A stretch of DNA of 64,000 nucleotides. Source: Sphingobacteriales bacterium (lineage in GTDB: Bacteria > Bacteroidota > Bacteroidia > Chitinophagales > LD1). Numbering within the stretch: the first letter of the stretch is position 1; the number at the start of each line of letters is the position of its first letter. Under the pieces are notes generated by a model, which saw only the letters and a program-made list of their open reading frames with translations, ran no database searches and was not told the DNA's origin. Positions 1-64,000 of this stretch are shown piece by piece. Location: NCBI GenBank assembly GCA_018262795.1, contig JADFDM010000003.1, positions 124,001 through 188,000 of the forward strand, read 5' to 3'. The position numbers and the translations under genes were made by a program.

Positions 1-579
1 TGGATGACAGCCGCCTCGGGGGTGTTGCATAAAGAGTATCATGAAAAGGAATTCAGCCAAGCAGGCGGACTATTTCAAATGGTGCAGTTATGGATAAACC
101 TACCTGCTCGATATAAGATGAGTGCCCCGAAATACAATTCCATTACACCAGCCAATATGGGGCTCTATGAATTGCCGGAAAGCAAAGGAGAAATTCGCGT
201 GATAACTGGTGAAATCAAGGGAGTGCGCGGCCCCGTATCTCCATTCAGTCCAATAACAATGGCAAATTTTTATTTGAAAGCCGGAGCCACTATTGAATTT
301 GAGCTTCCTGAAAATTACAATACGGGTTTGTTAGTAGTAGAAGGGTCAATAATAGTAAACGGAGAGAGTGCAGAAGCCGACAACTTTGTGTTATTCAAAA
401 ATACAGGTACAACCATTGCACTGCAAACCGATTCGGGCGCAGTGGTACTTTTGCTGAGTGGCGAGCCAATTAACGAGCCGATTGCCGCCTACGGCCCTTT
501 TTTAATGAACACACAAGAGGAAATAATACAGGCCTATGACGATTTCAACCACGGCAGGTTCGGGCATTTAGAAGATTAA
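1..579 (+). CDS. Pirin family protein, C-terminal part (5' end outside window)
   Basis: The frame is already open at base 1 (TGG ATG ACA...), so the gene starts upstream and about 100 N-terminal residues of the usual ~290 are missing. The first residues (WMTAASGVLHKEYH) match the pirin cupin signature around the metal-binding histidines (typically WMTAGSGIVHSE.H). The rest holds the second cupin half (GPVSPFSPITMANFYLKAG and GLLVVEGSIIVNG) and the usual ending with GEPINEPIAAYGPFLMNT. Pirins are iron-binding cupins, some with quercetinase activity; which reaction this one performs cannot be read from the sequence. It lies 17 bp before an FMN reductase gene on the same strand, so the two are probably co-transcribed as a redox-related pair. 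Confidence 0.9.
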   Translation, partial: WMTAASGVLHKEYHEKEFSQAGGLFQMVQLWINLPARYKMSAPKYNSITPANMGLYELPESKGEIRVITGEIKGVRGPVSPFSPITMANFYLKAGATIEFELPENYNTGLLVVEGSIIVNGESAEADNFVLFKNTGTTIALQTDSGAVVLLLSGEPINEPIAAYGPFLMNTQEEIIQAYDDFNHGRFGHLED

Positions 580-596
580 CCTTATTATTATTCTCG

Positions 597-1157
597 ATGA
601 AAATCACTATTGTATCAGGCAGTCCAAGGCAGGAGAGTGTTACTATCCGCATCGCCCGATTTCTTGAAAAGTATTTGCAAGAGAAATATCCGACTCATAT
701 CTATTCGTTGCTCAGCCTGAACCACCATCCGCTACCGTTTGCAGAAAAGGTGTGGTCCACGGCTAATGATTTACCTGAAAATCGGAAAGAATTAGGCGAG
801 CTCATTTTTGAAGCAGATGCTTTTGTGTTAGTATCGCCTGAATACAATGGAAGCTATTCCGTGGCTATGAAAAATCTGTTTGATCACTTTCCCAAACAGA
901 CTAAAAAAGTTTTCGGCTTAGTCACCGCCTCCGATGGCACTTTAGGAGGTATGCGCGCGGCACATCAGATGCAAAACATGATTTGCGGGTTATTCGGAGT
1001 TCCATGCCCAAACATGTTGATAGTACCGCAAATGACTAAGAAATTTGACACAAGCGGTACGCTGTTGGACGAGCGCTTTTCCTATAACATTCACACTTTT
1101 GCCAATGAGTTTGTTTGGCTGGCTGAGGCCGTTTACTTTCAAAAAACAAGGCACTGA
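597..1157 (+). CDS. NADPH-dependent FMN reductase family protein
   Basis: A 186-residue flavodoxin-fold protein. The N-terminal beta strand and phosphate-binding loop (MKITIVSGSPRQES) and the second flavin contact (VSPEYNGSYSVAMKNLFDH, about residues 80-98) are the hallmarks of the NADPH-dependent FMN reductase / chromate-quinone reductase family. A glycine-rich TASDGTLGGMRA loop follows at about residue 105. Length fits the family (170-200). It is predicted to be cytoplasmic and to reduce FMN or quinones with NAD(P)H; the true substrate is unknown. It follows the pirin gene by 17 bp and is followed by a strong stem-loop, so the two genes probably form one short transcript. Confidence 0.9.
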   Translation: MKITIVSGSPRQESVTIRIARFLEKYLQEKYPTHIYSLLSLNHHPLPFAEKVWSTANDLPENRKELGELIFEADAFVLVSPEYNGSYSVAMKNLFDHFPKQTKKVFGLVTASDGTLGGMRAAHQMQNMICGLFGVPCPNMLIVPQMTKKFDTSGTLLDERFSYNIHTFANEFVWLAEAVYFQKTRH

Positions 1158-1164
1158 TTATAAA

Positions 1165-1204
1165 AGCATAACAACATTACGCTATCTGCTAATGTTGTTA
1201 TGCT
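1165..1204 (+). terminator. 15-bp perfect stem-loop after the FMN reductase gene
   Basis: Arms 1165-1179 and 1190-1204 (AGCATAACAACATTA and its exact complement) flank a 10-base loop, 7 bp after the FMN reductase stop codon. Only a weak U tract (GAATATTTT) follows, so termination strength is uncertain. The position between two separate genes fits a transcript end. Confidence 0.6.
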
Positions 1205-1228
1205 GAATATTTTGAGTAAACTTTTAGC

Positions 1229-1723
1229 ATGAAAAGATTCCTAAAATTTCTCTGGATTATACCGATAGCTTTCGTACTTATTCAATTTATACATCCCGAA
1301 AAAAACATAGCGACAAGCCCTTCTGAAAACCGAATAGAAAAGGTTCGACCTGTGCCCAAAGAGTTGCAAACCATCTTTGCTACCAGTTGTTACGACTGCC
1401 ACGGCAACAACACGGTTTACCCTTGGTATAATAACATACAGCCGGTGGCCTGGTGGTTAAGCAGCCATATCAACGATGGCAAAAGGCATTTGAATTTTGA
1501 TGAATTTGCTACCTATTCCCCCAGAAGAAAGTATAGTAAATTGAAGGAAATAGAGGAGTTAGTGAATAACGGGGAAATGCCATCGCCCTCCTACACTTTG
1601 GCGCATCGCGATGCTATTTTAGATGCTCATCAAAAGGAAGTAGTAGCCAATTGGTGTCAGGATTTTCGGAAATCTTTAGAAGCACAATATCCGATGGATA
1701 GTTTAACCAAAGAGAAAAAGTAA
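1229..1723 (+). CDS. Haem-binding domain (CxxCH) membrane-anchored protein
   Basis: A 164-residue protein with an N-terminal hydrophobic anchor (FLKFLWIIPIAFVLIQF, residues 4-20) followed by a periplasmic domain. A single c-type haem site, CYDCH, lies at residues 54-58, followed by the family pattern NNTVYPWYNNIQPVAWWLSS and a late GEMPSPSY motif. This matches the small Bacteroidota haem-binding domain family, found alone or attached to cytochrome-type enzymes. Predicted location is the periplasmic face of the inner membrane; electron transfer or haem sensing is inferred from the haem motif only. It stands alone, with a stem-loop upstream and a gap downstream. Confidence 0.87.
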   Translation: MKRFLKFLWIIPIAFVLIQFIHPEKNIATSPSENRIEKVRPVPKELQTIFATSCYDCHGNNTVYPWYNNIQPVAWWLSSHINDGKRHLNFDEFATYSPRRKYSKLKEIEELVNNGEMPSPSYTLAHRDAILDAHQKEVVANWCQDFRKSLEAQYPMDSLTKEKK

Positions 1724-1895
1724 GAAGTGCTCGCCTTTGTTTTTCTTCAGTGCAGAATTTTTTAAAGACAATATCTCTAATGTAATTTGCAACTGATTTT
1801 TCGATAGCCATCTCGAAGTATCGGTGACGAATAACGATGCTCGAAAGCATTTCTTGATGAAATGGCTTATTTTGCTTCAACCATTACAGCACCAT

Positions 1896-3128
1896 ATGAA
1901 AAATTACACGTTTACTTTCCTGTTTATTTTGAGTACTCTTTTTTCCTCGGCTTCGCAAAACCGAAAGGTTCTCATCATTGGAATAGATGGCACCAGAAGT
2001 GATGCCTTTCAACAGGCCAACACTCCGAATATTGACGCATTGCTCAGCACCTCCACGTATAGTGTGGACTCTTGGCATACGGGAATTACTTGGAGCGGCC
2101 CTTCGTGGAGTACGATCCTCACTGGGGTAAACTGGAATAAACACGGAGTGACCGATAATAATTTTACCGGTAGCAATTTTGCGCAATATCCTCCGCTGCC
2201 CACTTTAGCCAAGCAGATAAAACCCAATTTGAATTGCGCTATTGTGGCAGAGTGGGATCCACTGATAGATGACATCAACAATGCTGGCTGGAACCGCACC
2301 GTGAAAACCGCAGATGGCAGCACTTTCCCTACGGCTGATTCGGCAGTGTTGGAGTTGCAAAACCCTGATATTGATTTCCTGTTTGCCTACTTTGATCAGG
2401 TGGATTTGACCGGGCACACTTCCACTTTCTCTCCCTCCAATCCATTTTATATTGCAGCGATTGAAAATGTAGATAGTGCCGTGGGCCGCGTGCTCAATGC
2501 TTTGTATGCACGACCCACTTACTCAAATGAAGACTGGCTGATTATGGTGGTGACCGACCACGGTGGGCAGAGCTTTTTTCATGGAGGCAACTCCGATGCT
2601 GAACGGCATATCTGGTGGATTGCATCCGGTGACATGGTAGCTCATGAGCAAATCAACAAAGCAGATCCGGGCACTTATAATTGTCATCAGAACAATGTGT
2701 TTGACAGCACCTGCGTTAATTATAACCTGATGCGGCAATCACCCGTGCAAGCAGATGTAACGGTTACTGCGCTACACTATCTCATTTACGATTCGGGTAT
2801 TAATCCTGAAACCAAGCCGGAATGGCATTTAGACGGTAAGAGTTGGCTATGGGTGCCCAGCGGAATAGCGGATGATAGTTTTGAAAAATCAGTATCCGTG
2901 TATCCAAATCCCGTGCGAGATCAAGTGACAATTCTCTGCAACAACAGGGAATTAGATGCAAAAGCAGAAGTGTACGATTTAATGGGACAACGAATAACAT
3001 CACTTCCGCAGCATTCTTATGCGGATAGAATTTCTATAGATTTTTCGCCCCTGCCTTCGGGGCAATATTTCGTGAAGTTAAAAAGCGGAATGAACCAAGC
3101 GATAAAGAAAATTATTGTTTTGAAGTAG
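1896..3128 (+). CDS. Secreted phosphodiesterase/nucleotide pyrophosphatase-like protein with T9SS sorting domain
   Basis: I chose the ATG at 1896 because it gives a clean signal peptide (MKNYTFTFLFILSTLFSSASQ); an in-frame ATG at 1824 adds 24 residues that do not look like a protein start. The mature protein has the alkaline-phosphatase-superfamily pattern of type I phosphodiesterases: metal site GIDGTRSDAF, then TPNIDAL, nucleophile region PSWSTILTGVNWNKHGV, metal-site YFDQVDLTGHTS, and VVTDHGGQ. The last ~75 residues (VSVYPNPVRDQ ... LPSGQYFVKLKSG ... KIIVLK) are a type A T9SS sorting domain, so the enzyme is expected outside the outer membrane. The substrate is not deducible; phosphodiesters or nucleotides are the family norm. 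Confidence 0.9.
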   Translation: MKNYTFTFLFILSTLFSSASQNRKVLIIGIDGTRSDAFQQANTPNIDALLSTSTYSVDSWHTGITWSGPSWSTILTGVNWNKHGVTDNNFTGSNFAQYPPLPTLAKQIKPNLNCAIVAEWDPLIDDINNAGWNRTVKTADGSTFPTADSAVLELQNPDIDFLFAYFDQVDLTGHTSTFSPSNPFYIAAIENVDSAVGRVLNALYARPTYSNEDWLIMVVTDHGGQSFFHGGNSDAERHIWWIASGDMVAHEQINKADPGTYNCHQNNVFDSTCVNYNLMRQSPVQADVTVTALHYLIYDSGINPETKPEWHLDGKSWLWVPSGIADDSFEKSVSVYPNPVRDQVTILCNNRELDAKAEVYDLMGQRITSLPQHSYADRISIDFSPLPSGQYFVKLKSGMNQAIKKIIVLK

Positions 3129-3176
3129 GTTTCAGCAAGGAGGCTTTTGTGCCAAATTTTAGAGGCTGTTTGGGTT

Positions 3177-3419
3177 TCATGGAGTAAATTTATTAAGTCC
3201 GACTCCTATCGTAAAGTGTTCCAGTATCGTTTCCGGGCTTAACGGGGAGTATTTATTCACTTTAGCGTTCCTGCTGTCAGTAAGAATCATTTTTCCCTTT
3301 GCATAGTATAGTTTTTGATACAAATCCAAATAGTCCCTTGTGAGAGAGTGAGGAATAAACTTTCCCTGAAACTTACCTTGATAGCAAATTTTTAAAATGA
3401 ACCCATTTGCTAAATACAA
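3177..3419 (-). CDS. Small hypothetical protein or gene fragment (80 aa)
   Basis: An AT-rich 80-codon frame begins 23 bp downstream of the stop of the next minus-strand gene (3443-4579). Its composition is protein-like (ILTDSRNAKVNKYSPLSPET, and no low-complexity runs), but I recognise no domain, signal peptide or membrane segment. It could be a short real gene co-transcribed with 3443-4579 or the tail of a decayed gene. The otherwise empty stretch 3129-3442 holds nothing else I can see. Confidence 0.3.
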   Translation of the reverse strand: MYLANGFILKICYQGKFQGKFIPHSLTRDYLDLYQKLYYAKGKMILTDSRNAKVNKYSPLSPETILEHFTIGVGLNKFTP

Positions 3420-3442
3420 AGCACCGGCTGATGTAATTTTCC

Positions 3443-4579
3443 TTATCTCAATAATGTTACATTCCCCTTGGCTGATTTTCGTTTGCCGCTTTTAGTAACG
3501 ATATAATCGGCATACCACACGTAAACGCCAGCGTCTTGCTCTACCCTTTTGTAGATTCCATCCCATCCGGTTTGTATATCACTGGTTTTAAACACCAACT
3601 CGCCCCAGCGGTTGTAAATTTCAAAATTCTTTAAAGTAATGTTAGTATTCAGTATGTGGAAAATATCGTTTACCCCATCGCCATTGGGGGAAAAGCCGGA
3701 GGGCAACAGTAAGCCACTTTGCACTTTTACTTCATAGCTGCACATAGTGGTGCAGCCGTTAGCGGTGGCTACCGTGCAGGAGTAGTTTTGGGTATTATCG
3801 GGCTGCACGATAAGCAGGGTATCTTCGTTTTGTATCATAGCCGCAAGGGGCTGCCATTGGTAAGCGCTACCCCGCGCACAGGCCGTAAGGGTAACTTCAT
3901 CGCCTTCTTTTATTTGAAATTCGTTTTGCACGGCTACGGGTTGAGGACCGGGTAATACGTGTATATAATTTGCTTTAACCACATTATCGCTGCCATACGG
4001 GCTGCTTACTGTTAACTGCACATAGTAGTAGCCTGTATCGGAATAGAAAACCGGTGGCGGGTGTTGCCCGTTGTAGGTGGCCGGTGTGCCTCCTTCAAAA
4101 GTCCATTGCCAGTTGTTCACTAAGCGTTTGCTGCTGTCGGTAAAGGTAACGCTTTGGTTGGCACAAATGGTTGGCCGGTTGACCGTGAAGTTGGCAGTGG
4201 GGGGGCAGTCAGTAATTGATATTGGAGTGAAATAGCCATGGTTAGGATTTGGGTCACAGCTAACTTTTATAAGAAGAAATATAACCATAGTAGGAAAATT
4301 TTCGGGATAGCATAAGTAAATGGTGTCTCCATATAAAGTTCTAGTTGGGTATTCAACACCGCTTACTATACTATCATAAATAGTCCACGAAAAAACTGCA
4401 TTGGCGGGATAATCATCTTCACGATTTACTATGAATTCTTTTTGACAACTTCCTTTGCATACATTGGCTAAAAGAGAGTCATCATGATATATCAAAAGGG
4501 TTCCATCACATTGTGTGTAACCATACCTGACGCAAACAAAAAACACCAGCAATAAGCAATATTTACCCAAAATTTTCAT
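3443..4579 (-). CDS. PKD-domain surface protein with type B (gliding-motility-type) T9SS C-terminal domain
   Basis: A 378-residue secreted protein with an N-terminal signal peptide (LGKYCLLLVFFVCVRYGYTQ). A PKD domain lies at about residues 125-210 (NFTVNRPTICANQSVTFTDS, NWQWTFEGGTP, YSDTGYYYVQLTV), followed by an Ig/PKD-like segment with cysteines (QNYSCTVATANGCTTMC). The C-terminal ~85 residues carry the type B sorting signature: LPSGFSPNGDGVNDIFHI, FEIYNRWGELVFK, GWDG, DAGVYVWY. This class is exported by the T9SS and often sits on the cell surface of gliding Bacteroidota. No enzymatic domain is visible; adhesion or a structural role is inference. A terminator just upstream separates it from the 4637-6088 gene, so it probably has its own promoter. 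Confidence 0.88.
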   Translation of the reverse strand: MKILGKYCLLLVFFVCVRYGYTQCDGTLLIYHDDSLLANVCKGSCQKEFIVNREDDYPANAVFSWTIYDSIVSGVEYPTRTLYGDTIYLCYPENFPTMVIFLLIKVSCDPNPNHGYFTPISITDCPPTANFTVNRPTICANQSVTFTDSSKRLVNNWQWTFEGGTPATYNGQHPPPVFYSDTGYYYVQLTVSSPYGSDNVVKANYIHVLPGPQPVAVQNEFQIKEGDEVTLTACARGSAYQWQPLAAMIQNEDTLLIVQPDNTQNYSCTVATANGCTTMCSYEVKVQSGLLLPSGFSPNGDGVNDIFHILNTNITLKNFEIYNRWGELVFKTSDIQTGWDGIYKRVEQDAGVYVWYADYIVTKSGKRKSAKGNVTLLR

Positions 4580-4585
4580 AGTTTG

Positions 4586-4620
4586 AAAAAAACTGCCTGC
4601 AAATTTTCATTTGCAGGCAG
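4586..4620 (-). terminator. Rho-independent terminator of the 4637-6088 gene
   Basis: A perfect 12-bp stem (arms 4593-4604 and 4609-4620, CTGCCTGCAAAT) with a TTTC loop. On the minus strand it is followed by seven Ts (4592-4586). It lies 17 bp past the stop of the 4637-6088 gene and ends 6 bp before the ATG of the next gene, so it also makes up the 5' leader of that gene. Confidence 0.85.
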
Positions 4621-4636
4621 GAAATGGTTTAGCAGT

Positions 4637-6088
4637 TTACTTAATAGTTACTTTCTTCACTTGTCTTATTCCATCATTCAATTCAATCAAATAGAGTCCT
4701 TTTTCTAAACCGGAAACATCTAATTTTATTTGCCCCAAGCCGGTTGGCTGCGCAGGCACGTTTACCTGTTGCCCCTCTATGCTGTATAACTTAACTGTCG
4801 GGGCAATATCAGGATGGTATTGCCAGGCAACGTTCAATTCGCTTGCAGCAGGATTGGGATAAGCTGTAAAAGAAGCTCCGCCCGATGGTTCTCCAATACC
4901 CGTTACATCCTCCCCGCCATCGGTTTTGCAGCCGCCCGTATTATCCACAAAGTAACCGCCATCCACTGAAGAGCCGCAAGAATTGCCGACAACAAAATAC
5001 ACCACATACTTATAGCCGGTTGAGTTGGTATAGAAATACCCCAACGGTGAAGACCAGTCGTTCAGGTTTAAGCAGGAAATATCGCTGGTGTTAGTTAATG
5101 TTTGATTGCCGGTACTCACTACGGTTTTTATAAAGTTGTTCGACATATCAAACTCCCACACAATCAGGTTCCAATACCCGCCTACCCATTGTCCATCGCT
5201 GCACGAAGCAGTAATTTTAGGGCTATTGGCACAAGTAGAAGCCGGACTGCTGTAAGTGCCTAAGTTGATATAGTAGGCCGGGTTACAGCCCGTGCTGGAA
5301 TTATTAGCCAACTGCACGCAGGCTACCGGCACGGTATTTATTTGTATTTTGCCGGTGTAAGCTACTCCGCTGGTATTACAAACGTTTTTTACCCAAAGTG
5401 TAACTGTATATTGCCCGGGTAGTGTTGTGTACTGAGCTAGTATAAAGGCTCGTAGATCAAATGGTGAGCCGGGTGGTGTACCAGTAGACCAACCTGTTGA
5501 CTTAGGTAATCCATCTGATGCTCTTACAACATCTACTTTCCAGTAGTAGCTCGAATTGGTTCCCGACCAGGTTATGTCTGTCATTTGCGCGGTTGAAGTA
5601 GAGCAGCCATACACCTGTGTATAGGTGGAAGGATTAACCGTTTGGCCATCTACTTTAAATGTGGCGCTGGGCGCTGTTTGAAAAGTAAGATAGGTGCTGC
5701 CGCTGGTGTAGGAGGGCGAGCAGTTGCAGAAATAGCCATCGGTTACCACCGTGGCTACTACCCGGTAGTAAGCCGAAATAATAGTGGCTGTGCGGTTCCA
5801 TGTATTGCCGTTGTTTACTGTAACAGCACTGCCCATGTTGTACCAATAGCTTCCGCTTTGGTATTGCAGTTGCACGGAAATTTGTGCCCCCGGACATAAA
5901 TCATGGTAACCCGGAGGGTCGGTAGAGTAATACTTTAAACTAACAGAGCCGCTCACGGTAATAGTGCTGCTACAGGTTACAGTAGCACTGTATGACGGCA
6001 CTGCCAATAACTGACAGTTGGTACTTTGTGCTTTAGCAAAGTTTACAAAGGCCATAATCATCACTAAAAGATAAAAATTGTTTTTCAT
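4637..6088 (-). CDS. Secreted T9SS type A cargo protein of unknown function
   Basis: A 483-residue protein with a signal peptide (MKNNFYLLVMIMAFVNFAKAQ) and a C-terminal type A sorting domain from about residue 405 (FTAYPNPAASELNVAWQ, VKLYSIEGQQV, LDVSGLEKGLYLIEL, VKKVTIK). The middle is rich in Ser, Thr, Gly, Tyr and Cys, with Ig-like beta-strand patterns and paired cysteines (CNCSPSYTSGSTYLTF, QLANNSSTGCNPAYYINLG) but no domain I can name. It probably is an extracellular beta-sandwich protein delivered by the T9SS. It is transcribed away from a stem-loop at 6113-6153 and ends at a strong terminator, so it looks monocistronic. Confidence 0.85.
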   Translation of the reverse strand: MKNNFYLLVMIMAFVNFAKAQSTNCQLLAVPSYSATVTCSSTITVSGSVSLKYYSTDPPGYHDLCPGAQISVQLQYQSGSYWYNMGSAVTVNNGNTWNRTATIISAYYRVVATVVTDGYFCNCSPSYTSGSTYLTFQTAPSATFKVDGQTVNPSTYTQVYGCSTSTAQMTDITWSGTNSSYYWKVDVVRASDGLPKSTGWSTGTPPGSPFDLRAFILAQYTTLPGQYTVTLWVKNVCNTSGVAYTGKIQINTVPVACVQLANNSSTGCNPAYYINLGTYSSPASTCANSPKITASCSDGQWVGGYWNLIVWEFDMSNNFIKTVVSTGNQTLTNTSDISCLNLNDWSSPLGYFYTNSTGYKYVVYFVVGNSCGSSVDGGYFVDNTGGCKTDGGEDVTGIGEPSGGASFTAYPNPAASELNVAWQYHPDIAPTVKLYSIEGQQVNVPAQPTGLGQIKLDVSGLEKGLYLIELNDGIRQVKKVTIK

Positions 6089-6112
6089 TTTGTCATGTTT
6101 TAAAAGTGCAAA

Positions 6113-6153
6113 AAAGCCTGCTTAACACTTTATTGTTGCTACCGGCAGGCTTT
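6113..6153 (-). terminator. Terminator-like stem-loop upstream of the 4637-6088 gene
   Basis: Arms AAAGCCTGC (6113-6121) and GCAGGCTTT (6145-6153) enclose a 23-base loop; on the minus strand the stem runs into a T tract (complement of the A run at 6110-6115). A second GCCTGC-type palindrome follows at about 6170-6193. It could end a lost transcript from the IS side or be part of a dispersed palindromic repeat. Confidence 0.45.
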
Positions 6154-6447
6154 GCGGTAGCAGTGTGTTGCCTGCTGCTTTGGCGGGCAGGCGGAGCCGG
6201 TTTGATATTGTCTTTGCAATAGAAAACCTCGTTTAGCTTATTATGTTTGCCCCGCTATTCTTTTTAAAGTCGCATTTAGAGGGAACAAGCGGAGCGGGTG
6301 TACAAGCCCGCTCTTTTTGTTGTAATATTCCGATGGTGAAAAATGGTGTAGAGTGATGTTCGCGCACGTACCCCCCTCCGCTAAGGCGGTGAAGTATGAA
6401 GCAGAGGGTTGGAACGAAGATCATCGGTGTTGGGTTTTGGTATGAAT

Positions 6448-6505
6448 ACCAAATTTAGGTGCATATAAAAATAAAATCAAGGGAGCCAAACCCTAAAAAT
6501 TTGGT
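6448..6505. repeat. Inverted repeat between the IS remnant and the T9SS gene
   Basis: ACCAAATTT (6448-6456) and AAATTTGGT (6497-6505) form a 9-bp inverted pair 40 bp apart, and the second copy is itself inside an imperfect CCCTA...TAGGG palindrome (6491-6509). It lies about 60 bp beyond the 3' end of the transposase remnant and may be an old IS end. The rest of 6154-6564 holds no gene I can support. Confidence 0.3.
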
Positions 6506-6564
6506 AGGGTCGCTACTACCTGAAGCTGTTTTTGAGAGGATTTTGTAACCATAACAATGCCGTC

Positions 6565-7232
6565 CTAAACGTGTGTGACAGGGAACAAATGTTCCAAAGT
6601 TCTGCTATGCAGCAGTTGTTTTATCTCTCTGAAGAATATTTCTAATTGCCAGCGGCTTTTATAAAGTTCTCCGATTGTGCTGGCAGCCCATGTCATTGGA
6701 TTGGTAATGATTTCAATGACTTGTGGATTCACATCATCCCACACAACAACCCTTCTCCATCGCTTTGGATATTTTTCATTTGAAGCCCTGTTTTTTAGTT
6801 CGATTATTTTGCCCAATCAAATAACGATCGGCATAGGCTTATCGTGGTTGTATCCAGCAAGAATATTTTAGATTTTATTTTGAACTTGACCTGCTTAAAG
6901 CCCGCCTACGGTCCTAAACTTCCGGGCAACTGATAGTAGAATGCTCTAAATACTTCCGAATGGCGATGCTTGTTCTGATAACTCACACTGGATTTGGACG
7001 GAGCCGTATGGCTGCCCCAGTGATTGAGGTTGCCGGTGGCTGACTTTAGTCCGTTGCTGATATTGCTTACTGATTGACTTTTTGCAAATTGACAAAACAG
7101 CCTGGCAACTAAATGCGTACAGCTATTATCCCCTTTCTCGTACTTATCGGTTTGCTATTCTTTTACAAGGTTCTTAAATTTTTGACGGCATAGCTTTGAA
7201 ACTATTTGTGGGAGGAGCGTTATGTTTGACAT
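6565..7232 (-). pseudogene. Decayed IS4-family transposase with internal deletion
   Basis: Reading leftward from an ATG at 7232, the frame encodes the N-terminal half of a Bacteroidota IS4 transposase (LVARLFCQFAKSQSVSNIS, SATGNLNHWG, SKSSVSYQNKHRH), broken by TAG codons at 7157-7155 and 6908-6906. It then gives the first DDE aspartate region (FLLDTTTISLCRSLFDWAK) and stops with TAA at 6806-6804. From about 6816 another frame continues with the C-terminal part, ending in a perfect Y-2-R-3-E-6-K signature (YKSRWQLEIFFREIK). The whole centre, including the second catalytic Asp, is deleted and the junction is out of frame. The C-terminus past SRTLEHLF is also degraded. It cannot encode an active transposase. 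It lies 270 bp from the restriction-modification genes. Confidence 0.9.
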
Positions 7233-7447
7233 GGGAGAAAGATGTTTTGTTGTGTAACTCAAACATAGTTTGAGATACGAAATTCTTTTTCCAACTTTTT
7301 TTTAATCGTTTAGAACGCTATAGGTTTACTACTTTTATAAAGCTAAATCTCCTCGCCTTGTACAAGGCTATTCTATTTTTCTTCTTACTGGACGATAAGG
7401 AGAAAATCTGGAAACAACAGAAAGACCATTAACAATTTCATGGTAAC

Positions 7448-7482
7448 TTTGACAGGTTAAACCAATTTTAAGAGTACTTTTA
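7448..7482 (+). promoter_or_regulatory. Possible Bacteroidota-type promoter for the methyltransferase gene
   Basis: TTTG at 7448-7451 and TACTTTTA at 7475-7482 resemble the -33 and -7 elements (TTTG / TAnnTTTG) with one mismatch. The 23-base spacer is longer than the usual 19-21. It lies 24 bp upstream of the ATG at 7506. Confidence 0.3.
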
Positions 7483-7505
7483 CTAAATATTTTAGGGCAA
7501 GTAAA

Positions 7506-8384
7506 ATGGAGATAACTACAGACATATACTTAGGTGACAATAGAGAAAAATTAAAGTTACTGCCAGAAAACTCTGTGAACTTAATTGTTACTTCTCCCCC
7601 CTACGCAGACCAACGAAAAAGCACATACGGTGGCATTCATCCTGACAAATATGTTGAGTGGTTTTTACCAATTTCTGATCAACTTTTGAGAGTAATTGAG
7701 CCAAGAGGAACTTTTGTTTTAAACATTAAAGAAAAGGTCGTTGAAGGTGAAAGAAGCACTTATGTTATGGAACTGATCATTGCAATGAGAAAACAAGGTT
7801 GGCTTTGGACTGAAGAGTTTATTTGGCACAAAAAGAATTCCTATCCGGGAAAGTGGCCGAATCGTTTTCGCGACAGTTGGGAACGGCTCTTGCAATTCAA
7901 CAAGAACAGACATTTCAATATGTATCAAGAGGAAGTCATGGTACCTATGGGAGATTGGGCAAAGACACGATTAAAAAAACTTTCCGACACAGATAAAATT
8001 CGCGATAACTCAAAAGTGGGTAGTGGTTTTGGAAAAAACATTTCAAACTGGATTGACAGAGACAAAGCGTATCCAACAAATGTGTTGCATTTAGCGACAG
8101 AATGTAACAACAAAAATCACAGTGCAGCTTTTCCAGAGGAATTGCCAGAGTGGTTTATAAAACTTTTCACAAAGCAGGGGGATGTAGTTCTTGACCCGTT
8201 CATGGGAAGCGGAACAACTTTAATTGTAGCGAATAGAATGCAGCGTCATTCAATTGGCATAGACATAGTTCCCGAATATTATGAAATGGTAAAGCAGCAA
8301 TTCACGCCTGTTGAGCGACCCCAATTGGAACTCAACCTTAAATATGAAGAAATTAAACCTAAGACACATATCGCAATTCGTTGA
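7506..8384 (+). CDS. Site-specific DNA methyltransferase (type II, beta class, SPPY)
   Basis: A 292-residue amino-methyltransferase. The catalytic motif IV TSPPY is at residues 29-33, near the N-terminus, and the S-adenosylmethionine-binding motif I DPFMGSGTT is at residues 230-238, near the C-terminus. This order (IV, target recognition region, then I) defines the beta class. SPPY is the form most often seen in N4-cytosine enzymes, though some N6-adenine enzymes share it. It should protect host DNA from the endonuclease encoded immediately downstream, whose start codon lies inside this gene. The gene is AT-rich compared with the housekeeping genes around it and sits beside an IS remnant, which suggests horizontal gain. 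The recognition sequence cannot be read from the sequence. Confidence 0.93.
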   Translation: MEITTDIYLGDNREKLKLLPENSVNLIVTSPPYADQRKSTYGGIHPDKYVEWFLPISDQLLRVIEPRGTFVLNIKEKVVEGERSTYVMELIIAMRKQGWLWTEEFIWHKKNSYPGKWPNRFRDSWERLLQFNKNRHFNMYQEEVMVPMGDWAKTRLKKLSDTDKIRDNSKVGSGFGKNISNWIDRDKAYPTNVLHLATECNNKNHSAAFPEELPEWFIKLFTKQGDVVLDPFMGSGTTLIVANRMQRHSIGIDIVPEYYEMVKQQFTPVERPQLELNLKYEEIKPKTHIAIR

Positions 8385-9075
8385 GCAAAACATCGGAACT
8401 TTCCACCACAAAAGAATTCAAAGTTTAGACAGTTTAAAACTTTCACAAGTCTTGAAACGGAAGAATCCGTATCTGTTCAAAGCAAAATATGTTTTAACAG
8501 CAGAACAAATAATTAGAGGCATTGTTGATGCTCACATTTCTTCAAATGAAGAAACCATTTTTGGAGATTGGCTTGAGGGACTTGCAATTTTTATAAATGG
8601 TAAAGTTTATAGTGGTTACAAATCAGGCATTAAAGGTATTGACTTAGAATTTGACAACAATGGAGCAAGAAATATTGTAACTATCAAATCAGGTCCGAAT
8701 TGGGGGAATAGTTCGCAAATTACAAAAATGGTTACTGACTTCAAGACAGCAAAGAAGACTTTAAGAACAAGCAACTCAAAACTCAATGTTATTGCTGTTA
8801 ATGGTTGTTGTTACGGTCGGGATAATAATCCCGATAAAGGAGACTACTTTAAGTATTGTGGTCAAAATTTTTGGGCTTTCATATCAGGTGATATAGGACT
8901 TTATACTGAAATTATTGAACCACTTGGACATAAAGCCAAAGAAAAGAATGACGACTTTGTAAAATCATATTCTGAAATGATAAACAAGTTTACCAGAGAA
9001 TTTTCAAACGACTTTTGCAAAGACAACGGAGTAATAGATTGGAGAAAACTTGTAGTATTTAACTCCTCTCAATAA
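8344..9075 (+). CDS. Type II restriction endonuclease, PmeII-like family
   Basis: About 243 residues if translation starts at the ATG at 8344 (MKKLNLRHISQFV); an in-frame ATG at 8311 would add 11 residues. Either way it overlaps the methyltransferase gene (by 41 or 74 bp), which suggests translational coupling. Conserved blocks are LKRKNPYLFKAK, EETIFGDWLEGLAIFI, GYKSGIKGIDLEF, IVTIKSGPNWGNSSQ and NGCCYGRDNNPDKGDYFK. I recognise this arrangement as the family annotated as PmeII-type endonucleases. GIDLEF followed by VTIK is consistent with a PD-(D/E)xK-type nuclease core with a shifted acidic residue (inference). The gene is AT-rich like its partner. The target site is unknown. Confidence 0.85.
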   Translation: MKKLNLRHISQFVEQNIGTFHHKRIQSLDSLKLSQVLKRKNPYLFKAKYVLTAEQIIRGIVDAHISSNEETIFGDWLEGLAIFINGKVYSGYKSGIKGIDLEFDNNGARNIVTIKSGPNWGNSSQITKMVTDFKTAKKTLRTSNSKLNVIAVNGCCYGRDNNPDKGDYFKYCGQNFWAFISGDIGLYTEIIEPLGHKAKEKNDDFVKSYSEMINKFTREFSNDFCKDNGVIDWRKLVVFNSSQ

Positions 9076-9180
9076 CCAAATAAAGCCAAACTGCTCGGTG
9101 GTCTCTATGAAAGCAATATCGGAGTTATTGTGCAACTCTGAGAAATATTAAAAGAAAAAAGGAGAGGGAGTACAGGTACT

Positions 9181-10023
9181 TCAATGATAAGTGCCGTTGG
9201 GGCTTGGGCAGCGGATGCTCATAATGGTGTAGGAGATAGTAATGCCACCCATTAAGTAGTCGTCCTTCTTGGGTGATTGTCCGCGCTGATAGCCCGGCTT
9301 GCCTATTTTCTCGCCTCCGTTTTCACCCGAGCGATCAGAGAGCGCAGCCGCCAAGCCGGTCGAGCCTCCCGGCAGCGAAGCATAGCTGGGGTATTTCCCG
9401 CTCACATCATCCAAGTAATCGGTAAAGGTTTTGCGTACCCCAGCTTCAATCGCAATGTTCCAGTTGCGCTTAAACGAAAACTTAAACCCGCCCACAATGG
9501 GGATGGCAAAAGTAAACAGACGATATTTTTTTACCCCTGAATAGCTGGGGTCATTTTGCCCTTCGGTGCCCAGTGGTTGCAGGTAATACCACTTGCCCTT
9601 ATACTCTGCCTTTGGGTTAAAAAACAGCAGCGTAATGCCCGTGCCTAAGTAAGGCGTAAACCAATGTTTCTTGCTCTCCTTATCATACTTTAGAAAGTTG
9701 AATTCAATCACAGAGGTGAGGTCGAAAATATTGGTCTTGAATGAAAGATTGCGCTGCAAGTTCCAATCTGTTTTAGTCTCCGAATCTTTAAACTCGGCAA
9801 TGCCCCAATTGATGGAGGTTTTCCAAGCTCCACGGTATTTAATATTATATCGGTAGAAGGCTCCCGCACCGGGGCGCACATACTTAAACGATGTTTTCGT
9901 GTTCAGGTCGCCAAAATAGTTAGTGATACCGCCCCATACACCGAATTCGTGTATCTGGGCAGTGGCTCCTGTGCTTACTGTAAGTAGCAAAAGAAAAGGG
10001 ACGATATGCCGGATGTGCTTCAC
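9181..10023 (-). CDS. DUF6089 family outer-membrane beta-barrel protein
   Basis: I placed the start at the GTG at 10023 because it gives a compact signal peptide (VKHIRHIVPFLLLLTVSTGATAQ); an upstream ATG at 10107 extends it by 28 residues and overlaps nadK. The mature part begins HEFGVWGGITNYFGDL and shows alternating beta-barrel strands ending in aromatic residues (WFTPYLGTGITLLFF, WNIAIEAGVRKTFTDYLDD), typical of DUF6089, a family of predicted outer-membrane barrels. A Gly/Ser-rich loop near the C-terminus probably is extracellular. In Bacteroidota this family is commonly found beside nadK and BamA-type genes; here only nadK is present. Function is unknown; a role in envelope biogenesis is inferred from neighbourhood only. 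Confidence 0.85.
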   Translation of the reverse strand: MKHIRHIVPFLLLLTVSTGATAQIHEFGVWGGITNYFGDLNTKTSFKYVRPGAGAFYRYNIKYRGAWKTSINWGIAEFKDSETKTDWNLQRNLSFKTNIFDLTSVIEFNFLKYDKESKKHWFTPYLGTGITLLFFNPKAEYKGKWYYLQPLGTEGQNDPSYSGVKKYRLFTFAIPIVGGFKFSFKRNWNIAIEAGVRKTFTDYLDDVSGKYPSYASLPGGSTGLAAALSDRSGENGGEKIGKPGYQRGQSPKKDDYLMGGITISYTIMSIRCPSPNGTYH

Positions 10024-10082
10024 TAAAGGGTTGCGAAATAAAGCACTAACGAGGTAAAATGCAAAATGTTGTTTTTTCTGAA

Positions 10083-10955
10083 TCAATTCCTTTGGTCGCT
10101 GCCCCAACTGAGCTTGCTTTTTAAAGCCGAAAGAAAACTCTGATCGGTCAGGCGAATAATGTTGGCACTAAAGCTCGCTTTCTTGATCGCCAACTGCCAA
10201 GATGAGTCAATGGCCTTGGAGCGCGAATCGAGCGTGCACAGGAAACTATCGCCCCGTCCGGTGATTTCAAAAGACAGTATCACATCATCATTCACCACCA
10301 TTGGTCGCACGTTCAGGTTGTGTGGCGCTACCGGAGTGATTACAAAACTTTGGGAACTCGGATAAATAATTGGTCCTCCGCAACTGAGCGAATAACCGGT
10401 AGAGCCGGTAGGTGTAGAAACAATGAGGCCATCGGCCCAGTAGGTATTCAGTAGTTCTCCGTTCAGGTAAGCGTTCACCGTAATCATAGAGGACTGGTCT
10501 CTTCGCTGAATCGTCATATCGTTTAGCGCGAAGCTATCTTCAAATAAAGGTCGGTTGGTTTGCAGTTCGAGCAGCGTGCGCTTATCCATCATATAGCCCC
10601 CACGCTCAATGGCATCTACCGCCAACTGAAGTTGGTCTTTCCCGATGCTGGCCAAAAAACCCAATCGCCCGAAATTGATTCCGAGAATAGGTCTCTCACT
10701 TTCTTTCACCATCGCCACGGCATCTAATATGGTACCATCTCCCCCTAAGCTGAACACCACTTCCGACTTGTCTTTTACTTGCTTGAAATCAGAAAAAGTA
10801 TCGGCATTAATACGGATAGCAAGATTATCGCGAAGCAGTTTCATAAACTTTTCTTCCACCACGTACTTCATCTGTTTTTTCTCTATATAAGTAAACAGTG
10901 CCTCCGCTTGTGGTCTGTTTTTCTCACTAAGATTTTTTCCGTAAACGGCAATCAT
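10083..10955 (-). CDS. nadK: NAD kinase
   Basis: A 290-residue cytoplasmic enzyme that phosphorylates NAD to NADP using ATP or polyphosphate. The diagnostic GGDGT motif is at residues 71-75 (SLGGDGTILDAV), followed by ILGINFGRLGFLA, the NE/D-type motif (ALNDMTIQR), and the conserved nucleotide-binding block WADGLIVSTPTGSTGYSLS with GGPIIYP. VAPHNLNVRPMVV closes the typical core. Length is normal. It is upstream of, and on the same strand as, the DUF6089 gene, a pairing common in Bacteroidota. The start ATG at 10955 is followed by the expected short first strand (MIAVYGKN). Confidence 0.97.
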   Translation of the reverse strand: MIAVYGKNLSEKNRPQAEALFTYIEKKQMKYVVEEKFMKLLRDNLAIRINADTFSDFKQVKDKSEVVFSLGGDGTILDAVAMVKESERPILGINFGRLGFLASIGKDQLQLAVDAIERGGYMMDKRTLLELQTNRPLFEDSFALNDMTIQRRDQSSMITVNAYLNGELLNTYWADGLIVSTPTGSTGYSLSCGGPIIYPSSQSFVITPVAPHNLNVRPMVVNDDVILSFEITGRGDSFLCTLDSRSKAIDSSWQLAIKKASFSANIIRLTDQSFLSALKSKLSWGSDQRN

Positions 10956-11016
10956 TCAAAAAAAATTTTGTCCGAAGATAGTCACCTGCGCCTATTTTTC
11001 GGGATTATCAGTCAAA

Positions 11017-13548
11017 TTAAAATCCCGGTTGAAACGCAAACTTAATAGCCCAGTTGGGTGCGCCCGGTTCGTTGCGGTAGGTAACCCGCCACAATACATC
11101 TACCCGAAACAGGTAAGCAATATTGGCAATGCCGAAGCCCATTTCGATGTACGGAATAGGAAATGGATGACCGAGTTCTGTGGGCACCTGCAAGGCTTCC
11201 GCATTCTTTTTGTTGAAGGTGCCGATCAGGCTTTTGAAGGTGAGCACCTCGCGCAGTTTCAGCCGGTTAAAGCCGGGAATTTTGTTGAAGAAGAACCCAT
11301 CGAAGTTGTGTTCAATCCACAACGAGGCGCTTTGGTCACTCACAAATTCAAACTCGCGGAGCAAGTTGTAGTTGAATTTGTCTAACAGCACTCCCAGATT
11401 TCCCTGTGTGAGATAACACACGGTGTAAGGAGCTTTACCAAAAATTTTTCCTGCGCGGAAGATGTAGTTGGTATAACCGATTTTGCTGTAAAGCCGTTGG
11501 CGGATGGTCAGAAACAATTCGTGGTAACTAAAATAGTTAGGCTGCATATCTACCACCCCGGCAGTGTATCGCAGCATAAACACGGGGTACTTGGTGGTTT
11601 GAAAATATCGAAAGAAGTTATTGACGAAGTAGAGGGTCTTATACGAATAGCGGGTGTCAATTGTAAATTCTGTTACATTAAACTTCGATAAATGCTGAAT
11701 GCCCATATCGGTTTGTCGCTGAAAATCGAATACTCCCGGCACATCAAAAAAAGTTTTCTCGGTCATGGAGGCGATGGCGGAGAATCCTTTAATAAATTCC
11801 TTTTCGTAGGCAATGCGAAACTCGCGCGTCTTCATTATTTTGCGAAGTATGGTTCCGCTGATAATGGTGGTAAAATTATCGAAGGTGAGCAGGCTCTGAT
11901 CGGGGTCTTGGCCCGGTACCCGCATATCGTATCGGTACATCGCTTCTAAGGATTGCCACTTGTCGTTCTTTCTCGGCAGATTGATTCGAATCATCGAAAG
12001 GTATTTATAGTCTCGATCTTTAAACCCATAAGCTATATACCCGGCATAATAAAAAGTGCGAAAGAAATTATTGACCGGAGTGCCACGCGGCATAAAGCGC
12101 GGATTGGTTTCCAGTCCAAAACGCACCCGCCAGCCTTCTACATTATTGCGGCTGACGAAATTAAGTATGCGCCCAATGCTGACCGGTCCCGCATCCGCAT
12201 AAGCAGAAGTGAAAAGGCGACCGAGAAATTGATAGGTTTTCCAAGCAGGCACTAGTTTGATGGAATCGGAAATGCCATACACTCTACTTTCCTGCGGGGT
12301 GAGCGGTTCAAAGCGAGTGGTATCCCAAAATTTTCTGTTGCGGTAGCGAGCGCTGTCGAGCAAAATGCTTTCGTCCGGTCCGGCAAAAATAGAATCGGGT
12401 ATCCACACATTGGTTTGAATATTTTTTCGATCCAGAATTTTTGTAATCAGAATTCCCAGTTTGTTTTTCTTTTTAAAAAGGGAAGCAATCGTATTCACTT
12501 CCTCGCGTTGCATCACCCAGTATTTTTCGTCCTGCAACAAAAAATCCTGCTTGACGGTGTAGTCATTCACGAAGTTGAAATTGGCTTTTTCGTTTGGTCG
12601 AAAATCAATGGAGCGAATACCCCAAGTGGCCGAGTCAATCCAAGCATAGCCTTTTAAAGCGAGGTCTTCTTTTACCTTGCCTACAAAGTGAAGTTTGTAG
12701 GAGGTGCGTCCATCAATCTTTGCCGTATCGGTGAGGTAATAATAATAGGTGCCTAATCCGGTGGGAGCAAAGGGTGCCGTAAACGAAGTGGCCGCAATGA
12801 TATAAATGTTATCGTAGGCATCAATCGTAGAAAAGTGATAGTTGATAAAGTTGATAACGCTTTTGTTATCAATACCTGAAAGTGTTTCGCCCCGAATATA
12901 TTTCTTGAAAGATTTTGGGTCTCTACGGTAATACACATCGCTTACGCTTTCCTTTATGATTCCGGGAATAAATACACTGCCGCTTTCGGTGGTATCTTCA
13001 TTCTTGAAGGCGAACCGAAAGGGATTAAAAATTTTCCAGGTTAGAAATTTCGCCTGTGGGTTGATGATAGAGTGCAGCAGTTTTTCATAACTTTCGTACG
13101 TATAGCTCTCCGCGGCATCGGCTCGGTTGTGGTCTTTATTGTGAAGCACTTTATAAAAAACGTAATTGGCAGTGGTGTCAATCTCCCGTTTTTTTCTTCT
13201 TTTCCCGGCTTTAACGGTCACCTCTTTCAGCACCACATCCCCTGAACCCATTTCGATATTCAACTCTTGCACTTTCCCCCTTTTGATGGGAACCGTACGA
13301 GTTTTATATCCGAGATAAGAGAAGGAAATAGAATCCACCCGCTCTACCGTGCGCAACCTGTAATCTCCTTTTGGATCGGTAAGGCCGGCTTTAGGAGTGC
13401 CTACTAATCGGATGTTGACATACTCAATGGGTTGCTTGGAGGTGGCATCTACCACCTTTCCGTACACCTCTGTGGCACCGGTTTGCGCCAACAAATTTCC
13501 CGACAACAGGAACCCCAAAGTGGTAATGAAGAAAAAACGCATTTGCAC
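11017..13548 (-). CDS. DUF5686 family outer-membrane protein with carboxypeptidase-regulatory-like N-terminal domain
   Basis: An 843-residue secreted protein. A signal peptide (FFFITTLGFLLSGNLLAQ) precedes a CarboxypepD_reg-like beta-sandwich (residues about 28-110: GKVVDATSKQPIEYVNI, DPKGDYRL, YLGYKTRTV) of the kind found on TonB-dependent receptors. The long remainder matches DUF5686: ESYTYESYEKL early on, GYAWIDSATWGIRSIDF in the middle, then repeated amphipathic strands and a C-terminal aromatic end (NWAIKFAFQPGF) expected of an outer-membrane barrel. No plug domain is present, so it is not a TonB-dependent receptor itself. Function unknown. It is monocistronic as far as can be seen. Confidence 0.88.
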   Translation of the reverse strand: MQMRFFFITTLGFLLSGNLLAQTGATEVYGKVVDATSKQPIEYVNIRLVGTPKAGLTDPKGDYRLRTVERVDSISFSYLGYKTRTVPIKRGKVQELNIEMGSGDVVLKEVTVKAGKRRKKREIDTTANYVFYKVLHNKDHNRADAAESYTYESYEKLLHSIINPQAKFLTWKIFNPFRFAFKNEDTTESGSVFIPGIIKESVSDVYYRRDPKSFKKYIRGETLSGIDNKSVINFINYHFSTIDAYDNIYIIAATSFTAPFAPTGLGTYYYYLTDTAKIDGRTSYKLHFVGKVKEDLALKGYAWIDSATWGIRSIDFRPNEKANFNFVNDYTVKQDFLLQDEKYWVMQREEVNTIASLFKKKNKLGILITKILDRKNIQTNVWIPDSIFAGPDESILLDSARYRNRKFWDTTRFEPLTPQESRVYGISDSIKLVPAWKTYQFLGRLFTSAYADAGPVSIGRILNFVSRNNVEGWRVRFGLETNPRFMPRGTPVNNFFRTFYYAGYIAYGFKDRDYKYLSMIRINLPRKNDKWQSLEAMYRYDMRVPGQDPDQSLLTFDNFTTIISGTILRKIMKTREFRIAYEKEFIKGFSAIASMTEKTFFDVPGVFDFQRQTDMGIQHLSKFNVTEFTIDTRYSYKTLYFVNNFFRYFQTTKYPVFMLRYTAGVVDMQPNYFSYHELFLTIRQRLYSKIGYTNYIFRAGKIFGKAPYTVCYLTQGNLGVLLDKFNYNLLREFEFVSDQSASLWIEHNFDGFFFNKIPGFNRLKLREVLTFKSLIGTFNKKNAEALQVPTELGHPFPIPYIEMGFGIANIAYLFRVDVLWRVTYRNEPGAPNWAIKFAFQPGF

Positions 13549-13600
13549 TCCGAAAAGCGGCTAAAATAGAACAAATCAGTTCCTGAGTTCGGTAAGCAGA

Positions 13601-14263
13601 TTACACATTGAGATACCGCATCAACGCATCGTAGCGGTCCTTGAGGTCTTCGGTGTATTCCTTTTCGTTATGCACCGTCTTTATTTCATAGTTATAACGT
13701 TCAAAGGTGGCGATAATGGAACTCAGGTTGGTGGTGTTCAGTTTAACTGTAATCTGCATTTTAGAACTATTCTTCTCTACGTTGGTGTAAAGGCACAGGA
13801 TAGCGGCCTCATTATCTTCCACAATCCGGGCAATTTCAGAGAGGGAATATTCTTTCAGTTCCTTTTCCAATTCCAAAATTCCACCGGCTTCTTTCACAGA
13901 GTTCAGCAGTGCAAAAGCGCGCAAACAACTTTCGGCAGATACACTGCCTTTATAATTGTTCTCCTCATCTACCACCGGCACCATCCGCACATTAAACTCA
14001 ACGGCAGTTTTCATTACATCGAATATGTGGTCGGTATCTAACACAAAAGGTTTGTCGAAACTGTTGGCAAAGTTTTCTAATGGTTTGCTGAGGTGTTTCA
14101 TGTTTATCACCTCTTCCATCGTAACGAGGCCAACATATTTGTTATCATCTACCACCGGTAACTGGTTGGTGTTGTGCTCGTGCATCATCACTAAAGCATG
14201 TTCGCCATTATCACTTACCTGCAACGGAGTGATGTAGTCTGATATGAGGTTTGGTGCAATCAT
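13601..14263 (-). CDS. Protein with two CBS domains and a C-terminal extension
   Basis: A 220-residue soluble protein. Two CBS motifs are visible: residues about 1-60 (MIAPNLISDYITPLQVSD, NQLPVVDDNKYVGLVTMEEV) and about 70-120 (IFDVMKTAVEFNVRMVPVVD, NNYKGSVSAES). The C-terminal ~85 residues resemble a small ACT-like regulatory fold (VKLNTTNLSSIIATFERYNYEI). CBS pairs bind adenosine nucleotides and act as sensors; the partner of this stand-alone protein is unknown. It is transcribed in the same direction as the neighbouring DUF5686 and hydrolase genes, but the gaps of 52 and 91 bp leave co-transcription open. Confidence 0.88.
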   Translation of the reverse strand: MIAPNLISDYITPLQVSDNGEHALVMMHEHNTNQLPVVDDNKYVGLVTMEEVINMKHLSKPLENFANSFDKPFVLDTDHIFDVMKTAVEFNVRMVPVVDEENNYKGSVSAESCLRAFALLNSVKEAGGILELEKELKEYSLSEIARIVEDNEAAILCLYTNVEKNSSKMQITVKLNTTNLSSIIATFERYNYEIKTVHNEKEYTEDLKDRYDALMRYLNV

Positions 14264-14354
14264 GATTTCTCGGTTCTATTTAGTTAGACGTTTAACTTTC
14301 AAAAAGGTTAAGGTTTTCGTCATCTATTTGCCTCTCTCACGCAATAATATAAAA

Positions 14355-15116
14355 CTATGCTTTCTCATTTTTCAAAAACCGTTCCAATATGCTATTGAAT
14401 TCACGCGGCTTTTCCATCATCGGGGCGTGGCCGCAGTTTTCAATGATATGCAACTCGGAGTCAGGCAGCCGTTGATGGAATTCCTCTCCCACAAAAGCCG
14501 GAGTGATATTATCATTTTTCCCCCATATCAAACAGGTAGGTTGTTGGATGTTTGGCAATTCTTCGCGCAGGTTATGGCGCAAGGCCGACTTCGCCATCAC
14601 TACCATGCGAATGACTTTGTCGCGGTTGTTTACTATTTCATATACCTCATCTACTAATTCTTGAGTAGCCATTGCCGGATCGTAAAAAGTTTCCTCTGTT
14701 TTCTTCTTCACAAAAGCATAATCGCTCTTGCGCGGGTAGGTTTCACCGAGAGAATTTTCGAACAGTCCGGAACTGCCGGTCAGTGTTAAGGTGCTTACTT
14801 TTTCCGGATGTTGTAAAGTATAAATCTGTGCTACATGCCCACCCAATGAATTGCCGATCAGGTGCATCTTCTTCAAATTCTTATGCTGCACAAATGTTTC
14901 TACAAAGTCCACCATAGCCGTGATGGTGGTTTTATCCATCTCCATTTCAAACAAGGGTAACAGCGGAATGAGCACGCGATAATGAGGAGAGAAATTGCGA
15001 ATAAGATCGTTGAAATTGCTCAGTGCACCGAACAAACCGTGCAGTAAAACGATGTTTTCCCCTTTGCCCTGTTCGCAATAACTAAATGATTCTTCACTAA
15101 TAATCGGATACGACAT
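14355..15116 (-). CDS. Alpha/beta hydrolase
   Basis: A 253-residue alpha/beta-hydrolase-fold protein with a complete catalytic triad: Ser90 in the nucleophile elbow LIGNSLGGH, Asp202 in IWGKNDNITP, and His230 in ENCGHAPMMEKP. The oxyanion loop HGLFGALSNF is at residues 26-35. There is no signal peptide, so it is cytoplasmic. The pattern resembles meta-cleavage-product hydrolases and small esterases; the substrate cannot be fixed from the sequence. It is followed at 91 bp by the CBS-domain gene on the same strand. Confidence 0.9.
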   Translation of the reverse strand: MSYPIISEESFSYCEQGKGENIVLLHGLFGALSNFNDLIRNFSPHYRVLIPLLPLFEMEMDKTTITAMVDFVETFVQHKNLKKMHLIGNSLGGHVAQIYTLQHPEKVSTLTLTGSSGLFENSLGETYPRKSDYAFVKKKTEETFYDPAMATQELVDEVYEIVNNRDKVIRMVVMAKSALRHNLREELPNIQQPTCLIWGKNDNITPAFVGEEFHQRLPDSELHIIENCGHAPMMEKPREFNSILERFLKNEKA

Positions 15117-15210
15117 ACTCCCCCCTTGATTCAGCCAAAAATACTTTTTGAAATAGCTGTAAAATCTCTTTTAGAAATAACGATATAAACAAGCCCTTAT
15201 TACTGTATGA

Positions 15211-15801
15211 TTAAGTAATCGTAACACGCGATAGAATAGAAATGTTTTGAAACCAGTTTTGAAGAATACGCAAACCCTGCGGTGTCAGAATAGATTCGGG
15301 ATGAAACTGCAAACCCGCGATGGGATAGTGTGGGTGAGTAATGGCCATTATTTCATTCTCATTGGTAGTGGCAATTATCTGCAAAGGAGACGGTTCAGGA
15401 ATATTCAAAATAAGCGAGTGGTAGCGCATCACTTCAAATGTTTCGGGCAGGCGGTCAAATAAAAAATGAGGAGTGTGATGAAGAAGGGAAGTTTTGCCGT
15501 GCATCGGCTGCTTTGCCTTTGCTAATTGCGCTCCGAAAAATTCACCGATTGCCTGATGACCTAAACAAATACCGAGAATGGGTTTCACGGCATGAAATTT
15601 TTCAATGAAGGGGAGGGTGATGCCGGCTTCCTTTGGCGTTTTGGGGCCGGGCGAAATAACTACAGAAGAGAAATCAAGGGAAGCGATTTCATCTAAGGTC
15701 ATTTCGTCATTGCGCACTACGCGACAGGTTTCGCCTAACTGTAAAATGTAATCGTACAGGTTGTAAGTAAAGGAGTCGTAGTTATCAATCAGTAAAACCA
15801 T
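15211..15801 (-). CDS. Anthranilate/aminodeoxychorismate synthase glutamine amidotransferase subunit
   Basis: A 196-residue class I glutamine amidotransferase with triad Cys79 (ILGICLGHQAIGEFFG), His167 and Glu169 (GLQFHPESILT). The opening LLIDNYDSFTYNLYDY and the SPGPKTPKEAG loop are typical of TrpG/PabA. It supplies ammonia from glutamine to a chorismate-using partner (TrpE for tryptophan or PabB for folate). No such partner is in the window, and Bacteroidota can use one subunit for both, so I do not assign a gene symbol. It is transcribed leftward after the cvpA-like gene, with a 54-bp gap. Confidence 0.92.
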   Translation of the reverse strand: MVLLIDNYDSFTYNLYDYILQLGETCRVVRNDEMTLDEIASLDFSSVVISPGPKTPKEAGITLPFIEKFHAVKPILGICLGHQAIGEFFGAQLAKAKQPMHGKTSLLHHTPHFLFDRLPETFEVMRYHSLILNIPEPSPLQIIATTNENEIMAITHPHYPIAGLQFHPESILTPQGLRILQNWFQNISILSRVTIT

Positions 15802-15855
15802 TCGGCTGCAACTTTAGATAAGTTTGTGGACTTCTCTAAAGTTTTCAATAGTGCG

Positions 15856-16386
15856 TTAGCGAACTACGTGTGTATCGAAAAGTGTATCGAACTTAGCGAA
15901 GGTGTCTTTAAACATTGGAATAGCTTTAGAGGAAATATCTACCACCTGCGGAGCTAAGTTGGCGATGTAGGGATACGAGTGAGATTCGCTTTTCTGCGAA
16001 GCGGGGATTACATCCAGCCGATTAAAAAACCACACCATCACACAAAAAACATAAAGTCCGATGAAAGAATGAATTATGCCTCCGATAATTTGATTGGGCA
16101 AGTTCAAGGCAAAGGTTTTCAGGATTTGCTCCAGCCCCCAAGCAAGAAGGCGCAACACCAACACCACCAAAATAAAAACAAGAATAAAAGATACGATGGC
16201 CAAGGTCTTAGGCCCCATGGAAATAAATCCGTGGAGCATATCCACCATCATGTATGAAAACTTAAGTGCGGCTATAATACCCAGAAAAAATCCGGCTAAG
16301 GAAAACAGGGAGTAGATGATGCCATTGCGAAACCCCCGATAAAAACCGAGACCGATAAAGACTATAAACAGGATGTCGAAAATCAT
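15856..16386 (-). CDS. CvpA family membrane protein
   Basis: A 176-residue inner-membrane protein with four predicted membrane helices: IFDILFIVFIGLGFYRG, SLFSLAGFFLGIIAALKF, LAIVSFILVFILVVLVLRLL and GGIIHSFIGLYVFCVMVWFF. FYRGFRNGIIYSLFSLAG is the family hallmark (compare FKGFRRGLI...L). CvpA was named for colicin V production, but homologues are general envelope proteins; the role here is unknown. The C-terminal tail (residues ~130-176) is soluble. It lies on the same strand as the YqeY gene (73 bp upstream) and the amidotransferase. Confidence 0.88.
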   Translation of the reverse strand: MIFDILFIVFIGLGFYRGFRNGIIYSLFSLAGFFLGIIAALKFSYMMVDMLHGFISMGPKTLAIVSFILVFILVVLVLRLLAWGLEQILKTFALNLPNQIIGGIIHSFIGLYVFCVMVWFFNRLDVIPASQKSESHSYPYIANLAPQVVDISSKAIPMFKDTFAKFDTLFDTHVVR

Positions 16387-16459
16387 AGAAGGGGCCTAAC
16401 AATTATCCGCGAACAAATTTTAAACCAATAAAGTCGCTTAGTAACGGCTTCACAAAAAT

Positions 16460-16909
16460 TTAGGACAGTAAACTTTTAACGGTGTCGGCCACTAATTTAT
16501 TATCGGCCTTGCCGGCTAACTGTTTCGATACGATCCCCATCACCTTGCCCATCTCTTTCTGTGAGGTGGCTCCGGTATCGGCAATAGCCTTTTTTACTAC
16601 TTCTTGAATTTCCGCTTCGCTCATCATGGCCGGCAGGTATTTCTCTATCACGTTTACCTCTTCCTGCTCTTTCTCCATCAAATCGTTGCGATTGGCTTTC
16701 TCAAATTCAGTGATAGAATCCTTGCGCTGCTTCACCAATTTTTGCAAAAGCTGCACTTCTTTTTCGGGGGAGATAATACCGTTGGCTCCTTTTTCAGTTT
16801 TGGCAATAATGATGGCGCTTTTAATGGCGCGCAAACTGCGCACAGTGGCTTCTTGTTTTGCCAGCATGGCGGTTTTTAAGTCGTTAGTTATTTTTTCTTC
16901 GAGAGTCAT
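16460..16909 (-). CDS. GatB/YqeY domain protein
   Basis: A 149-residue soluble helical protein matching stand-alone YqeY: MTLEEKITNDLKTAMLAKQ at the start, LRAIKSAI, then the tail domain (YLPAMMSEAEIQEVVKKAI, GKVMGIVSKQLAGKAD). It is homologous to the C-terminal tRNA-binding domain of GatB, the amidotransferase subunit that converts Glu-tRNA to Gln-tRNA. What the free-standing form does is not established. The ATG at 16909 lies opposite the kmo leader, so 16910-17008 must hold divergent promoters. Confidence 0.93.
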   Translation of the reverse strand: MTLEEKITNDLKTAMLAKQEATVRSLRAIKSAIIIAKTEKGANGIISPEKEVQLLQKLVKQRKDSITEFEKANRNDLMEKEQEEVNVIEKYLPAMMSEAEIQEVVKKAIADTGATSQKEMGKVMGIVSKQLAGKADNKLVADTVKSLLS

Positions 16910-17008
16910 AAAATAATTTTAGGCGCGCAAATGTAACAAATAGCGAAATGATAAAATTTCGTAGAGTAATTTATGATAGTTGATAGTTTTGACACCTCAA
17001 AAGGACTC

Positions 17009-18373
17009 ATGCAGAAAAATGTAGTGATCGTAGGCGCGGGCTTAGTAGGCTCTATGCTGGCCTGTTATTTATCGAAGCGCGGGCATAAAGTTTCGGTGTA
17101 CGAAAAGCGCCCCGATATGCGCGTAGCCGGTTACCTGGGTGGGCGTTCTATTAACTTGGCCTTGAGCCACCGAGGCTGGAAAGCATTGAAGAAAATAGGA
17201 CTCGAAGAGGCGGCTTCTCTAATTGCTATTCCCATGAAGGGGCGCATGATTCACAACTTAAACGGCACTACCGATTTTATTCCGTACGGAAAAGAGGATC
17301 AGGCGATATACTCTATCAGCCGGGGAGATCTCAATCGAATTATGGTAGAGGAGGCCGATAAATTGCCACAGGTAGATTTTTACTTTAATCAGCGCTGCCA
17401 GGCAATAGATTTTGAGAAAAATTATCTCACCTTTAATGATTCGATGGAAGAGCGATTTACACGGGCACAGGCCGATGTAATTTTCGGAGCCGATGGTGCG
17501 TATAGCGAAGTGCGCTATGAGATGCAGAAGACTCCCAATTTTAATATTTCACAGCAGCACGAGCCTTATGGCTATAAAGAATTGAGTATTCCTGCGGGGC
17601 TGAAGGGCGCTCACCGCTTAGCGGAAAATGCCCTGCATATTTGGCCTCGTGGCAGTTTTATGATGATTGCCCTGCCCAACCTGGACGGTAGTTTTACAGT
17701 GACTTTGTTTGCCCCCTTTTGTGGCGAAAATTCATTTGAACATTTGAATACCGAAAGCGAGGCCGATGCTTTCTTTCAGAAATATTTTCCGGATGCAGTG
17801 GCACTGATGCCCGCTATTAAAAAAGATTTTTTCGAGAATCCCACTTCTTCCTTAGTCACGGTGAAATGCTATCCCTGGAAATTCAACAACACTTGCTTGA
17901 TAGGCGATGCGGCTCATGCCATCGTGCCTTTTTACGGACAGGGGATGAACTGCGGCTTTGAGGATGTAAAAGAATTAGATGAGATATTGGAAGTGGCAGG
18001 CGATAACTGGGAGCAAGCGCTCCAAAAATTTCAGCAACAGCGCAAGCCTAATGCCGATGCCATAGCCGACCTCGCTCTTTACAATTATATCGAGATGCGC
18101 GATCTGAGCGGACGAGATGATTTTCAACTTCGCCTGAAAATTGAAAAGCGAATTGCCGCAGCTTTTCCCGATAAATTTATGACGCACTATGCCATGGTTA
18201 CTTTCAGTGATCTATCGTACGCAGAAGCCATGAAAAAAGGGGAAGAGCAAAGTAAACTGCTCGACCGCCTGATGCAGTTAAAGGATATAGCGCAGAATTG
18301 GAACGGAGCGGAAGTGCTGAAGGTAGCGGAAGAATGGTTGGCCGCCCATGAAGGCAACACGCACTTCATTTAA
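17009..18373 (+). CDS. kmo: Kynurenine 3-monooxygenase
   Basis: A 454-residue FAD-dependent aromatic hydroxylase. I chose the ATG at 17009 because it directly precedes the Rossmann FAD loop (KNVVIVGAGLVGSMLACYL); an in-frame ATG at 16973 adds 12 unneeded residues. The KMO block YEKRPDMR, GRSINLALSHRGW follows, then the second FAD motif IGDAAHAIVPFYGQGMNCGF. The C-terminal hydrophobic anchor of eukaryotic KMO is absent, as usual in bacteria. The enzyme hydroxylates L-kynurenine with NADPH and O2, in tryptophan degradation or de novo NAD synthesis. No other pathway gene is in the window. The gene is divergent from the YqeY gene. Confidence 0.95.
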   Translation: MQKNVVIVGAGLVGSMLACYLSKRGHKVSVYEKRPDMRVAGYLGGRSINLALSHRGWKALKKIGLEEAASLIAIPMKGRMIHNLNGTTDFIPYGKEDQAIYSISRGDLNRIMVEEADKLPQVDFYFNQRCQAIDFEKNYLTFNDSMEERFTRAQADVIFGADGAYSEVRYEMQKTPNFNISQQHEPYGYKELSIPAGLKGAHRLAENALHIWPRGSFMMIALPNLDGSFTVTLFAPFCGENSFEHLNTESEADAFFQKYFPDAVALMPAIKKDFFENPTSSLVTVKCYPWKFNNTCLIGDAAHAIVPFYGQGMNCGFEDVKELDEILEVAGDNWEQALQKFQQQRKPNADAIADLALYNYIEMRDLSGRDDFQLRLKIEKRIAAAFPDKFMTHYAMVTFSDLSYAEAMKKGEEQSKLLDRLMQLKDIAQNWNGAEVLKVAEEWLAAHEGNTHFI

Positions 18374-18514
18374 AATAGGGAAACAAAAAAAAGTGCAAAG
18401 GGTTTGTCTTCGGGCTATTGAGTTTTTTAGTTCCAAGAACTCTCTGCTCCATTGCCGGGCTGCATTTTTGGATCGGTTGAGGGAATAACAGTCGAGATAA
18501 CTTAAGAGACAATT

Positions 18515-18648
18515 ATTAACTCCGTCATGAATGGCGGAGAAAAATCGCTACAAACTATATCGGCTTTAGCTGCATCTTTTAAGCTGTGCAGGGCTAAAGC
18601 CCATGAGGGAGAAATTCTGCTGCCTCCAGCCAAAATACTGGAGTTAAT
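18515..18648. repeat. Palindromic element with alternative folds
   Basis: Within the gene-free stretch 18374-18918, an outer inverted repeat ATTAACTCC (18515-18523) / GGAGTTAAT (18640-18648) encloses local hairpins: CTCCGTCAT/ATGGCGGAG (18520-18539), a GGCTTTAGC-TGCA / TGCA-GG-GCTAAAGCC stem at about 18564-18602, and CTCCAG/CTGGAG near 18625-18642. The outer stem shares bases with the first and third hairpins, so the two folds exclude each other. No coding potential is visible. It looks like a REP/MITE-type element or a structured RNA. Confidence 0.6.
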
Positions 18649-18830
18649 ACGCGAAGAGGGCTGCTCTGCTTATCTACTGACTTGGCTACAGAAATAGGAA
18701 TAGTGGGATTAGCCCCTTGTTGCGAAGGTTCGCTTGTAGTACACCGCGCGAGGGAAAAGAAGTTCTTTTACATTAAGAAAGAAGCGATTCATGTGCTTAT
18801 AACTGCGTGTTGCCCAGAGCCGCCCTGCGC

Positions 18831-18857
18831 TTGTATCCTTATAATGCCGTAACTTTA
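18831..18857 (+). promoter_or_regulatory. Possible -33/-7 promoter of the S8 protease gene
   Basis: TTG at 18831 and TAACTTTA at 18850-18857 resemble the Bacteroidota -33 (TTTG) and -7 (TAnnTTTG) elements, with a somewhat short spacer of 16 bases. The ATG at 18919 is 61 bp downstream. Confidence 0.3.
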
Positions 18858-18918
18858 CCGCCTAATTCATAATATTGTTCCCTCCCTGCCAAATCATCTC
18901 ATCAGCCAATTAAATTTT

Positions 18919-21027
18919 ATGAAGAACTTTTCGGTGTTGCTCTTTCTCTTCCTCGCACTGCGCTCGTTTTCTCAGTTTGAAGAAAAGGATAACCGAATAT
19001 TGAATCAGTATATCGTGATGATGAAACCGGGCGCTGAGGTGAGCGAGTGGTTGGGCCGTTTCCCCCAATTAAAAGTGAAGCAATGCCTTTCGCAGCGCAT
19101 GAATATTTGGCTGCTCGAAAGAGATAAGACTGCGGGCAGTGAAGATTTTCTCGCAGTGTTGCAACGCAATCCTTCTATAAAATTGGCACAGTATAATCAC
19201 ACCGGGATCGAGGAGCGCAATTTAGTGCCTAACGACCCTGATTTTAATTTACAATGGGGTTTGCAAAATACCGGGAGCAGCGGTGGAACATCGGGGGCCG
19301 ATATTGAAGCCACAGCGGCTTGGGATATAAATCACAACAACATCACCGTAGAGGGCGATACATTAGTGGTGGCCGTGATTGACGGCAAGCCGGATTTGAC
19401 GCACGAAGACCTTCACTTTTTTACCAACTACTACGAAGTGCCCGGCAATGGCATTGATGATGATGGCAACGGCTACATTGATGATGTGAACGGATGGAAC
19501 GTGGCCGATACATCGGGAAATATTGGCGGCACGAATAGTCACGCTACTCACTTGGCGGGTATTATAGGCGCAAAAACAGACAACAACACCGGCATTGCGG
19601 GAGTTTGTTGGGGAGTGAAAATACTGCCGGTGGCGTATGGCAACACGATTGAAAGCAATGTGGTGGCTGCTTATAACTACGTGCGCGAAATGCGCATTTT
19701 GTACGACAACACTTTTGGCAGCAAGGGCGCTTATGTAGTGGCTACTAATTCCTCGTTCGGAATTGATGGTGGGCCTTTTGGAGCGCATCATACCGACTAT
19801 CCTATTTGGTGCGCCATGTACGATTCGATGGGAGCCGTGGGAATTTTGAGCGCTGCGGCCACCGCCAACAAAGGTTGGGATGTGGATGCAAATGATGATA
19901 TGCCCACCGGCTGCCCCAGCAAGTGGCTCATTGCTGTGACTAATACTACCAAAACCGATACCCGTAATACAGGTGCGGCTTACGGTAAAGAAAGTGTGGA
20001 CTTAGGCGCTCCCGGCACGGGAGTTTACTCCACTATGCCGGCCAATACTTATGGCAACATGACCGGCACTTCTATGGCTACTCCGCATGTGGCCGGTGCC
20101 ATTGCCGCCATGTATGCGGCCGCCTGCAAAGGCCTCATAGATTTTTACTTTGAGCAACCCGACTCTGTAGCTTTGCTGATGAAAGAATATTTGATGGACG
20201 GTGCCGAATGGGTTTCATCGCTCCACCATACCACCGTTACGAGCGGTCGGCTGAACTTGTATAGAGCTTTTAGAAACTTGGAGCGATTTAACTGCGACTC
20301 GTGTCAGTTTAATGCGGGGATTTTAAAATCGCCTATTACTTGTTATGGCGCAAATGATGGCGCGCTGGCGGTGGATGTGCCGGGTAACGTCAATGATTAT
20401 TCCTTTCTGTGGTCAAATGGATGGAGCACTCCCGAAGGAGTGAGTGCCGCACCGGGTTTTTACACCGTGAGTATAACCGACAGCAGTGGCTGCCGAAGGG
20501 CTTGGACGGAGGAATTACATAATCCCGATACCATTATTATTTCTTCGATAAATACCATCCCTGCTCTTGGCGGCAATCCCGGCAATATCACGGTGATTGC
20601 TGTTGCGGGGAATGATTCTCTCTCCTATTCCTTAGATGGAATTACGTATCAATCTACTCCCACTTTCAGCATTCAATCAAATGGCAACTTCACGATGTTT
20701 GTAAAGAACGAAGAAGGCTGCGTGGTGCAACAGCAAGTAGTGGTAAATACCTTAAACGAAATTCTCACCGCAGCTTTCGAAGCTGTGGTATATCCGAACC
20801 CCGCTACCGATCGCTTAAATGTGGAGTTACACTTTGCAGAAACCTCAGCAGTGAGTTTGAGCATTACCAATTCCATCGGACAAAAAGTTTGGAAAGGCGA
20901 ACAAGTTTTCACCAACGGAAATCACTTCTACCCCATACAAGTTTCTAATTTGGCAGAGGGCATTTACTTTTTACAGATCACCTCCTCTCAAATGAGCGCC
21001 ACACGAAAATTCATCCTGAACCGATAA
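18919..21027 (+). CDS. Secreted S8 (subtilisin-like) serine protease with T9SS sorting domain
   Basis: A 702-residue protease. A signal peptide (FSVLLFLFLALRSFS) is followed by a propeptide, then the S8 domain with a full triad: Asp155 (VVAVIDGKPDLTHEDL), His208 (NSHATHLAGIIGA) and Ser385 (GTSMATPHVAGAIAAMYA). After Asp the usual TG is replaced by GK, and HGTH is HATH, both tolerable. Calcium-loop-like DDDGNGYIDDVNGWN follows the Asp. Residues ~460-610 hold SprB-like/Ig-like repeats (CYGANDGALAVDV, YSFLWSNG). The last ~80 residues (VVYPNPATDRLNVEL, LAEGIYFLQI, ATRKFILNR) form a type A sorting domain. It is expected outside the cell, degrading protein. It is followed at 24 bp by a small secreted protein gene and then a large T9SS protein gene, probably one operon. 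Confidence 0.92.
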   Translation: MKNFSVLLFLFLALRSFSQFEEKDNRILNQYIVMMKPGAEVSEWLGRFPQLKVKQCLSQRMNIWLLERDKTAGSEDFLAVLQRNPSIKLAQYNHTGIEERNLVPNDPDFNLQWGLQNTGSSGGTSGADIEATAAWDINHNNITVEGDTLVVAVIDGKPDLTHEDLHFFTNYYEVPGNGIDDDGNGYIDDVNGWNVADTSGNIGGTNSHATHLAGIIGAKTDNNTGIAGVCWGVKILPVAYGNTIESNVVAAYNYVREMRILYDNTFGSKGAYVVATNSSFGIDGGPFGAHHTDYPIWCAMYDSMGAVGILSAAATANKGWDVDANDDMPTGCPSKWLIAVTNTTKTDTRNTGAAYGKESVDLGAPGTGVYSTMPANTYGNMTGTSMATPHVAGAIAAMYAAACKGLIDFYFEQPDSVALLMKEYLMDGAEWVSSLHHTTVTSGRLNLYRAFRNLERFNCDSCQFNAGILKSPITCYGANDGALAVDVPGNVNDYSFLWSNGWSTPEGVSAAPGFYTVSITDSSGCRRAWTEELHNPDTIIISSINTIPALGGNPGNITVIAVAGNDSLSYSLDGITYQSTPTFSIQSNGNFTMFVKNEEGCVVQQQVVVNTLNEILTAAFEAVVYPNPATDRLNVELHFAETSAVSLSITNSIGQKVWKGEQVFTNGNHFYPIQVSNLAEGIYFLQITSSQMSATRKFILNR

Positions 21028-21051
21028 TTTTATTCTTCAATTTTTTTTGCG

Positions 21052-21516
21052 ATGCGAATACGAACTTTAGTTACTTCTCTTCTTTTATGGCTCGGTTGCG
21101 GGCTTTTGTTTTCGCAGCCGCCTGCACATTACAGCAAGCGCGAAATGAAAAAAAATCCGGTGTGGATAGAAATGATTAAAAGCGAGCAAGTGAATTATTT
21201 CAAAGCACTGCAAGCCTTCGAACTCTATTTTACCAAACACCCCTTTCCGGTGATGGAAGAAGAGGAAATGGCGGTGAATGAAAACTTAAAAGAACGCATC
21301 GAAAAGGCCGAGAAGAAATATGTTCACAAGCATCGGAAACACAAAGCCGAACCCACAAAAACCGGCAAAGAAAAAGATGAAGAAGCAAAGCTCGCCTTTG
21401 AAGTGAAGCGGTTTAACCGATGGGAAATGAAGGTGAAACCCTATGTGAAAAATGACGGAAGCATTATGAGTACCGAGGAGAGAATGAATATTTGGAAACA
21501 ATCGGGTAAACAATAA
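21052..21516 (+). CDS. Small secreted protein of unknown function
   Basis: A 154-residue protein with a signal peptide (LVTSLLLWLGCGLLFSQ). The mature part is strongly charged and helical, with a Lys/Glu-rich stretch (KAEKKYVHKHRKHKAE) likely to form a coiled coil, and conserved-looking aromatic segments (VWIEMIKSEQVNYFKALQAF, RFNRWEMKVKPYV). I recognise no family. Its position, 24 bp after the protease and 6 bp before the VPS10/BNR-like gene, ties it to that secreted-protein operon; a periplasmic partner of one of them is possible but inferred only. Confidence 0.75.
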   Translation: MRIRTLVTSLLLWLGCGLLFSQPPAHYSKREMKKNPVWIEMIKSEQVNYFKALQAFELYFTKHPFPVMEEEEMAVNENLKERIEKAEKKYVHKHRKHKAEPTKTGKEKDEEAKLAFEVKRFNRWEMKVKPYVKNDGSIMSTEERMNIWKQSGKQ

Positions 21517-21522
21517 TCAGCC

Positions 21523-24500
21523 ATGAAAAATTGGATACTGTTCATCGGCCTGTTTTATTTTCTGCCATCTCAGTCGCAAATATTGGGTAACTGGAATCTC
21601 ATTGGTCCCACTGCTTTTCCCGAAAATATTGTGGGGCAAATCAATGGCATGGGGCGCATCTCTCAAATAAAATTCGGCCCAATACACAGCCATCGCATGT
21701 ATGCAGTAGCCGCTACCGGAGGGCTTTGGATCAGCAATAACAGTGGCGATACATGGAGCCGCACCGGAACGGATGACCTGCCCGTTCACGACTTTGCCAG
21801 CATTGCTATTGACTACACCAACGATTCTATTCTTTACCTCGGAGGAGGCGATGCTAATTACTACAGCGGCAGTTTATACGCTATTTGGAAAAGTACTGAT
21901 GGAGGAGCTACTTGGAATCATTATAGTCAGGGAATAGGCAGTCGCTTGGTGGTGGAAATACTTCTATCGCCTTTAGACCATAATGAATTAATAGCCGCTA
22001 CCAACGATGGTATTTTTAAAAGTTATGATGGCGGGCAGAACTGGACGGAGAAATTAGCTGACGGTGATTTCACGGATATGGCGTACAAAACAGCTCCCGG
22101 AACGCGCACCATTTTCGCAGTGACTCATACAAAGATTTATCGCTCAGAAGATTTGGGAGAAACATGGGTAGAACTGACGAACGGGGTAATTATTCCGAAT
22201 AATGATGGAGAGGGAATGCGGGTAGCAGTAACCCCTGCCGATACCAACCGCGTGTATGTAGCCATGATTGCCAACCGAGGTAATGTGCTGCGCTCGGATG
22301 ATGGAGGCGATTCGTGGGCCACCGTTAAAGATGATTACAACCAAAGCTTAGTGGGCTATGCCGAAGATGAAAGCGGACAGGGCAATTATGACTTTACGCT
22401 CATTGCTCATCCATTGCACCCGGACTGGCTTTTTCTTTCCGCCCACTGTCATTGGCGATCGTTAGATGGCGGAGTAACCTGGAAGAAACTGACTAACTGG
22501 TGGACTAACTGCCACACCGATATGCACGATTATGAATTTGACCCGAATGATCCGAATCGTCTTTACAATGCAAACGATGGTGGCGTGTGGGTAAGTGCCG
22601 ACACCGCTAATAACTGGCTCCCCAAATCTGATTATCTGAGCAACACCGAGTTTTATCATGCAGCTAACAGCCATTTACAAAGAGGGTATATCAACGGAGG
22701 TACTCAGGACAATGGGGAGATTTATATGGGCAATGGCACTTGGTTTACCAATCGCGGTGGTGACTGGACTTCTAAAATTGCCTTCGATTTCCTCTCCTCC
22801 GATTACTGCTACGAAATTGCAGATGGCTCCAGACGCGGCTTGACCGGTGGCTCCAAAGATTTGAACCTTCCTTTTACTCCCGACAACAAAACCGATTTTG
22901 AATTTACACCCGATGCTCCGGGAATAGGCTTTGTTTCGCAGAACGATGTATGGCGCACCGATACCCTTGCCTCTAATCAGCACAGTTGGTTGCAAATCTC
23001 CAATTTTTCTATCCCTATCATGGATATGAAAACCGTGCCCGGCCATCCCGATTGGTTGTATGTGGTCACTAACAACAAACGGATTTACCGTAGTTTCAAT
23101 GCGCGAGATGCGAATCCTACTTGGGCCAACTACACGCTGTTGCCTAATAGTACCAGTGTGTATGCGAGCATGGCTCCTATCGGCAGCGATACCAATGTGG
23201 TGTATCTAAGCGGTAACAGTAAAATTTACCGCTCTGCGAATCAAGGCGCTTCTTGGACAGATGTGAGCTATAATCTCCCCGCCATAAATATTAAGCAGAT
23301 AGTGCACGATACATACAGCACCGATGAGTCTATTTACGCTTTGGTGGGGAACGCGGTGTATTATAAGAACAATACCATGAGCAGTTGGATCAATTACTCT
23401 TTCGGAATGCCCACCATTGCCGAAGCGCGCGACCTGATGCTATTCAATAATGGCACCGCCAACAGCGTATTGCGGGTGTCCTTTTACGGAAGAGGTGTAT
23501 GGGAAACTCCTCTTTATGCCACTCCGTTTTGCTCGCCTGTTGATTCTGTTTTTGCGGATAACGTAACGATGAGTTCAGCCATTGTTCATTGGACCCCCTC
23601 CGGCAATGGAAATTATCCTTTGCAATACAAAGCGTTGACCACCATGAACTGGAATACCGTAAATGTGAGCGGCACGTCCTATCCAATCAACGGCTTGAGT
23701 CCCGATACGAAATATGCGTTTAGGGTGCAATCTTCCTGTGCCGGAAACACACAAAGTGGTTTTTCGCTTCCCGGAAATTTCAAAACCGATTGCCAACCCG
23801 TTCCGGTGCAGTGGACCCATCAGGACATAGGTTCGGTGCAGGCATTGGGCAATGTGTGTTACCACCCCACTACCGAAACCTATCGCATGATTGGCTCGGG
23901 CAGCGATATATGGGGGCAGGAAGATGAGTGCCAGTATATGTATCAAATGGTAAAGGGCGATGTGACCATCACCGCTTTTTGTGAGAGCATTGAGAATGTG
24001 TACGAATGGGCTAAAAGCGGGCCGATGATTCGCGAAAATTTAGATAGCAATGCGCGTCAGTTGATGATGGCTATTACTCCCGGAGATGGCGCAGCCGTGC
24101 AGTATCGCAAAAATAGCAGCGGCAATTCGAGCAATACAAACGACACCAGCTTTCACGCTCCGCTGTGGCTGCGAATTTCCCGTGTGGGGAATTCTTTCAC
24201 CGGTTCGGTATCACCGGATGGCAGCAATTGGACGGATATTAAGAATACGACCATCAACATGGGCGATACGGTATTTGCCGGCATTGCTCATACCAGCCAC
24301 ATTGATGGCCTGTTGAGTGAAAGCGTTTTCCGCTTTATCAGCATTGCCCCCGATTCCGCAATTATACAAACGCACCCCGATGGAGTTTTGCCGTTGAATG
24401 ATGCGGCAACAATGTTTGCTATGTTCCCCAATCCCACTACCGGAAACTTACAAATTAGTTATTTCACCTCCGCTGCTGCGGAGGCAGAAATTTCTGTTTA

Positions 24501-24660
24501 TAATCTGCAGGGGAGTTTGATGAAGCACCTTTCAATGGCCGCTGTGATGGGGGATAATAAAGTAACGCTTCGTCTCAAAGATTTAGCGGAAGGAGCGTAC
24601 TTGGTTAAACTAACGATAGCCGGTGCTGTGCAAGTGCAGCGATTGGTCATTGCTCGCTAA
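21523..24660 (+). CDS. Large secreted VPS10/BNR-like beta-propeller protein with T9SS sorting domain
   Basis: A 1045-residue protein with a signal peptide (LFIGLFYFLPSQSQ). Residues ~40-650 carry repeated BNR/Asp-box motifs of a sortilin/VPS10-type propeller (WISNNSGDTWSR, WKSTDGGATWNH, FKSYDGGQNWTE, YRSEDLGETWVE, LRSDDGGDSWAT, WRSLDGGVTWKK, YRSANQGASWTD). A fibronectin type III domain follows (SVFADNVTMSSAIVHWTPSG, LSPDTKYAFRVQSSC). Residues ~760-920 resemble a concanavalin-like DUF1349-type module (CESIENVYEWAKSGPMIRE). The type A sorting domain ends the chain (FAMFPNPTTGNLQI, LKDLAEGAYLVKL). BNR propellers occur in glycosidases and in binding proteins; no catalytic residues can be claimed. 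Start ATG is 6 bp after the previous gene. Confidence 0.88.
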   Translation: MKNWILFIGLFYFLPSQSQILGNWNLIGPTAFPENIVGQINGMGRISQIKFGPIHSHRMYAVAATGGLWISNNSGDTWSRTGTDDLPVHDFASIAIDYTNDSILYLGGGDANYYSGSLYAIWKSTDGGATWNHYSQGIGSRLVVEILLSPLDHNELIAATNDGIFKSYDGGQNWTEKLADGDFTDMAYKTAPGTRTIFAVTHTKIYRSEDLGETWVELTNGVIIPNNDGEGMRVAVTPADTNRVYVAMIANRGNVLRSDDGGDSWATVKDDYNQSLVGYAEDESGQGNYDFTLIAHPLHPDWLFLSAHCHWRSLDGGVTWKKLTNWWTNCHTDMHDYEFDPNDPNRLYNANDGGVWVSADTANNWLPKSDYLSNTEFYHAANSHLQRGYINGGTQDNGEIYMGNGTWFTNRGGDWTSKIAFDFLSSDYCYEIADGSRRGLTGGSKDLNLPFTPDNKTDFEFTPDAPGIGFVSQNDVWRTDTLASNQHSWLQISNFSIPIMDMKTVPGHPDWLYVVTNNKRIYRSFNARDANPTWANYTLLPNSTSVYASMAPIGSDTNVVYLSGNSKIYRSANQGASWTDVSYNLPAINIKQIVHDTYSTDESIYALVGNAVYYKNNTMSSWINYSFGMPTIAEARDLMLFNNGTANSVLRVSFYGRGVWETPLYATPFCSPVDSVFADNVTMSSAIVHWTPSGNGNYPLQYKALTTMNWNTVNVSGTSYPINGLSPDTKYAFRVQSSCAGNTQSGFSLPGNFKTDCQPVPVQWTHQDIGSVQALGNVCYHPTTETYRMIGSGSDIWGQEDECQYMYQMVKGDVTITAFCESIENVYEWAKSGPMIRENLDSNARQLMMAITPGDGAAVQYRKNSSGNSSNTNDTSFHAPLWLRISRVGNSFTGSVSPDGSNWTDIKNTTINMGDTVFAGIAHTSHIDGLLSESVFRFISIAPDSAIIQTHPDGVLPLNDAATMFAMFPNPTTGNLQISYFTSAAAEAEISVYNLQGSLMKHLSMAAVMGDNKVTLRLKDLAEGAYLVKLTIAGAVQVQRLVIAR

Positions 24661-24691
24661 TCTCTTTTCTCATTTCAATTATTTTCGCTGT

Positions 24692-26398
24692 ATGCAAAAG
24701 CGATGGGTGATAAATAGTGCGGAGGCCGCAAAAGTGAGTGCGCTGCAAAGTGAGTTAAAGATTCATCCCGCCTTGTGCGAAATTTTGGTGCAGCGCGGCA
24801 TTGAAACCTACGATCAGGCGAAGGCATTTTTCAGACCCTCATTAGAAGCGTTGCACGATCCATTTTTGATGAAGGATATGGATAAGGCCATTGGTCGAAT
24901 TGAAGCTGCTTTTAGGAAGGGGGAAAAGGTGCTGATTTATGGAGATTACGATGTGGACGGAACTACCTCTGTGGCTACTGTGTATTCCTTCTTCCACGAA
25001 ATTTATCCAAACATAGATTATTACATCCCACACCGCTATACGGAAGGCTACGGCATTTCCTATAAGGGGATAGACTTTGCGGCTGAAAATAATTTCTCGC
25101 TGGTGATTGCATTAGACTGCGGAGTAAAAGCCAATGAGCAGATGGCTTATGCAAATCAAAAAAATATTGACTTCATCATCTGCGATCATCACCTCCCCGG
25201 CAGTGAACTGCCTTGCGCCATTGCTGTACTCGATCCAAAGCGGAGCGATTGTAATTATCCCTTTAAAGAATTGAGCGGTTGCGGCATCGGCTTTAAACTG
25301 ATGCAGGCATTTGCGCAGCATAACCGGCTTCCTGCCGAAAAATATTTGCAATACCTTGACTTGGTGTGCTTGAGCATTGGAGCCGATATTGTGCCGATAG
25401 TTGGGGAGAACCGAATACTCGCTTGGCACGGGTTGAAAAAATTGAACACCCAACCCATCAACGGGATTAAAAAGTTGCTGGAGATTGCGGGAGTACAAAA
25501 GCAGTTGAGTATTACCGATGTGGTATTTATCCTCGGCCCGCGAATCAATGCAGCGGGAAGGATGGACGATGCCAAACATGCGGTGAAACTGTTGATTGCC
25601 GAAGATGCCGACTTCGACACGGCCGATAATGCTTTCCGCTTAAATACTTTTAATAATGAGCGAAAGGATTTAGACCGAAGTATCACCGCGCAAGCACTCG
25701 AAATAATAGGAGGCAATGAGACTCTGGTGAAAAGAAAATCAACCGTGGTCTATAGCCCCGATTGGCACAAAGGGGTGATAGGTATTGTGGCTTCGCGGCT
25801 CACTGAAACATACTACCGGCCTACCATTGTGCTCACCCAAAGCAATGGTAAAGTGACCGGCTCGGCTCGGTCGGTAAAGAATTTTGATTTGTACGAAGCC
25901 ATTTATGAATGTCGCGATTTGCTGTTGCAGTTTGGCGGACACAAGTTTGCTGCGGGGCTTACCTTATCCCCCGAAAATGTGGAGCCGCTGATGCAGCGGT
26001 TTGAAGAGGTGGTGTGCGCCAGCATAAAGGCAGAACAGCTAATTCCCGAAATTGAAATTGATGCAGAAATCACCCTTCGGGATATTACTCCGAAATTTTA
26101 CAGCATCATTCAGCAGATGGCTCCTTTTGGGCCGGGAAACATGAACCCCACTTTTATTTCGCGCGCAGTAAAGGACAGCGGCTGGAGCAAAGTGTTGAAA
26201 GAAGAACACCTGAAATTTTCCGTTCGCAAAAATGCAGACGAGTTGATGGATGGCATTGGTTTCGGAATGGCTGATAAACTAAAGGTGGTAAAGTCGGAGC
26301 CTTTCGACATGGTGTATCATGTTGAAGAAAATGAATGGCAAGGGAATGTGCGTTTGCAAATGATGGTGAAGGATGTGAGGGCGGTGGAGAAGCCGTGA
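24692..26398 (+). CDS. recJ: Single-stranded-DNA-specific exonuclease RecJ
   Basis: About 568 residues from the ATG at 24692 (MQKRWVINSAEAAKV); an in-frame ATG at 24623 lies inside the previous gene and is rejected. DHH-family motifs are clear: motif I VLIYGDYDVDGTTSVA, the Asp of VIALDCGVKA, motif III FIICDHHLPG, and the DHHA1-type block GKVTGSARSVKNFDLYEA with FGGHKFAAGL. The nuclease degrades 5' ends of single-stranded DNA with Mn/Mg and acts in recombination and mismatch repair. It follows the T9SS gene by 31 bp but is functionally unrelated, so co-transcription may be incidental. A bidirectional terminator lies downstream. Confidence 0.96.
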   Translation: MQKRWVINSAEAAKVSALQSELKIHPALCEILVQRGIETYDQAKAFFRPSLEALHDPFLMKDMDKAIGRIEAAFRKGEKVLIYGDYDVDGTTSVATVYSFFHEIYPNIDYYIPHRYTEGYGISYKGIDFAAENNFSLVIALDCGVKANEQMAYANQKNIDFIICDHHLPGSELPCAIAVLDPKRSDCNYPFKELSGCGIGFKLMQAFAQHNRLPAEKYLQYLDLVCLSIGADIVPIVGENRILAWHGLKKLNTQPINGIKKLLEIAGVQKQLSITDVVFILGPRINAAGRMDDAKHAVKLLIAEDADFDTADNAFRLNTFNNERKDLDRSITAQALEIIGGNETLVKRKSTVVYSPDWHKGVIGIVASRLTETYYRPTIVLTQSNGKVTGSARSVKNFDLYEAIYECRDLLLQFGGHKFAAGLTLSPENVEPLMQRFEEVVCASIKAEQLIPEIEIDAEITLRDITPKFYSIIQQMAPFGPGNMNPTFISRAVKDSGWSKVLKEEHLKFSVRKNADELMDGIGFGMADKLKVVKSEPFDMVYHVEENEWQGNVRLQMMVKDVRAVEKP

Positions 26399-26560
26399 CC
26401 GGATGCATGTGAGAAATTTAGTTGCATAAGAACCCTCCGTGAGCCATTGAATCTTTTTAAACAGTTCGCCTGTAGGAAATAGAAAAATGGATTGCGATTA
26501 TCGCCCCAACAACTCTTTAGGTAGAAGTGACTATAGGTGCTGAGCGAGGAAGAAAATATA

Positions 26561-26592
26561 AAACCTCGCGGTCTATGCAAGCCGCGAGGTTT
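26561..26592. terminator. Bidirectional terminator between recJ and mscL
   Basis: An 11-bp perfect stem, AAACCTCGCGG (26561-26571) and CCGCGAGGTTT (26582-26592), with a 10-base loop. On the plus strand it leads into TTTTT; on the minus strand into an AT-rich TTTATATTTT tract. It separates two convergent genes. Confidence 0.75.
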
Positions 26593-26636
26593 TTCGGATT
26601 TCTTTAAAGGACGAATGGGGCCTTTGCTTCGAGTTT

Positions 26637-27047
26637 TTATTTTTTCAGCGAGTCCCGTATTTCTGTCAGCAGTTTCACTTCGGCTGACGGCTCGGCAGGT
26701 GCAGCAGGAGCCGACTCTTCTTTTTTCTTCATTGAGTTCATTGCTTTTATCATCATAAATATGACAAAGGCAATAATCAGAAAGTCCACCGTGACCTGAA
26801 TAAAATTGCCGTAGTTAATCGTAACAGCTTCCTTCATTTTGTCGCCTTCCATTACTGCATCAGAAATTTTGATTTTGAGATCGGTGAAATTGACTCCACC
26901 TAAAGCCAGACCAATTGGCGGCATAATCACATCGCTTACTGCAGAAGAAACAATCTTTCCGAAAGCTCCGCCAATGATGATACCAACGGCCATGTCCACC
27001 ACATTGCCCTTCATCGCGAACTCTTTAAATTCTTTTACCATTCCCAT
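26637..27047 (-). CDS. mscL: Large-conductance mechanosensitive channel MscL
   Basis: A 136-residue protein with the MscL layout: amphipathic N-terminal helix ([20 protein letters not shown]), TM1 pore helix with the glycine-rich constriction ([15 protein letters not shown]), the PPIG turn ([12 protein letters not shown]), a periplasmic loop, TM2 ([19 protein letters not shown]) and a charged C-terminal bundle ([12 protein letters not shown]). It forms a homopentameric inner-membrane valve that opens under hypo-osmotic shock. The linker [17 protein letters not shown] before the final helix is of the common Ala/Pro type. Single gene, convergent with recJ. Confidence 0.97.
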
Positions 27048-27153
27048 AGTTTATAGTTTTAAGTGAGAGAAATAATTGATTAAAAATAGGAATCTAATTT
27101 TAAAATAAAGAAGATTCGGGAGCAAGTGGCTGCAATCAAATTTATCTAAAAGG

Positions 27154-29835
27154 TCAGATTTGCGAGAAGGAATTATTTTCTAACCAGCCTGTTTTTCCAT
27201 CTGCCAGTTTTATTTTGTGCCACGATCCTACTTTATCGAGCAAGCGAAATTTAGTGCCTTCATGCAGCAAAAACACATTGTTGCCGTTGTTGTCGGGAGC
27301 GCTCTTGACGTACGATTCCGCTTCCATCAGCACCGCTTCATTAGAGTGGATGACCCGATTGTTTTGCTGAAAGGCGAGAGATAAAAAGGCAAAAGAAAAA
27401 AGCAGTAAAACTGTTCCCGCAGAAACGGTGAACTTCCGGAAGCCCACAAACAGGTAAGCGGCAAATGAAATCAATGCCAACCAAACAAATAGAAGAGCAG
27501 TAATGCCCCAACCTTTCGCTGATTGAGAAGTGGTAAACTGATTCCATTTAGTAAGCAAACTTAACTGCGGTACCGGTTGAATTTTATCGATAGTTTTTAG
27601 TTCGGCTATTTTCAAATTGTGGGTAATGTCTTCATCATCGGGAGCGAGCTTATGCGCTCTTTCGTAGTTCAGAATACAAGGTCCCAGCTTGTTTTGCTTA
27701 TAGTAACAGTTGCCAAGATTATAATACACTTCGGCTGTGCGAAAATCTTGCATCAACAGTTTTTCATAGGTAGTGGCTGCTTGCTCAAACTGTCCGGCTT
27801 TATAGAAACCATTAGCTGTTGTATAAAGTTGCTCTGGCGATTGAGCCATAGCCGATGAAGCAAATAGTGAGGAAGTAATAAGCACTAACAGCAAAGTCAT
27901 GTAACGAGGCACTTCGGGCTGCGGTTGGCGGTCTTTAATCTCGTCTTCAAAATCGGCCATCAGGTTCATGGCCAAGTCATAGTTGTGTTTCATTTCACTG
28001 CCTTCGCCTACCGGTGAATACAAGGCGAGGTCGCAGGTGTTCAATAAATTTTTGAGACGGTCAATGGTTTCTGCCTTCACACTTTTATATAGCAATTTCT
28101 CTGCTACATTATCTTTTGAAAGCGAAGCCATATCAATGTTGAGCTTATCGCCTAAGTAACCCCAAAGCGCACGTGATATTTCATTGTAGAAGGCTTTCTT
28201 ATCGTGTTGCGCTAACAGCTTCGAAGCGGCAGTCAGTCTTTTCTTGGCCAGCTTTAAAGCTCTTCTGCGCTTGGTTCCCACTAAATCTGCCGCCAGCGTT
28301 TCATTTCTTCTTTTTAATACCACCAAGCCCAGGAACATAAGGAACGGACTTACATACATAGCGGTATATCCCGCAGATGCGAAAAAGGAATTGTCTTTCT
28401 TGAACTCCGGCATCTTGGTTTTAATATAGTTGATGTCTTGCCCAATCAGCGATACATCCTCTTTGCTATTTGCCGCAGTTAGATTGGTATTGGCATTTTG
28501 AGAAGGCGCTCCGGTAACATTGACGGTAAATTCAGGAGAGTGAATGGTATAATATTTCTCGCTCGAAGGATCGAAGTATGAAAAATGCTGCCCGTCTATT
28601 TTATAGTCGCCCGGCTGGCGCGGAATAATCAGGTAGTCGTATTGTTTGCTGCCGCTTAACCCGCTCGCTCCATTGCTGATGTTTTCTTTGGTTTTAGGAT
28701 CGTACACTTCAAACTGAGCGGGCAGTTTTACTTTGGGGGGCTCTATAAATTTAAGATTGCCGGTGCCGGAAATTTTAATGGTGTAGGTAATCGGCTCATC
28801 GGTTTTCGCTTCGCGGGATGAAAGGTTGGCTTCGAATCCAAATTTGCCAACAGCACCATCAAAATCATCGGGTCGCCCATTTTCCGGAAGGTCTTTTACA
28901 TTAATGGCTTCGGCATTCGTTTTTAGATCGAGTTGCACCTGTTGCACCTGCCCTGCGTTGAAGAAATCGTCAAAGAAATTGCGCGACCGCTTGCGCACAG
29001 CTACTTGTGCCACGGTGCTCACCTCGGTGGGGGCAATGGAAAGTTTACCCGCCCGCTGCGGATAAAGATTGTATTTCAAAATTTCTATGGTGTTGTATTG
29101 CTTGCCGTTTAGCGTTTCCATGGCAGGCTTGCGCTTGGGGTCCAGATCCACTTCTTGACTCCAAAAGCCATCAAAGGCAGGCGCTTTAGTCACGTTAAAG
29201 CCCGCCAAATTCTGCCGGAAATAAAGTTTGTAAGTAGCTGTGAGCATTTCGCCTTTGTAAACTGAATTCTTATTGACCGAGAGCTTAATAAACACATCGT
29301 CTTTGAGTTGTTTTTCCAAGTCCCCCGAATTTGCCTGTGGCTGTTCTTCCTGATCGTCATTGCCCTGATTAAAGAAAGGGTCGTCAAATGGGTCAAAGGG
29401 ATTGCGTTGTCTTTGGCGCTGCTGTTGCGCTACGGCCTGAGTTACCTCTACATTCAACTCGTTCGACTCCATGGTGACTCCGCTTACTTGTATGCCGGCC
29501 TTGCCGATTTTGAAGGTGCCTTCTTTTTTGGGTCGCAATACATAAGTGTAGCTCACAGACTGGGTCACGGTTCCATTCACCCATTGCATATTACTGCTGG
29601 TGTTTGGCCCACCTATCAGTTGAAAATCGGTAAGCGGAGGCAGTTTCAGATTGCCTCCGTTGCCATTCTCTAATGTATAAGTCAACTGAAAACTCTGGTT
29701 AACGGGTACAGACTTAGGCGCTGTAGCGTAAAATTTTGCCTGAGCCGAAAGTTGTGCGCAAGAAAGTAGTAGCAGCAATGCTGGTAATAGGAATGCCTTT
29801 AGTTCTAATACTATATGACTTTTCACGGTTTTCAT
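27154..29835 (-). CDS. BatD-BatE fusion protein (BatD / TPR / SH3)
   Basis: One uninterrupted 893-codon frame. Residues 1-~640 are BatD-like: signal peptide (LPALLLLLSCAQLSA), oxygen-tolerance Ig-like domains (VPVNQSFQLTYTLENGN, YTIKISGTGNLKFIEPPKVK), a membrane helix near residue 500 (YVSPFLMFLGLVVL) and a cytoplasmic helical part. At Met646 a second signal-like helix begins (LLLVLITSSLFASSAMA), followed by a TPR region (AEVYYNLGNCYYKQNKLGP), two more membrane helices, and an SH3-like end (GTKFRLLDKVGSWHKIKL). That C-terminal 248 residues is a complete BatE. Bat proteins normally occur as separate genes beside MoxR, DUF58 and BatA/B; none is present here. Met646 might also allow internal initiation of free BatE. 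Role: envelope stress/aerotolerance by family. Confidence 0.88.
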   Translation of the reverse strand: MKTVKSHIVLELKAFLLPALLLLLSCAQLSAQAKFYATAPKSVPVNQSFQLTYTLENGNGGNLKLPPLTDFQLIGGPNTSSNMQWVNGTVTQSVSYTYVLRPKKEGTFKIGKAGIQVSGVTMESNELNVEVTQAVAQQQRQRQRNPFDPFDDPFFNQGNDDQEEQPQANSGDLEKQLKDDVFIKLSVNKNSVYKGEMLTATYKLYFRQNLAGFNVTKAPAFDGFWSQEVDLDPKRKPAMETLNGKQYNTIEILKYNLYPQRAGKLSIAPTEVSTVAQVAVRKRSRNFFDDFFNAGQVQQVQLDLKTNAEAINVKDLPENGRPDDFDGAVGKFGFEANLSSREAKTDEPITYTIKISGTGNLKFIEPPKVKLPAQFEVYDPKTKENISNGASGLSGSKQYDYLIIPRQPGDYKIDGQHFSYFDPSSEKYYTIHSPEFTVNVTGAPSQNANTNLTAANSKEDVSLIGQDINYIKTKMPEFKKDNSFFASAGYTAMYVSPFLMFLGLVVLKRRNETLAADLVGTKRRRALKLAKKRLTAASKLLAQHDKKAFYNEISRALWGYLGDKLNIDMASLSKDNVAEKLLYKSVKAETIDRLKNLLNTCDLALYSPVGEGSEMKHNYDLAMNLMADFEDEIKDRQPQPEVPRYMTLLLVLITSSLFASSAMAQSPEQLYTTANGFYKAGQFEQAATTYEKLLMQDFRTAEVYYNLGNCYYKQNKLGPCILNYERAHKLAPDDEDITHNLKIAELKTIDKIQPVPQLSLLTKWNQFTTSQSAKGWGITALLFVWLALISFAAYLFVGFRKFTVSAGTVLLLFSFAFLSLAFQQNNRVIHSNEAVLMEAESYVKSAPDNNGNNVFLLHEGTKFRLLDKVGSWHKIKLADGKTGWLENNSFSQI

Positions 29836-30205
29836 TGACCCTGCGAATATACGGGCAGCAACTGCCCCATAGCAAGGATACTAAAGACGATTATAACTTT
29901 TTAGGAAAATGAGAAGGATATAACAGTTTGCTGTGTTTACTGGCAAGTCCATAAAAGCGGAATGAAAACATCTTTCTATCAGAAATGCAACCTTCTGCCT
30001 CAAAGCCTTCGCTTTGCAATTTGGTAGATGGGTTGCCATCTGTTGAGTTTTTTAGTTCCCTACATCCAATAATAACAGCCCGTTACTATCAAAGATTAGG
30101 CTAAGTTTTTAAATCAGAATATTTTTCAGACTACCGTTTAATATTCGATTCAATATTTTATTACTACATTTACGATATTATTTTCTAACCTAAAACAAAC
30201 ACCAA
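29836..30205. other. Divergent intergenic region
   Basis: This 370-bp gap separates the leftward BatD-BatE gene from the rightward gene at 30206. I see no gene. It contains a short sequence shared with the gap near 18420 (TTGAGTTTTTTAGTTCC at about 30042-30058). A weak -7-like TACATTTA (30167-30174) and the A-rich leader CTAAAACAAACACCAA sit just before the start codon at 30206. Confidence 0.5.
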
Positions 30206-31102
30206 ATGAAAAAGATTCTATTCACCACATTTACGGCTTGCTTGTTCATGACGGGCATCAATTTTACCTATGGCCAGCAGGCAGAGGGGATTAATTACCA
30301 AGCAGTTATTCGCAATTCGGGAGGCACAGTACTTGCCAATCAGAATGTAAACATGAAGTTTAGTATTCTATCCGGTTCGAGCAGCGGAACCGTTGAATAT
30401 GCCGAAACAAAAGCCGGCACCACCAATGCGCAGGGCGTGTTAAGCACTGTCATTGGCACCGGCACACCAACTACGGGAGTTTGGAAAAACCTCACTTGGT
30501 TAAATGGTCCTTATTTTATTAAAGTGGAGGCAGATCCTACCGGAGGCAGCACTTTTGCTGATTTAGGCACCAGCCAGTTAGTTTCAGTACCTTTTGCCAA
30601 ACAATCAAACGGAGTAGTTCTGTTCGATAATGGAACCCAGAACCCCGATAAAATGTTTGTTTCTCATAGTTCAACTTATAGTAACTGGGGAATGCGCTAT
30701 AACGATTCTACGGATGCTATTCAGTTTGTAGCTAGCGGTAATCCTAGCGCGAGTATTGGGGTCAGCAGTGGAACTATCAAAACCGATGGTGAAATAAATA
30801 GAACCTCTACCGGAACAGCTAACTTAGTGCCTATTGCTTATGGTACTATGTTAGCGAATGGCACTATAAAATCAGGGACTGGTAATTTTACAGTCACCAA
30901 AACCGGAACCGGAGCCTATTCCATAACTATTACAGGAGAAACGTACTTTTATACTGATTATTCAACCATTTGCTCGATGGCAGGTGGAGGTGCCGGGCAG
31001 ATTTCAAGTAGCAGTGTATCAGGTAATTTATTGATTTTTACTTATAACGGATCAGGTGTTGCCACTGACCAGATATTTGCTTTCGTAACCTATAAAAACT
31101 AA
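30206..31102 (+). CDS. Secreted protein with the Bacteroidota INYQAVIRN N-terminal module
   Basis: A 298-residue protein with a signal peptide (ILFTTFTACLFMTGINFTYG) followed by the recurrent Bacteroidota N-terminal module GINYQAVIRNSGGTVLANQNVNMKFSI split over residues ~28-54, then GPYFIKVEADPTGG and SVPFAKQSNG. This module usually heads long surface or tail-fibre-like proteins; here a short C-terminal beta-rich part (FTVTKTGTGAYSITITGETY) follows. There is no obvious sorting domain. Function unknown; cell-surface location inferred. It is followed at 5 bp by a T9SS protein gene, so the two form an operon ending at the terminator at 31632-31673. Confidence 0.82.
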   Translation: MKKILFTTFTACLFMTGINFTYGQQAEGINYQAVIRNSGGTVLANQNVNMKFSILSGSSSGTVEYAETKAGTTNAQGVLSTVIGTGTPTTGVWKNLTWLNGPYFIKVEADPTGGSTFADLGTSQLVSVPFAKQSNGVVLFDNGTQNPDKMFVSHSSTYSNWGMRYNDSTDAIQFVASGNPSASIGVSSGTIKTDGEINRTSTGTANLVPIAYGTMLANGTIKSGTGNFTVTKTGTGAYSITITGETYFYTDYSTICSMAGGGAGQISSSSVSGNLLIFTYNGSGVATDQIFAFVTYKN

Positions 31103-31107
31103 GCCCT

Positions 31108-31602
31108 ATGAAAAAGATACAAGTCTTGCTACTGTTGCTTTTAGCAATAGGTAGCAGTGGCGTTGCCCAATCGGTTTCAAAAAGCGTAATAGCTGCCGAT
31201 GGAGGCGAAACGACCGTTAATAACATCACTTATACCTATACCATTGGAGAAACGGTAATCGCCAACACCACGGCATCTTCGTACATTATTTCACAAGGTT
31301 TTCACCCGAATAGTGATGGAGTATCCGCTATAGAAAATGTAAAAAGCGATGCTACACTTTCGGTGTACCCCAATCCGATAGGCGATATACTTAACGTAGA
31401 TATTACACAGGGAAACCCTGCTCAACTTGTATTGCAAGTGTATGATGCTACTGGCAAATCGTGTTTAATGCCGCAAAGTGTATCAGCTATGGCCACTCAG
31501 CAAACCCAAGTAGATTTTAGTTCGCTACCCTCAGGTAATTACATACTTAGCATACAGCAAGGCAACAGAACACAAAGTTCAGTGAGAATTGTGAAGCAAT
31601 AA
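31108..31602 (+). CDS. Small T9SS type A cargo protein
   Basis: A 164-residue protein: signal peptide (VLLLLLLAIGSSGVAQ), a short module of the kind VIAADGGETTVNN ... YTIGETVIANT ... IISQGFHP (common in small Bacteroidota surface proteins), and a type A sorting domain from about residue 80 (LSVYPNPIGDILNVDI, LVLQVYDATGKSC, FSSLPSGNYILSI, VRIVKQ). Almost half of the protein is the sorting signal. It is expected on the cell surface or released; partner and function unknown. It is co-transcribed with the upstream gene. Confidence 0.87.
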   Translation: MKKIQVLLLLLLAIGSSGVAQSVSKSVIAADGGETTVNNITYTYTIGETVIANTTASSYIISQGFHPNSDGVSAIENVKSDATLSVYPNPIGDILNVDITQGNPAQLVLQVYDATGKSCLMPQSVSAMATQQTQVDFSSLPSGNYILSIQQGNRTQSSVRIVKQ

Positions 31603-31631
31603 GTCATACAGTTTTAACCGATTTAGTAGCT

Positions 31632-31673
31632 AAAACACAAACAGCTCCGGTTCACCGGGGCTGTTTGTGTTTT
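31632..31673 (+). terminator. Strong terminator after the 30206-31602 operon
   Basis: Nineteen-base arms (31632-31650 and 31655-31673) pair with a single G-T wobble around a TTCA loop; the 3' arm ends in TGTGTTTT. It lies 29 bp past the stop codon of the second gene. The A run on the 5' arm makes it possibly bidirectional. The remaining sequence up to 31911 shows no gene. Confidence 0.88.
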
Positions 31674-31911
31674 AAGTTGAATGCGAAAGCATGTTTAACG
31701 CAAGCGCCATTAAAGGTTGCAATTATTGTAATAGACGACCGGTTCAATATCTAAGCGGCCTAATATATGGGGGGAAGAGGGAGAAAAGTGTAAGTACCTG
31801 CACCAATTTATAATTTGTAGAGGAAGTCAAGCTTTCTATCTTGCATTAATCAAAAACAAATATCTTCTTACATTACTTGAAATATCATAGCAAAAACACC
31901 TGATTATTGGG

Positions 31912-34248
31912 ATGAATAGACTGCTGCTTTCCTTCCTCTTTTCTGCATTCCAATTATTTAGTTTTTCCCAAAATGGAAACACAAAGGGCGCAACCGCTGT
32001 AAATAGGAGTAATGATGGAGAGATGCAAGATACCGGGACCATTTACGGCTTAGTGGTCGGAGTTTCAAAATACGAAGATCCCAATATGCCACCGTTGCAT
32101 TATGCCGATAGCGATGCTGTTTATTTTGATAAATTTTTGCGAAGTGGAGTACTGGGCACCACCGACAGTGCAAACATTAAACTGCTGATTAATGAAGCCG
32201 CAACCGATAACAATATTAAAAGAGAAAGGCAGTGGATACTGCGTAGAATAAAACCCGGTGACCGAGTTTACATATACTTATCGGGGCATGGTGATGCGAT
32301 CAATAGTGAGGCTATCTATTTCCTATCGTATAACACACCTAAAGTAAGCGACAAATCGGAGTACACCGTTGTTTCGGGGGTAGATATGCTGCAAATGCAG
32401 ACGGTTATAAAAATGTTTATTGAAAAGCAAGCCAAGGTCTTTTTGATAACTGACTTCTGCCGAACCAGTGAATTGGTTGGCCAAAGCAATTCATCCCGTT
32501 TTCTGTTTACTAACGTTATGGATTTTCAAGTGCCCGGCTTAACTAAAATGATAAGTTGCGGAGCGGATGAGTTTTCATTTGAGGACAAAAAATGGGGCAA
32601 CGGGCGTGGAGTGTTTTCATTTTATCTCATTAACGGTCTGTTGGGATTGGCGGATAACACCAATACCCCAGATGGTAAAATTTCGCTTTACGAACTAAAG
32701 ACGTACGTAGAACAAAATGTAATGAACGATACCAAATCGCTCAGCACTGGGGAACCCCGGCAAACCCCTGAATTTAGAGGTGATAAACAGGTTTTATGTA
32801 GGGTAAATGAAGAAGTAAAGCAACAGCTAAAAATCCATCATGGAAATAATAGTGAGTACCTCGCCATGGCCATGAAGAGCGCTGTACAAAGGGATATAGC
32901 AGATACTTCTCTTTATCAAAATTTTATTGCGTGTATGAACGCTGGAAAGTTAATTGCCCCTGCTAATCACAATGCCCGCTATTACTTAAATGAACTTTTA
33001 AAAATTACGACAGACCCGATGATGAGAGCCGATCTGACAGATATGTTTGTAGCTGTAATTATTGATAAAGGACAAACGCCTATTAACTATTACTCTCTTG
33101 GATGGAGTGATTCTATTATTTACACCAGCGGCTACTTTACTACGGCAGCTAACTATCTCGATGCTTCTTTGCCTTACCTCAGTGAAAATAAAGACCTATA
33201 TCAGAAGGTAAAAGCATCGGCACTTTTTTTACGAGCCAGAGCTACTACTATAAAAAAATCGGAGGATGGGTGGCGCTACGGCATTCGACTGGCCGACTCT
33301 TCACTGGCTATTCGCAAAAGCCCCTACACTCTTCACACTAAAGCCATGTTGCTCAGTAAGATTGGGCGGAGGGATAGTGCCGCCTTATTGAACCGAAAAG
33401 TAATTGAAGAGGCACCACATTGGGTATTTGGCTATGTCACTATGGGTCGCATTTGTCGCCTATCAGGTTTATTTGACTCAGCTATATTTTATCATAAAAA
33501 AGCTATTGCATTAAACAACTCCTGCTACGAGTGCTATCAAGAATTAGCGTACGACTTTCAAAGGAGCGGACTCAAGGATTCGGCTATTTTTTATTTGAAG
33601 AAGTTATCAGAAACCAATCACAACAGGCATGCCGAGTACAACAATATTGCTGTCACATTTTATCGGATGGGATTGGATGACTCTGCTTATTACTATTTTA
33701 AAAAGGCACAATCTATACCCCCGCCTTCAAGCGCTGTGCATAATAACTTAGGGCTGATTTTTCATCACTATAAACACAATGACGACTCTGCATTATACTA
33801 TTTTAAAAGAGCCATAGAAATTGACTCTAATAGCCGAAGGGCTGTTTTCAACATAGGTATGGTTTACTATGATATGAACAATCTTGATTCGGCACAATAC
33901 TATTTTGAATGTGCGCATCGAAAAAACATAAACTACAGTTGGGCTTATTTTGGAATGGGGTTGGTAAGTTACAACCGAGGGAAGATAGATTCTGCAAACG
34001 TACTTTTTAGTAAGGCGCTATTAATGGATTCAGCTAATAACTTTTTTTACTATAGATTATGTAAACTGTATTCTAAATACACAATGTACGACAAAGCACT
34101 AACAGCTCTATCAAAAGCCTTAGAAAAAGGATTCGATCATTTTAAATTGTGTATGACGGATGTTGATTTAGAGTACTTGCGAACCACCGAACCCTTCAAA
34201 GCCCTATTGTGGAAATACTTTCCCGATAAATACAAAGAACAACACTAG
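31912..34248 (+). CDS. Caspase-family (C14) peptidase with C-terminal TPR repeats
   Basis: A 778-residue protein. A signal-like N-terminus (LLLSFLFSAFQLFSFSQ) precedes a caspase/metacaspase domain at residues ~44-280: GLVVGVSKYEDPNMPPLHYA, His126 in YIYLSGHGD and Cys183 in FLITDFCRTSELVG form the expected dyad. Residues ~470-740 hold at least six TPR units with a DSA(I/L)YY signature (DSAIFYHKKAIALNN, DSAIFYLKKLSET, DSAYYYFKKAQSI, DSALYYFKRAIEI, DSAQYYFECAH). Such caspase-TPR proteins are known in many bacteria, but their targets mostly are not. The signal peptide, if real, puts the protease in the envelope. The gene is convergent with the HTH gene at 34331-35656. Confidence 0.88.
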   Translation: MNRLLLSFLFSAFQLFSFSQNGNTKGATAVNRSNDGEMQDTGTIYGLVVGVSKYEDPNMPPLHYADSDAVYFDKFLRSGVLGTTDSANIKLLINEAATDNNIKRERQWILRRIKPGDRVYIYLSGHGDAINSEAIYFLSYNTPKVSDKSEYTVVSGVDMLQMQTVIKMFIEKQAKVFLITDFCRTSELVGQSNSSRFLFTNVMDFQVPGLTKMISCGADEFSFEDKKWGNGRGVFSFYLINGLLGLADNTNTPDGKISLYELKTYVEQNVMNDTKSLSTGEPRQTPEFRGDKQVLCRVNEEVKQQLKIHHGNNSEYLAMAMKSAVQRDIADTSLYQNFIACMNAGKLIAPANHNARYYLNELLKITTDPMMRADLTDMFVAVIIDKGQTPINYYSLGWSDSIIYTSGYFTTAANYLDASLPYLSENKDLYQKVKASALFLRARATTIKKSEDGWRYGIRLADSSLAIRKSPYTLHTKAMLLSKIGRRDSAALLNRKVIEEAPHWVFGYVTMGRICRLSGLFDSAIFYHKKAIALNNSCYECYQELAYDFQRSGLKDSAIFYLKKLSETNHNRHAEYNNIAVTFYRMGLDDSAYYYFKKAQSIPPPSSAVHNNLGLIFHHYKHNDDSALYYFKRAIEIDSNSRRAVFNIGMVYYDMNNLDSAQYYFECAHRKNINYSWAYFGMGLVSYNRGKIDSANVLFSKALLMDSANNFFYYRLCKLYSKYTMYDKALTALSKALEKGFDHFKLCMTDVDLEYLRTTEPFKALLWKYFPDKYKEQH

Positions 34249-34330
34249 TTAATAGCCATGCTGGAAATAACAGCAGGTTGATTATTTCGCTGCTACCCAT
34301 TGCCTGAAGCCAAGCTTGAGCCGGAGGTTA

Positions 34331-35656
34331 TTAGTTTAACTCCCGAAGCAAGTAGTTATTAAAACGAAATATTTGCGGGGCACCTGGCTTAATTGCTTTT
34401 CTTTTTAATCTTTTGCGAAACGCACGAAGCAAAATTTTATCACTGACAATTTTTGCAACGGAAAAATTGCGCTGTAAAAATTTTTCTGTCGCTTCAATTT
34501 TCGCACTTGCTGTTTCAAAAGCATGGGAGTTTAAGAGCAGTATTATTTCCAAATAGCGCAGCATAATATCGCAGTGCTTGGTGTTTCGGTTTGATTCTGC
34601 CGCATAAAATTCATTTTTATGTCTATGGAAATCCTTGTCATCCTTTTGCGCAAAAGAAAGCAAACAGGTGACAAATCTCCCTTTATAGTTATTGCTTTTA
34701 TCGGAAGCATTCTTTTCTAAGAGATCGCCTATTTCTTTGAGTTTAGAATTGTTTTTCAGCGTAAAATAGTACACGGCATAGTTCAATAACACTTCGGATA
34801 GAATAAAGTAGTTTTGGTTACTGCCAAAGTAGTGAGATAAGTAATCAAAATATACTTCGGGCGATTCCTCCAGTTCATAAACGCAATACGGAAATGCAAT
34901 ATGGGTAAGCATGGTAGAGTAAGTTGCTTCGTTCGTTTTCTCTTTATTGCATTCGATCACTTCTTTAATCTTCTGCAGAATATCTGTTACTTTCAAAAAG
35001 TCATTCGTGTAATTGGTATGAATTTCATACAGGCAATGCAGTGCGTTAAATTCCAATACATAATGTGCGGCTTTCTTACAATCGCTATATAGCTTTTCTA
35101 AATGAATTAGATAAGGGGCTACTTGCTTCGGGCTTACGTCTAATTTTTCACATTTTGCCATGTCTAACAATAGCTGATTATCTAAAGCGGAATACTGGAG
35201 ATAGCAGGCTAAATTCTCCTTTGCTTTTTGATTAATTTTTTCGAGTGCGCGAATATTGCCGTTGTGATAGGCCATCCGGAATGCTTCGTGATAAAGTGCA
35301 TCCAGCAACGCGTACCATTGTTTTTCTCTGTAGCGTATTTCTAATTTCTCCATCAGTGGAGCCGCCTGCGTATAAAGCCCGCGCAAGATCAGTTGCTGCA
35401 CAAGGAAAATATCATCATAAGAGGTTTTGTTTTCGTGTTTGATCAGCGCATAAATCTCTTGCTTGGCGAGAGAAATATTTTTAGCACAACTGGACGGGCT
35501 AATCTTTAGCCGTCTTTCAATTTCCGCGTTTGAAATCGTTGGATGATCCCAAATCAATTGAATAATCCTATACTTTAAGTTTGCATTGTGCCCCGCTATT
35601 TTTTGCAGCCTTTCCCGTTCCGGAAGGGTAAGTGTTTTAATTAAATCTGAAATCAT
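34331..35656 (-). CDS. HTH-domain protein with long helical region, function unknown
   Basis: A 441-residue cytoplasmic protein without signal peptide. Residues ~25-75 look like a winged helix-turn-helix (RIIQLIWDHPTISNAEIERR, SPSSCAKNISLAKQEIYALI). The remaining ~360 residues are alpha-helical with TPR-like spacing (LRGLYTQAAPLMEKLEIRY, HNGNIRALEKINQKAKENL) but without a consensus that I can name. It might be a regulator whose helical part senses a partner. It is divergent from the T9SS gene at 35755 and convergent with the caspase gene; control of either neighbour is a guess. Confidence 0.75.
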   Translation of the reverse strand: MISDLIKTLTLPERERLQKIAGHNANLKYRIIQLIWDHPTISNAEIERRLKISPSSCAKNISLAKQEIYALIKHENKTSYDDIFLVQQLILRGLYTQAAPLMEKLEIRYREKQWYALLDALYHEAFRMAYHNGNIRALEKINQKAKENLACYLQYSALDNQLLLDMAKCEKLDVSPKQVAPYLIHLEKLYSDCKKAAHYVLEFNALHCLYEIHTNYTNDFLKVTDILQKIKEVIECNKEKTNEATYSTMLTHIAFPYCVYELEESPEVYFDYLSHYFGSNQNYFILSEVLLNYAVYYFTLKNNSKLKEIGDLLEKNASDKSNNYKGRFVTCLLSFAQKDDKDFHRHKNEFYAAESNRNTKHCDIMLRYLEIILLLNSHAFETASAKIEATEKFLQRNFSVAKIVSDKILLRAFRKRLKRKAIKPGAPQIFRFNNYLLRELN

Positions 35657-35754
35657 GGGGAGGTAAAAATGAGGCTATTTTGTCCTGAAAACTAATAATT
35701 CTATTACTCATTTTTGCAGGCGAATATTACTTGATAACGATAAATTTTGAAACG

Positions 35755-37386
35755 ATGAAAAAAGCTACACTCAGCATATTTGTAAGCGCAATAGCTACAT
35801 TATGTTTCTCGCAAGTGCCGAACATACAATGGCAAAAAACATTAGGTGGCACTTCGGATGACAATGGGTACAAAGTAATTAATACCTCGGATGGCGGATA
35901 TTTGGCGGTAGGGCAAACTTCTTCTTATGACGGTGATTGTAGTGGAGATGGCCCTTACGCGGATAGTTCTAACATCAGTAAAATGTGGGTGGTCAAGTTA
36001 AACGCTTCGGGGGATATTACTTGGCAAAAACAGCTACAAACTCCCGGCACTGCCGATGGGCCATTGGCTTGGCCGAACGACATTGCTTACGCTGCCGTTG
36101 AAACTGTAGATGGATACACGATTGCCGGTGGAGGAGGTGTCGCAGATCCACACTCTATTACAGTGCTTAAAATAGACCACAACGGAAATCAACAAGGCAA
36201 TGTGCTTTATATTGGATGTGACGATGGTACATCGGCTTATGACATTAAAAACACTACAGATGGTGGCTATATCGTGCTGGGTGTAATGGATTCCTACAGC
36301 GATTTTGATAGCTGTGGGCTAATTGCGCACATCCCCTCTCACGACCCCAATAGCGATGGAGGAGCGGACTGGATTATTTTAAAATTGGACAATAATCTTT
36401 CAGTACAGTGGCAAACCCGATTAGGTAGTCGTGGTGATAATGGAGATGACCTGCCTAATTCTATTATTCAAACAAGCGATGGCGGTTTCGTTGCCGTTGG
36501 GCAAGCCGGAATGAGCGGGTTTAGTAATGGAACGAATGATGATGTTCCTTTAGGCAATAGTACTGATAGTGCATACTCTGATGCTTGGATTGTAAAACTA
36601 AATAGTGCGGGACAAGTGGTTTGGTCTAAAACTTATGGAGGCTCTTGGTATGATGGCGCTACCTCTGTGCAACAAACCTTTGATGGCGGCTATATTATTG
36701 GTGCTTATACCATGAGTAGCGATGGCGATTTGCTAAATGCTCCGTATAATGGGGATGGGAGTGGTGCCTACCACAGTTGGCTGTTTAAATTGGACGACAT
36801 GGGAAATATGCAGTGGCAAAAATTAAATCGAGGCATCAATTATGGAATGACCTACGCTATACAAACTCATGATTCTTTATACGCCACGGCCAATGAAGCA
36901 TACGATACATTCGGAACAGGCGGTTACGGCTTATCCAAATTTGATGCCAATGGAAACATACTATGGTCGAAAGTTTTTGGCGGCTCAGAGTCCGAATCTA
37001 TCGGGTCCATTGCTGAGACAACCGATGGCTCGTTTATTTTAGATGGTACTACCTGGTCGGATGATGGAGATGTAACGGTGTTGCACGGAGGCAGCGATTG
37101 GTGGTTAGTAAAAATTGAAGCCCCCGCAACAGGCATTAAAGACGTGAGTGCAAACCCTATAAGTATTTCGCCAAACCCTTCCAACGGAAAATTTATGATT
37201 ACTTCTGATATGGGACAAAGCGGAACCGTAGAAGTGTTTAATATAACTGGCGAGAAGGTCTATTCAAAAAGCAATTTACCGCTCATGAACTCAAATATTG
37301 ATATTTCCGGCCATGCTAAAGGGGTGTACGTAATTAAAATTTCTACCTCTAAAGAGGTATATGCACAACGGGTGTTAGTTCAGTAA
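35755..37386 (+). CDS. Secreted T9SS protein with T-x-DGGY beta-propeller repeats
   Basis: About 543 residues from the ATG at 35755, which opens a clean signal peptide (ATLSIFVSAIATLCFSQ); an upstream ATG at 35731 is less likely. The body has six or so repeats built around TSDGGYLAVGQTSSYDGD, TTDGGYIVLGVMDSY, TSDGGFVAVGQAGM, TFDGGYIIGAYTMSSDGD and TTDGSFILDGTTWSDDGD, each preceded by a W-x-K-x-L/Y-GG strand (IQWQKTLGG, VVWSKTYGG, ILWSKVFGG). This is a propeller typical of T9SS cargo. The C-terminal domain (SISPNPSNGKFMI, VFNITGEKVY, HAKGVYVIKI, AQRVLVQ) is type A. Function unknown, probably surface exposed. Confidence 0.88.
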   Translation: MKKATLSIFVSAIATLCFSQVPNIQWQKTLGGTSDDNGYKVINTSDGGYLAVGQTSSYDGDCSGDGPYADSSNISKMWVVKLNASGDITWQKQLQTPGTADGPLAWPNDIAYAAVETVDGYTIAGGGGVADPHSITVLKIDHNGNQQGNVLYIGCDDGTSAYDIKNTTDGGYIVLGVMDSYSDFDSCGLIAHIPSHDPNSDGGADWIILKLDNNLSVQWQTRLGSRGDNGDDLPNSIIQTSDGGFVAVGQAGMSGFSNGTNDDVPLGNSTDSAYSDAWIVKLNSAGQVVWSKTYGGSWYDGATSVQQTFDGGYIIGAYTMSSDGDLLNAPYNGDGSGAYHSWLFKLDDMGNMQWQKLNRGINYGMTYAIQTHDSLYATANEAYDTFGTGGYGLSKFDANGNILWSKVFGGSESESIGSIAETTDGSFILDGTTWSDDGDVTVLHGGSDWWLVKIEAPATGIKDVSANPISISPNPSNGKFMITSDMGQSGTVEVFNITGEKVYSKSNLPLMNSNIDISGHAKGVYVIKISTSKEVYAQRVLVQ

Positions 37387-37529
37387 AGGGACTGTACCTT
37401 TCAGAAGTGGGCAATCAAATAAATTTATTACAACTAAAAAATTAGAAGTTGTGCTACTTGTAGGGGGAGAAACTACCGATGTGCGATATTGAAAGGGGAA
37501 GAGATTTTGGTAGCCCCTTGCTGCCCTTA

Positions 37530-37563
37530 GTCTGAAGCCAAGCAAGAGCCGAGGGACTAAGGA
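37530..37563. repeat. Dispersed repeat copy (TCTGAAGCCAAGC type), with inverted ends
   Basis: CTTAGTC and GACTAAG bracket TGAAGCCAAGCAAGAGCCG. Near-identical copies occur at 38428-38465, and a shorter one at about 34298-34323 (CCTGAAGCCAAGCTTGAGCC). All lie in gene-free DNA. No coding potential. Confidence 0.6.
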
Positions 37564-37601
37564 TCTTTCCCGAAGCTCTTAAATTCCTAATACTGTGAAA
37601 A

Positions 37602-37636
37602 AATATAGATTGCCGCTTATAGCGGCAATCTATATT
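37602..37636. terminator. 15-bp perfect stem-loop
   Basis: Arms 37602-37616 (AATATAGATTGCCGC) and 37622-37636 with loop TTATA. On the minus strand it is followed by six Ts. It is 215 bp past the end of the 35755-37386 gene, so it is either a distal terminator or a stand-alone palindrome. The rest of 37387-37693 holds no gene. Confidence 0.5.
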
Positions 37637-37693
37637 CTTGGTTGGAAGTCCGTTTTGCTTACCCTCTGGCCGGGCTTCAAACTACGGACAATG

Positions 37694-38310
37694 GGGTAAA
37701 AATCCTCTTCCAAACACCTGTTGCCACAAGAATGAAAGCAAGCCCAAACAAACCGTCTTCCCCCTTTGTAATTCGGCACAAGAAAAAAATTCCGAGAGGA
37801 TTAAATCTTTATAGAAAACAGATAGCCATTATATACGACTCCTACGGAGTCGCATCGTATTCTACTCCTGTTTTCGCTATAAATATATTACCCCTTTCAG
37901 GGTAAAAATCATCTTCCAAACACCTGTTGCCACAAGAATAAAAGCAAGCTCAAACAAACCGTCTTCCCCCTTTGTAATTCGGCACAAGAAAAAAATCCCG
38001 AGAGGATTAAATCTTTATAGAAAACAGATAGCCATTATATACGACTCTTACGGAGTCGCATCGTATTCTACTCCTGTTTTCGCTATAAATATATTACCCC
38101 TTTCAGGGTAGAAATCATCTTCCAAACACCTGTTGCCACAAGAATGAAAGCAAGCTCAAACAAACCGTCTTCCCCCTTTGTAATTCGGCACAAGAAAAAA
38201 ATTCCGAGAGGATTAAATCTTTATAGAAAACAGATAGCCATTATATACGACTCCTGTTTCCGCTATAAACATATTACCCTTTCAGGGTAAAAATCATCTT
38301 CCAAACACCT
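37694..38310. repeat. Tandem repeat, 206-bp period, three copies plus a partial
   Basis: Copies start at 37694, 37900 and 38106 (each at GGGTARAAATC), with a 26-bp partial copy from 38285. Copies 1 and 2 are 206 bp and nearly identical; copy 3 is 179 bp. Each full copy contains nested palindromes: outer arms TTTATAGAAAACAG (37808-37821) and its bulged complement (37868-37883) around a CGACTCC-TAC-GGAGTCG hairpin (37836-37852), plus a TTACCC/GGGTAA hairpin at the unit border. Since 206 is not a multiple of three, the repeat does not encode a repeated peptide. No gene is visible inside. Confidence 0.92.
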
Positions 38311-38622
38311 ATGGACAGTAACCTAAGTTCGACATTCAATATTCTATATTCTTTCCCCGTCTGGCGCAAAGAATGCAGAGATAGCCATTAGCCAAGCGTT
38401 CTTGTGCCAAATTACAATGCCCTACTATTCTTAGTCTGAAGCCAAGCCCAAGCCGAGGGACTAAGGACTCCTCTGAACACGCCCCCCTACCCCTTCCCGA
38501 TCAATTTCAGTGCGTCCTTTAGCGTAGCGATCTGTAATTGCAATTCAGCGAAAGAAAATGATACTCAGCAGAGCACCCAAGCAAGTTGCATAGTCTCAAT
38601 ATTAGAGGTGCTTCGCTCCTCT
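38311..38622. other. Non-coding region with repeat fragments
   Basis: The segment 38399-38417 (TTCTTGTGCCAAATTACAA) is an inverted copy, with one mismatch, of the TTGTAATTCGGCACAAGAA part of the neighbouring tandem repeat. A copy of the TCTGAAGCCAAGC repeat follows at 38428-38465. The minus strand near 38500-38550 has a short protein-like stretch (ELQLQIATLKDALKLIG), but no credible start. Nothing else supports a gene. Confidence 0.5.
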
Positions 38623-38949
38623 CTATTGCGACACCAACTTCAACCCGATAATAGAGCTGATTAAAGTGGTGAGAAAAAATATTCGCAGCAGCGTGGCCGG
38701 CTCTTTAAATACCAAAATTCCTATCAACACGGTTCCTGCGGCTCCGATGCCTGTCCACACGGCATAAGCGGAGCCTATGGGTAAAGTTTGAGTGGCTTTA
38801 ATCAACAGCCCCATGCTGATGCCGAGGGTAATTACAAAACCCAAATACCACCCATACATTTCGCTCCCGGCACTTGTTTTTGCCTTTCCTAAACAGAAAG
38901 CAAAAGCCGCTTCAAACAAGCCGGCAACGCATAATATTATCCAATTCAT
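38623..38949 (-). CDS. SMR-family exporter, SugE/Gdx type
   Basis: A 108-residue protein with four membrane helices. Glu13 in the first helix (IILCVAGLFEAAFAFCLG) is the essential proton/substrate-coupling residue of the SMR family. PIGSAYAVWTGIGAAGTV in helix 3 and SSIIGLKLVS at the end match SugE/Gdx, which exports guanidinium, more closely than EmrE-type multidrug pumps. It works as an antiparallel dimer in the inner membrane. Upstream (minus strand, 38950-39077) I see no guanidine riboswitch fold I can recognise. Single gene. Confidence 0.92.
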   Translation of the reverse strand: MNWIILCVAGLFEAAFAFCLGKAKTSAGSEMYGWYLGFVITLGISMGLLIKATQTLPIGSAYAVWTGIGAAGTVLIGILVFKEPATLLRIFFLTTLISSIIGLKLVSQ

Positions 38950-39038
38950 ACTCCGTATTTTTTGTGGTGAAGGTAGGAAATGAGTGGGAGGGAAATTCTA
39001 TCCTCCTCCCAAAAACTAAATTCAGAATGCTGCACTTC

Positions 39039-39067
39039 CGTTCAAAATGTGAAACAAATTTTGAACG
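39039..39067 (-). terminator. Stem-loop after ctaA
   Basis: A perfect 10-bp stem CGTTCAAAAT (39039-39048) / ATTTTGAACG (39058-39067), loop 9, located 10 bp past the ctaA stop codon. A second short palindrome AACGCG-AG-CGCGTT overlaps its right side. No U tract follows, so termination is only probable. Confidence 0.45.
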
Positions 39068-39077
39068 CGAGCGCGTT

Positions 39078-40166
39078 TTAGGGTGTTGCCTCCTCTGTGC
39101 GTTTGAGCAACTGCTCCGGTTTTGCGTATAGGTGGTAAATAATAAAAACCGTGTTTGCTATCAAAAGCATAGCCCCTGCCTGATGCAGCACTCCCCAGCT
39201 CACCGGAATTTTTCCCACGCAGTGGAAGAGGGTGATAATGCCCAGCACCGCCTGCAATAAAACGGTGATGGGGAAAAGCTTAAGTCCTGTTTTGAAGGCC
39301 GGGTCGGTAGTGATGTGCCGCGACTTAAAGTAGAAAATGACAATGAGAATTAGGAGCGCATAAGCCGTCATTCGATGAAGAAACTGGATGAGGGTGCGAC
39401 CCCAAAAATCTTGTGCATTGTATTCGGTAAAGCCCGCCACAGACGGATGTTCGCTAAACAATGCCGAGGGAATAAATTGCCCGTTCATATCGGGCCAAGT
39501 GGGATAGGCCAAGCCCGCATGACTGCCCGACATAATTCCTCCAAAGAAAAGTTGTAAAAAAAGTACCAGCAGAATAGCTACCGATAGTTGCTTTACACCT
39601 TTACCGGCATTTGAAAAACTGTGATTTCCTCGCATCACGCTCAAGGTCATGTAAATGAGGTAGGCATATAAACTGAGTGCCAAGCACAGGTGAATGCTGA
39701 GGTGAACCGGAGGTACATACACCCCCGTGAGGCCGCTCTTTACCATGATCCAACCGTACACCCCTATCAAACCGCCCCAGATAAAAAGCACTCCAATCTT
39801 TTTAAAGAAGGCGGCATCGAACCAACGCCAGTATATGAAAAAGCAGAAGGGGATGATGAACACAAAACCCATAAACCGCCCCCAAAAGCGGTGCAGATAT
39901 TCCCAAAAGAAAATCCATTTGAATTCACTCAAGGTCATGCCTTCGTTGATGGTTTGATACTGCACCTGCTGCTTATATAAATCAAACTCGGCCATCCATT
40001 CCGTTTCGTTTAGCGGAGGCACTACTCCTTTAATGGGCTTCCATTGTGTAATAGACAAACCCGAATCGGTGAGCCGCGTGACCCCTCCCACAATTACTTG
40101 AAAGAAAACCATCACACACCCCGTAAGTAACCAAAGACCCACCACTTTACGTGCAAAAGGAGACAT
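39078..40166 (-). CDS. ctaA: Haem A synthase (COX15/CtaA family)
   Basis: A 362-residue inner-membrane protein with eight predicted helices. Family features: VVGLWLLTGCVMVFFQVIVG in helix 1 followed by GGVTRLTDSGLSITQWKPI, the haem-ligand histidines in FFWEYLHRFWGRFMG, VHLSIHLCLALSLYAYL, FLHRMTAYALL and WGVLHQAGAMLL, and the GGIMSGSHAGLAYPTWPDM loop. The length and the WKP block fit the COX15-like type. It oxidises the C8 methyl of haem O to make haem A for cytochrome aa3-type oxidases, which implies aerobic respiration. No oxidase subunit or haem O synthase gene is in the window. Confidence 0.95.
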   Translation of the reverse strand: MSPFARKVVGLWLLTGCVMVFFQVIVGGVTRLTDSGLSITQWKPIKGVVPPLNETEWMAEFDLYKQQVQYQTINEGMTLSEFKWIFFWEYLHRFWGRFMGFVFIIPFCFFIYWRWFDAAFFKKIGVLFIWGGLIGVYGWIMVKSGLTGVYVPPVHLSIHLCLALSLYAYLIYMTLSVMRGNHSFSNAGKGVKQLSVAILLVLFLQLFFGGIMSGSHAGLAYPTWPDMNGQFIPSALFSEHPSVAGFTEYNAQDFWGRTLIQFLHRMTAYALLILIVIFYFKSRHITTDPAFKTGLKLFPITVLLQAVLGIITLFHCVGKIPVSWGVLHQAGAMLLIANTVFIIYHLYAKPEQLLKRTEEATP

Positions 40167-40255
40167 AGCTGAAATTTCGGGCGAAAGTAAGGCAATGAGT
40201 TGTAAGTGACCAATGAGAAGTTGAAAACAGAGTAGATGACACCGCGTGGAAGTCT

Positions 40256-41686
40256 TTAACTCACCACGGTTACCTTCACCATGTTGGCGCGGCCTTTATC
40301 GTTCATAGGCATGCTGCCCACGTTTACCACTACATCGGCCGGCTTCAACAAACTGTTTTCTTTAAGAATACGAATCACATCGCGGATGGAGGTATCGGTT
40401 CCCACAAACTTATCGTAGTAAAATGCGCGCACCCCCCAGCAAAGACTGAGCGCATTGAGCAGGTCGAGGTTTTCGGTAAAGATGAAGATGCTCGCCTTGG
40501 GTCGGTAGCTGGAAAGCACAAAACCGGTGTAGCCCGAAAAGGTCATGGCAATAATGGCCTTGGCTCCGAGTTCGGAACTCAAGCGGGCAGCATTGTAACA
40601 CATCGCATCACTGATGTAAGTGGGGGAGTTTTTATCCACGCGCAATTCCTTGTCGTAAATGATATTGGCGTGTTCGATGTTGCTGAGTATTTTCCCCATC
40701 ACATCAATCACGCGGGTAGGATATTTGCCCATCGAGGTTTCGCCACTCAGCATCACGGCATCGGCTCCGTCAATCACCGCGTTGGCCACATCTGTGATTT
40801 CGGCACGGGTGGGGTTGGGGTTTTCAATCATGCTTTCCATCATCTGCGTGGCTACCACTACGGGTTTCGAAAAGCGGATACATTTTTTGATGATGTCTTT
40901 TTGAATCAAAGGCATGCGCTCCTGCGGTACCTCCACCGCCAAGTCGCCTCGCGCAATCATAATCCCATCGGCTGCTTTGATGATTTCATCAATATCTTTG
41001 AGCGCTTCGGGCTTTTCGATTTTGGCCATCACCTTCATGTAGGAGTTCTTTTTACCGATAATGGCTTTCAACTTTTTTATATCATCGGGCGAGCGCACAA
41101 AAGAAAGGGCAATCCAATTGGCTCCGTGTTTAATTGCAAAGCGGAGGTCTTTCATGTCCTTTGGGGTAAGGGCCGGCACCGAGGTTTTAGTATCGGGCAG
41201 ATTCACCCCTTTGTTATTGCTGATGCGCCCACCGATCACTACTTTGGCGCTAATCCTATCTCGGCCGTTGGTGCTGAGTACCTTCAGTTCAATTTTGCCA
41301 TCATCTATTAAAATAGAATCTCCGGGGCTTACTTCTTTGGGCAACTGCAAGTAGTTGATGTAAACTTTTTTGAAGGTGCTGATGCACTCCTTATTTGTGA
41401 TTTCGAGCACCTGATCTTTCTCGAGCACTTCCATATTATCGCGCACCAAACCTATCCGTATTTTAGGCCCTTGAAGATCGGCCAGAATAGCGATGTTGAG
41501 ATGATGTGCTTGATTGATTTCGCGCACTTTATTAAATCCTTCGAGATGGGTTTGCTGTTTGCCATGGCTCATGTTAAACCGAAACACATCCACTCCCGAT
41601 CGCACCATTTCTTCCATCACCGATATGTCGCTACAGGCCGGGCCGTAGGTGGCCACAATTTTGGTTTTGCTAACTCTTACTTTCAT
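40256..41686 (-). CDS. pyk: Pyruvate kinase
   Basis: I place the start at the ATG at 41686 (MKVRVSKTKIVATYGPA), giving the usual 476 residues; the frame stays open further upstream but there only mirrors the previous gene. Landmarks: RFNMSHGKQQTH near the N-terminus, the K+/Mg2+ site block AKIEKPEAL, GIMIARGDLAVEVP with the catalytic region, and the family signature TQMMESMIENPNPTRAEITDVANAV. The C-terminal domain is present. It converts phosphoenolpyruvate and ADP into pyruvate and ATP. Its ATG overlaps the TGA of the IPExxxVDY gene (ATGA), so the two are translationally coupled. Confidence 0.96.
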   Translation of the reverse strand: MKVRVSKTKIVATYGPACSDISVMEEMVRSGVDVFRFNMSHGKQQTHLEGFNKVREINQAHHLNIAILADLQGPKIRIGLVRDNMEVLEKDQVLEITNKECISTFKKVYINYLQLPKEVSPGDSILIDDGKIELKVLSTNGRDRISAKVVIGGRISNNKGVNLPDTKTSVPALTPKDMKDLRFAIKHGANWIALSFVRSPDDIKKLKAIIGKKNSYMKVMAKIEKPEALKDIDEIIKAADGIMIARGDLAVEVPQERMPLIQKDIIKKCIRFSKPVVVATQMMESMIENPNPTRAEITDVANAVIDGADAVMLSGETSMGKYPTRVIDVMGKILSNIEHANIIYDKELRVDKNSPTYISDAMCYNAARLSSELGAKAIIAMTFSGYTGFVLSSYRPKASIFIFTENLDLLNALSLCWGVRAFYYDKFVGTDTSIRDVIRILKENSLLKPADVVVNVGSMPMNDKGRANMVKVTVVS

Positions 41687-42150
41687 TCTCTGAATCTTTT
41701 GACAACGGGAGTTTTCATCGGCTTTTCTTCTTCGTATATCAGCCGCTCCTTGTTTTTTATTTTCTGCAAAGGAATTTCGGTGGTCACCAGCACTTCTTGA
41801 AATTGGCGAATACCTTCTATTATATTTTCCAAATCGGCCGCTTCGCACTTCCCGAAAATTTGAATGAGATAATCAAAATTATTTGCTTCGGGCAGCAGAA
41901 ACTCTCCGGTATTCTTATTCGCAAAAACGAAGTAATGGGTTTCTCTATCACTCGAAGCGGCCTTGAAAACACTGAACTGCGAATTGCGGGTTCGGCTCCC
42001 TATTTCAAACACAATGTCTTTTAGTTTTACAAAATCGCAATGGAGCAATTTATTCAGGCAAAAGCAAAACTTAAATTCCTTTAGCGCTGTAGCCACCCCG
42101 ATCAGATAATAGTCGGTCGGCAATTCGTTCTTTATTCTCTTTTCCGCCAT
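41683..42150 (-). CDS. IPExxxVDY family protein
   Basis: About 155 residues from the ATG at 42150 (MAEKRIKNELPTDYYLIG); an in-frame ATG at 42213 would add 21 residues, but family members start close to the DYYLIG block. Conserved parts: DYYLIGVATALKEFKFCFCL, HYFVFANKNTGEFLLPEAN and a final helix with IPLQKIKNKERLIYEEE. This Bacteroidota-restricted family is usually found exactly here, next to pyk and the acpP-fabF-rnc cluster, but its function is unknown. It overlaps pyk by 4 bp (ATGA), which suggests a link with pyruvate kinase expression. Confidence 0.85.
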   Translation of the reverse strand: MAEKRIKNELPTDYYLIGVATALKEFKFCFCLNKLLHCDFVKLKDIVFEIGSRTRNSQFSVFKAASSDRETHYFVFANKNTGEFLLPEANNFDYLIQIFGKCEAADLENIIEGIRQFQEVLVTTEIPLQKIKNKERLIYEEEKPMKTPVVKRFRE

Positions 42151-42282
42151 CTCGTTATTTGCCTTAACAAAGGTGGAAGATATTTCGGAATCGTTACAAC
42201 CGGTGGTAAACATTACTAAGGCAACTTTTAAATTAGGTATGAGGCACTATAACTATTTGATACTCAACGGGTAAAAAAAATT

Positions 42283-42313
42283 TTTGCCAAAGGACGGGAT
42301 GTTTTTAATTTCG
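42283..42313 (+). promoter_or_regulatory. Bacteroidota-type promoter of acpP
   Basis: TTTG at 42283-42286, a 19-base spacer, then TAATTTCG at 42306-42313: a near-perfect match to the -33 TTTG / -7 TAnnTTTG consensus (one mismatch). The acpP ATG is 24 bp downstream, behind an A-rich leader (AAAACCAAATAACA). Confidence 0.6.
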
Positions 42314-42337
42314 CACCACATTTAAAACCAAATAACA

Positions 42338-42577
42338 ATGTCAAACATCGCAGAAAAAGTAAAAAAAATTATCGTTGACAAGTTGGGAGTGGAAGACAGT
42401 CAAGTAACCCCCGAAGCCAGCTTCACCAACGATCTCGGTGCAGATTCGTTAGATACTGTGGAACTGATTATGGAGTTCGAAAAAGAATTCAATATTTCAA
42501 TTCCTGATGAGCAGGCCGAAACTATTACTACGGTAGGTCAGGCCATTGAGTACTTAGAAAAGACGACCAGCAAATAA
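42338..42577 (+). CDS. acpP: Acyl carrier protein
   Basis: A 79-residue acidic four-helix protein. Ser37 within [18 protein letters not shown] is the site of 4'-phosphopantetheine attachment. The opening [20 protein letters not shown] and the loop SFTNDLG are standard. It carries growing acyl chains in fatty acid synthesis in the cytoplasm. It stands first in the acpP-fabF-rnc cluster, but a strong terminator separates it from fabF, which probably allows much higher acpP expression. Confidence 0.98.
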
Positions 42578-42595
42578 TTCAAAATCAAAAAAATG

Positions 42596-42631
42596 AAAGT
42601 GGCAGACTGAAAAGTCTGCCACTTTGTTTTT
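42596..42631 (+). terminator. Terminator between acpP and fabF
   Basis: A perfect 13-bp stem, AAAGTGGCAGACT (42596-42608) and AGTCTGCCACTTT (42613-42625), with a GAAA tetraloop and then GTTTTTATTT. It sits 18 bp past the acpP stop and 10 bp before the fabF ATG. Confidence 0.9.
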
Positions 42632-42641
42632 ATTTAGTGGC

Positions 42642-43892
42642 ATGAACTTGAAAAGAGTTGTTGTAACGGGAATTGGAGCGCTTACCCCCATCGGGAATAC
42701 GGCTCCCGATTTCTGGTCGGCACTGTTGAAAGGAGTTAGCGGTGCGGGGCCTATTACTCGTTTTAATCCGGCTAAATACAAAACCAGATTTGCCTGCGAA
42801 GTCAAGAATTTTGATCCCTCTGTTTTTATTGAACGAAAAGAAGTAAGACGCTTAGATCGCTTTGCCCAATTTGCAATGGTGTGCAGCGAAGAGGCTATCA
42901 AAGATGCCGGCTTCGATACAGCCGATTTGAACAAAGATCGCATCGGGGTTATTTGGGCATCGGGCATTGGTGGACTCGATGTTTTTATTGAAGAGATTAC
43001 TAATCTGGCGCTCAATGAAACTCCGAGATTCAATCCTTTTTTCATTCCTAAAATGATTATTGATATCGCAGCCGGTCACATCTCTATGAAGTGGGGTTTT
43101 CGCGGCCCTAACTACGGCACTGTAGCCGCCTGTGCTTCTTCTAATATTGCTTTTATGGATGCCTTTAATCTGATTCGATTGGGCAAATGCGATGCCTTTG
43201 TCACCGGTGGCTCCGAAGCCCCCATTAGCGAAGGTGGGGTGGGTGGATTTAATGCGATGCGCGCACTGAGCGAACGGAATGACTCTCCCGAAACCGCTTG
43301 TCGCCCGTTTGATAAAGAGCGCGATGGTTTTGTGATGGGCGAAGGAGCCGGGGCTCTGATTTTAGAGGAGTTGGAACATGCTAAAAATCGCGGTGCGAAA
43401 ATCTATTGCGAACTGGCAGGTGGCGGCATGAGTGCCGATGCGTACCATTTAACCGCTCCTCATCCCGAAGGTTTAGGCGCAGCATTAGTGATGCGAAATG
43501 CGCTCGAAGATGCCGGAATGAATCCGGAGGATATTGATTACATCAACGTGCATGGCACTTCCACTCCGCTCGGAGATTTGGGAGAGTTGGCTGCCATTAA
43601 AAAAGTATTTGGAGCCCATGCTTACCAAATGAATATCTCTTCTACCAAATCTATGACGGGGCATTTGCTGGGAGCCGCAGGTGCGGTGGAAGCGGTGGCC
43701 AGTATTATGGCAGTCATAGAAAATGTTGTTCCGCCTACCATCAATCACTTTACCGATGACCCTGAAATTGACAGTCGCTTAAATCTCACTTTTCATACCC
43801 CTCAGAAAAGAGTAGTGAATACCGCTCTGAGCAATGGTTTTGGTTTTGGTGGGCATAATGCAACGGTTATTTTTAAGAAGTATAAAGATTGA
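42642..43892 (+). CDS. fabF: 3-oxoacyl-[acyl-carrier-protein] synthase II
   Basis: 416 residues from the ATG at 42642 (MNLKRVVVTGIGALTPIG); an earlier in-frame ATG at 42624 lies in the terminator stem and is rejected. The catalytic triad is complete: Cys164 (TVAACASSNIAFMDAF), His304 (NVHGTSTPLGD) and His341 (SMTGHLLGAAGA), matching KAS II numbering within one residue. GFGFGGHNATVIF ends the chain. It condenses malonyl-ACP with acyl-ACP in fatty acid elongation. Its stop codon overlaps the start of rnc, so fabF and rnc are coupled, and both depend on read-through of the upstream terminator or on a promoter within it. Confidence 0.98.
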   Translation: MNLKRVVVTGIGALTPIGNTAPDFWSALLKGVSGAGPITRFNPAKYKTRFACEVKNFDPSVFIERKEVRRLDRFAQFAMVCSEEAIKDAGFDTADLNKDRIGVIWASGIGGLDVFIEEITNLALNETPRFNPFFIPKMIIDIAAGHISMKWGFRGPNYGTVAACASSNIAFMDAFNLIRLGKCDAFVTGGSEAPISEGGVGGFNAMRALSERNDSPETACRPFDKERDGFVMGEGAGALILEELEHAKNRGAKIYCELAGGGMSADAYHLTAPHPEGLGAALVMRNALEDAGMNPEDIDYINVHGTSTPLGDLGELAAIKKVFGAHAYQMNISSTKSMTGHLLGAAGAVEAVASIMAVIENVVPPTINHFTDDPEIDSRLNLTFHTPQKRVVNTALSNGFGFGGHNATVIFKKYKD

Positions 43893-44629
43893 GTTCTGTG
43901 CCTTCTATCCTTAAAATATACAACCGCTTTTTTTCATCTGACAAGGAGCTTGCGAATTACATAAAAGGGATTACCGGCATTACCCCTAAACGGCTGAATT
44001 TGTTTAAACAAGTATTTCAACACCGCTCTAAATTTATTGAGCCGGAGGAGAATAATGAACGGTTAGAATTGTTAGGGGATTCTATTTTAGATGCTATTGT
44101 GTGCGAATATCTTTACAAAAAGTATCCCTATAAAGAAGAAGGCTTTATAACAGAGTTGCGCTCTAAAATTGTGAATCGAAAATCACTGAACGAAGTGGGC
44201 AACCGCTTAGGCTTAGTAGAGAAATTGAAGTACAACCGCAAAAGTATGAATGATGTGAGTCGCGATTTGGCGGGAAATACTTTTGAAGCATTGGTAGGAG
44301 CCGTGTACATTGATTCAGGATTTTTGTGCACCCGAACATTTTTACAAAAACGAATTCTGCGGAATTTGATTGATGTAGATATGCTGGAAGAAACGAACAC
44401 CGATTTTAAGAGCCGTATTTATCATTATGTGCAGCGCGAAGGAAAGAGTATACACTTTAAAGTAGCCGAAGAGAGGAGCCGAAATGGGAGAGCTTACTTC
44501 ACTATCCACCTCGAAATAAGCGGAAAGTTTGTTGCCTGCGGAGAGGGCTTCAGTAAGAAAATTGCGGAACAGAATGCTTCCATGAATGCAATCAACGAAT
44601 TACATCTCGATGATAAAATGGAGAGTTAA
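43889..44629 (+). CDS. rnc: Ribonuclease III
   Basis: About 246 residues. The most upstream start is a TTG at 43889 that overlaps the fabF stop; a GTG at 43898 is also possible. The RNase III signature NNERLELLGDSILDAIV with its catalytic acidic residues is at residues ~58-72, the second site is DLAGNTFEALVGAVYIDSG, and the C-terminal double-stranded-RNA-binding domain is visible (DFKSRIYHYVQREGK, SKKIAEQNASMNAINEL). It cuts double-stranded RNA in rRNA and mRNA maturation. It is the last gene of the cluster and ends 2 bp from the convergent adaptor gene. Confidence 0.96.
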   Translation: MSSVPSILKIYNRFFSSDKELANYIKGITGITPKRLNLFKQVFQHRSKFIEPEENNERLELLGDSILDAIVCEYLYKKYPYKEEGFITELRSKIVNRKSLNEVGNRLGLVEKLKYNRKSMNDVSRDLAGNTFEALVGAVYIDSGFLCTRTFLQKRILRNLIDVDMLEETNTDFKSRIYHYVQREGKSIHFKVAEERSRNGRAYFTIHLEISGKFVACGEGFSKKIAEQNASMNAINELHLDDKMES

Positions 44630-44631
44630 CA

Positions 44632-46002
44632 CTACTCCGGCTTCATATCTTTAAACAGATCTTTCTCGTCCACCACTTTCACGGCATCGCCATCCGTCAA
44701 CGTTTTTGAAATCAGTTTGAAAGGTGCTTTTACGACTGCTTCTCCCTCTTTCAAGCCGGATACAATTTCGATATAGCTGGCATCCTGAATGCCGGTGCTT
44801 ACCACTCGGGCCACCGCTTTATCCTTCTCCACCACAAACACAATCTCTTTTAGCTCGGTCTTATCAGTGGTCACGGTTTTTTTCTTCGCTTGTTCAGATT
44901 TAGCATAGTCTTCATCCTCCTGCTTAATATCTTTTTTCTCGCGGGTAGTCACCGACTGAATTGGAACCGTCAACACATTATCTCTCGACTCTGTTTTAAT
45001 ATCTACCGTGGTGGACATGCCCGGGCGAAAAGGAAATTTCTTGCCTAATTCCGGGTGAATTAAATCAGCATAAGAATCTTTGAGCAAGCGAATCTTCACC
45101 GTAAAATTAGTGGCCTGCGAAGTGCTGATGACTTGATTAATGGTGTTAGTGGCCGAATAGGAAACTTCAGAAACGATACCTTTAAATTTACGCTTCACAT
45201 AGGCATCTACTTCTATATCGGCAGTGTCGCCCAGTGAAATGCGCAGCACATCATTTTCATTTACGTCCACTTCGGCCTGCATATTTTCTAAATCGGCAAT
45301 ACGGATAATTTCAGTTCCCGCCATCTGCGCGGTACCTACTACTCGCTCCCCCAGTTTTACATTCACGAGCGAAATAGTGCCGCTGATGGGCGCATAAATT
45401 TTTGTTTTCAGCAAGTTGTCCTGCGCTTGTTTCATTTGCGCTTCGGCACTCTTTACACTAAACGAAGCGGCATTCACCTGCTCTGTGGCCATTTGAAAAT
45501 TGGCTTGAGCTTGATCGAGCTGCAACTTGGCCGCTTCAAACTCTGCATCGGAAATCACCTTGCCGTCATGCAGTTGTTTGTTCCGGTCAAAATTTCTCTG
45601 CGCATTATCTTGAGCCGCTTGCGCTTGAATGGCCGTTGCTTTTGAACTGGCCAAATTTGCTCTGAACTGATTCACGCTCGCATCGGCTTGAGTGACCACC
45701 GCTTCGTAAATGGACGGATTCACCACCGCCAACAACTGTCCGCGTTTTACAGAGTCGCCTTCCTTTACGTTTAGCTGAATTACTTCGCCCGATACTTCAG
45801 AACTCAACTTCACTTCAGTATGTGGGTTTATTTTTCCACTGGCAGTTACAGTTTCTATAAGGGAGCGTTTGGCCACTTTGTCAATGGCTACTTGAAGGGT
45901 CTCTCCTTTGCCAATCCATCCTTTTTTCTTCCCTACCACTGCTACTATCAATAGAACGGCCAGCACTGATACCGAAATCCATATTATACGATTGCTTTTC
46001 AT
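44632..46002 (-). CDS. Periplasmic adaptor (membrane fusion) protein of an efflux system
   Basis: A 456-residue HlyD/MacA-type adaptor with an N-terminal membrane anchor (IIWISVSVLAVLLIVAVVG). The lipoyl-like half motifs are GKINPHTEVKLSSEVSGEVI and KIYAPISGTISLVNVKLGERV, separated by a long coiled-coil hairpin (residues ~95-190: Ala/Gln-rich, AAKLQLDQAQANFQMATEQV). The beta-barrel part (LENMQAEVDVNENDVLRI) and the membrane-proximal domain (FRPGMSTTVDIKTE) follow; a Lys/Glu-rich insert lies near residue 365. It lies 19 bp after the TolC gene, so the two are one operon. The inner-membrane pump that should complete the tripartite exporter is not next to it. Confidence 0.92.
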   Translation of the reverse strand: MKSNRIIWISVSVLAVLLIVAVVGKKKGWIGKGETLQVAIDKVAKRSLIETVTASGKINPHTEVKLSSEVSGEVIQLNVKEGDSVKRGQLLAVVNPSIYEAVVTQADASVNQFRANLASSKATAIQAQAAQDNAQRNFDRNKQLHDGKVISDAEFEAAKLQLDQAQANFQMATEQVNAASFSVKSAEAQMKQAQDNLLKTKIYAPISGTISLVNVKLGERVVGTAQMAGTEIIRIADLENMQAEVDVNENDVLRISLGDTADIEVDAYVKRKFKGIVSEVSYSATNTINQVISTSQATNFTVKIRLLKDSYADLIHPELGKKFPFRPGMSTTVDIKTESRDNVLTVPIQSVTTREKKDIKQEDEDYAKSEQAKKKTVTTDKTELKEIVFVVEKDKAVARVVSTGIQDASYIEIVSGLKEGEAVVKAPFKLISKTLTDGDAVKVVDEKDLFKDMKPE

Positions 46003-46021
46003 CTGAAATTTATTTTGTGGT

Positions 46022-47389
46022 TTACGGGTTTAGGGTAATAGGCTTGCCTTGATAAAAGTCGAGCACTTTTAAGCGAAACACGTAAGTGTATTTATTTTTA
46101 ATCATGTCGCTTTCGGCCGTAGCCAAATTGTTTTTGGCAGTCTGATAATCGAGATTGGAAGAAGCCCCTGCGGTGAATCGCTTCTCCTGCGCATCAAAAG
46201 CCCGCTTGGCAGCATCAAAACTTTTTTTGCTGGAAAGATAAGACTCAGCCGCTGCTCGTGCGCTGGCATCTGCTTCATAAATCGTTTGCATCAAGGAGTT
46301 CTTGGAACTTTCTAATTGCAGCTTCGAGTTTTCGTATTGAATTTTTGCATTCTGAATATTGGTAACCCTTTGCCAACGGCTAAAAATAGGGATGCCTAAG
46401 GTGAACGAAACACTTTTTCGGAATTGATCAGTAAACTGCTTGTGTAAAGGGATTACCAAATAATCATTCACCATGGTGTCTAACTGCTTTTGCTGATTCG
46501 TGTAATAGTCGTACAAACTGGCCGATACGGTAATGGTAGGGCTGAGTGCCCCCGCAGCAATTTTACGGCTGAACTCTGCACTTCTCATTCTTGCCATTGC
46601 TGCTTTGATGGAGGGTTGTGTAAGTACGGCTGTATTGTATGTGCTCAGTGCCATTGATTCGCTCATGTTATCGGTGACCTCACTTTGCAGTTCAGGGATC
46701 ACTGGTTCAAATACTTCTTCGGGTTTCAGTTGCAGCAAAAGGCGCAGTGCCAACACGGCTAAATCGTACCCGTTTTTAGCATTGGTGATAGTTGATTCAT
46801 CACGAGCTAACTGTGCTTGCATATCCAGCAAATTAGTTTCCGGCAACATTCCCGCTTTCACTCGCTGCTCTATATTTTCTAATTGAGTTTCAGTCGTTTT
46901 CTTTTGATTTTGTGCCACCGCCAGCACTTCTTTATTGGTCATAATCTGCAAAAAGGCAGTGGTAATATTTAAGGTAACGGTGTTCTTCATGTCTTCCTGA
47001 TCATACTTAGCCGCTTCTAAATCTTGACGGCTCTTCATTATATTATGCACCTGTTGCAAGCCGGCAAATAGAGTAAGGTCTGAATTGATGCCGGTAGAGA
47101 AGGTCTGAGTGGTTTGATTCACTACCCGAAAAGCGGCTAAACTGAACTGCTGCCCGTTGGTAAAATCGTTGGTCACAAATCCATTAAGGGAGGGGAGTAA
47201 ATTCGTAAAACTTTGGGTGTAGTTGTTCTTATTCAACTGCTGATTCAGGGCGCTTTGCCTTACCTGAATATTGTTTTTCATGGCGTAATCAATACACCCT
47301 TCAAGGGTCCAGTTGGCGGGGCTTTGTGCTTGCAAAAACGGGCTGATAAAAAGTAAAAAACAGAAACTGATTGTACGCAACACTTTCAC
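46022..47389 (-). CDS. TolC family outer-membrane efflux protein
   Basis: A 455-residue protein with a signal peptide (ISFCFLLFISPFLQAQ) and two homologous outer-membrane efflux repeats: the first opens WTLEGCIDYAMKNNIQVRQS, the second TQPSIKAAMARMRSAEFSRK, each rich in long Ala/Gln/Asn-containing helices (DAKRAFDAQEKRFTAGASSN type). It should trimerise as the outer-membrane duct for the adaptor encoded 19 bp downstream. The partner transporter (RND or MacB-type ABC) is not in the window, so substrates are unknown. Confidence 0.93.
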   Translation of the reverse strand: MKVLRTISFCFLLFISPFLQAQSPANWTLEGCIDYAMKNNIQVRQSALNQQLNKNNYTQSFTNLLPSLNGFVTNDFTNGQQFSLAAFRVVNQTTQTFSTGINSDLTLFAGLQQVHNIMKSRQDLEAAKYDQEDMKNTVTLNITTAFLQIMTNKEVLAVAQNQKKTTETQLENIEQRVKAGMLPETNLLDMQAQLARDESTITNAKNGYDLAVLALRLLLQLKPEEVFEPVIPELQSEVTDNMSESMALSTYNTAVLTQPSIKAAMARMRSAEFSRKIAAGALSPTITVSASLYDYYTNQQKQLDTMVNDYLVIPLHKQFTDQFRKSVSFTLGIPIFSRWQRVTNIQNAKIQYENSKLQLESSKNSLMQTIYEADASARAAAESYLSSKKSFDAAKRAFDAQEKRFTAGASSNLDYQTAKNNLATAESDMIKNKYTYVFRLKVLDFYQGKPITLNP

Positions 47390-47437
47390 TGTAAAAATTT
47401 TGAAGCGCTAAAGTAAGAGAATTGGATAAATACAATT

Positions 47438-47968
47438 TTAATTCCACCCGAAATGCTGCTCAATCCGTTTCTTCTGCCCCAAGTGGTGCTTAAAATGAAG
47501 CGTGCACAACCGCACCCATTCGGCTGTATTGAGCCAACCCAGAAAAGGATGGCGGGTTTTTAGCGAGGCATCACTTTGCGGAATTCTTTTGATATAGTCA
47601 GAGGACAATCGCTTTACTTCCTCTAACTTTTCAATCAGTTGCTCTTTGCTTTCGGGCTGCCGGGGTTCTACGGCAATTTTATCGGGCATCTTTATTTTCA
47701 CCGTAGGCATTCGTCCTAATGTAAAAACTAACCAGCCATAAAAGTTCTTCCCTTTCCCTGATTCTGTTTTTTCATTGCTCAGGCAGCGTTCCGCATTTTT
47801 AAAAAAGAAGCCCTTGGCGCTCATCCAAAGGTGAATGCCCACTTGCCCCAAACTCCAACTATTTTCAGCCGGTTTCTGCAATAACTCTTCATAGCTGTGC
47901 TTATTGATTTCGCTGATCCAATAATCTATCATCAGATGAGTTTGCTTTTCGAGTTTTGCAGTGTCCAT
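47438..47968 (-). CDS. DinB family protein
   Basis: A 176-residue four-helix-bundle protein of the DinB/YfiT superfamily. Helix 1 (LEKQTHLMIDYWISEI) is followed by NSWSLGQVGIHLWMSAKGFF, which contributes the first metal-binding His, and the last helix (VRLCTLHFKHHLGQKKRIEQ) supplies the His pair expected for the three-His metal site. Such proteins act as metal-dependent thiol transferases or have unknown roles. It lies upstream of the TolC gene on the same strand, 48 bp away; the connection is likely incidental. Confidence 0.82.
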   Translation of the reverse strand: MDTAKLEKQTHLMIDYWISEINKHSYEELLQKPAENSWSLGQVGIHLWMSAKGFFFKNAERCLSNEKTESGKGKNFYGWLVFTLGRMPTVKIKMPDKIAVEPRQPESKEQLIEKLEEVKRLSSDYIKRIPQSDASLKTRHPFLGWLNTAEWVRLCTLHFKHHLGQKKRIEQHFGWN

Positions 47969-48038
47969 TCGCGAGTATTAAGGGAGCAAGATAAAGGATT
48001 AATGTCGTCCGATGGTTGGTAAAAATTATTTCTGAGAA

Positions 48039-48497
48039 TTAGCGGAACAAAGGGCGACTGTCAATGGGTGAAAATGACCAAGGGATAGAGGAGAGAATGA
48101 GTAATAAAGCAATCGTAAACCAAATGGCCATGGTGCGGAATTTCAGTGTGTCGGTAGGTTTTGATTTTGTAATGACGGAACCAATGGTGAGCACCACTAC
48201 TGCAAGAGCCATCGTAGTAATATGCTCCATGCCGAAGAAACGCGCCTGCCGCTGATGAACAGCCTCTTTAAAATGATGCAGAAAATAATCAACGATGGGA
48301 CTGATGGCATAAAGCCAAAGACCGAGCACTAACTGTATGTGAGCAATGATGACCGCCCCCAAGCGAACCGAATTGTCAAATTTTGTAAATGGTTTTTTCT
48401 GGAGCCAGCCCCGATACGCACGGTACAAGGCGAGCAAGAGAGAAAACAAGACTAACCAACGAAACCAGGAATGAGTAATTAAGAGGTAGTAATACAT
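48039..48497 (-). CDS. Four-helix membrane protein, cytochrome-b-like
   Basis: A 152-residue protein with four predicted membrane helices (FRWLVLFSLLLALYRAY, LGAVIIAHIQLVLGLWLYAI, MEHITTMALAVVVLTIGSVI, AIWFTIALLLILSSIPWSF). Histidines at HSWFRW, IIAHIQLVLG and GMEHITTMA lie within or at the ends of helices and could ligate haem, as in small b-type cytochrome families. There is no motif that proves this. It lies 9 bp from the Mpo1-like gene upstream, so the two are probably co-transcribed. Confidence 0.75.
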   Translation of the reverse strand: MYYYLLITHSWFRWLVLFSLLLALYRAYRGWLQKKPFTKFDNSVRLGAVIIAHIQLVLGLWLYAISPIVDYFLHHFKEAVHQRQARFFGMEHITTMALAVVVLTIGSVITKSKPTDTLKFRTMAIWFTIALLLILSSIPWSFSPIDSRPLFR

Positions 48498-48506
48498 GCC
48501 GCCCTT

Positions 48507-48866
48507 TTACTTCCATTTATTTTCCAAGCCTAAAATCTTATGTGCCTCCTCTACTTTGCGGTTTATTTGCCCGGTGAGGATATGAAAGAACATCACAAAA
48601 TCGGAGCCGAGACTATAGAACGGATATTTGAAGGTGGCAGGTCGGTTCTTCTCCACTATAAAATGACCAAACCAAGCAAAACCATAGCCACACACCGGGA
48701 TAATGGCCAACAACCAGCCCTTGCCGGTTACCAGTAGGGCAATGAAGCAGGCAATCACCAAAGAGGTGCCGATAAAATGTAGTGCGCGATTGAGCGGGCG
48801 CGCATGTTCGGTGAGATAATAAGGATAGAAACTCCAGAAACTGTTGTACTCTCTTTCGCTGCTCAT
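48507..48866 (-). CDS. Mpo1-like (DUF962) family membrane protein
   Basis: A 119-residue protein that matches DUF962/Mpo1: FWSFYPYYLTEHARPLNRAL with the conserved His, LHFIGTSLVIACFIALL, and the second His region YGFAWFGHFIVEKNRPATFK ending in KYPFYSLGSDFVMF. Two to three membrane helices are predicted. The yeast homologue is an Fe2+-dependent dioxygenase acting on 2-hydroxy fatty acids; the bacterial substrate is not established. It forms a tight pair with the downstream cytochrome-b-like gene. Confidence 0.88.
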   Translation of the reverse strand: MSSEREYNSFWSFYPYYLTEHARPLNRALHFIGTSLVIACFIALLVTGKGWLLAIIPVCGYGFAWFGHFIVEKNRPATFKYPFYSLGSDFVMFFHILTGQINRKVEEAHKILGLENKWK

Positions 48867-48983
48867 GTCTGTTTTATTTTAAGTCGCAAATTAAACACCC
48901 GTTCTCAATATTCTAAATACTGCACTGTTGATAGTTGTCGGTGGTGAGTACGGAATAAGTGATGCGTTGGCGGCAGGTCTTAG

Positions 48984-51900
48984 TTAAGAAACAACTCCTT
49001 TATACTCTTTCACTTCCTTGAGGCAGGCTTCTGCTTCTTTCATTTTTCGTATCCCTTCGAAGGTGAGCACTAAAAAACGTTCCGTTTCGCGGAGATAGAT
49101 TCCCTGGCGACCTAACTGCACATAATCCAATATTTTATTGAACACCGATGAAGAATAGAAAGTGGAATCTTTATTCGCCACAAAATAGCAGCGCAACGTT
49201 TTTCCCTTCAGGATAATTTGCTCCATACCTAAGCCGGTGGCAATCCATTTTAAGCGCATAGCATCAAAGAGCTCAAACACCGGTGCAGGCACTTCACCAA
49301 AGCGGTCGCTCAGTTGCTCTTCAAACTGTTTCAGGCCGGCTTCCTCTTTTATTTCGTTGAGGTCGCGATACAGCAACATGCGCTCAGTGGTATTGCTCAC
49401 ATACTCGCTCGGTATCAGCATTTCAAGGTCGGTTTCTATAGCGCAGTCGCGCACAAAGTCGTGGGTGCGCTCCAACTCTTCTTTATATAAATCCTTGAAG
49501 TCACTTTCTTTTAATTCCCGAACTGCTTCGTCCAGAATTTTCTGATACACATCATAGCCAATCTCGGCAATAAAGCCGCTTTGTTCTCCTCCCAACATAT
49601 TCCCTGCACCACGGATGTCCATATCGCGCATGGCTATATTGAAACCACTGCCCAGTTCACTAAACTCTTCAATGGTTTTGAGGCGTTGGCGGCTTTCATT
49701 GGTCAGCGTGCTTAAAGGGGGGGCAAACAGATAGCAGAACGCATGTTTGTTGCTGCGACCCACTCGCCCTCGCAACTGGTGCAGGTCGCTCAGGCCAAAC
49801 TGATGCGCATTATTAATGATGATGGTGTTGGCATTCGGAATGTCAATACCACTCTCGATAATGTTGGTGGAAAGCAGCACATCATATTCGCGGTTGATAA
49901 ATTTCATAATCACTTCCTCCAGATGGTCGCCTTCCATTTGTCCGTGCGCCACGCCTATCTCTACATTCGGTACAATTTTCAACAACATCTCCTTCACTTC
50001 ACCGATGTCGCGCACTCGGTTGTGTATAAAAAACACCTGTCCTCCGCGATACACTTCGTATTCAATAGCTTCGCGAATCAAGTCGGGATCTAAGGGATGC
50101 ACTTCGGTAGTAATGGGTTGGCGGTTCGGGGGCGGAGTGTTGATGAGGCTGAGGTCGCGCGCACCCATCAGCGAAAAAGAAAGTGTTCGCGGAATGGGGG
50201 TGGCGGTGAGGGTAAGGGAATCCACATTAGCGCGGAGGTTTTTCAGTGTCTCCTTAGTGCCTACCCCGAATTTCTGTTCTTCATCCACGATCAGTAATCC
50301 GAGATCTTTAAACTTCACATTCTTCCCGACCAAACCATGCGTGCCGATGATGATGTTTGTTTTTCCCTCGGCTAATCGCTGCATAGTTTCCTTTCGTTCT
50401 TTCCCCGATTTAAAACGATTGACGTAATCTATCTCTACCGGAAAGTCACTCAATCGCTCTTTAAAAGTTTTGTAATGCTGCATCACCAGAATGGTAGTAG
50501 GGGCCAGCATAGCTACCTGCTTACCATCACACGCGGCTTTAAAGGCTGCGCGAACAGCCACCTCCGTTTTGCCGAAACCCACATCGCCACACACCAAGCG
50601 ATCCATGGGCGAAAGCTGCTCCATATCGTGCTTCACATCCTCGGTGGCTTTGGCTTGGTCGGGGGTATCCTCATACATAAAACTGGCCTCGAGTTCGTTC
50701 TGCAAATAGCTGTCGTGCGTGTAGGCATATCCCTTCGCAGCTTTGCGTTTGGCATACAACTGAATGAGATCAAAAGCCAATTCCTTAATTCGCTTTTTAG
50801 TTTTCTTTTTCAGGTTGCCCCAGGTTTCAGTGCCTAACTTGTTTACCCGCGGGCCTTCGCCCTCCTTGCCTACATACTTTGAAATTTTGTGGAGGCTTTG
50901 AATGCCCACATACAGAATATCGTTGCCGGCATAAATCAAGCGCACGGCTTCCTGTGTTTGGCCACCCACTTCAATTTTTTCGAGGCCGCTGAACACGCCT
51001 ACTCCGTGGTCAATGTGTGTCACGTAATCACCGGGCTTTAATTCGCGAAGCGTTTTAAGCAGCAAGGCCTTATCGCGACTGAAACCCTGGCGCAGATTAT
51101 ACTTGTGATAGCGATTGAAAATCTGATGGTCGGTGTAGCAGGCAATTTTTAATTCGTCATCTATAAAGCCTTGATGAATACCTGCGGGCAGGGCGGTCCA
51201 CCGAACTCTTGACTCCTCTCCGTGGGAGAGAAGGGAACCATCTTCCGCCACATTATTTTTATTCTTCTCGATAGATGAAGATGCCCGAAGAGCAGAGGAA
51301 GCGTTTTGCTGAAGATCTTCAAAAATGGCGTAGAAGCGCTCTATCTGTTTGGGGTTTTCGGCCAAAATAAAATTGGTGTAACCGTTTGCCGTGTTTTCAT
51401 TTAGGTTGCGAATGAGCAGTTCAAAGTTTTTGTTGAAAGAAGGCTGTGGCTTAGCCTGAAAGCGGATGGTCTCTTCGGCCTTGAAGAAGGAATTGCGGCC
51501 AAATTCAATCACGCGAAAGGGGGCAATGCCTTTGAGAAATTCGGCTGTGGATAGAAACACGTCTTCTACTTCGCCCTCAAGCAGTGGATGATGAGGATGC
51601 TCCAGCCGTTTCTTTTTTATATCGGGTTGTATCTTCTTGGCTTTGGCGATGGCCGACTCAAAAGCATCGGTAAGCATTTGCATATCCTTGATCCAAATCA
51701 CGGTGTTAGATGAAAAGACATCGAGCACAGAGGTTTTTTTATCGTTGCTAAAGTGTGTTTGGATGTTGGGCACAATGGTAACGCTCGCAATTTTTTTGAC
51801 CGATAGCTGAGTCACCGGGTCGAAGGTGCGGATGCTTTCTATTTCTTCATCAAATAATTCTACGCGATAGGGATATTCATTGCCGAAGGAATAGATGTCA

Positions 51901-52460
51901 ATGATGTCGCCACGAATGCTGAACTGTCCGGGTTCGTACACGAAATCAACTCGCTCAAATTCAAAATCAACCAGCAGGTCAATCATAAAGTCCACGTCTA
52001 ACTTTTCGTTGACCTGTAGGCGAAGAGTTTGTTCGTTCAGCACTTCTTGCTTCACCACTTTTTCAAACATTGCCTCGGGATAACTCACCGCCATTTCGGC
52101 TCGCGAAGTAGGATTGCTGAGACGGTTCACGGTTTCGGTGCGCAGCAGCACGTTGTTGTTGTTCACTTCGCTAAAATCTTGCGGACGCTTAAAGGAATCG
52201 GGGAAGAAAAAAATATCTTTTCCCTGAAGCAGATTCTTGAGGTTGTTCTGAAAGTAAGCCGCCTCTTCTTTATCGCTGAGAAGGAAGAAGTGATTGAACG
52301 GTGTTTGTTTGAAAATGGCGGAGGCCACAAAAGCATCCTGCGAGCCGATGAGGCCGCCCAAATGAATATCGCGAGTGCTGTCGCCTTTGTTTAGCAGTTC
52401 GGCCAATTGCTTTACCGATGGGCTGTCGGTGTATAGTTTCAGTAAATCTTCTAAGGTCAT
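48984..52460 (-). CDS. mfd: Transcription-repair coupling factor
   Basis: An 1158-residue protein with the full Mfd layout: UvrB-like N-terminal domains, RNA-polymerase-interacting CarD-like domain (LKPGDYVTHIDHGVGVFSGL), RecG-like translocase with Walker A (VCGDVGFGKTEVAVRAAFKA), DEEQ box (LLIVDEEQKFGVG), TATPIPRTL, QLRGRVGRS, and the C-terminal TRCF domain. It removes stalled RNA polymerase at lesions and recruits UvrA. Residues ~391-427 carry an unusual Ser/Asn/Glu-rich insertion between FYAIFEDL and IHQGFIDDELKIACY, where homologues have only a short linker; see the repeat entry at 51185-51290. Single gene. Confidence 0.96.
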   Translation of the reverse strand: MTLEDLLKLYTDSPSVKQLAELLNKGDSTRDIHLGGLIGSQDAFVASAIFKQTPFNHFFLLSDKEEAAYFQNNLKNLLQGKDIFFFPDSFKRPQDFSEVNNNNVLLRTETVNRLSNPTSRAEMAVSYPEAMFEKVVKQEVLNEQTLRLQVNEKLDVDFMIDLLVDFEFERVDFVYEPGQFSIRGDIIDIYSFGNEYPYRVELFDEEIESIRTFDPVTQLSVKKIASVTIVPNIQTHFSNDKKTSVLDVFSSNTVIWIKDMQMLTDAFESAIAKAKKIQPDIKKKRLEHPHHPLLEGEVEDVFLSTAEFLKGIAPFRVIEFGRNSFFKAEETIRFQAKPQPSFNKNFELLIRNLNENTANGYTNFILAENPKQIERFYAIFEDLQQNASSALRASSSIEKNKNNVAEDGSLLSHGEESRVRWTALPAGIHQGFIDDELKIACYTDHQIFNRYHKYNLRQGFSRDKALLLKTLRELKPGDYVTHIDHGVGVFSGLEKIEVGGQTQEAVRLIYAGNDILYVGIQSLHKISKYVGKEGEGPRVNKLGTETWGNLKKKTKKRIKELAFDLIQLYAKRKAAKGYAYTHDSYLQNELEASFMYEDTPDQAKATEDVKHDMEQLSPMDRLVCGDVGFGKTEVAVRAAFKAACDGKQVAMLAPTTILVMQHYKTFKERLSDFPVEIDYVNRFKSGKERKETMQRLAEGKTNIIIGTHGLVGKNVKFKDLGLLIVDEEQKFGVGTKETLKNLRANVDSLTLTATPIPRTLSFSLMGARDLSLINTPPPNRQPITTEVHPLDPDLIREAIEYEVYRGGQVFFIHNRVRDIGEVKEMLLKIVPNVEIGVAHGQMEGDHLEEVIMKFINREYDVLLSTNIIESGIDIPNANTIIINNAHQFGLSDLHQLRGRVGRSNKHAFCYLFAPPLSTLTNESRQRLKTIEEFSELGSGFNIAMRDMDIRGAGNMLGGEQSGFIAEIGYDVYQKILDEAVRELKESDFKDLYKEELERTHDFVRDCAIETDLEMLIPSEYVSNTTERMLLYRDLNEIKEEAGLKQFEEQLSDRFGEVPAPVFELFDAMRLKWIATGLGMEQIILKGKTLRCYFVANKDSTFYSSSVFNKILDYVQLGRQGIYLRETERFLVLTFEGIRKMKEAEACLKEVKEYKGVVS
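51185..51290. repeat. In-frame palindrome-bearing insertion inside mfd
   Basis: This stretch encodes the non-conserved Mfd residues ~391-427. Its DNA contains a CTCTCC-GTG-GGAGAG hairpin (51215-51229) in a context (CCATCTTCCGCCAC) that looks like a dispersed genomic repeat and not like coding sequence evolved in place. The frame is kept through the insertion. I found no second copy within the window. Confidence 0.5.
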
Positions 52461-52473
52461 AAAAACAGATGAT

Positions 52474-52496
52474 CCCCGATAGAGTCGCTATCGGGG
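52474..52496. repeat. Palindrome between mfd and the S8 protease gene
   Basis: CCCCGATAG (52474-52482) and CTATCGGGG (52488-52496) with loop AGTCG. It lies 13 bp upstream of the mfd ATG (in its leader) and 158 bp before the plus-strand gene at 52655. No U tract follows on either strand, so it looks more like a dispersed palindrome than a terminator. Confidence 0.55.
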
Positions 52497-52654
52497 TTTA
52501 AATTTGTGGGGGCGAATATAAAGATTGAAGATTTCAATTTTGAGGGCTTGCTGATTTTTGCTTTCGCTGGACATTTGTACCAACCCTTATAAAAAAAATT
52601 TACAAGTCTCGTTAAAAGTCCTTAATTTCAAGTTTTAAACCTAAACCTCCCATT

Positions 52655-55600
52655 ATGAAAACTTTTACACTACCCCTTCTTTTTCTGTTTTCTTTTATTG
52701 TCATGTTTGCCAATGCCCAAACTCTTATTAACAAAGTGTGGCAGCAAGCCACCGGGCACCCCACCCTAGCCTACGACCATATAGCCACTGCAAGGCAAGG
52801 CTCCGAAGTATTTATAGTAGGCAACACCTACCACTTTGGCGAGCAAGAAAACTTCCTGATAACCAAATACAACACCAGCGGCACCCTGCTTTGGCAAAAA
52901 GAATTTAACAGCCTGACAGACGACCGCGACTTTGGCATGGATGCCTACATAAAAGGAACCCACCTGTATGTAACCGGCTTTAGTTGGGACTCGGTAAACA
53001 ACGATGCCGATATTGTTACATTAAAACTTACCTTAGACAGTGGCAACACCGTGTGGACGGCCACCTATGCCGGCACCTACGGAGGCTACGATGCTGCCGC
53101 AGGCGTACGGGTTGACAACAGCGACAATGTATATGTAGCCGGTAGCGAACAAACCGGAATAATGGATAGCAGGATGGTAGTCATTAAATACAACTCAGCA
53201 GGCAGCCAGCAATGGATAAGCGGCTACGACAGCACCGGCTACTTTGACGGTGCCGTAGCCCTTGATATAGATGCCAGCGGCAGCCGTCTAAAAACCATAG
53301 GCTTTAGCGGCTCGGCCTTTAGCAGTTGGGATTTTGTTACCCACGAGTTCAACTCATCGGGCAGCGTAACCGGCTACAGCCGCAGTGCCAACCCCAACGG
53401 AGGCATCAGCCAACCCATAGGCTTTACACAAGATTACAGTGGCGACCTATATGTACTCGGCAACATAGCCCTTAGCCCCACCAACAACGATATTAAACTC
53501 ATTAAATACGACACCCTGTTTAACCAAGTATGGGTACGCACCTTTGGCTGTGCCGATAGCCTGGACGATGAAGCCACCGCCATTGCCATTGATGCCCAAG
53601 GCAAAGTACTCATCAGCGGCTTTACCAGCCGCAGCAACGGGGCTAACGATATGCTTACCCTCAAATACGATAAAAACGGCAACATAGTATGGAGCCGCAC
53701 CATCTCCTCGCCCGACCTAAGCCAAAACGCCACCGGCCGCGACATTAAAGTAGAAAACAATGCCAACAGCACCATCTATGTAACCGGCAAAAGCTATAAC
53801 AACAGCAACTACGACTACCTGACCGCCAGCTACACCAAAGATGGCGACCTGCGCTGGGTAAAGTATTTTGACGACAGCACCGGAAGTAATGATGTAGCCA
53901 TCGACATAATGCTCGACATTAGCAACAATGTAATTGTAAGCGGCATTTGCACCAAGGACACCAATACCAGGTATGTGAGTGTGAAGTATGAGCAGTGGGA
54001 GGTCGACACCGCTAAATTTTATGACTCTGCTTATGCCCCCATCTGTAATAGATATCAAATAGTTCTTCGCCTAGATAGTGCTGCTGTAATTAAAGATAGT
54101 ATTGACAAGATAGATATTCAGTTTTCGAACCCTTCTTTTTTTCTAAAACAATATGCGATTGATTCAATAAACAAAAAATTATCAAGCTTCCTTGATAGAG
54201 CCATAATCAGTCGTGCTTACCCCCAAATGAAAACAGACGTAACATTCACTATTACTCGACTAAATGATACTATCCCCGTGCCTAGTTTATGGACAACTTT
54301 AATAATAAATTACAATTCTTCTGGTTCCTTACCTAGAATCCTTGATTCATTAGAGACCCTTTTCCCTATAGTTCGCTGGGCTGAACCAAACTATCTGTTT
54401 CAACCATCGTCACCTAACGATCCTAATTTTTCGAATCAAATATCTTTACTTGATCCCGGACACCATGGTGGAGATATAAATGTAGGGCCTGTTTGGGATA
54501 ACTACCACGAATACGGCAAGCCATTTGTAAAAGTTGGAGTACTTGACCAAGGAATAAACAGGGTATATGACGATTTTGGGAATTCAAATCCTGATAAGGT
54601 TGACGGATACAATTTTTCTAGTTGGGGAAGTGTTTATGATTACTCGGGAGGTGGTTCTGGTCAACATGGTAATATGGTTGCAAGCGTTATTGGTGCTATA
54701 GGAAATAACAATATCCAAATTGCAGGTATTGCGGGTGGTAATTCAACAAACGCAACCGATTTGGGCGTAAAATTATACGGAATGAAAATTGAGGGGGCTT
54801 TTGGAGTTTCTAATTCAGCAGTATTATCTAACGCTATAGCCCAAAGTTCATTAAACGTACCATCTTGGAATTATGGGTGGGGTTTAGACATTATAAATAT
54901 AGCATACAACGCATACATTAATCATAATGTAAATGGCAACGTAGTTGCAGGAAGTCCATTCTATGGAATTTCGGAAGCACTCCATTTTGCGAACAGATGT
55001 CAAGTAACTACTGTTATCTCTTCGGGTAATAGCGGTAGTAATTTTGTACAGGCACCTGCAAATGTTGAGGACAATTGGGTGATTGCAGTTGGTGGTTCAG
55101 ACATAGATGGACTTTACAATAACTCCAGCTACGGGTCTCAAATAGATGTAACTGCCTCATCCGATGGTTCTGCTTGGTCTATTTTTAGTAACACAACAAC
55201 AACTAGCTTTAATGGCACATCATCGGCCTCATCTCATGTTTCAGGTGTTGCGTCTCTTTTGCTGAGTTATTATAACTCGTCTACACCCAATATTAGTAAC
55301 CTTGCACCGGAAGATGTTGAATTTATTTTACAGGAAAGTGCTAAGGATATTTCTGCGAGCCCTGCAAGTGCTGGCATTGATGATTATACGGGCTACGGTT
55401 TATTGAATTGTGGTAGTGCTTTTGATTTGGTTTCTAAGCCAACTCATACGGTTAAACATTTAAGCTACCTTAAAAATCAGTTACAGTTTCATAGTGTAGG
55501 GCACATCATTACTACCACAAATACAGGTATGGATGTTTACTTAACCAGCGATTATGGAAACTTTGAAGGTGGCACTTTATATAAAGCAGATGTAAGAGAA

Positions 55601-56206
55601 GTGGAAAGCACTTTTAATTATTCTAACATGATTAACTTTGGCGATGTTGTACAGTATGGGTGGTCTCGCAGCAGCGCATCCAGTTTGTTTGGGCCTACAT
55701 ATATCCTACTCGGCAATAGTTTTGTTAATCCTTACGAAAAGTTAAGTATTTCTACGCCTGCCGACCAGTCAAGCATTTCGTTTAAAAGCTATGCGTATAA
55801 AATGTATGATGCGCAAACAAATACATTTTTAGGTTGGATTCCTTTCGAGCCAAGTAATATAAATGGTCTGCATCCATCACTTGAAGAAGCTTTCACTCTG
55901 CTAATCTATAATGCGTCTATCACAGGAGAAAATGCTATAGAGGAAGGAGGGGACTATATTTCCGTTTTCCCTAATCCATCTCAATTTGCCAATACTATTC
56001 TTATCAATCAACAGCAAGCAGAGAATGTAAGTATTATGCTATTTAATACGGAAGGAGAATTTATGAAGCAAGTAACAGACCAAAATTTTTCAAAAGGTTC
56101 GCATACCTTTGATGTGAATATTCAGGATATTGCAACTGGCATCTACTACTATAAGATAAGGCTTGGCAATAGCAATACCTATCATCTTAAATTCATGAAA
56201 CTTTAA
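52655..56206 (+). CDS. Secreted S8 protease with N-terminal SBBP propeller and T9SS sorting domain (compositional chimera)
   Basis: An 1183-residue protein. After the signal peptide (LPLLFLFSFIVMFANAQ), residues ~25-445 form an SBBP-type propeller (NFLITKYNTSGTLLWQKEF, MVVIKYNSAGSQQWI, DMLTLKYDKNGNIVWSRTI). A propeptide-like region leads to the S8 domain with Asp631 (KVGVLDQGINRVYDD), His671 (SGQHGNMVASVIGAIG) and Ser856 (FNGTSSASSHVSGVASLLLS). HGT is HGN here. The type A sorting domain ends it (ISVFPNPSQFANTI, IATGIYYYKIRL). Codon use changes abruptly near 54000 (residue ~449): before it codons are GC-rich and C-ending with many ATA; after it they are AT-rich. The joint matches the propeller/protease border. 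It heads the accessory array that follows. Confidence 0.9.
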   Translation: MKTFTLPLLFLFSFIVMFANAQTLINKVWQQATGHPTLAYDHIATARQGSEVFIVGNTYHFGEQENFLITKYNTSGTLLWQKEFNSLTDDRDFGMDAYIKGTHLYVTGFSWDSVNNDADIVTLKLTLDSGNTVWTATYAGTYGGYDAAAGVRVDNSDNVYVAGSEQTGIMDSRMVVIKYNSAGSQQWISGYDSTGYFDGAVALDIDASGSRLKTIGFSGSAFSSWDFVTHEFNSSGSVTGYSRSANPNGGISQPIGFTQDYSGDLYVLGNIALSPTNNDIKLIKYDTLFNQVWVRTFGCADSLDDEATAIAIDAQGKVLISGFTSRSNGANDMLTLKYDKNGNIVWSRTISSPDLSQNATGRDIKVENNANSTIYVTGKSYNNSNYDYLTASYTKDGDLRWVKYFDDSTGSNDVAIDIMLDISNNVIVSGICTKDTNTRYVSVKYEQWEVDTAKFYDSAYAPICNRYQIVLRLDSAAVIKDSIDKIDIQFSNPSFFLKQYAIDSINKKLSSFLDRAIISRAYPQMKTDVTFTITRLNDTIPVPSLWTTLIINYNSSGSLPRILDSLETLFPIVRWAEPNYLFQPSSPNDPNFSNQISLLDPGHHGGDINVGPVWDNYHEYGKPFVKVGVLDQGINRVYDDFGNSNPDKVDGYNFSSWGSVYDYSGGGSGQHGNMVASVIGAIGNNNIQIAGIAGGNSTNATDLGVKLYGMKIEGAFGVSNSAVLSNAIAQSSLNVPSWNYGWGLDIINIAYNAYINHNVNGNVVAGSPFYGISEALHFANRCQVTTVISSGNSGSNFVQAPANVEDNWVIAVGGSDIDGLYNNSSYGSQIDVTASSDGSAWSIFSNTTTTSFNGTSSASSHVSGVASLLLSYYNSSTPNISNLAPEDVEFILQESAKDISASPASAGIDDYTGYGLLNCGSAFDLVSKPTHTVKHLSYLKNQLQFHSVGHIITTTNTGMDVYLTSDYGNFEGGTLYKADVREVESTFNYSNMINFGDVVQYGWSRSSASSLFGPTYILLGNSFVNPYEKLSISTPADQSSISFKSYAYKMYDAQTNTFLGWIPFEPSNINGLHPSLEEAFTLLIYNASITGENAIEEGGDYISVFPNPSQFANTILINQQQAENVSIMLFNTEGEFMKQVTDQNFSKGSHTFDVNIQDIATGIYYYKIRLGNSNTYHLKFMKL

Positions 56207-56209
56207 GCA

Positions 56210-57238
56210 GTGAAATCTTTAACTCCTTTTTCTTTGTTTTTAGTTATCATTTTATCCTTAGTGCAATGCACTAAGGATAAAGTTAATCCTCCGCCCATTG
56301 GTTGTACAAATACAGATTCTTTCCTATTACTTGTTAAGGACACTGTGTATTCTATTCCTTTCCCATGGCAAGCACCACTGGGTTGGCAGACACTGACAAA
56401 CAGAAGGTATCAATATTTCCAACCTTGTTTCAATCCTAAAAATAAAGACGAAATGATATATGTGCGGCAGGACAGGACAGTAAGCCTTACTAATTGTGAG
56501 TTACGGATTTTTGATTTATGTACCGGTGAAGATAGATTACTCTATGCGTATGCGTATAAAGGAGCACATCCACAATGGTCGACCACTGGCTGGATTGTTT
56601 TTGAGGCTGCTGTTGGTCATCTCTGGAAGATTCGCCCTTCTGGTCAGGGCTTAATTCAGTTAACTTCCGGCACTGACCAGTTTGCTGTTTGGAGTCCAGA
56701 TGGTTCCAAAATCATATTCAGAAGATCTGGTTACAATACTATGCTGTGTGACTCCAATGGTGTTATACTTGACACTTTGACTGAATTGTTAGAAGCTAAC
56801 AATTGGTCATGGGATGTTTCTGATAAATTGACAACTGCCACTAACAATTCAGCTACAGGTTATGGTGTCGGTTACTTTGATTTTAATGCTAACGACTATG
56901 TTTCTGTTAAAGCACTTGATTTAACTAATCATAATTGTTTTCTATTACGCAGCACTAAGTGGTTTAACCAAAATACTCAAATAGTATATTCTTTCATTTG
57001 TGGTATAGAAGCAACTGATGTTTCTACCAGGCAGACTACAACAATAAAACAAGGAGGTGATAATGTAAGTTATGGACGCATCAGTGTAGCTCCGGATGAG
57101 CAAAAAATTGCGGTGGAAAGAATAGATATTGCACCTTACGATACGATAGGCACAAGTTATTTTGAGAGTTATGAGTACAATATTTATCTCATGAATAAGG
57201 ATGGCAGCGATTTGAGAAAGATTAAATTTCCTGAGTAA
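56210..57238 (+). CDS. TolB/WD40-like beta-propeller lipoprotein
   Basis: A 342-residue predicted lipoprotein that starts with GTG at 56210, only 3 bp after the protease stop. Lipobox: FLVIILSLVQCTKDK (Cys20). The body shows TolB-like propeller repeats: FNPKNKDEMIYVRQD, HPQWSTTGWIVFEAA, LWKIRPSGQGLIQLTSGTD, AVWSPDGSKIIFRRSG, and a final IYLMNKDGSDLRKIKFPE. It is clearly related to the lipoprotein at 60539-61486 (shared FNP-N-DEM, W--GWI-F, G--L-QLT pattern). No enzyme function is visible; a surface or periplasmic binding role is inferred. It is followed by an orphan sorting-domain fragment in another frame. Confidence 0.83.
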   Translation: MKSLTPFSLFLVIILSLVQCTKDKVNPPPIGCTNTDSFLLLVKDTVYSIPFPWQAPLGWQTLTNRRYQYFQPCFNPKNKDEMIYVRQDRTVSLTNCELRIFDLCTGEDRLLYAYAYKGAHPQWSTTGWIVFEAAVGHLWKIRPSGQGLIQLTSGTDQFAVWSPDGSKIIFRRSGYNTMLCDSNGVILDTLTELLEANNWSWDVSDKLTTATNNSATGYGVGYFDFNANDYVSVKALDLTNHNCFLLRSTKWFNQNTQIVYSFICGIEATDVSTRQTTTIKQGGDNVSYGRISVAPDEQKIAVERIDIAPYDTIGTSYFESYEYNIYLMNKDGSDLRKIKFPE

Positions 57239-57257
57239 GAATTTTGTCCAAATATAA

Positions 57258-57467
57258 TGTACATTTAACTTACAAGGAGACAAAGAGGAGCAATGCGCAA
57301 TCAACCTGTATAACTCATTTGGTCAACATGTAAAAATTCTGTATTCAGGAAAGGCAAGTTCTTTGTCCGAAAGGTTTAGTATAGGTCAACTTCAGTCTGG
57401 TCTGTACTATATCCGTATTGATTTCGGTAATAACTCAAAAGGATATAAATTGTTAACCGTTAAATAG
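57258..57467 (+). pseudogene. Orphan T9SS type A sorting domain (no gene body)
   Basis: Open from just after a TAA (57255-57257) to a TAG (57465-57467), without a usable start. From 57267 it encodes about 66 residues with a typical sorting-domain end: CAINLYNSFGQHVKILYSG, ERFSIGQLQSGLYYIRIDFG, GYKLLTVK. It is not in frame with the lipoprotein upstream, which ends at 57238, and a lipoprotein should not carry such a domain. The next gene starts 7 bp after its stop. It is a left-over C-terminal module of a lost or replaced cargo gene. Confidence 0.85.
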
Positions 57468-57474
57468 TTTCTTT

Positions 57475-58146
57475 ATGAAAACAATTGCGTTACTTATTCT
57501 ATCAATATTTTGTTATTCCTACAACGTTGCACAGTCTACATCATTTCATGTTGATAGTTTAAAGGTTTTTCCTGCTTCGCCAAATATTGACGATTCAATT
57601 ACATTTATTGCCTACACTAGACATACCACAACAGGCACTGGATTTTATGATAGAGTAGTCATCGAAATTGATTCCGTCATAAGTATATTTTCTTGTTACA
57701 CCAACGGGTCATTCCCCGCTGTACATAATGTAAATGACACCATTCCAATTGGTAAATTACAAGTTGGGGATTATACGATCAGGTTTATTCTTCGTTTTCT
57801 CTTGCCATGGGAATTAGATTCCGTTGAGCCATGTTTAACGAATCCTTACTACGATTCCTCCTTTCTTAATATCACCGTAAGCAACATAAACAATGTTGAG
57901 TTGTATGGCAGCAAACAATTGTTACTTCACCCCAACCCCGCCACCCACCAACTCACCCTTACCATACCACCGCCAAGCCAAGCCACTACCGCCACCATTA
58001 CCGATATAAACGGCAGGCAGCTGCGCAAAGAACAGTTACTTAACGCCACCAACACCCTTAACATAGCCGAGCTACCCGCAGGGCTTTACTTTATAACCGT
58101 GCAAAGTGCTGAGCAACGATGGGTGAGACGGTTTGTAAAGCAGTAA
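57475..58146 (+). CDS. Small secreted protein with GC-rich T9SS sorting domain (chimera)
   Basis: A 223-residue protein: signal peptide (TIALLILSIFCYSYNVAQ), a ~120-residue beta-rich body (FHVDSLKVFPASPNIDDSI, VGDYTIRFILRFLLP) with no recognised family, and a type A sorting domain from about residue 144 (LLLHPNPATHQLTLTI, ATITDINGRQL, IAELPAGLYFITVQ, RRFVKQ). The body is AT-rich; from about 57905 the sequence switches to GC-rich, C-ending codons with ATA for Ile, the same style as the N-terminal propeller of the protease at 52655. The switch falls at the border of body and sorting domain, which suggests that the domain was swapped in by recombination. It starts 7 bp after the stop of the orphan sorting domain. 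Confidence 0.85.
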   Translation: MKTIALLILSIFCYSYNVAQSTSFHVDSLKVFPASPNIDDSITFIAYTRHTTTGTGFYDRVVIEIDSVISIFSCYTNGSFPAVHNVNDTIPIGKLQVGDYTIRFILRFLLPWELDSVEPCLTNPYYDSSFLNITVSNINNVELYGSKQLLLHPNPATHQLTLTIPPPSQATTATITDINGRQLRKEQLLNATNTLNIAELPAGLYFITVQSAEQRWVRRFVKQ

Positions 58147-58220
58147 CTCATCACGCTGTTCGCTATGTTAGCAAAGCGCATCGCGAGCGAGAGATAGCAG
58201 TAATTTTTAATCGCCACTTG

Positions 58221-58237
58221 GCAGATTATAAATCTGC
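58221..58237. repeat. Small palindrome in the gap after 58146
   Basis: GCAGATT-ATA-AATCTGC, a perfect 7-bp stem. It lies in the 58147-58399 gap, which otherwise holds no gene I can support, only this palindrome and the hairpin at 58351-58379. Confidence 0.5.
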
Positions 58238-58350
58238 TTTATCTGTTCCACAACATGCCCGATGGAACCTGTTGCGAAGCGGGATGAAAGACTTAGATTT
58301 GAGTAATGACAAGTTGTAGTTATAATGGCGAGAATTTGGAGTTTTGTGTG

Positions 58351-58379
58351 CGCAGAGTCCCGCAAGCGGAGACTCTGCG
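58351..58379. repeat. CGCAG-type hairpin, copy A
   Basis: CGCAGAGTC (58351-58359), an 11-base loop CCGCAAGCGGA, and GACTCTGCG (58371-58379). Copy B at 60483-60511 has the same length and nearly the same loop, but its stem differs by compensatory changes (AGAGTC/GACTCT here, AGGTTC/GAACCT there). This stem conservation without sequence conservation points to selection for structure. Confidence 0.75.
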
Positions 58380-58399
58380 GGGGGGAAAATCATTTGGGA

Positions 58400-58507
58400 T
58401 TTTCGCAAAATGCAAAAGTAGCGTTACCTTCTCTTTCGGCAGGTATTTATACTGTTCAACTATACTACAACGGCAAGTTCGTTCATAGGAAGTTAATTAT
58501 TAATTGA
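58400..58507 (+). pseudogene. Orphan T9SS sorting-domain end fragment
   Basis: The frame ending at TGA 58505-58507 encodes VALPSLSAGIYTVQLYYNG followed by KFVHRKLIIN, the last ~30 residues of a type A sorting domain. Upstream in this frame only repeat sequence is found (the hairpin at 58351-58379), so the rest of the gene is gone. The stop codon overlaps the ATG of the next gene (TGATG), as if that gene had been coupled to a complete cargo gene. Confidence 0.8.
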
Positions 58508-59526
58508 TGAAAGGCAGGCTAAAAGCATTCGTTTCTTTTGTAAGTGTTATTACGCTTGTGCTAACGTCTTGCTTTGTTACGAAAAGGAATACCAGTGTAT
58601 CATTGCCATCTTTTAAGCTTATTGAAGATACTTCGACTTGTTATCATTCGCAATTCGAAATGGGATACGAAGACCATTTTGTAGGAGAGCAGCGGAATAT
58701 ACAACCGTCAAGTAATTTTCATGATTCCCCGATTGTTACATTACTCTATTCCACAGACACCGCTCTATTTTTTCAAAGAAGTGATACAATTTATCAATTT
58801 GGACTTTTTTCTCAGATTACGCAGATAATTGCTATCCATGAACAGTTAAATAACCCGCCATTAGCCAATAGTATTATATATAGTAATAAAGGAAAAGTTA
58901 TTTACTATACGCGAAAAAATATTGTTATGCTGTATGACTTTCATACTAACGCCTTGATACCAACCAACCAACCACAACAATTTTTCAATCCTTTTGTTGG
59001 GTTTTATTCAAAAATAACAGCCTACTCTGATTCCACCTTTTGTTTTACCAACAACTACATTACTTATATCACCAACAAGACTTTACATGTCATAGATTCT
59101 TTCCCTTTTGCAGCAACTTACACTTATCCCCAATGTGATGCGCAACAAAGCAGAATTATTTCATTGCTCAATTTCGAAAAACTACTTCAAGGGGAAAACG
59201 AAGTTGCGATTTACAATACTACCTCAAAAACAACACAACTGTATATGTTGCCTATTGTCGAAATGGGGGCTAACACTATCAATGCTGTTCGCTTATCGCC
59301 TGTAGATACAAGTGTCATATATTATTGCCAAAATAATAGTGGCATCTTTAGCTATAACACTTCTACAAAAAGTATAAACACTATTGCTGAATCTTGCCCA
59401 CAGCGTGCTTTCATAAATTTTTGCGTAACACCCAACGGCAAAGCAATTCTTGCACAAACGCGGACAGCAATATATGCTATATCAAATCTTACTGACACCC
59501 CATATGTGCGCGTTTTATTTGAGTGA
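58507..59526 (+). CDS. Lipoprotein of unknown function
   Basis: A 339-residue predicted lipoprotein from the ATG at 58507 (a TTG at 58504 is also in frame). The signal and lipobox are LKAFVSFVSVITLVLTSCFV. The body is beta-rich and AT-rich, with propeller-like spacing (TLLYSTDTALFFQRSDTIYQ, SIIYSNKGKVIYYTRKNI, KAILAQTRTAIYAISNL), but I recognise no family. It lies in the array between two orphan sorting domains; the one downstream (59519-59695) overlaps its last codons in another frame. Related in general design to the lipoproteins at 56210 and 60539. Confidence 0.75.
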   Translation: MKGRLKAFVSFVSVITLVLTSCFVTKRNTSVSLPSFKLIEDTSTCYHSQFEMGYEDHFVGEQRNIQPSSNFHDSPIVTLLYSTDTALFFQRSDTIYQFGLFSQITQIIAIHEQLNNPPLANSIIYSNKGKVIYYTRKNIVMLYDFHTNALIPTNQPQQFFNPFVGFYSKITAYSDSTFCFTNNYITYITNKTLHVIDSFPFAATYTYPQCDAQQSRIISLLNFEKLLQGENEVAIYNTTSKTTQLYMLPIVEMGANTINAVRLSPVDTSVIYYCQNNSGIFSYNTSTKSINTIAESCPQRAFINFCVTPNGKAILAQTRTAIYAISNLTDTPYVRVLFE

Positions 59527-59695
59527 CAAATTACATTCTATCACGGGCAGTCTTATCTACAGTTCCGTTACGTCTTATGAAGAAGTTGGCACACACACTA
59601 TAACATTGCCTACATTTACGTGGGCTAGTGGTTTTTACTTGGTAAACGTGAGAGTAAATGGGCAAAATAATGTGGTCAAGGCTGTTAAGAATTAG
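59519..59695 (+). pseudogene. Orphan T9SS sorting domain after the 58507 gene
   Basis: In a frame different from the lipoprotein gene that it overlaps by 8 bp, this segment encodes LSDKLHSITGSLIYSSVTSY, then VGTHTITLPTFTWASGFYLV and NVRVNGQNNVVKAVKN, ending at TAG 59693-59695. That is the C-terminal two thirds of a type A sorting domain. There is no credible start. The next gene's ATG (59700) comes 4 bp after its stop. Confidence 0.8.
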
Positions 59696-59699
59696 AAAC

Positions 59700-60425
59700 A
59701 TGTTTTGGGTAATCATAGCATCAGCCTTCTCTTGCTGTAAAACATCGAACCATTTTATCGGTAATGAGGTAGGTGTTTGCGAAGACCTTGATAGCTTTGT
59801 TATCCAACATTGGAATTACGGCAAGCCTGACAGTGCTTTTATGGGTCATTTTTATTACAATAAATGGACTGCCTTTGATAGTTGTGTTCTTAAACTTGAT
59901 ACCGCCCACTTTCAAAAAATATTTGGTCGTGGTTCTTCTTTACACACTGGTCAGCTAACATATTTCACACAAGGCAGGTATGAAAACAGAATATTAGCAG
60001 TTCACTATTTGCAATCAGGTCAAATTCAATACCTACTATGGGAAGACATAATTACTGACAAAGCGGATATTCTTCATCTTCCTAACTACATTACAAATAT
60101 TTACGTGGATTCCTTCCAAGTTATTAGCCAATTAACTGAACCGCCTAAGTTTACTATCAACCTGGATAGTGCTTCAAAAAAAATAGACTATCCTCAATTT
60201 GAAAGAGATAATCTCATTGCGGGTGATGGATATGCAACATTTATAATTTCAGCAAATGGACTGATTGACAGCGTTTGGCTTACTAAGAAAGTTTCACAGG
60301 GGATAGACAAAGCTATTTTAAGATTTGTAAAAAGTTTACCTGAGTTTATTCCCGCAAAGAAAAATGGAAAAAACGTTGCTTGTACCTGTCAATTGGTGTT
60401 TCATTTTAAAGTAAAAGAAAATTAA
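59700..60425 (+). CDS. Lipoprotein with a TonB C-terminal-like domain
   Basis: About 241 residues from the ATG at 59700 (MFWVIIASAFSCCKTSN), where the double Cys gives a plausible lipobox; an in-frame ATG at 59658 lies inside the orphan sorting domain and is rejected. Residues ~160-241 resemble the TonB C-terminal fold (GDGYATFIISANGLIDSVWL, GIDKAILRFVKSLPEFIPAK, NGKNVACTCQLVFHFKV). Unlike true TonB it has no membrane helix/proline linker, so an energy-transducing role is unlikely; many Bacteroidota proteins reuse this domain. AT-rich like its neighbours. Confidence 0.78.
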   Translation: MFWVIIASAFSCCKTSNHFIGNEVGVCEDLDSFVIQHWNYGKPDSAFMGHFYYNKWTAFDSCVLKLDTAHFQKIFGRGSSLHTGQLTYFTQGRYENRILAVHYLQSGQIQYLLWEDIITDKADILHLPNYITNIYVDSFQVISQLTEPPKFTINLDSASKKIDYPQFERDNLIAGDGYATFIISANGLIDSVWLTKKVSQGIDKAILRFVKSLPEFIPAKKNGKNVACTCQLVFHFKVKEN

Positions 60426-60451
60426 AAAAAGATGAACTGCGTTCGATAATG

Positions 60452-60469
60452 TGGTTTGTAAAACAGTAA
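60452..60469 (+). pseudogene. Vestige of a sorting-domain end (…FVKQ stop)
   Basis: TGGTTTGTAAAACAGTAA encodes WFVKQ and a stop. It nearly matches the last bases of the 57475-58146 gene (GGTTTGTAAAGCAGTAA, RFVKQ stop). It is too short to prove alone, but lies exactly where the array pattern predicts another sorting-domain end. Confidence 0.4.
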
Positions 60470-60482
60470 GGTTATTTACTTG

Positions 60483-60511
60483 CGCAGGTTCCCACAAGCG
60501 GAGAACCTGCG
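60483..60511. repeat. CGCAG-type hairpin, copy B
   Basis: CGCAGGTTC (60483-60491), loop CCACAAGCGGA, GAACCTGCG (60503-60511), followed by GGGGAAGCAAAAC. Same architecture and 11-base loop as copy A at 58351-58379, with compensatory stem changes. It lies 27 bp before the ATG of the 60539 gene, in its leader. Confidence 0.75.
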
Positions 60512-60538
60512 GGGAAGCAAAACAGAAAATTTACTACT

Positions 60539-61486
60539 ATGAAACGCATAATCAGATTATGGATATACATTTCGTTTGCTTTGTTGCCATCATGCGCCAA
60601 AGATAAAACACAACAGTCTTATGATGAATGCAGCGATTTCCGAGAGATATATCTTCCGCAAACAGGATTTACTCCCGGGATTAGCTATGTCATTCCTGAT
60701 AGCGTACATTTTAAATATGGGGTTTTTAATCCGAACAATTCCGATGAAATGGCTTACTGGGGTGGAAATACAAAATGGAATTTTTACAGTTACAATCTGG
60801 TGACCAAACAACGGGTAAAGCTGACGGATTTAATACCCCAAAATCCGCCTAAGTGGCATCGCAACGGTTGGATTGCCTTTAACGCGGAAGACAACAACAT
60901 TTACAAAGTAAAATCAAATGGCGACAGTTTAACGCAACTCACTTTTACTCGCGATTGCTTCATGCCGGAATGGAACTTATCGGGAGATACAATTATCTGC
61001 AAAAAGGCATCTCCATCGCCTGGTGTGTATTTTATCAAGGCCGATGGTTCGTTAGTAACGTACGTAAACTATAACCAATATTCACTAAGCTTTCCATCAT
61101 GGGCACCCTTCGATTCAATTATAATTAATACTTCCGGGTTTGGCCTTTCGCAATTAAATTTTTTTGATTCTTCATGGACCATTTTGAAAATTGGAAATTC
61201 TTCAGCATTAGGTGCTTGTTGGTTCCCTGATGGTAAGCGCATCCTTTGGAGTGTAGATTATCAGCCAATGCTTTTAGATTATGCTACACTTGAGCAACAT
61301 GCTTTAGTCCCCTATTGCCAAAAGGAACATTATATGTATCCCTCCATATCGGGTGATGGGAAATATGCTTTGCTTTCTATGGAAACGCAAGTGTTTGTAT
61401 CAACTGGTATCCCATTTAGTTCATTTAGAATTGTTAGAATAGAAATAGCAACAGGCAAAGAAGAAATTTTGGATTTGCCCGATTAA
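60539..61486 (+). CDS. TolB/WD40-like beta-propeller lipoprotein (paralogue of 56210-57238)
   Basis: A 315-residue predicted lipoprotein: WIYISFALLPSCAKDK gives the lipobox Cys. Propeller repeats include FNPNNSDEMAYWGGN, PPKWHRNGWIAFNAEDNNIY, VKSNGDSLTQLTFTRD, MPEWNLSGDTIICKKAS and CWFPDGKRILWSVDYQPM. Both this and the 56210 protein share the CAKDK/CTKDK mature start, the FNP-N-DEM strand and the GWI-F block, so they are paralogues. Function unknown; probably outer-membrane- or surface-anchored. It is the last gene of the array and is followed by a strong stem-loop at 61566. Confidence 0.82.
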   Translation: MKRIIRLWIYISFALLPSCAKDKTQQSYDECSDFREIYLPQTGFTPGISYVIPDSVHFKYGVFNPNNSDEMAYWGGNTKWNFYSYNLVTKQRVKLTDLIPQNPPKWHRNGWIAFNAEDNNIYKVKSNGDSLTQLTFTRDCFMPEWNLSGDTIICKKASPSPGVYFIKADGSLVTYVNYNQYSLSFPSWAPFDSIIINTSGFGLSQLNFFDSSWTILKIGNSSALGACWFPDGKRILWSVDYQPMLLDYATLEQHALVPYCQKEHYMYPSISGDGKYALLSMETQVFVSTGIPFSSFRIVRIEIATGKEEILDLPD

Positions 61487-61995
61487 GTAAATCTTTGCCC
61501 TCCACAGTCCTCCATTTAAAAAATCTGCGGCTACTAAAACATTAACGTAACATTACGAGCTTCCTAAAGCCCCCTTCGGGAGTTTGGGGGCTTTCCCTTC
61601 GGGGGTTTGGCGGCCTTGTCATTGCGCGGGCTTTTCCAAAACACAAACCGAACAAAGCCCAAAGCAACCTTCCGCTTTGTATTTCCTAAATCCGTTCCAT
61701 CTGCCATATCCGCGTTATCCGTGTGCCAATGTATCTTAAGCCTTCGGGGGTTTGGGAGCTTTTTTAAGCAGAGATAGTCGAAGACCGGAGTGGTAAACTC
61801 AAATTCCTCTCATCATCCACCCCACAAACAAATCCGCAGATTCTCAAAATTGAAAACCTGCGGAGGCACAATGATGGTTTGTAATCCTGCTATTTCAAAA
61901 TTTCACCGCAGGTAAACACAGGTTTACACGGATAAAGTGGTACTCATCTCTGCGTTTATCTGAATGGGAATTATTTGGTTTAAAAATACGGAGGG
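61487..61995. other. Gene-free, repeat-like region
   Basis: Besides the stem-loop at 61566 I see an imperfect CCGCAG...CTGCGG palindrome (61834-61863), related in its ends to the hairpins at 58351 and 60483, and GTAAAC-ACAG-GTTTAC (61912-61927). No open frame with protein-like composition is present. Confidence 0.55.
61566..61594 (+). terminator. GC-rich stem-loop after the lipoprotein array
   Basis: AAAGCCCCC (61566-61574) and GGGGGCTTT (61586-61594), loop 11, then TCCC. It lies 80 bp past the stop of the 60539 gene. A related CTTCGGGGGTTTGGGAGCTTTTTT run occurs near 61741-61765, so both may be copies of a repeat. Confidence 0.5.
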
Positions 61996-63648
61996 TCATT
62001 TAAAAGTATTTTGAACTCCGGGATCGTGCCGCTTTTTGTAATCGTTTATGAATAAGGCGACCTTGTTATCTATTTCCTCATTGTTAAGCCTATTTTGTGG
62101 GGGGAGGGAAGGCTGCCCGGGCATTTCTTCGATGTGTATAGTTTGAGTCGGGAAGGCAAACTGCACACCGAGGCTTTCGGCCAATCGAAGAGTTTCGAGA
62201 ATGATTTCATGCCTTGCCTTTAACTCTTCGGACCAACTGGGTACCTCAAAGAAAATATAGAACAGAATATTTAGTGAAGCGGGACTCATTTCGTTCATGT
62301 GGATCTCATAATAATCTTTACGGGTTTTGGGATGATTGGCTACAATTTGTCGCAATCCATCCACATACTTATCTATCAGATTAGGCGGAGTACTGTACGT
62401 GAGGTTAATGACCGATTTATATCTTCTGTAAACTCGCAGACCGAAATTATCCACTGATGTATTGGTGATTTCGCCATTGGGAACTGAAACCAAAGAATTG
62501 GCAAAAGTGCGGATGCGAGTAGAGCGAAAGCCCACTTCTTCTACCGTGCCATCCACCCCGTTGGCTTGAATCCAGTCGCCAATCTGAAACGGTTTGTCGA
62601 GAAAAATCATGAGTGAACCGAAGAGGTTTTTGATAGTGTCTTGTGCGGCTAATGCTAAAGCCAAACCCCCAATAGAAAGCCCTGCTAATAGGGCGGTTAT
62701 GTTTACATCAAATACGGTCAGGATGATGATGCCTCCACAGATAATTACGAAAACCTTTAAAACTTTGGATACCAGCGGAACTAATTGATCATCTAAAATT
62801 GTTTCGGTGGCCTCTGCCTTTTTCCAAAGGTAAATGCTGATTAAATCTACTAAATGATAGGCGGCAAGGGTTCCGTAAATGGGGGTGAGAATGTTGAGGA
62901 TAAGCACCAAATACTTTGCCGTGGTAATGGGCAGTTGAAGTACCGGAACTAAGAACTGTAACAACACGGTCAATATCATCAAGCTGGCGGGATGAGATGC
63001 CTTTTGGATAACTATTCGCTGTTGTTTAGGAATTTTTGGGCTTCGAATTAACTGTTTGATGATCAGCCCGATGAGAAAGCTCAAAAATTGATGAAAGACA
63101 ATGGTGATGAGCGAAATAAGGAGGATGCCGGAATATTGCCAAACGTATAGCCCTAAAAAATGCTTCTGCCCAAACTTGCCAAATAGGTTCACCAGAATGT
63201 CGCTGCCGAAAGGGTACACTTCTTTATGCAATTTCGGAATAGCCTCTAATGTTTTGCGGGAGTAGAGCCATTTCCCGTTAATGAGTTCTACATAAATTTC
63301 AGGGTATTTTTGGAAAAGTATGTAGCGGTGTTTCCCCGAAGTGGAATCTACATAGTTGGGATTTTGAGGTAGCGTGCTTATGTCCACATAAAGCCCTTTG
63401 CCATCTAAAACCTGTTTGAGTTCCACCGCCAAATCTTTCGCCTCTTTTGGATCGGCATTGAGTGCTTGGGCGGCCTTTGCCTCATTGTAGGTATCGGGTT
63501 GCAAATAATATAAGTGCGTGTAAATGGTGCTGAGAGGGGTTTTTAATCCGAACTTGATACTATCGGGCAATGCGGTTTGGGCAGTAGCAAAAGACCCTAT
63601 AAATTGAACTATACAAAACAAAAGCAAACCACGAATCACACTCCTCAT
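61996..63648 (-). CDS. MscS-family mechanosensitive channel with N-terminal extension
   Basis: A 550-residue membrane protein: signal peptide (GLLLFCIVQFIGSFATA), a ~140-residue periplasmic region, about five membrane helices, then the MscS core. The pore helix and its continuation are GGLALALAAQDTIKNLFGSL followed by FLDKPFQIGDWI, and the beta domain shows GTVEEVGFRSTRIRTFANSL and VSVPNGEITNTSVDNF. The C-terminal domain (VQFAFPTQTIHIEEM) is typical. It gates under membrane tension and releases solutes; the extended N-terminus is common in Bacteroidota and may sense envelope conditions. Single gene. Confidence 0.93.
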   Translation of the reverse strand: MRSVIRGLLLFCIVQFIGSFATAQTALPDSIKFGLKTPLSTIYTHLYYLQPDTYNEAKAAQALNADPKEAKDLAVELKQVLDGKGLYVDISTLPQNPNYVDSTSGKHRYILFQKYPEIYVELINGKWLYSRKTLEAIPKLHKEVYPFGSDILVNLFGKFGQKHFLGLYVWQYSGILLISLITIVFHQFLSFLIGLIIKQLIRSPKIPKQQRIVIQKASHPASLMILTVLLQFLVPVLQLPITTAKYLVLILNILTPIYGTLAAYHLVDLISIYLWKKAEATETILDDQLVPLVSKVLKVFVIICGGIIILTVFDVNITALLAGLSIGGLALALAAQDTIKNLFGSLMIFLDKPFQIGDWIQANGVDGTVEEVGFRSTRIRTFANSLVSVPNGEITNTSVDNFGLRVYRRYKSVINLTYSTPPNLIDKYVDGLRQIVANHPKTRKDYYEIHMNEMSPASLNILFYIFFEVPSWSEELKARHEIILETLRLAESLGVQFAFPTQTIHIEEMPGQPSLPPQNRLNNEEIDNKVALFINDYKKRHDPGVQNTFK

Positions 63649-63660
63649 CTTTTAAAATTT

Positions 63661-63678
63661 AGCCCTAAAGTTAGGGCT
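63661..63678. repeat. Palindrome upstream of the MscS gene
   Basis: AGCCCTAA-AG-TTAGGGCT, a perfect 8-bp stem 12 bp before the MscS ATG (in its leader). On the plus strand it is followed by TTTAGATTTT. The gap 63649-64000 also has GAGCG-AGA-CGCTC (about 63766-63778) and shows no supported gene. Confidence 0.5.
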
Positions 63679-63848
63679 TTAGATTTTAAGCCTAAATGAG
63701 TATGCTTGATTGGGGCGGGAGCAAGTGCCCAGTGGTGCGCAGGCAGACAAAATAAGTAAAGACTCGAGCGAGACGCTCGCGCCAGTTTCCGAAAGAGTAT
63801 AGCGCCTCTGAAACAGGTTCGGGGTGACATTTGCAACCGGCTAAACCA

Positions 63849-63896
63849 CCGCAGGTTTCTTTGTGCTGTTTATATTTATGAAAAGAAACCCTGCGG
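63849..63896. repeat. Long CCGCAGGTTTCTTT palindrome
   Basis: CCGCAGGTTTCTTT (63849-63862) pairs with AAAGAAACC-C-TGCGG (63882-63896), one bulged base, loop about 19. The ends (CGCAGGTTC-like) recall the hairpin family at 58351 and 60483, though the loop differs. Confidence 0.55.
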
Positions 63897-64000
63897 AGAA
63901 AGACAATCCTATTTGTGCAGGAGATGGCTTCGTGCCTTGCCATAATGTTCCTGTTGCCGCTGTCGGATGCTGCTCGGCAAACAACAAGAAAACTACGCTG

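What the first reader, a model, noticed from the sequence alone, without database searches (positions are those of the whole stretch)
56200..60540. Array in which each gene starts at the stop codon of a T9SS sorting domain, three of them orphans
Seen: sorting-domain stops at 56206, 57467, 58507, 59695 (and a vestige at 60469) are followed by new genes at 56210, 57475, 58507 and 59700, i.e. at +3, +7, overlap and +4 bp. Three of those domains (57258-57467, 58400-58507, 59519-59695) have no body in frame. Known: sorting domains are the variable-cargo address tags of the type IX system. Inference: gene bodies have been replaced or inserted while the 3' sorting module stayed behind, forming a cassette array comparable in logic to orphan-module arrays of Rhs/CDI loci. 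I do not know of this being described for T9SS cargo.
Basis: partly seen in the sequence, partly recalled or inferred. Interest (0 to 1): 0.85.

Follow-up and report, generated by a model that had tools for sequence, protein, structure and literature searches.

The report
Leftover tails of lost secreted genes
Between intact genes this bacterium keeps short leftover ends of lost secreted-protein genes, most still touching the neighbour gene that follows; a related species keeps a nearly full copy in one tested case, so these look like relics of an eroding gene array rather than parts of a swapping machine.

Summary
The pattern is real. Orphan 1 (57258-57467) passes Pfam's cut-off for the T9SS sorting tail; orphans 2 and 3 fall below it (17.1 and 16.4 of 27 bits) but a genome-specific profile finds them. 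They are best read as 3' stubs of lost cargo genes in front of the gene that followed the cargo. Orphan 1 has a nearly full-length counterpart: in sister genome G008 a subtilase cargo ends in a tail 52% identical to it and is followed 6 bp later by an ortholog of window gene 57475. Reciprocally, the subtilase intact in the window is a bare tail stub in G008, 3 bp before the same lipoprotein gene. Subtilase followed by a PD40-like lipoprotein occurs in 16 of 27 loci across Bacteroidota. Ten short stubs begin at profile positions 4 to about 50, so no crossover site at the domain edge is shared. Stubs are tightly followed by a gene more often than intact tails (8 of 9 against 49 of 202; with all doubtful short frames kept, 10 of 18). 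In another lineage a stub is a tandem copy of its neighbour's tail. Best reading: birth and death of cargo-partner gene pairs, tails sheltered by the partner. What the partners do is unknown.

The parts
52655..56206 (+). Intact T9SS cargo: repeat-rich N half, subtilase domain, sorting tail (about 55964-56182)
   Evidence: Pfam Peptidase_S8 70.4 bits and PF18962 35.1 bits; its tail is an orphan stub in sister genome G008:C15
56210..57238 (+). Partner lipoprotein 1, beta-propeller (PD40-like)
   Evidence: PD40 E 0.008, 16.6 bits, below cut-off 20.9; model mean pLDDT 82.5, TolB and other propellers among the top folds; 78% ortholog in G008 directly after the stub of the same cargo. Lipoprotein signal judged by eye
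57258..57467 (+). Orphan 1: sorting-tail stub without body; first in-frame start codon is an internal TTG at codon 36
   Evidence: PF18962 29.1 bits; 51.5% over 66 aa to the tail of a near-full-length subtilase cargo in G008:C10; start codons
57475..58146 (+). Partner gene A: small cargo with its own intact tail
   Evidence: PF18962 46.9 bits; ortholog directly after a subtilase in G008:C10, homologs after a subtilase in G011, G010, L218, L230, ortholog after a stub in G017
58352..58378 (+). Hairpin element just before orphan 2
   Evidence: GCAGAGTCCC...GGAGACTCTGC
58400..58507 (+). Orphan 2: last part of a sorting tail (profile 43-74)
   Evidence: 17.1 bits in Pfam, below cut-off; E 0.0047 with the genome profile; no relative at E 0.01 in the sequences compared
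58507..59526 (+). Lipoprotein-like gene, no match in 17 other genus genomes
   Evidence: lipoprotein signal judged by eye
59531..59695 (+). Orphan 3: sorting-tail stub (profile 26-72)
   Evidence: 16.4 bits in Pfam, below cut-off; E 1.9e-4; 44% over 50 aa to the tail of full-length gene C4:8319-10010 in the same genome
59700..60425 (+). Lipoprotein-like gene with TonB_C domain
   Evidence: PF03544 34 bits; relatives match only its C-terminal part
60453..60469 (+). Vestige: last codons of a gene-A-type tail
   Evidence: 16 of 17 bases as the end of gene A
60484..60510 (+). Hairpin element between the vestige and gene 60539
   Evidence: GCAGGTTCCC...GGAGAACCTGC
60539..61486 (+). Second PD40-like lipoprotein, distant paralog of 56210-57238
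   Evidence: PD40 19.3 bits, cut-off 20.9; 32% in a local match to 56210-57238

Best explanation
The array is a set of cargo-partner gene pairs in different stages of decay. The ancestral unit is a T9SS cargo gene (here a subtilase with a C-terminal sorting tail) followed within a few bases by a partner gene (a beta-propeller lipoprotein, or a small cargo of type A). Pairs duplicate in tandem and rearrange; cargo bodies are then deleted from the 5' side, or never copied. The last 25 to 80 codons of the cargo, in some loci more, persist because they abut the start of the partner, so that a deletion or duplication that damages the partner is not kept. Shown: the stubs, a near-intact counterpart with the same next gene for orphan 1, the reverse case in the sister genome, the scattered stub starts, and the excess of tightly following genes. 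Inferred: that shelter by the partner is the cause, and that orphans 2 and 3, for which no counterpart with the same next gene was found, arose the same way.
For: Orphan 1 with gene A: subtilase with gene A in G008:C10 (near full length, one in-frame stop), G011:C468 and G010:C68 (both cut at the 5' side by contig ends); without body also in G017:C5. Reciprocal case: the window's intact subtilase tail is a 77-codon stub (74% identical) in G008:C15, 3 bp before the lipoprotein ortholog. Subtilase then PD40-like lipoprotein in 16 of 27 loci of Bacteroidota; then a gene-A relative in 5 of 27; something else or nothing in 6. An order subtilase-lipoprotein-subtilase-cargo stands in L234 (that last cargo is not a gene-A relative outside its tail). 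Tandem copy: the L227 stub shares 22 of 34 residues with the tail of its own neighbouring subtilase, against 4 to 13 of 34 with nine other tails. G008:C8 has stub-B1-stub-B2. Stubs followed by a gene: G000 4 of 5 against 31 of 138; G008 4 of 4 against 18 of 64 (the fragment C15:169410 taken out of the intact count); pooled 8 of 9 against 49 of 202, p 1.4e-4. Nine stretches of the genus match the subtilase N half at E 1e-35 or better, none a 5' stub inside a contig (two N-terminal pieces are cut by contig ends, one piece lies inside another cargo); against five 3' stubs or fragments: orphan 1, G008:C15 two, G010:C68, G017:C5.
Against: Orphans 2 and 3 have no identified counterpart with the same next gene. 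The stubs compared show no excess of amino-acid change, which neutral relics should show unless young; the scan sees only frames that are still open, so old relics are missed. One stub (C16:83908-84264) has no gene behind it. Numbers are small and depend on which short frames count: with every doubtful one kept the result is 10 of 18 against 49 of 202, p 0.0095. The G008 stretches were chosen partly because short frames had been listed there. 3' and 5' stubs were sought by different searches.
Confidence: 0.75

Rival explanations
1. Cassette exchange: new bodies are recombined in at the 5' edge of the sorting tail, leaving old tails behind.
For: In G000:C12 the tail and following flank look nearly identical between two neighbours (by eye) whose bodies share only 33%, so a recombination block can begin near the tail edge. 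In G008:C15 other cargo genes stand upstream where the subtilase body would be. CDI orphan modules are a precedent (PMC4927057, passages). The genes behind orphans 2 and 3 could not be shown to be old partners.
Against: Ten short stubs start at profile positions 4 to about 50, and other frames keep 45 or more further residues. Where testable, the genes behind the stubs are old partners.
Confidence: 0.1
2. The stubs are kept by selection of their own, for instance as a leader or coupling element for the next gene.
For: NG86: stub X in G000 against G008 Ka 0.337 with synonymous sites saturated, like gene B behind it (0.33-0.38); no acceleration against G005. ATGA overlap with gene B in G000, G008 and G005. 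5' edges of stub X lie within about 10 bases of each other in two species, by eye. Orphans 2 and 3 and several other stubs have an in-frame start codon.
Against: Orphan 1 and the G000 stub X have no ATG, GTG or TTG before codon 36 of 69 and codon 63 of 93. Stubs differ in length from 25 to about 80 codons. The scan finds only open frames, so it favours young or constrained ones.
Confidence: 0.11
3. Assembly or sequencing errors split intact cargo genes.
For: The genome is a draft of 19 contigs; two homologous cargo genes in relatives carry in-frame stops.
Against: Upstream of each window orphan stands another gene, not a cargo body; comparable stubs occur in G008, G010, G017 and L227.
Confidence: 0.03

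Closest known systems
Orphan toxin/immunity modules of CDI and Rhs loci
   Same: 3' end of a large secreted-protein gene plus the small gene behind it, displaced or left in same-direction arrays, sometimes beside transposases (PMC4927057, passages; a transposase pair that looks IS3-like by eye abuts one G008 stub)
   Different: The retained 3' end is the sorting tail, not a variable toxin; no shared joint at the domain edge; immunity role of the partner not shown
KLIKK protease/potempin pairs of Tannerella forsythia
   Same: T9SS protease genes each paired with a lipoprotein gene (PMC4404884 and PMC7296668, passages)
   Different: There the lipoprotein gene is small (360-550 bp) and upstream; here it is about 1 kb, downstream and a predicted beta-propeller; inhibition not tested here
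Ordinary gene remnants in decaying tandem arrays
   Same: Fragments of varying length between other genes
   Different: Here they are tied to a tightly following gene and recur in several species

Membership tests
T9SS sorting tail (PF18962) | score over Pfam cut-off of 27 bits | tested here: inconclusive
   Orphan 1 29.1 (met); orphan 2 17.1 and orphan 3 16.4 (not met)
T9SS sorting tail (PF18962) | domain runs to the last residues before the stop | tested here: met
   2-4 residues left after the match for all three
CDI/Rhs orphan module | 3' end of a large secreted gene plus its next gene, without the body | tested here: met
   Orphan 1 with gene A; G008 stub with lipoprotein 1; not shown for orphans 2 and 3
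CDI/Rhs orphan module | retained 3' end encodes a variable toxin domain | tested here: not met
   Only sorting-tail matches were found over cut-off or with the genome profile in the three orphans
CDI/Rhs orphan module | partner gives immunity | not testable with these tools
   No assay
Protease/potempin pair | lipoprotein gene adjacent to a T9SS protease gene | tested here: met
   16 of 27 subtilase loci with a PD40-like partner
Protease/potempin pair | small lipoprotein located upstream of the protease | tested here: not met
   Partner is downstream, about 340 aa
Protease/potempin pair | partner inhibits its protease | not testable with these tools
   No assay
Exchangeable cassette array | common breakpoint at the 5' edge of the tail | tested here: not met
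   Stub starts at profile 4, 8, 10, 11, 11, 21, 26, 43, 45 and (inferred from 25 matching codons) about 50

The most novel reading that the evidence does not exclude
The partner genes are inhibitors or immunity proteins for T9SS proteases, and the array is an orphan-immunity array of the type IX system: proteases are lost or exchanged while partners, with the tail stub attached, are kept because they protect against kin that still export the protease.
Probability: 0.1. Interest if true: 0.8.

Novelty: new variant of a known kind. Interest (0 to 1): 0.45.

Why it matters
It suggests that some T9SS cargo genes come in conserved cargo-partner pairs, that the cargo can vanish while its sorting tail stays in front of the partner, and that this has happened more than once in related bacteria. 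Sorting-tail counts used to estimate secretomes should exclude such stubs. The widespread pair of a subtilase and a beta-propeller lipoprotein is a concrete, testable candidate for a protease with a dedicated surface partner.

Tried and rejected
Searching relatives of lipoprotein 1 in genome contigs by peptide pattern found none. The neighbouring MscS and Mfd genes did not anchor the locus: Mfd is in 18 of 18 genus genomes but on another contig than the array in G008. A Bacteroidetes promoter motif recalled from memory (TAnnTTTG): two hits in five upstream stretches, 23 on the window's + strand, not informative. The gene-A Ka/Ks was misaligned (22% identity) and is not used. The G008_2 row was out of register and replaced. 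My first G008 count (19 of 65) held the fragment C15:169410 as intact; corrected to 18 of 64. Hairpins: 17 in 923 kb of G000 and 28 in 828 kb of G008 with a loose rule, and a weak control; a narrow family with both arms has four copies in the fetched G000 sequence, two of them in the array, and one relative before the lipoprotein-1 homolog of G009. They mark some joints, not orphans 1 and 3, so they are not part of the proposed mechanism. Dropped from the stub counts: C4:102532 and C17:160844 (own signal-like start by eye; not followed by a gene), C12:150647 and G008 C8:502874 (frameshifted tails of the gene before; not followed), two marginal G000 frames (C14:11282, C18:23482; not followed), G008 C14:180461 (contig end; followed), C8:509026 (140 aa, uncertain; followed), C15:84552 (not followed). 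Literature searches for orphan or remnant sorting tails (0, 1, 20, 2 and 915 papers held enough terms; at most 12 listed per call) showed no such account in the titles and abstract starts listed.
Full report
What is there. The window is contig C13:124001-188000 of a 3.48 Mb draft genome. From 52655 the order is: subtilase cargo with an intact sorting tail, lipoprotein 1, orphan 1, gene A (small cargo with intact tail), hairpin, orphan 2, lipoprotein-like gene, orphan 3, TonB_C lipoprotein-like gene, vestige, hairpin, second PD40-like lipoprotein.

Are the orphans sorting tails. Orphan 1 passes the Pfam cut-off; orphans 2 and 3 do not. A profile built from the 146 tails listed for this genome recovers all three, with the match ending 2 to 4 residues before the stop. 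Orphan 1 was among the 146, so its E-value is flattered; 2 and 3 were not.

Where they come from. Orphan 1 matches the tail of a subtilase in G008:C10 (51.5% over 66 aa) and in G011 (42%), and in both the next gene is a relative of gene A, 54% over 222 aa in G008, 6 bp behind the subtilase stop. The G008 subtilase has one in-frame stop near residue 166; the G011 and G010 copies are cut by contig ends. In G017 an orphan-1-like tail (40%) stands before the gene-A ortholog in a 143-codon frame too short for a subtilase. The reverse holds for the window's intact subtilase: in G008:C15 only its last 77 codons remain (74% identical), 3 bp before the ortholog of lipoprotein 1, which is itself frameshifted there. 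Homology begins just after a palindromic element. G000 has no second match to the subtilase half of the cargo at E 1e-30. Thus each of the two species keeps a near-complete copy of one subtilase and a stub of the other. For orphan 3 the best match is the tail of another full-length cargo of the same genome (44% over 50 aa), whose gene order was not examined; for orphan 2 none was found.

How general it is. In 923 kb of this genome (the 146 listed tails with flanks; the list scored 150 of 214 candidates) five stubs were counted; four are followed at -4 to +7 bp by a gene, against 31 of 138 intact tails. In 828 kb of G008, partly chosen for its short frames, the four counted stubs are all followed, against 18 of 64. 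Pooled, 8 of 9 against 49 of 202, p 1.4e-4; keeping every doubtful short frame, 10 of 18, p 0.0095. Further fragments: G010 L046 4243-4695 (subtilase 3' fragment judged by its tail and a GWxP motif read by eye, next gene +5), G006:C209 near a contig end, and L227, where subtilase, lipoprotein, stub, lipoprotein, lipoprotein follow each other. The L227 stub shares 22 of 34 residues with the tail of its own subtilase and 4 to 13 with nine other tails, so it is best read as a tandem copy. In G008:C8 a stub and gene B occur twice in tandem; the first stub abuts a transposase pair that looks IS3-like by eye.

The partner. Among 27 subtilase loci from named genomes (7 of them contigs already seen, by length), the next gene is a PD40-like lipoprotein in 16, a gene-A relative in 5, and something else or nothing in 6. 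The model of lipoprotein 1 (mean pLDDT 82.5; residues 24-60 below 50) is a beta-propeller, with TolB and other propellers among the top folds and no hint of a specific function. Lipoprotein relatives also stand without a subtilase beside them in the fetched stretches of G009, G012 and G007, so they can occur without it.

Mechanism. Stub starts are spread over profile positions 4 to about 50, and longer fragments exist. This is what random deletion or duplication ends look like when the 3' limit is set by the next gene, and not what exchange at a domain edge looks like. Nine stretches of the genus match the subtilase N half at E 1e-35 or better; none is a 5' stub inside a contig, though two N-terminal pieces are cut by contig ends and one piece (residues 331-472) sits inside a different cargo in G008:C15. 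Weaker matches to its repeats were not examined.

Evidence that does not fit easily. The stubs compared show a coding pattern of change: subtilase tail against G008 stub Ka 0.133 and Ks 1.30, lipoprotein 1 0.138 and 1.65; stub X in two species, without body in both, Ka 0.337 with saturated synonymous sites, like gene B. Either the stubs are young, or some are kept by selection. The scan requires open frames and so favours both. Orphan 1 and the G000 stub X lack an early start codon, but orphans 2 and 3 and several others have one. A role of the stub as RNA, leader or coupling element is not excluded.

Comparison with the known. CDI and Rhs orphan modules have the same anatomy of 3' end plus next gene, with transposases nearby (PMC4927057, passages). 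The KLIKK proteases of Tannerella forsythia are secreted proteases with a near-identical C-terminal domain, each preceded by a lipoprotein gene (PMC4404884, passages); these are reported to be inhibitors (potempins), for which PMC7296668 cites unpublished data (passages). Polymorphic toxins of Bacteroidetes lie near T9SS genes (PMC7073777, passages). None of the passages seen describes orphan sorting tails. The resemblance to protease-inhibitor pairs is a lead; it was not tested.

Verdict. A real, recurrent pattern with a mostly ordinary likely cause: relics of cargo genes sheltered by their partner genes. The conserved cargo-partner pair is the part worth following.

Noticed in passing
G000:C12:149421-150928 and G008:C8:504393-502871: Gene B in one species and B2 in the other are both 447-aa frames whose sorting tail lies intact in another frame (read as -1), a frameshift at about the same place in two species.
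   Followed up: partly
G000:C12 from 148660 and from 150716: Sorting tail plus 3' flank look nearly identical between two neighbouring cargo genes (by eye) whose bodies are 33% identical; the block begins near the start of the tail.
   Followed up: partly
window 52655-54094 against G008:C10: The N half of the subtilase cargo (to about residue 480) is about 65% identical, the C half about 33%: possibly a mosaic gene.
   Followed up: partly
window 58352-58378, 60484-60510; C13:53361, 54001; G009:C102 about 8923: Small family of hairpin elements with paired changes in the stem arms; three of these five lie shortly before a lipoprotein-like gene or its stub.
   Followed up: partly
window 61572-61617: Repeat of the type CCCTTCGGGGGTTTGG; a similar piece lies in the linker before the tail of G008 gene B2 (by eye).
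   Followed up: no
G000:C4:102532-102861 and C17:160844-161173: Two 110-codon frames with a signal-like start and a tail-like end, preceded by the same short element.
   Followed up: no
L227 9500-12368, L223 3992-6275, L239 9660-11943: Tandem PD40-like lipoprotein genes behind a subtilase in other Bacteroidota; of these three a stub was seen only in L227.
   Followed up: partly
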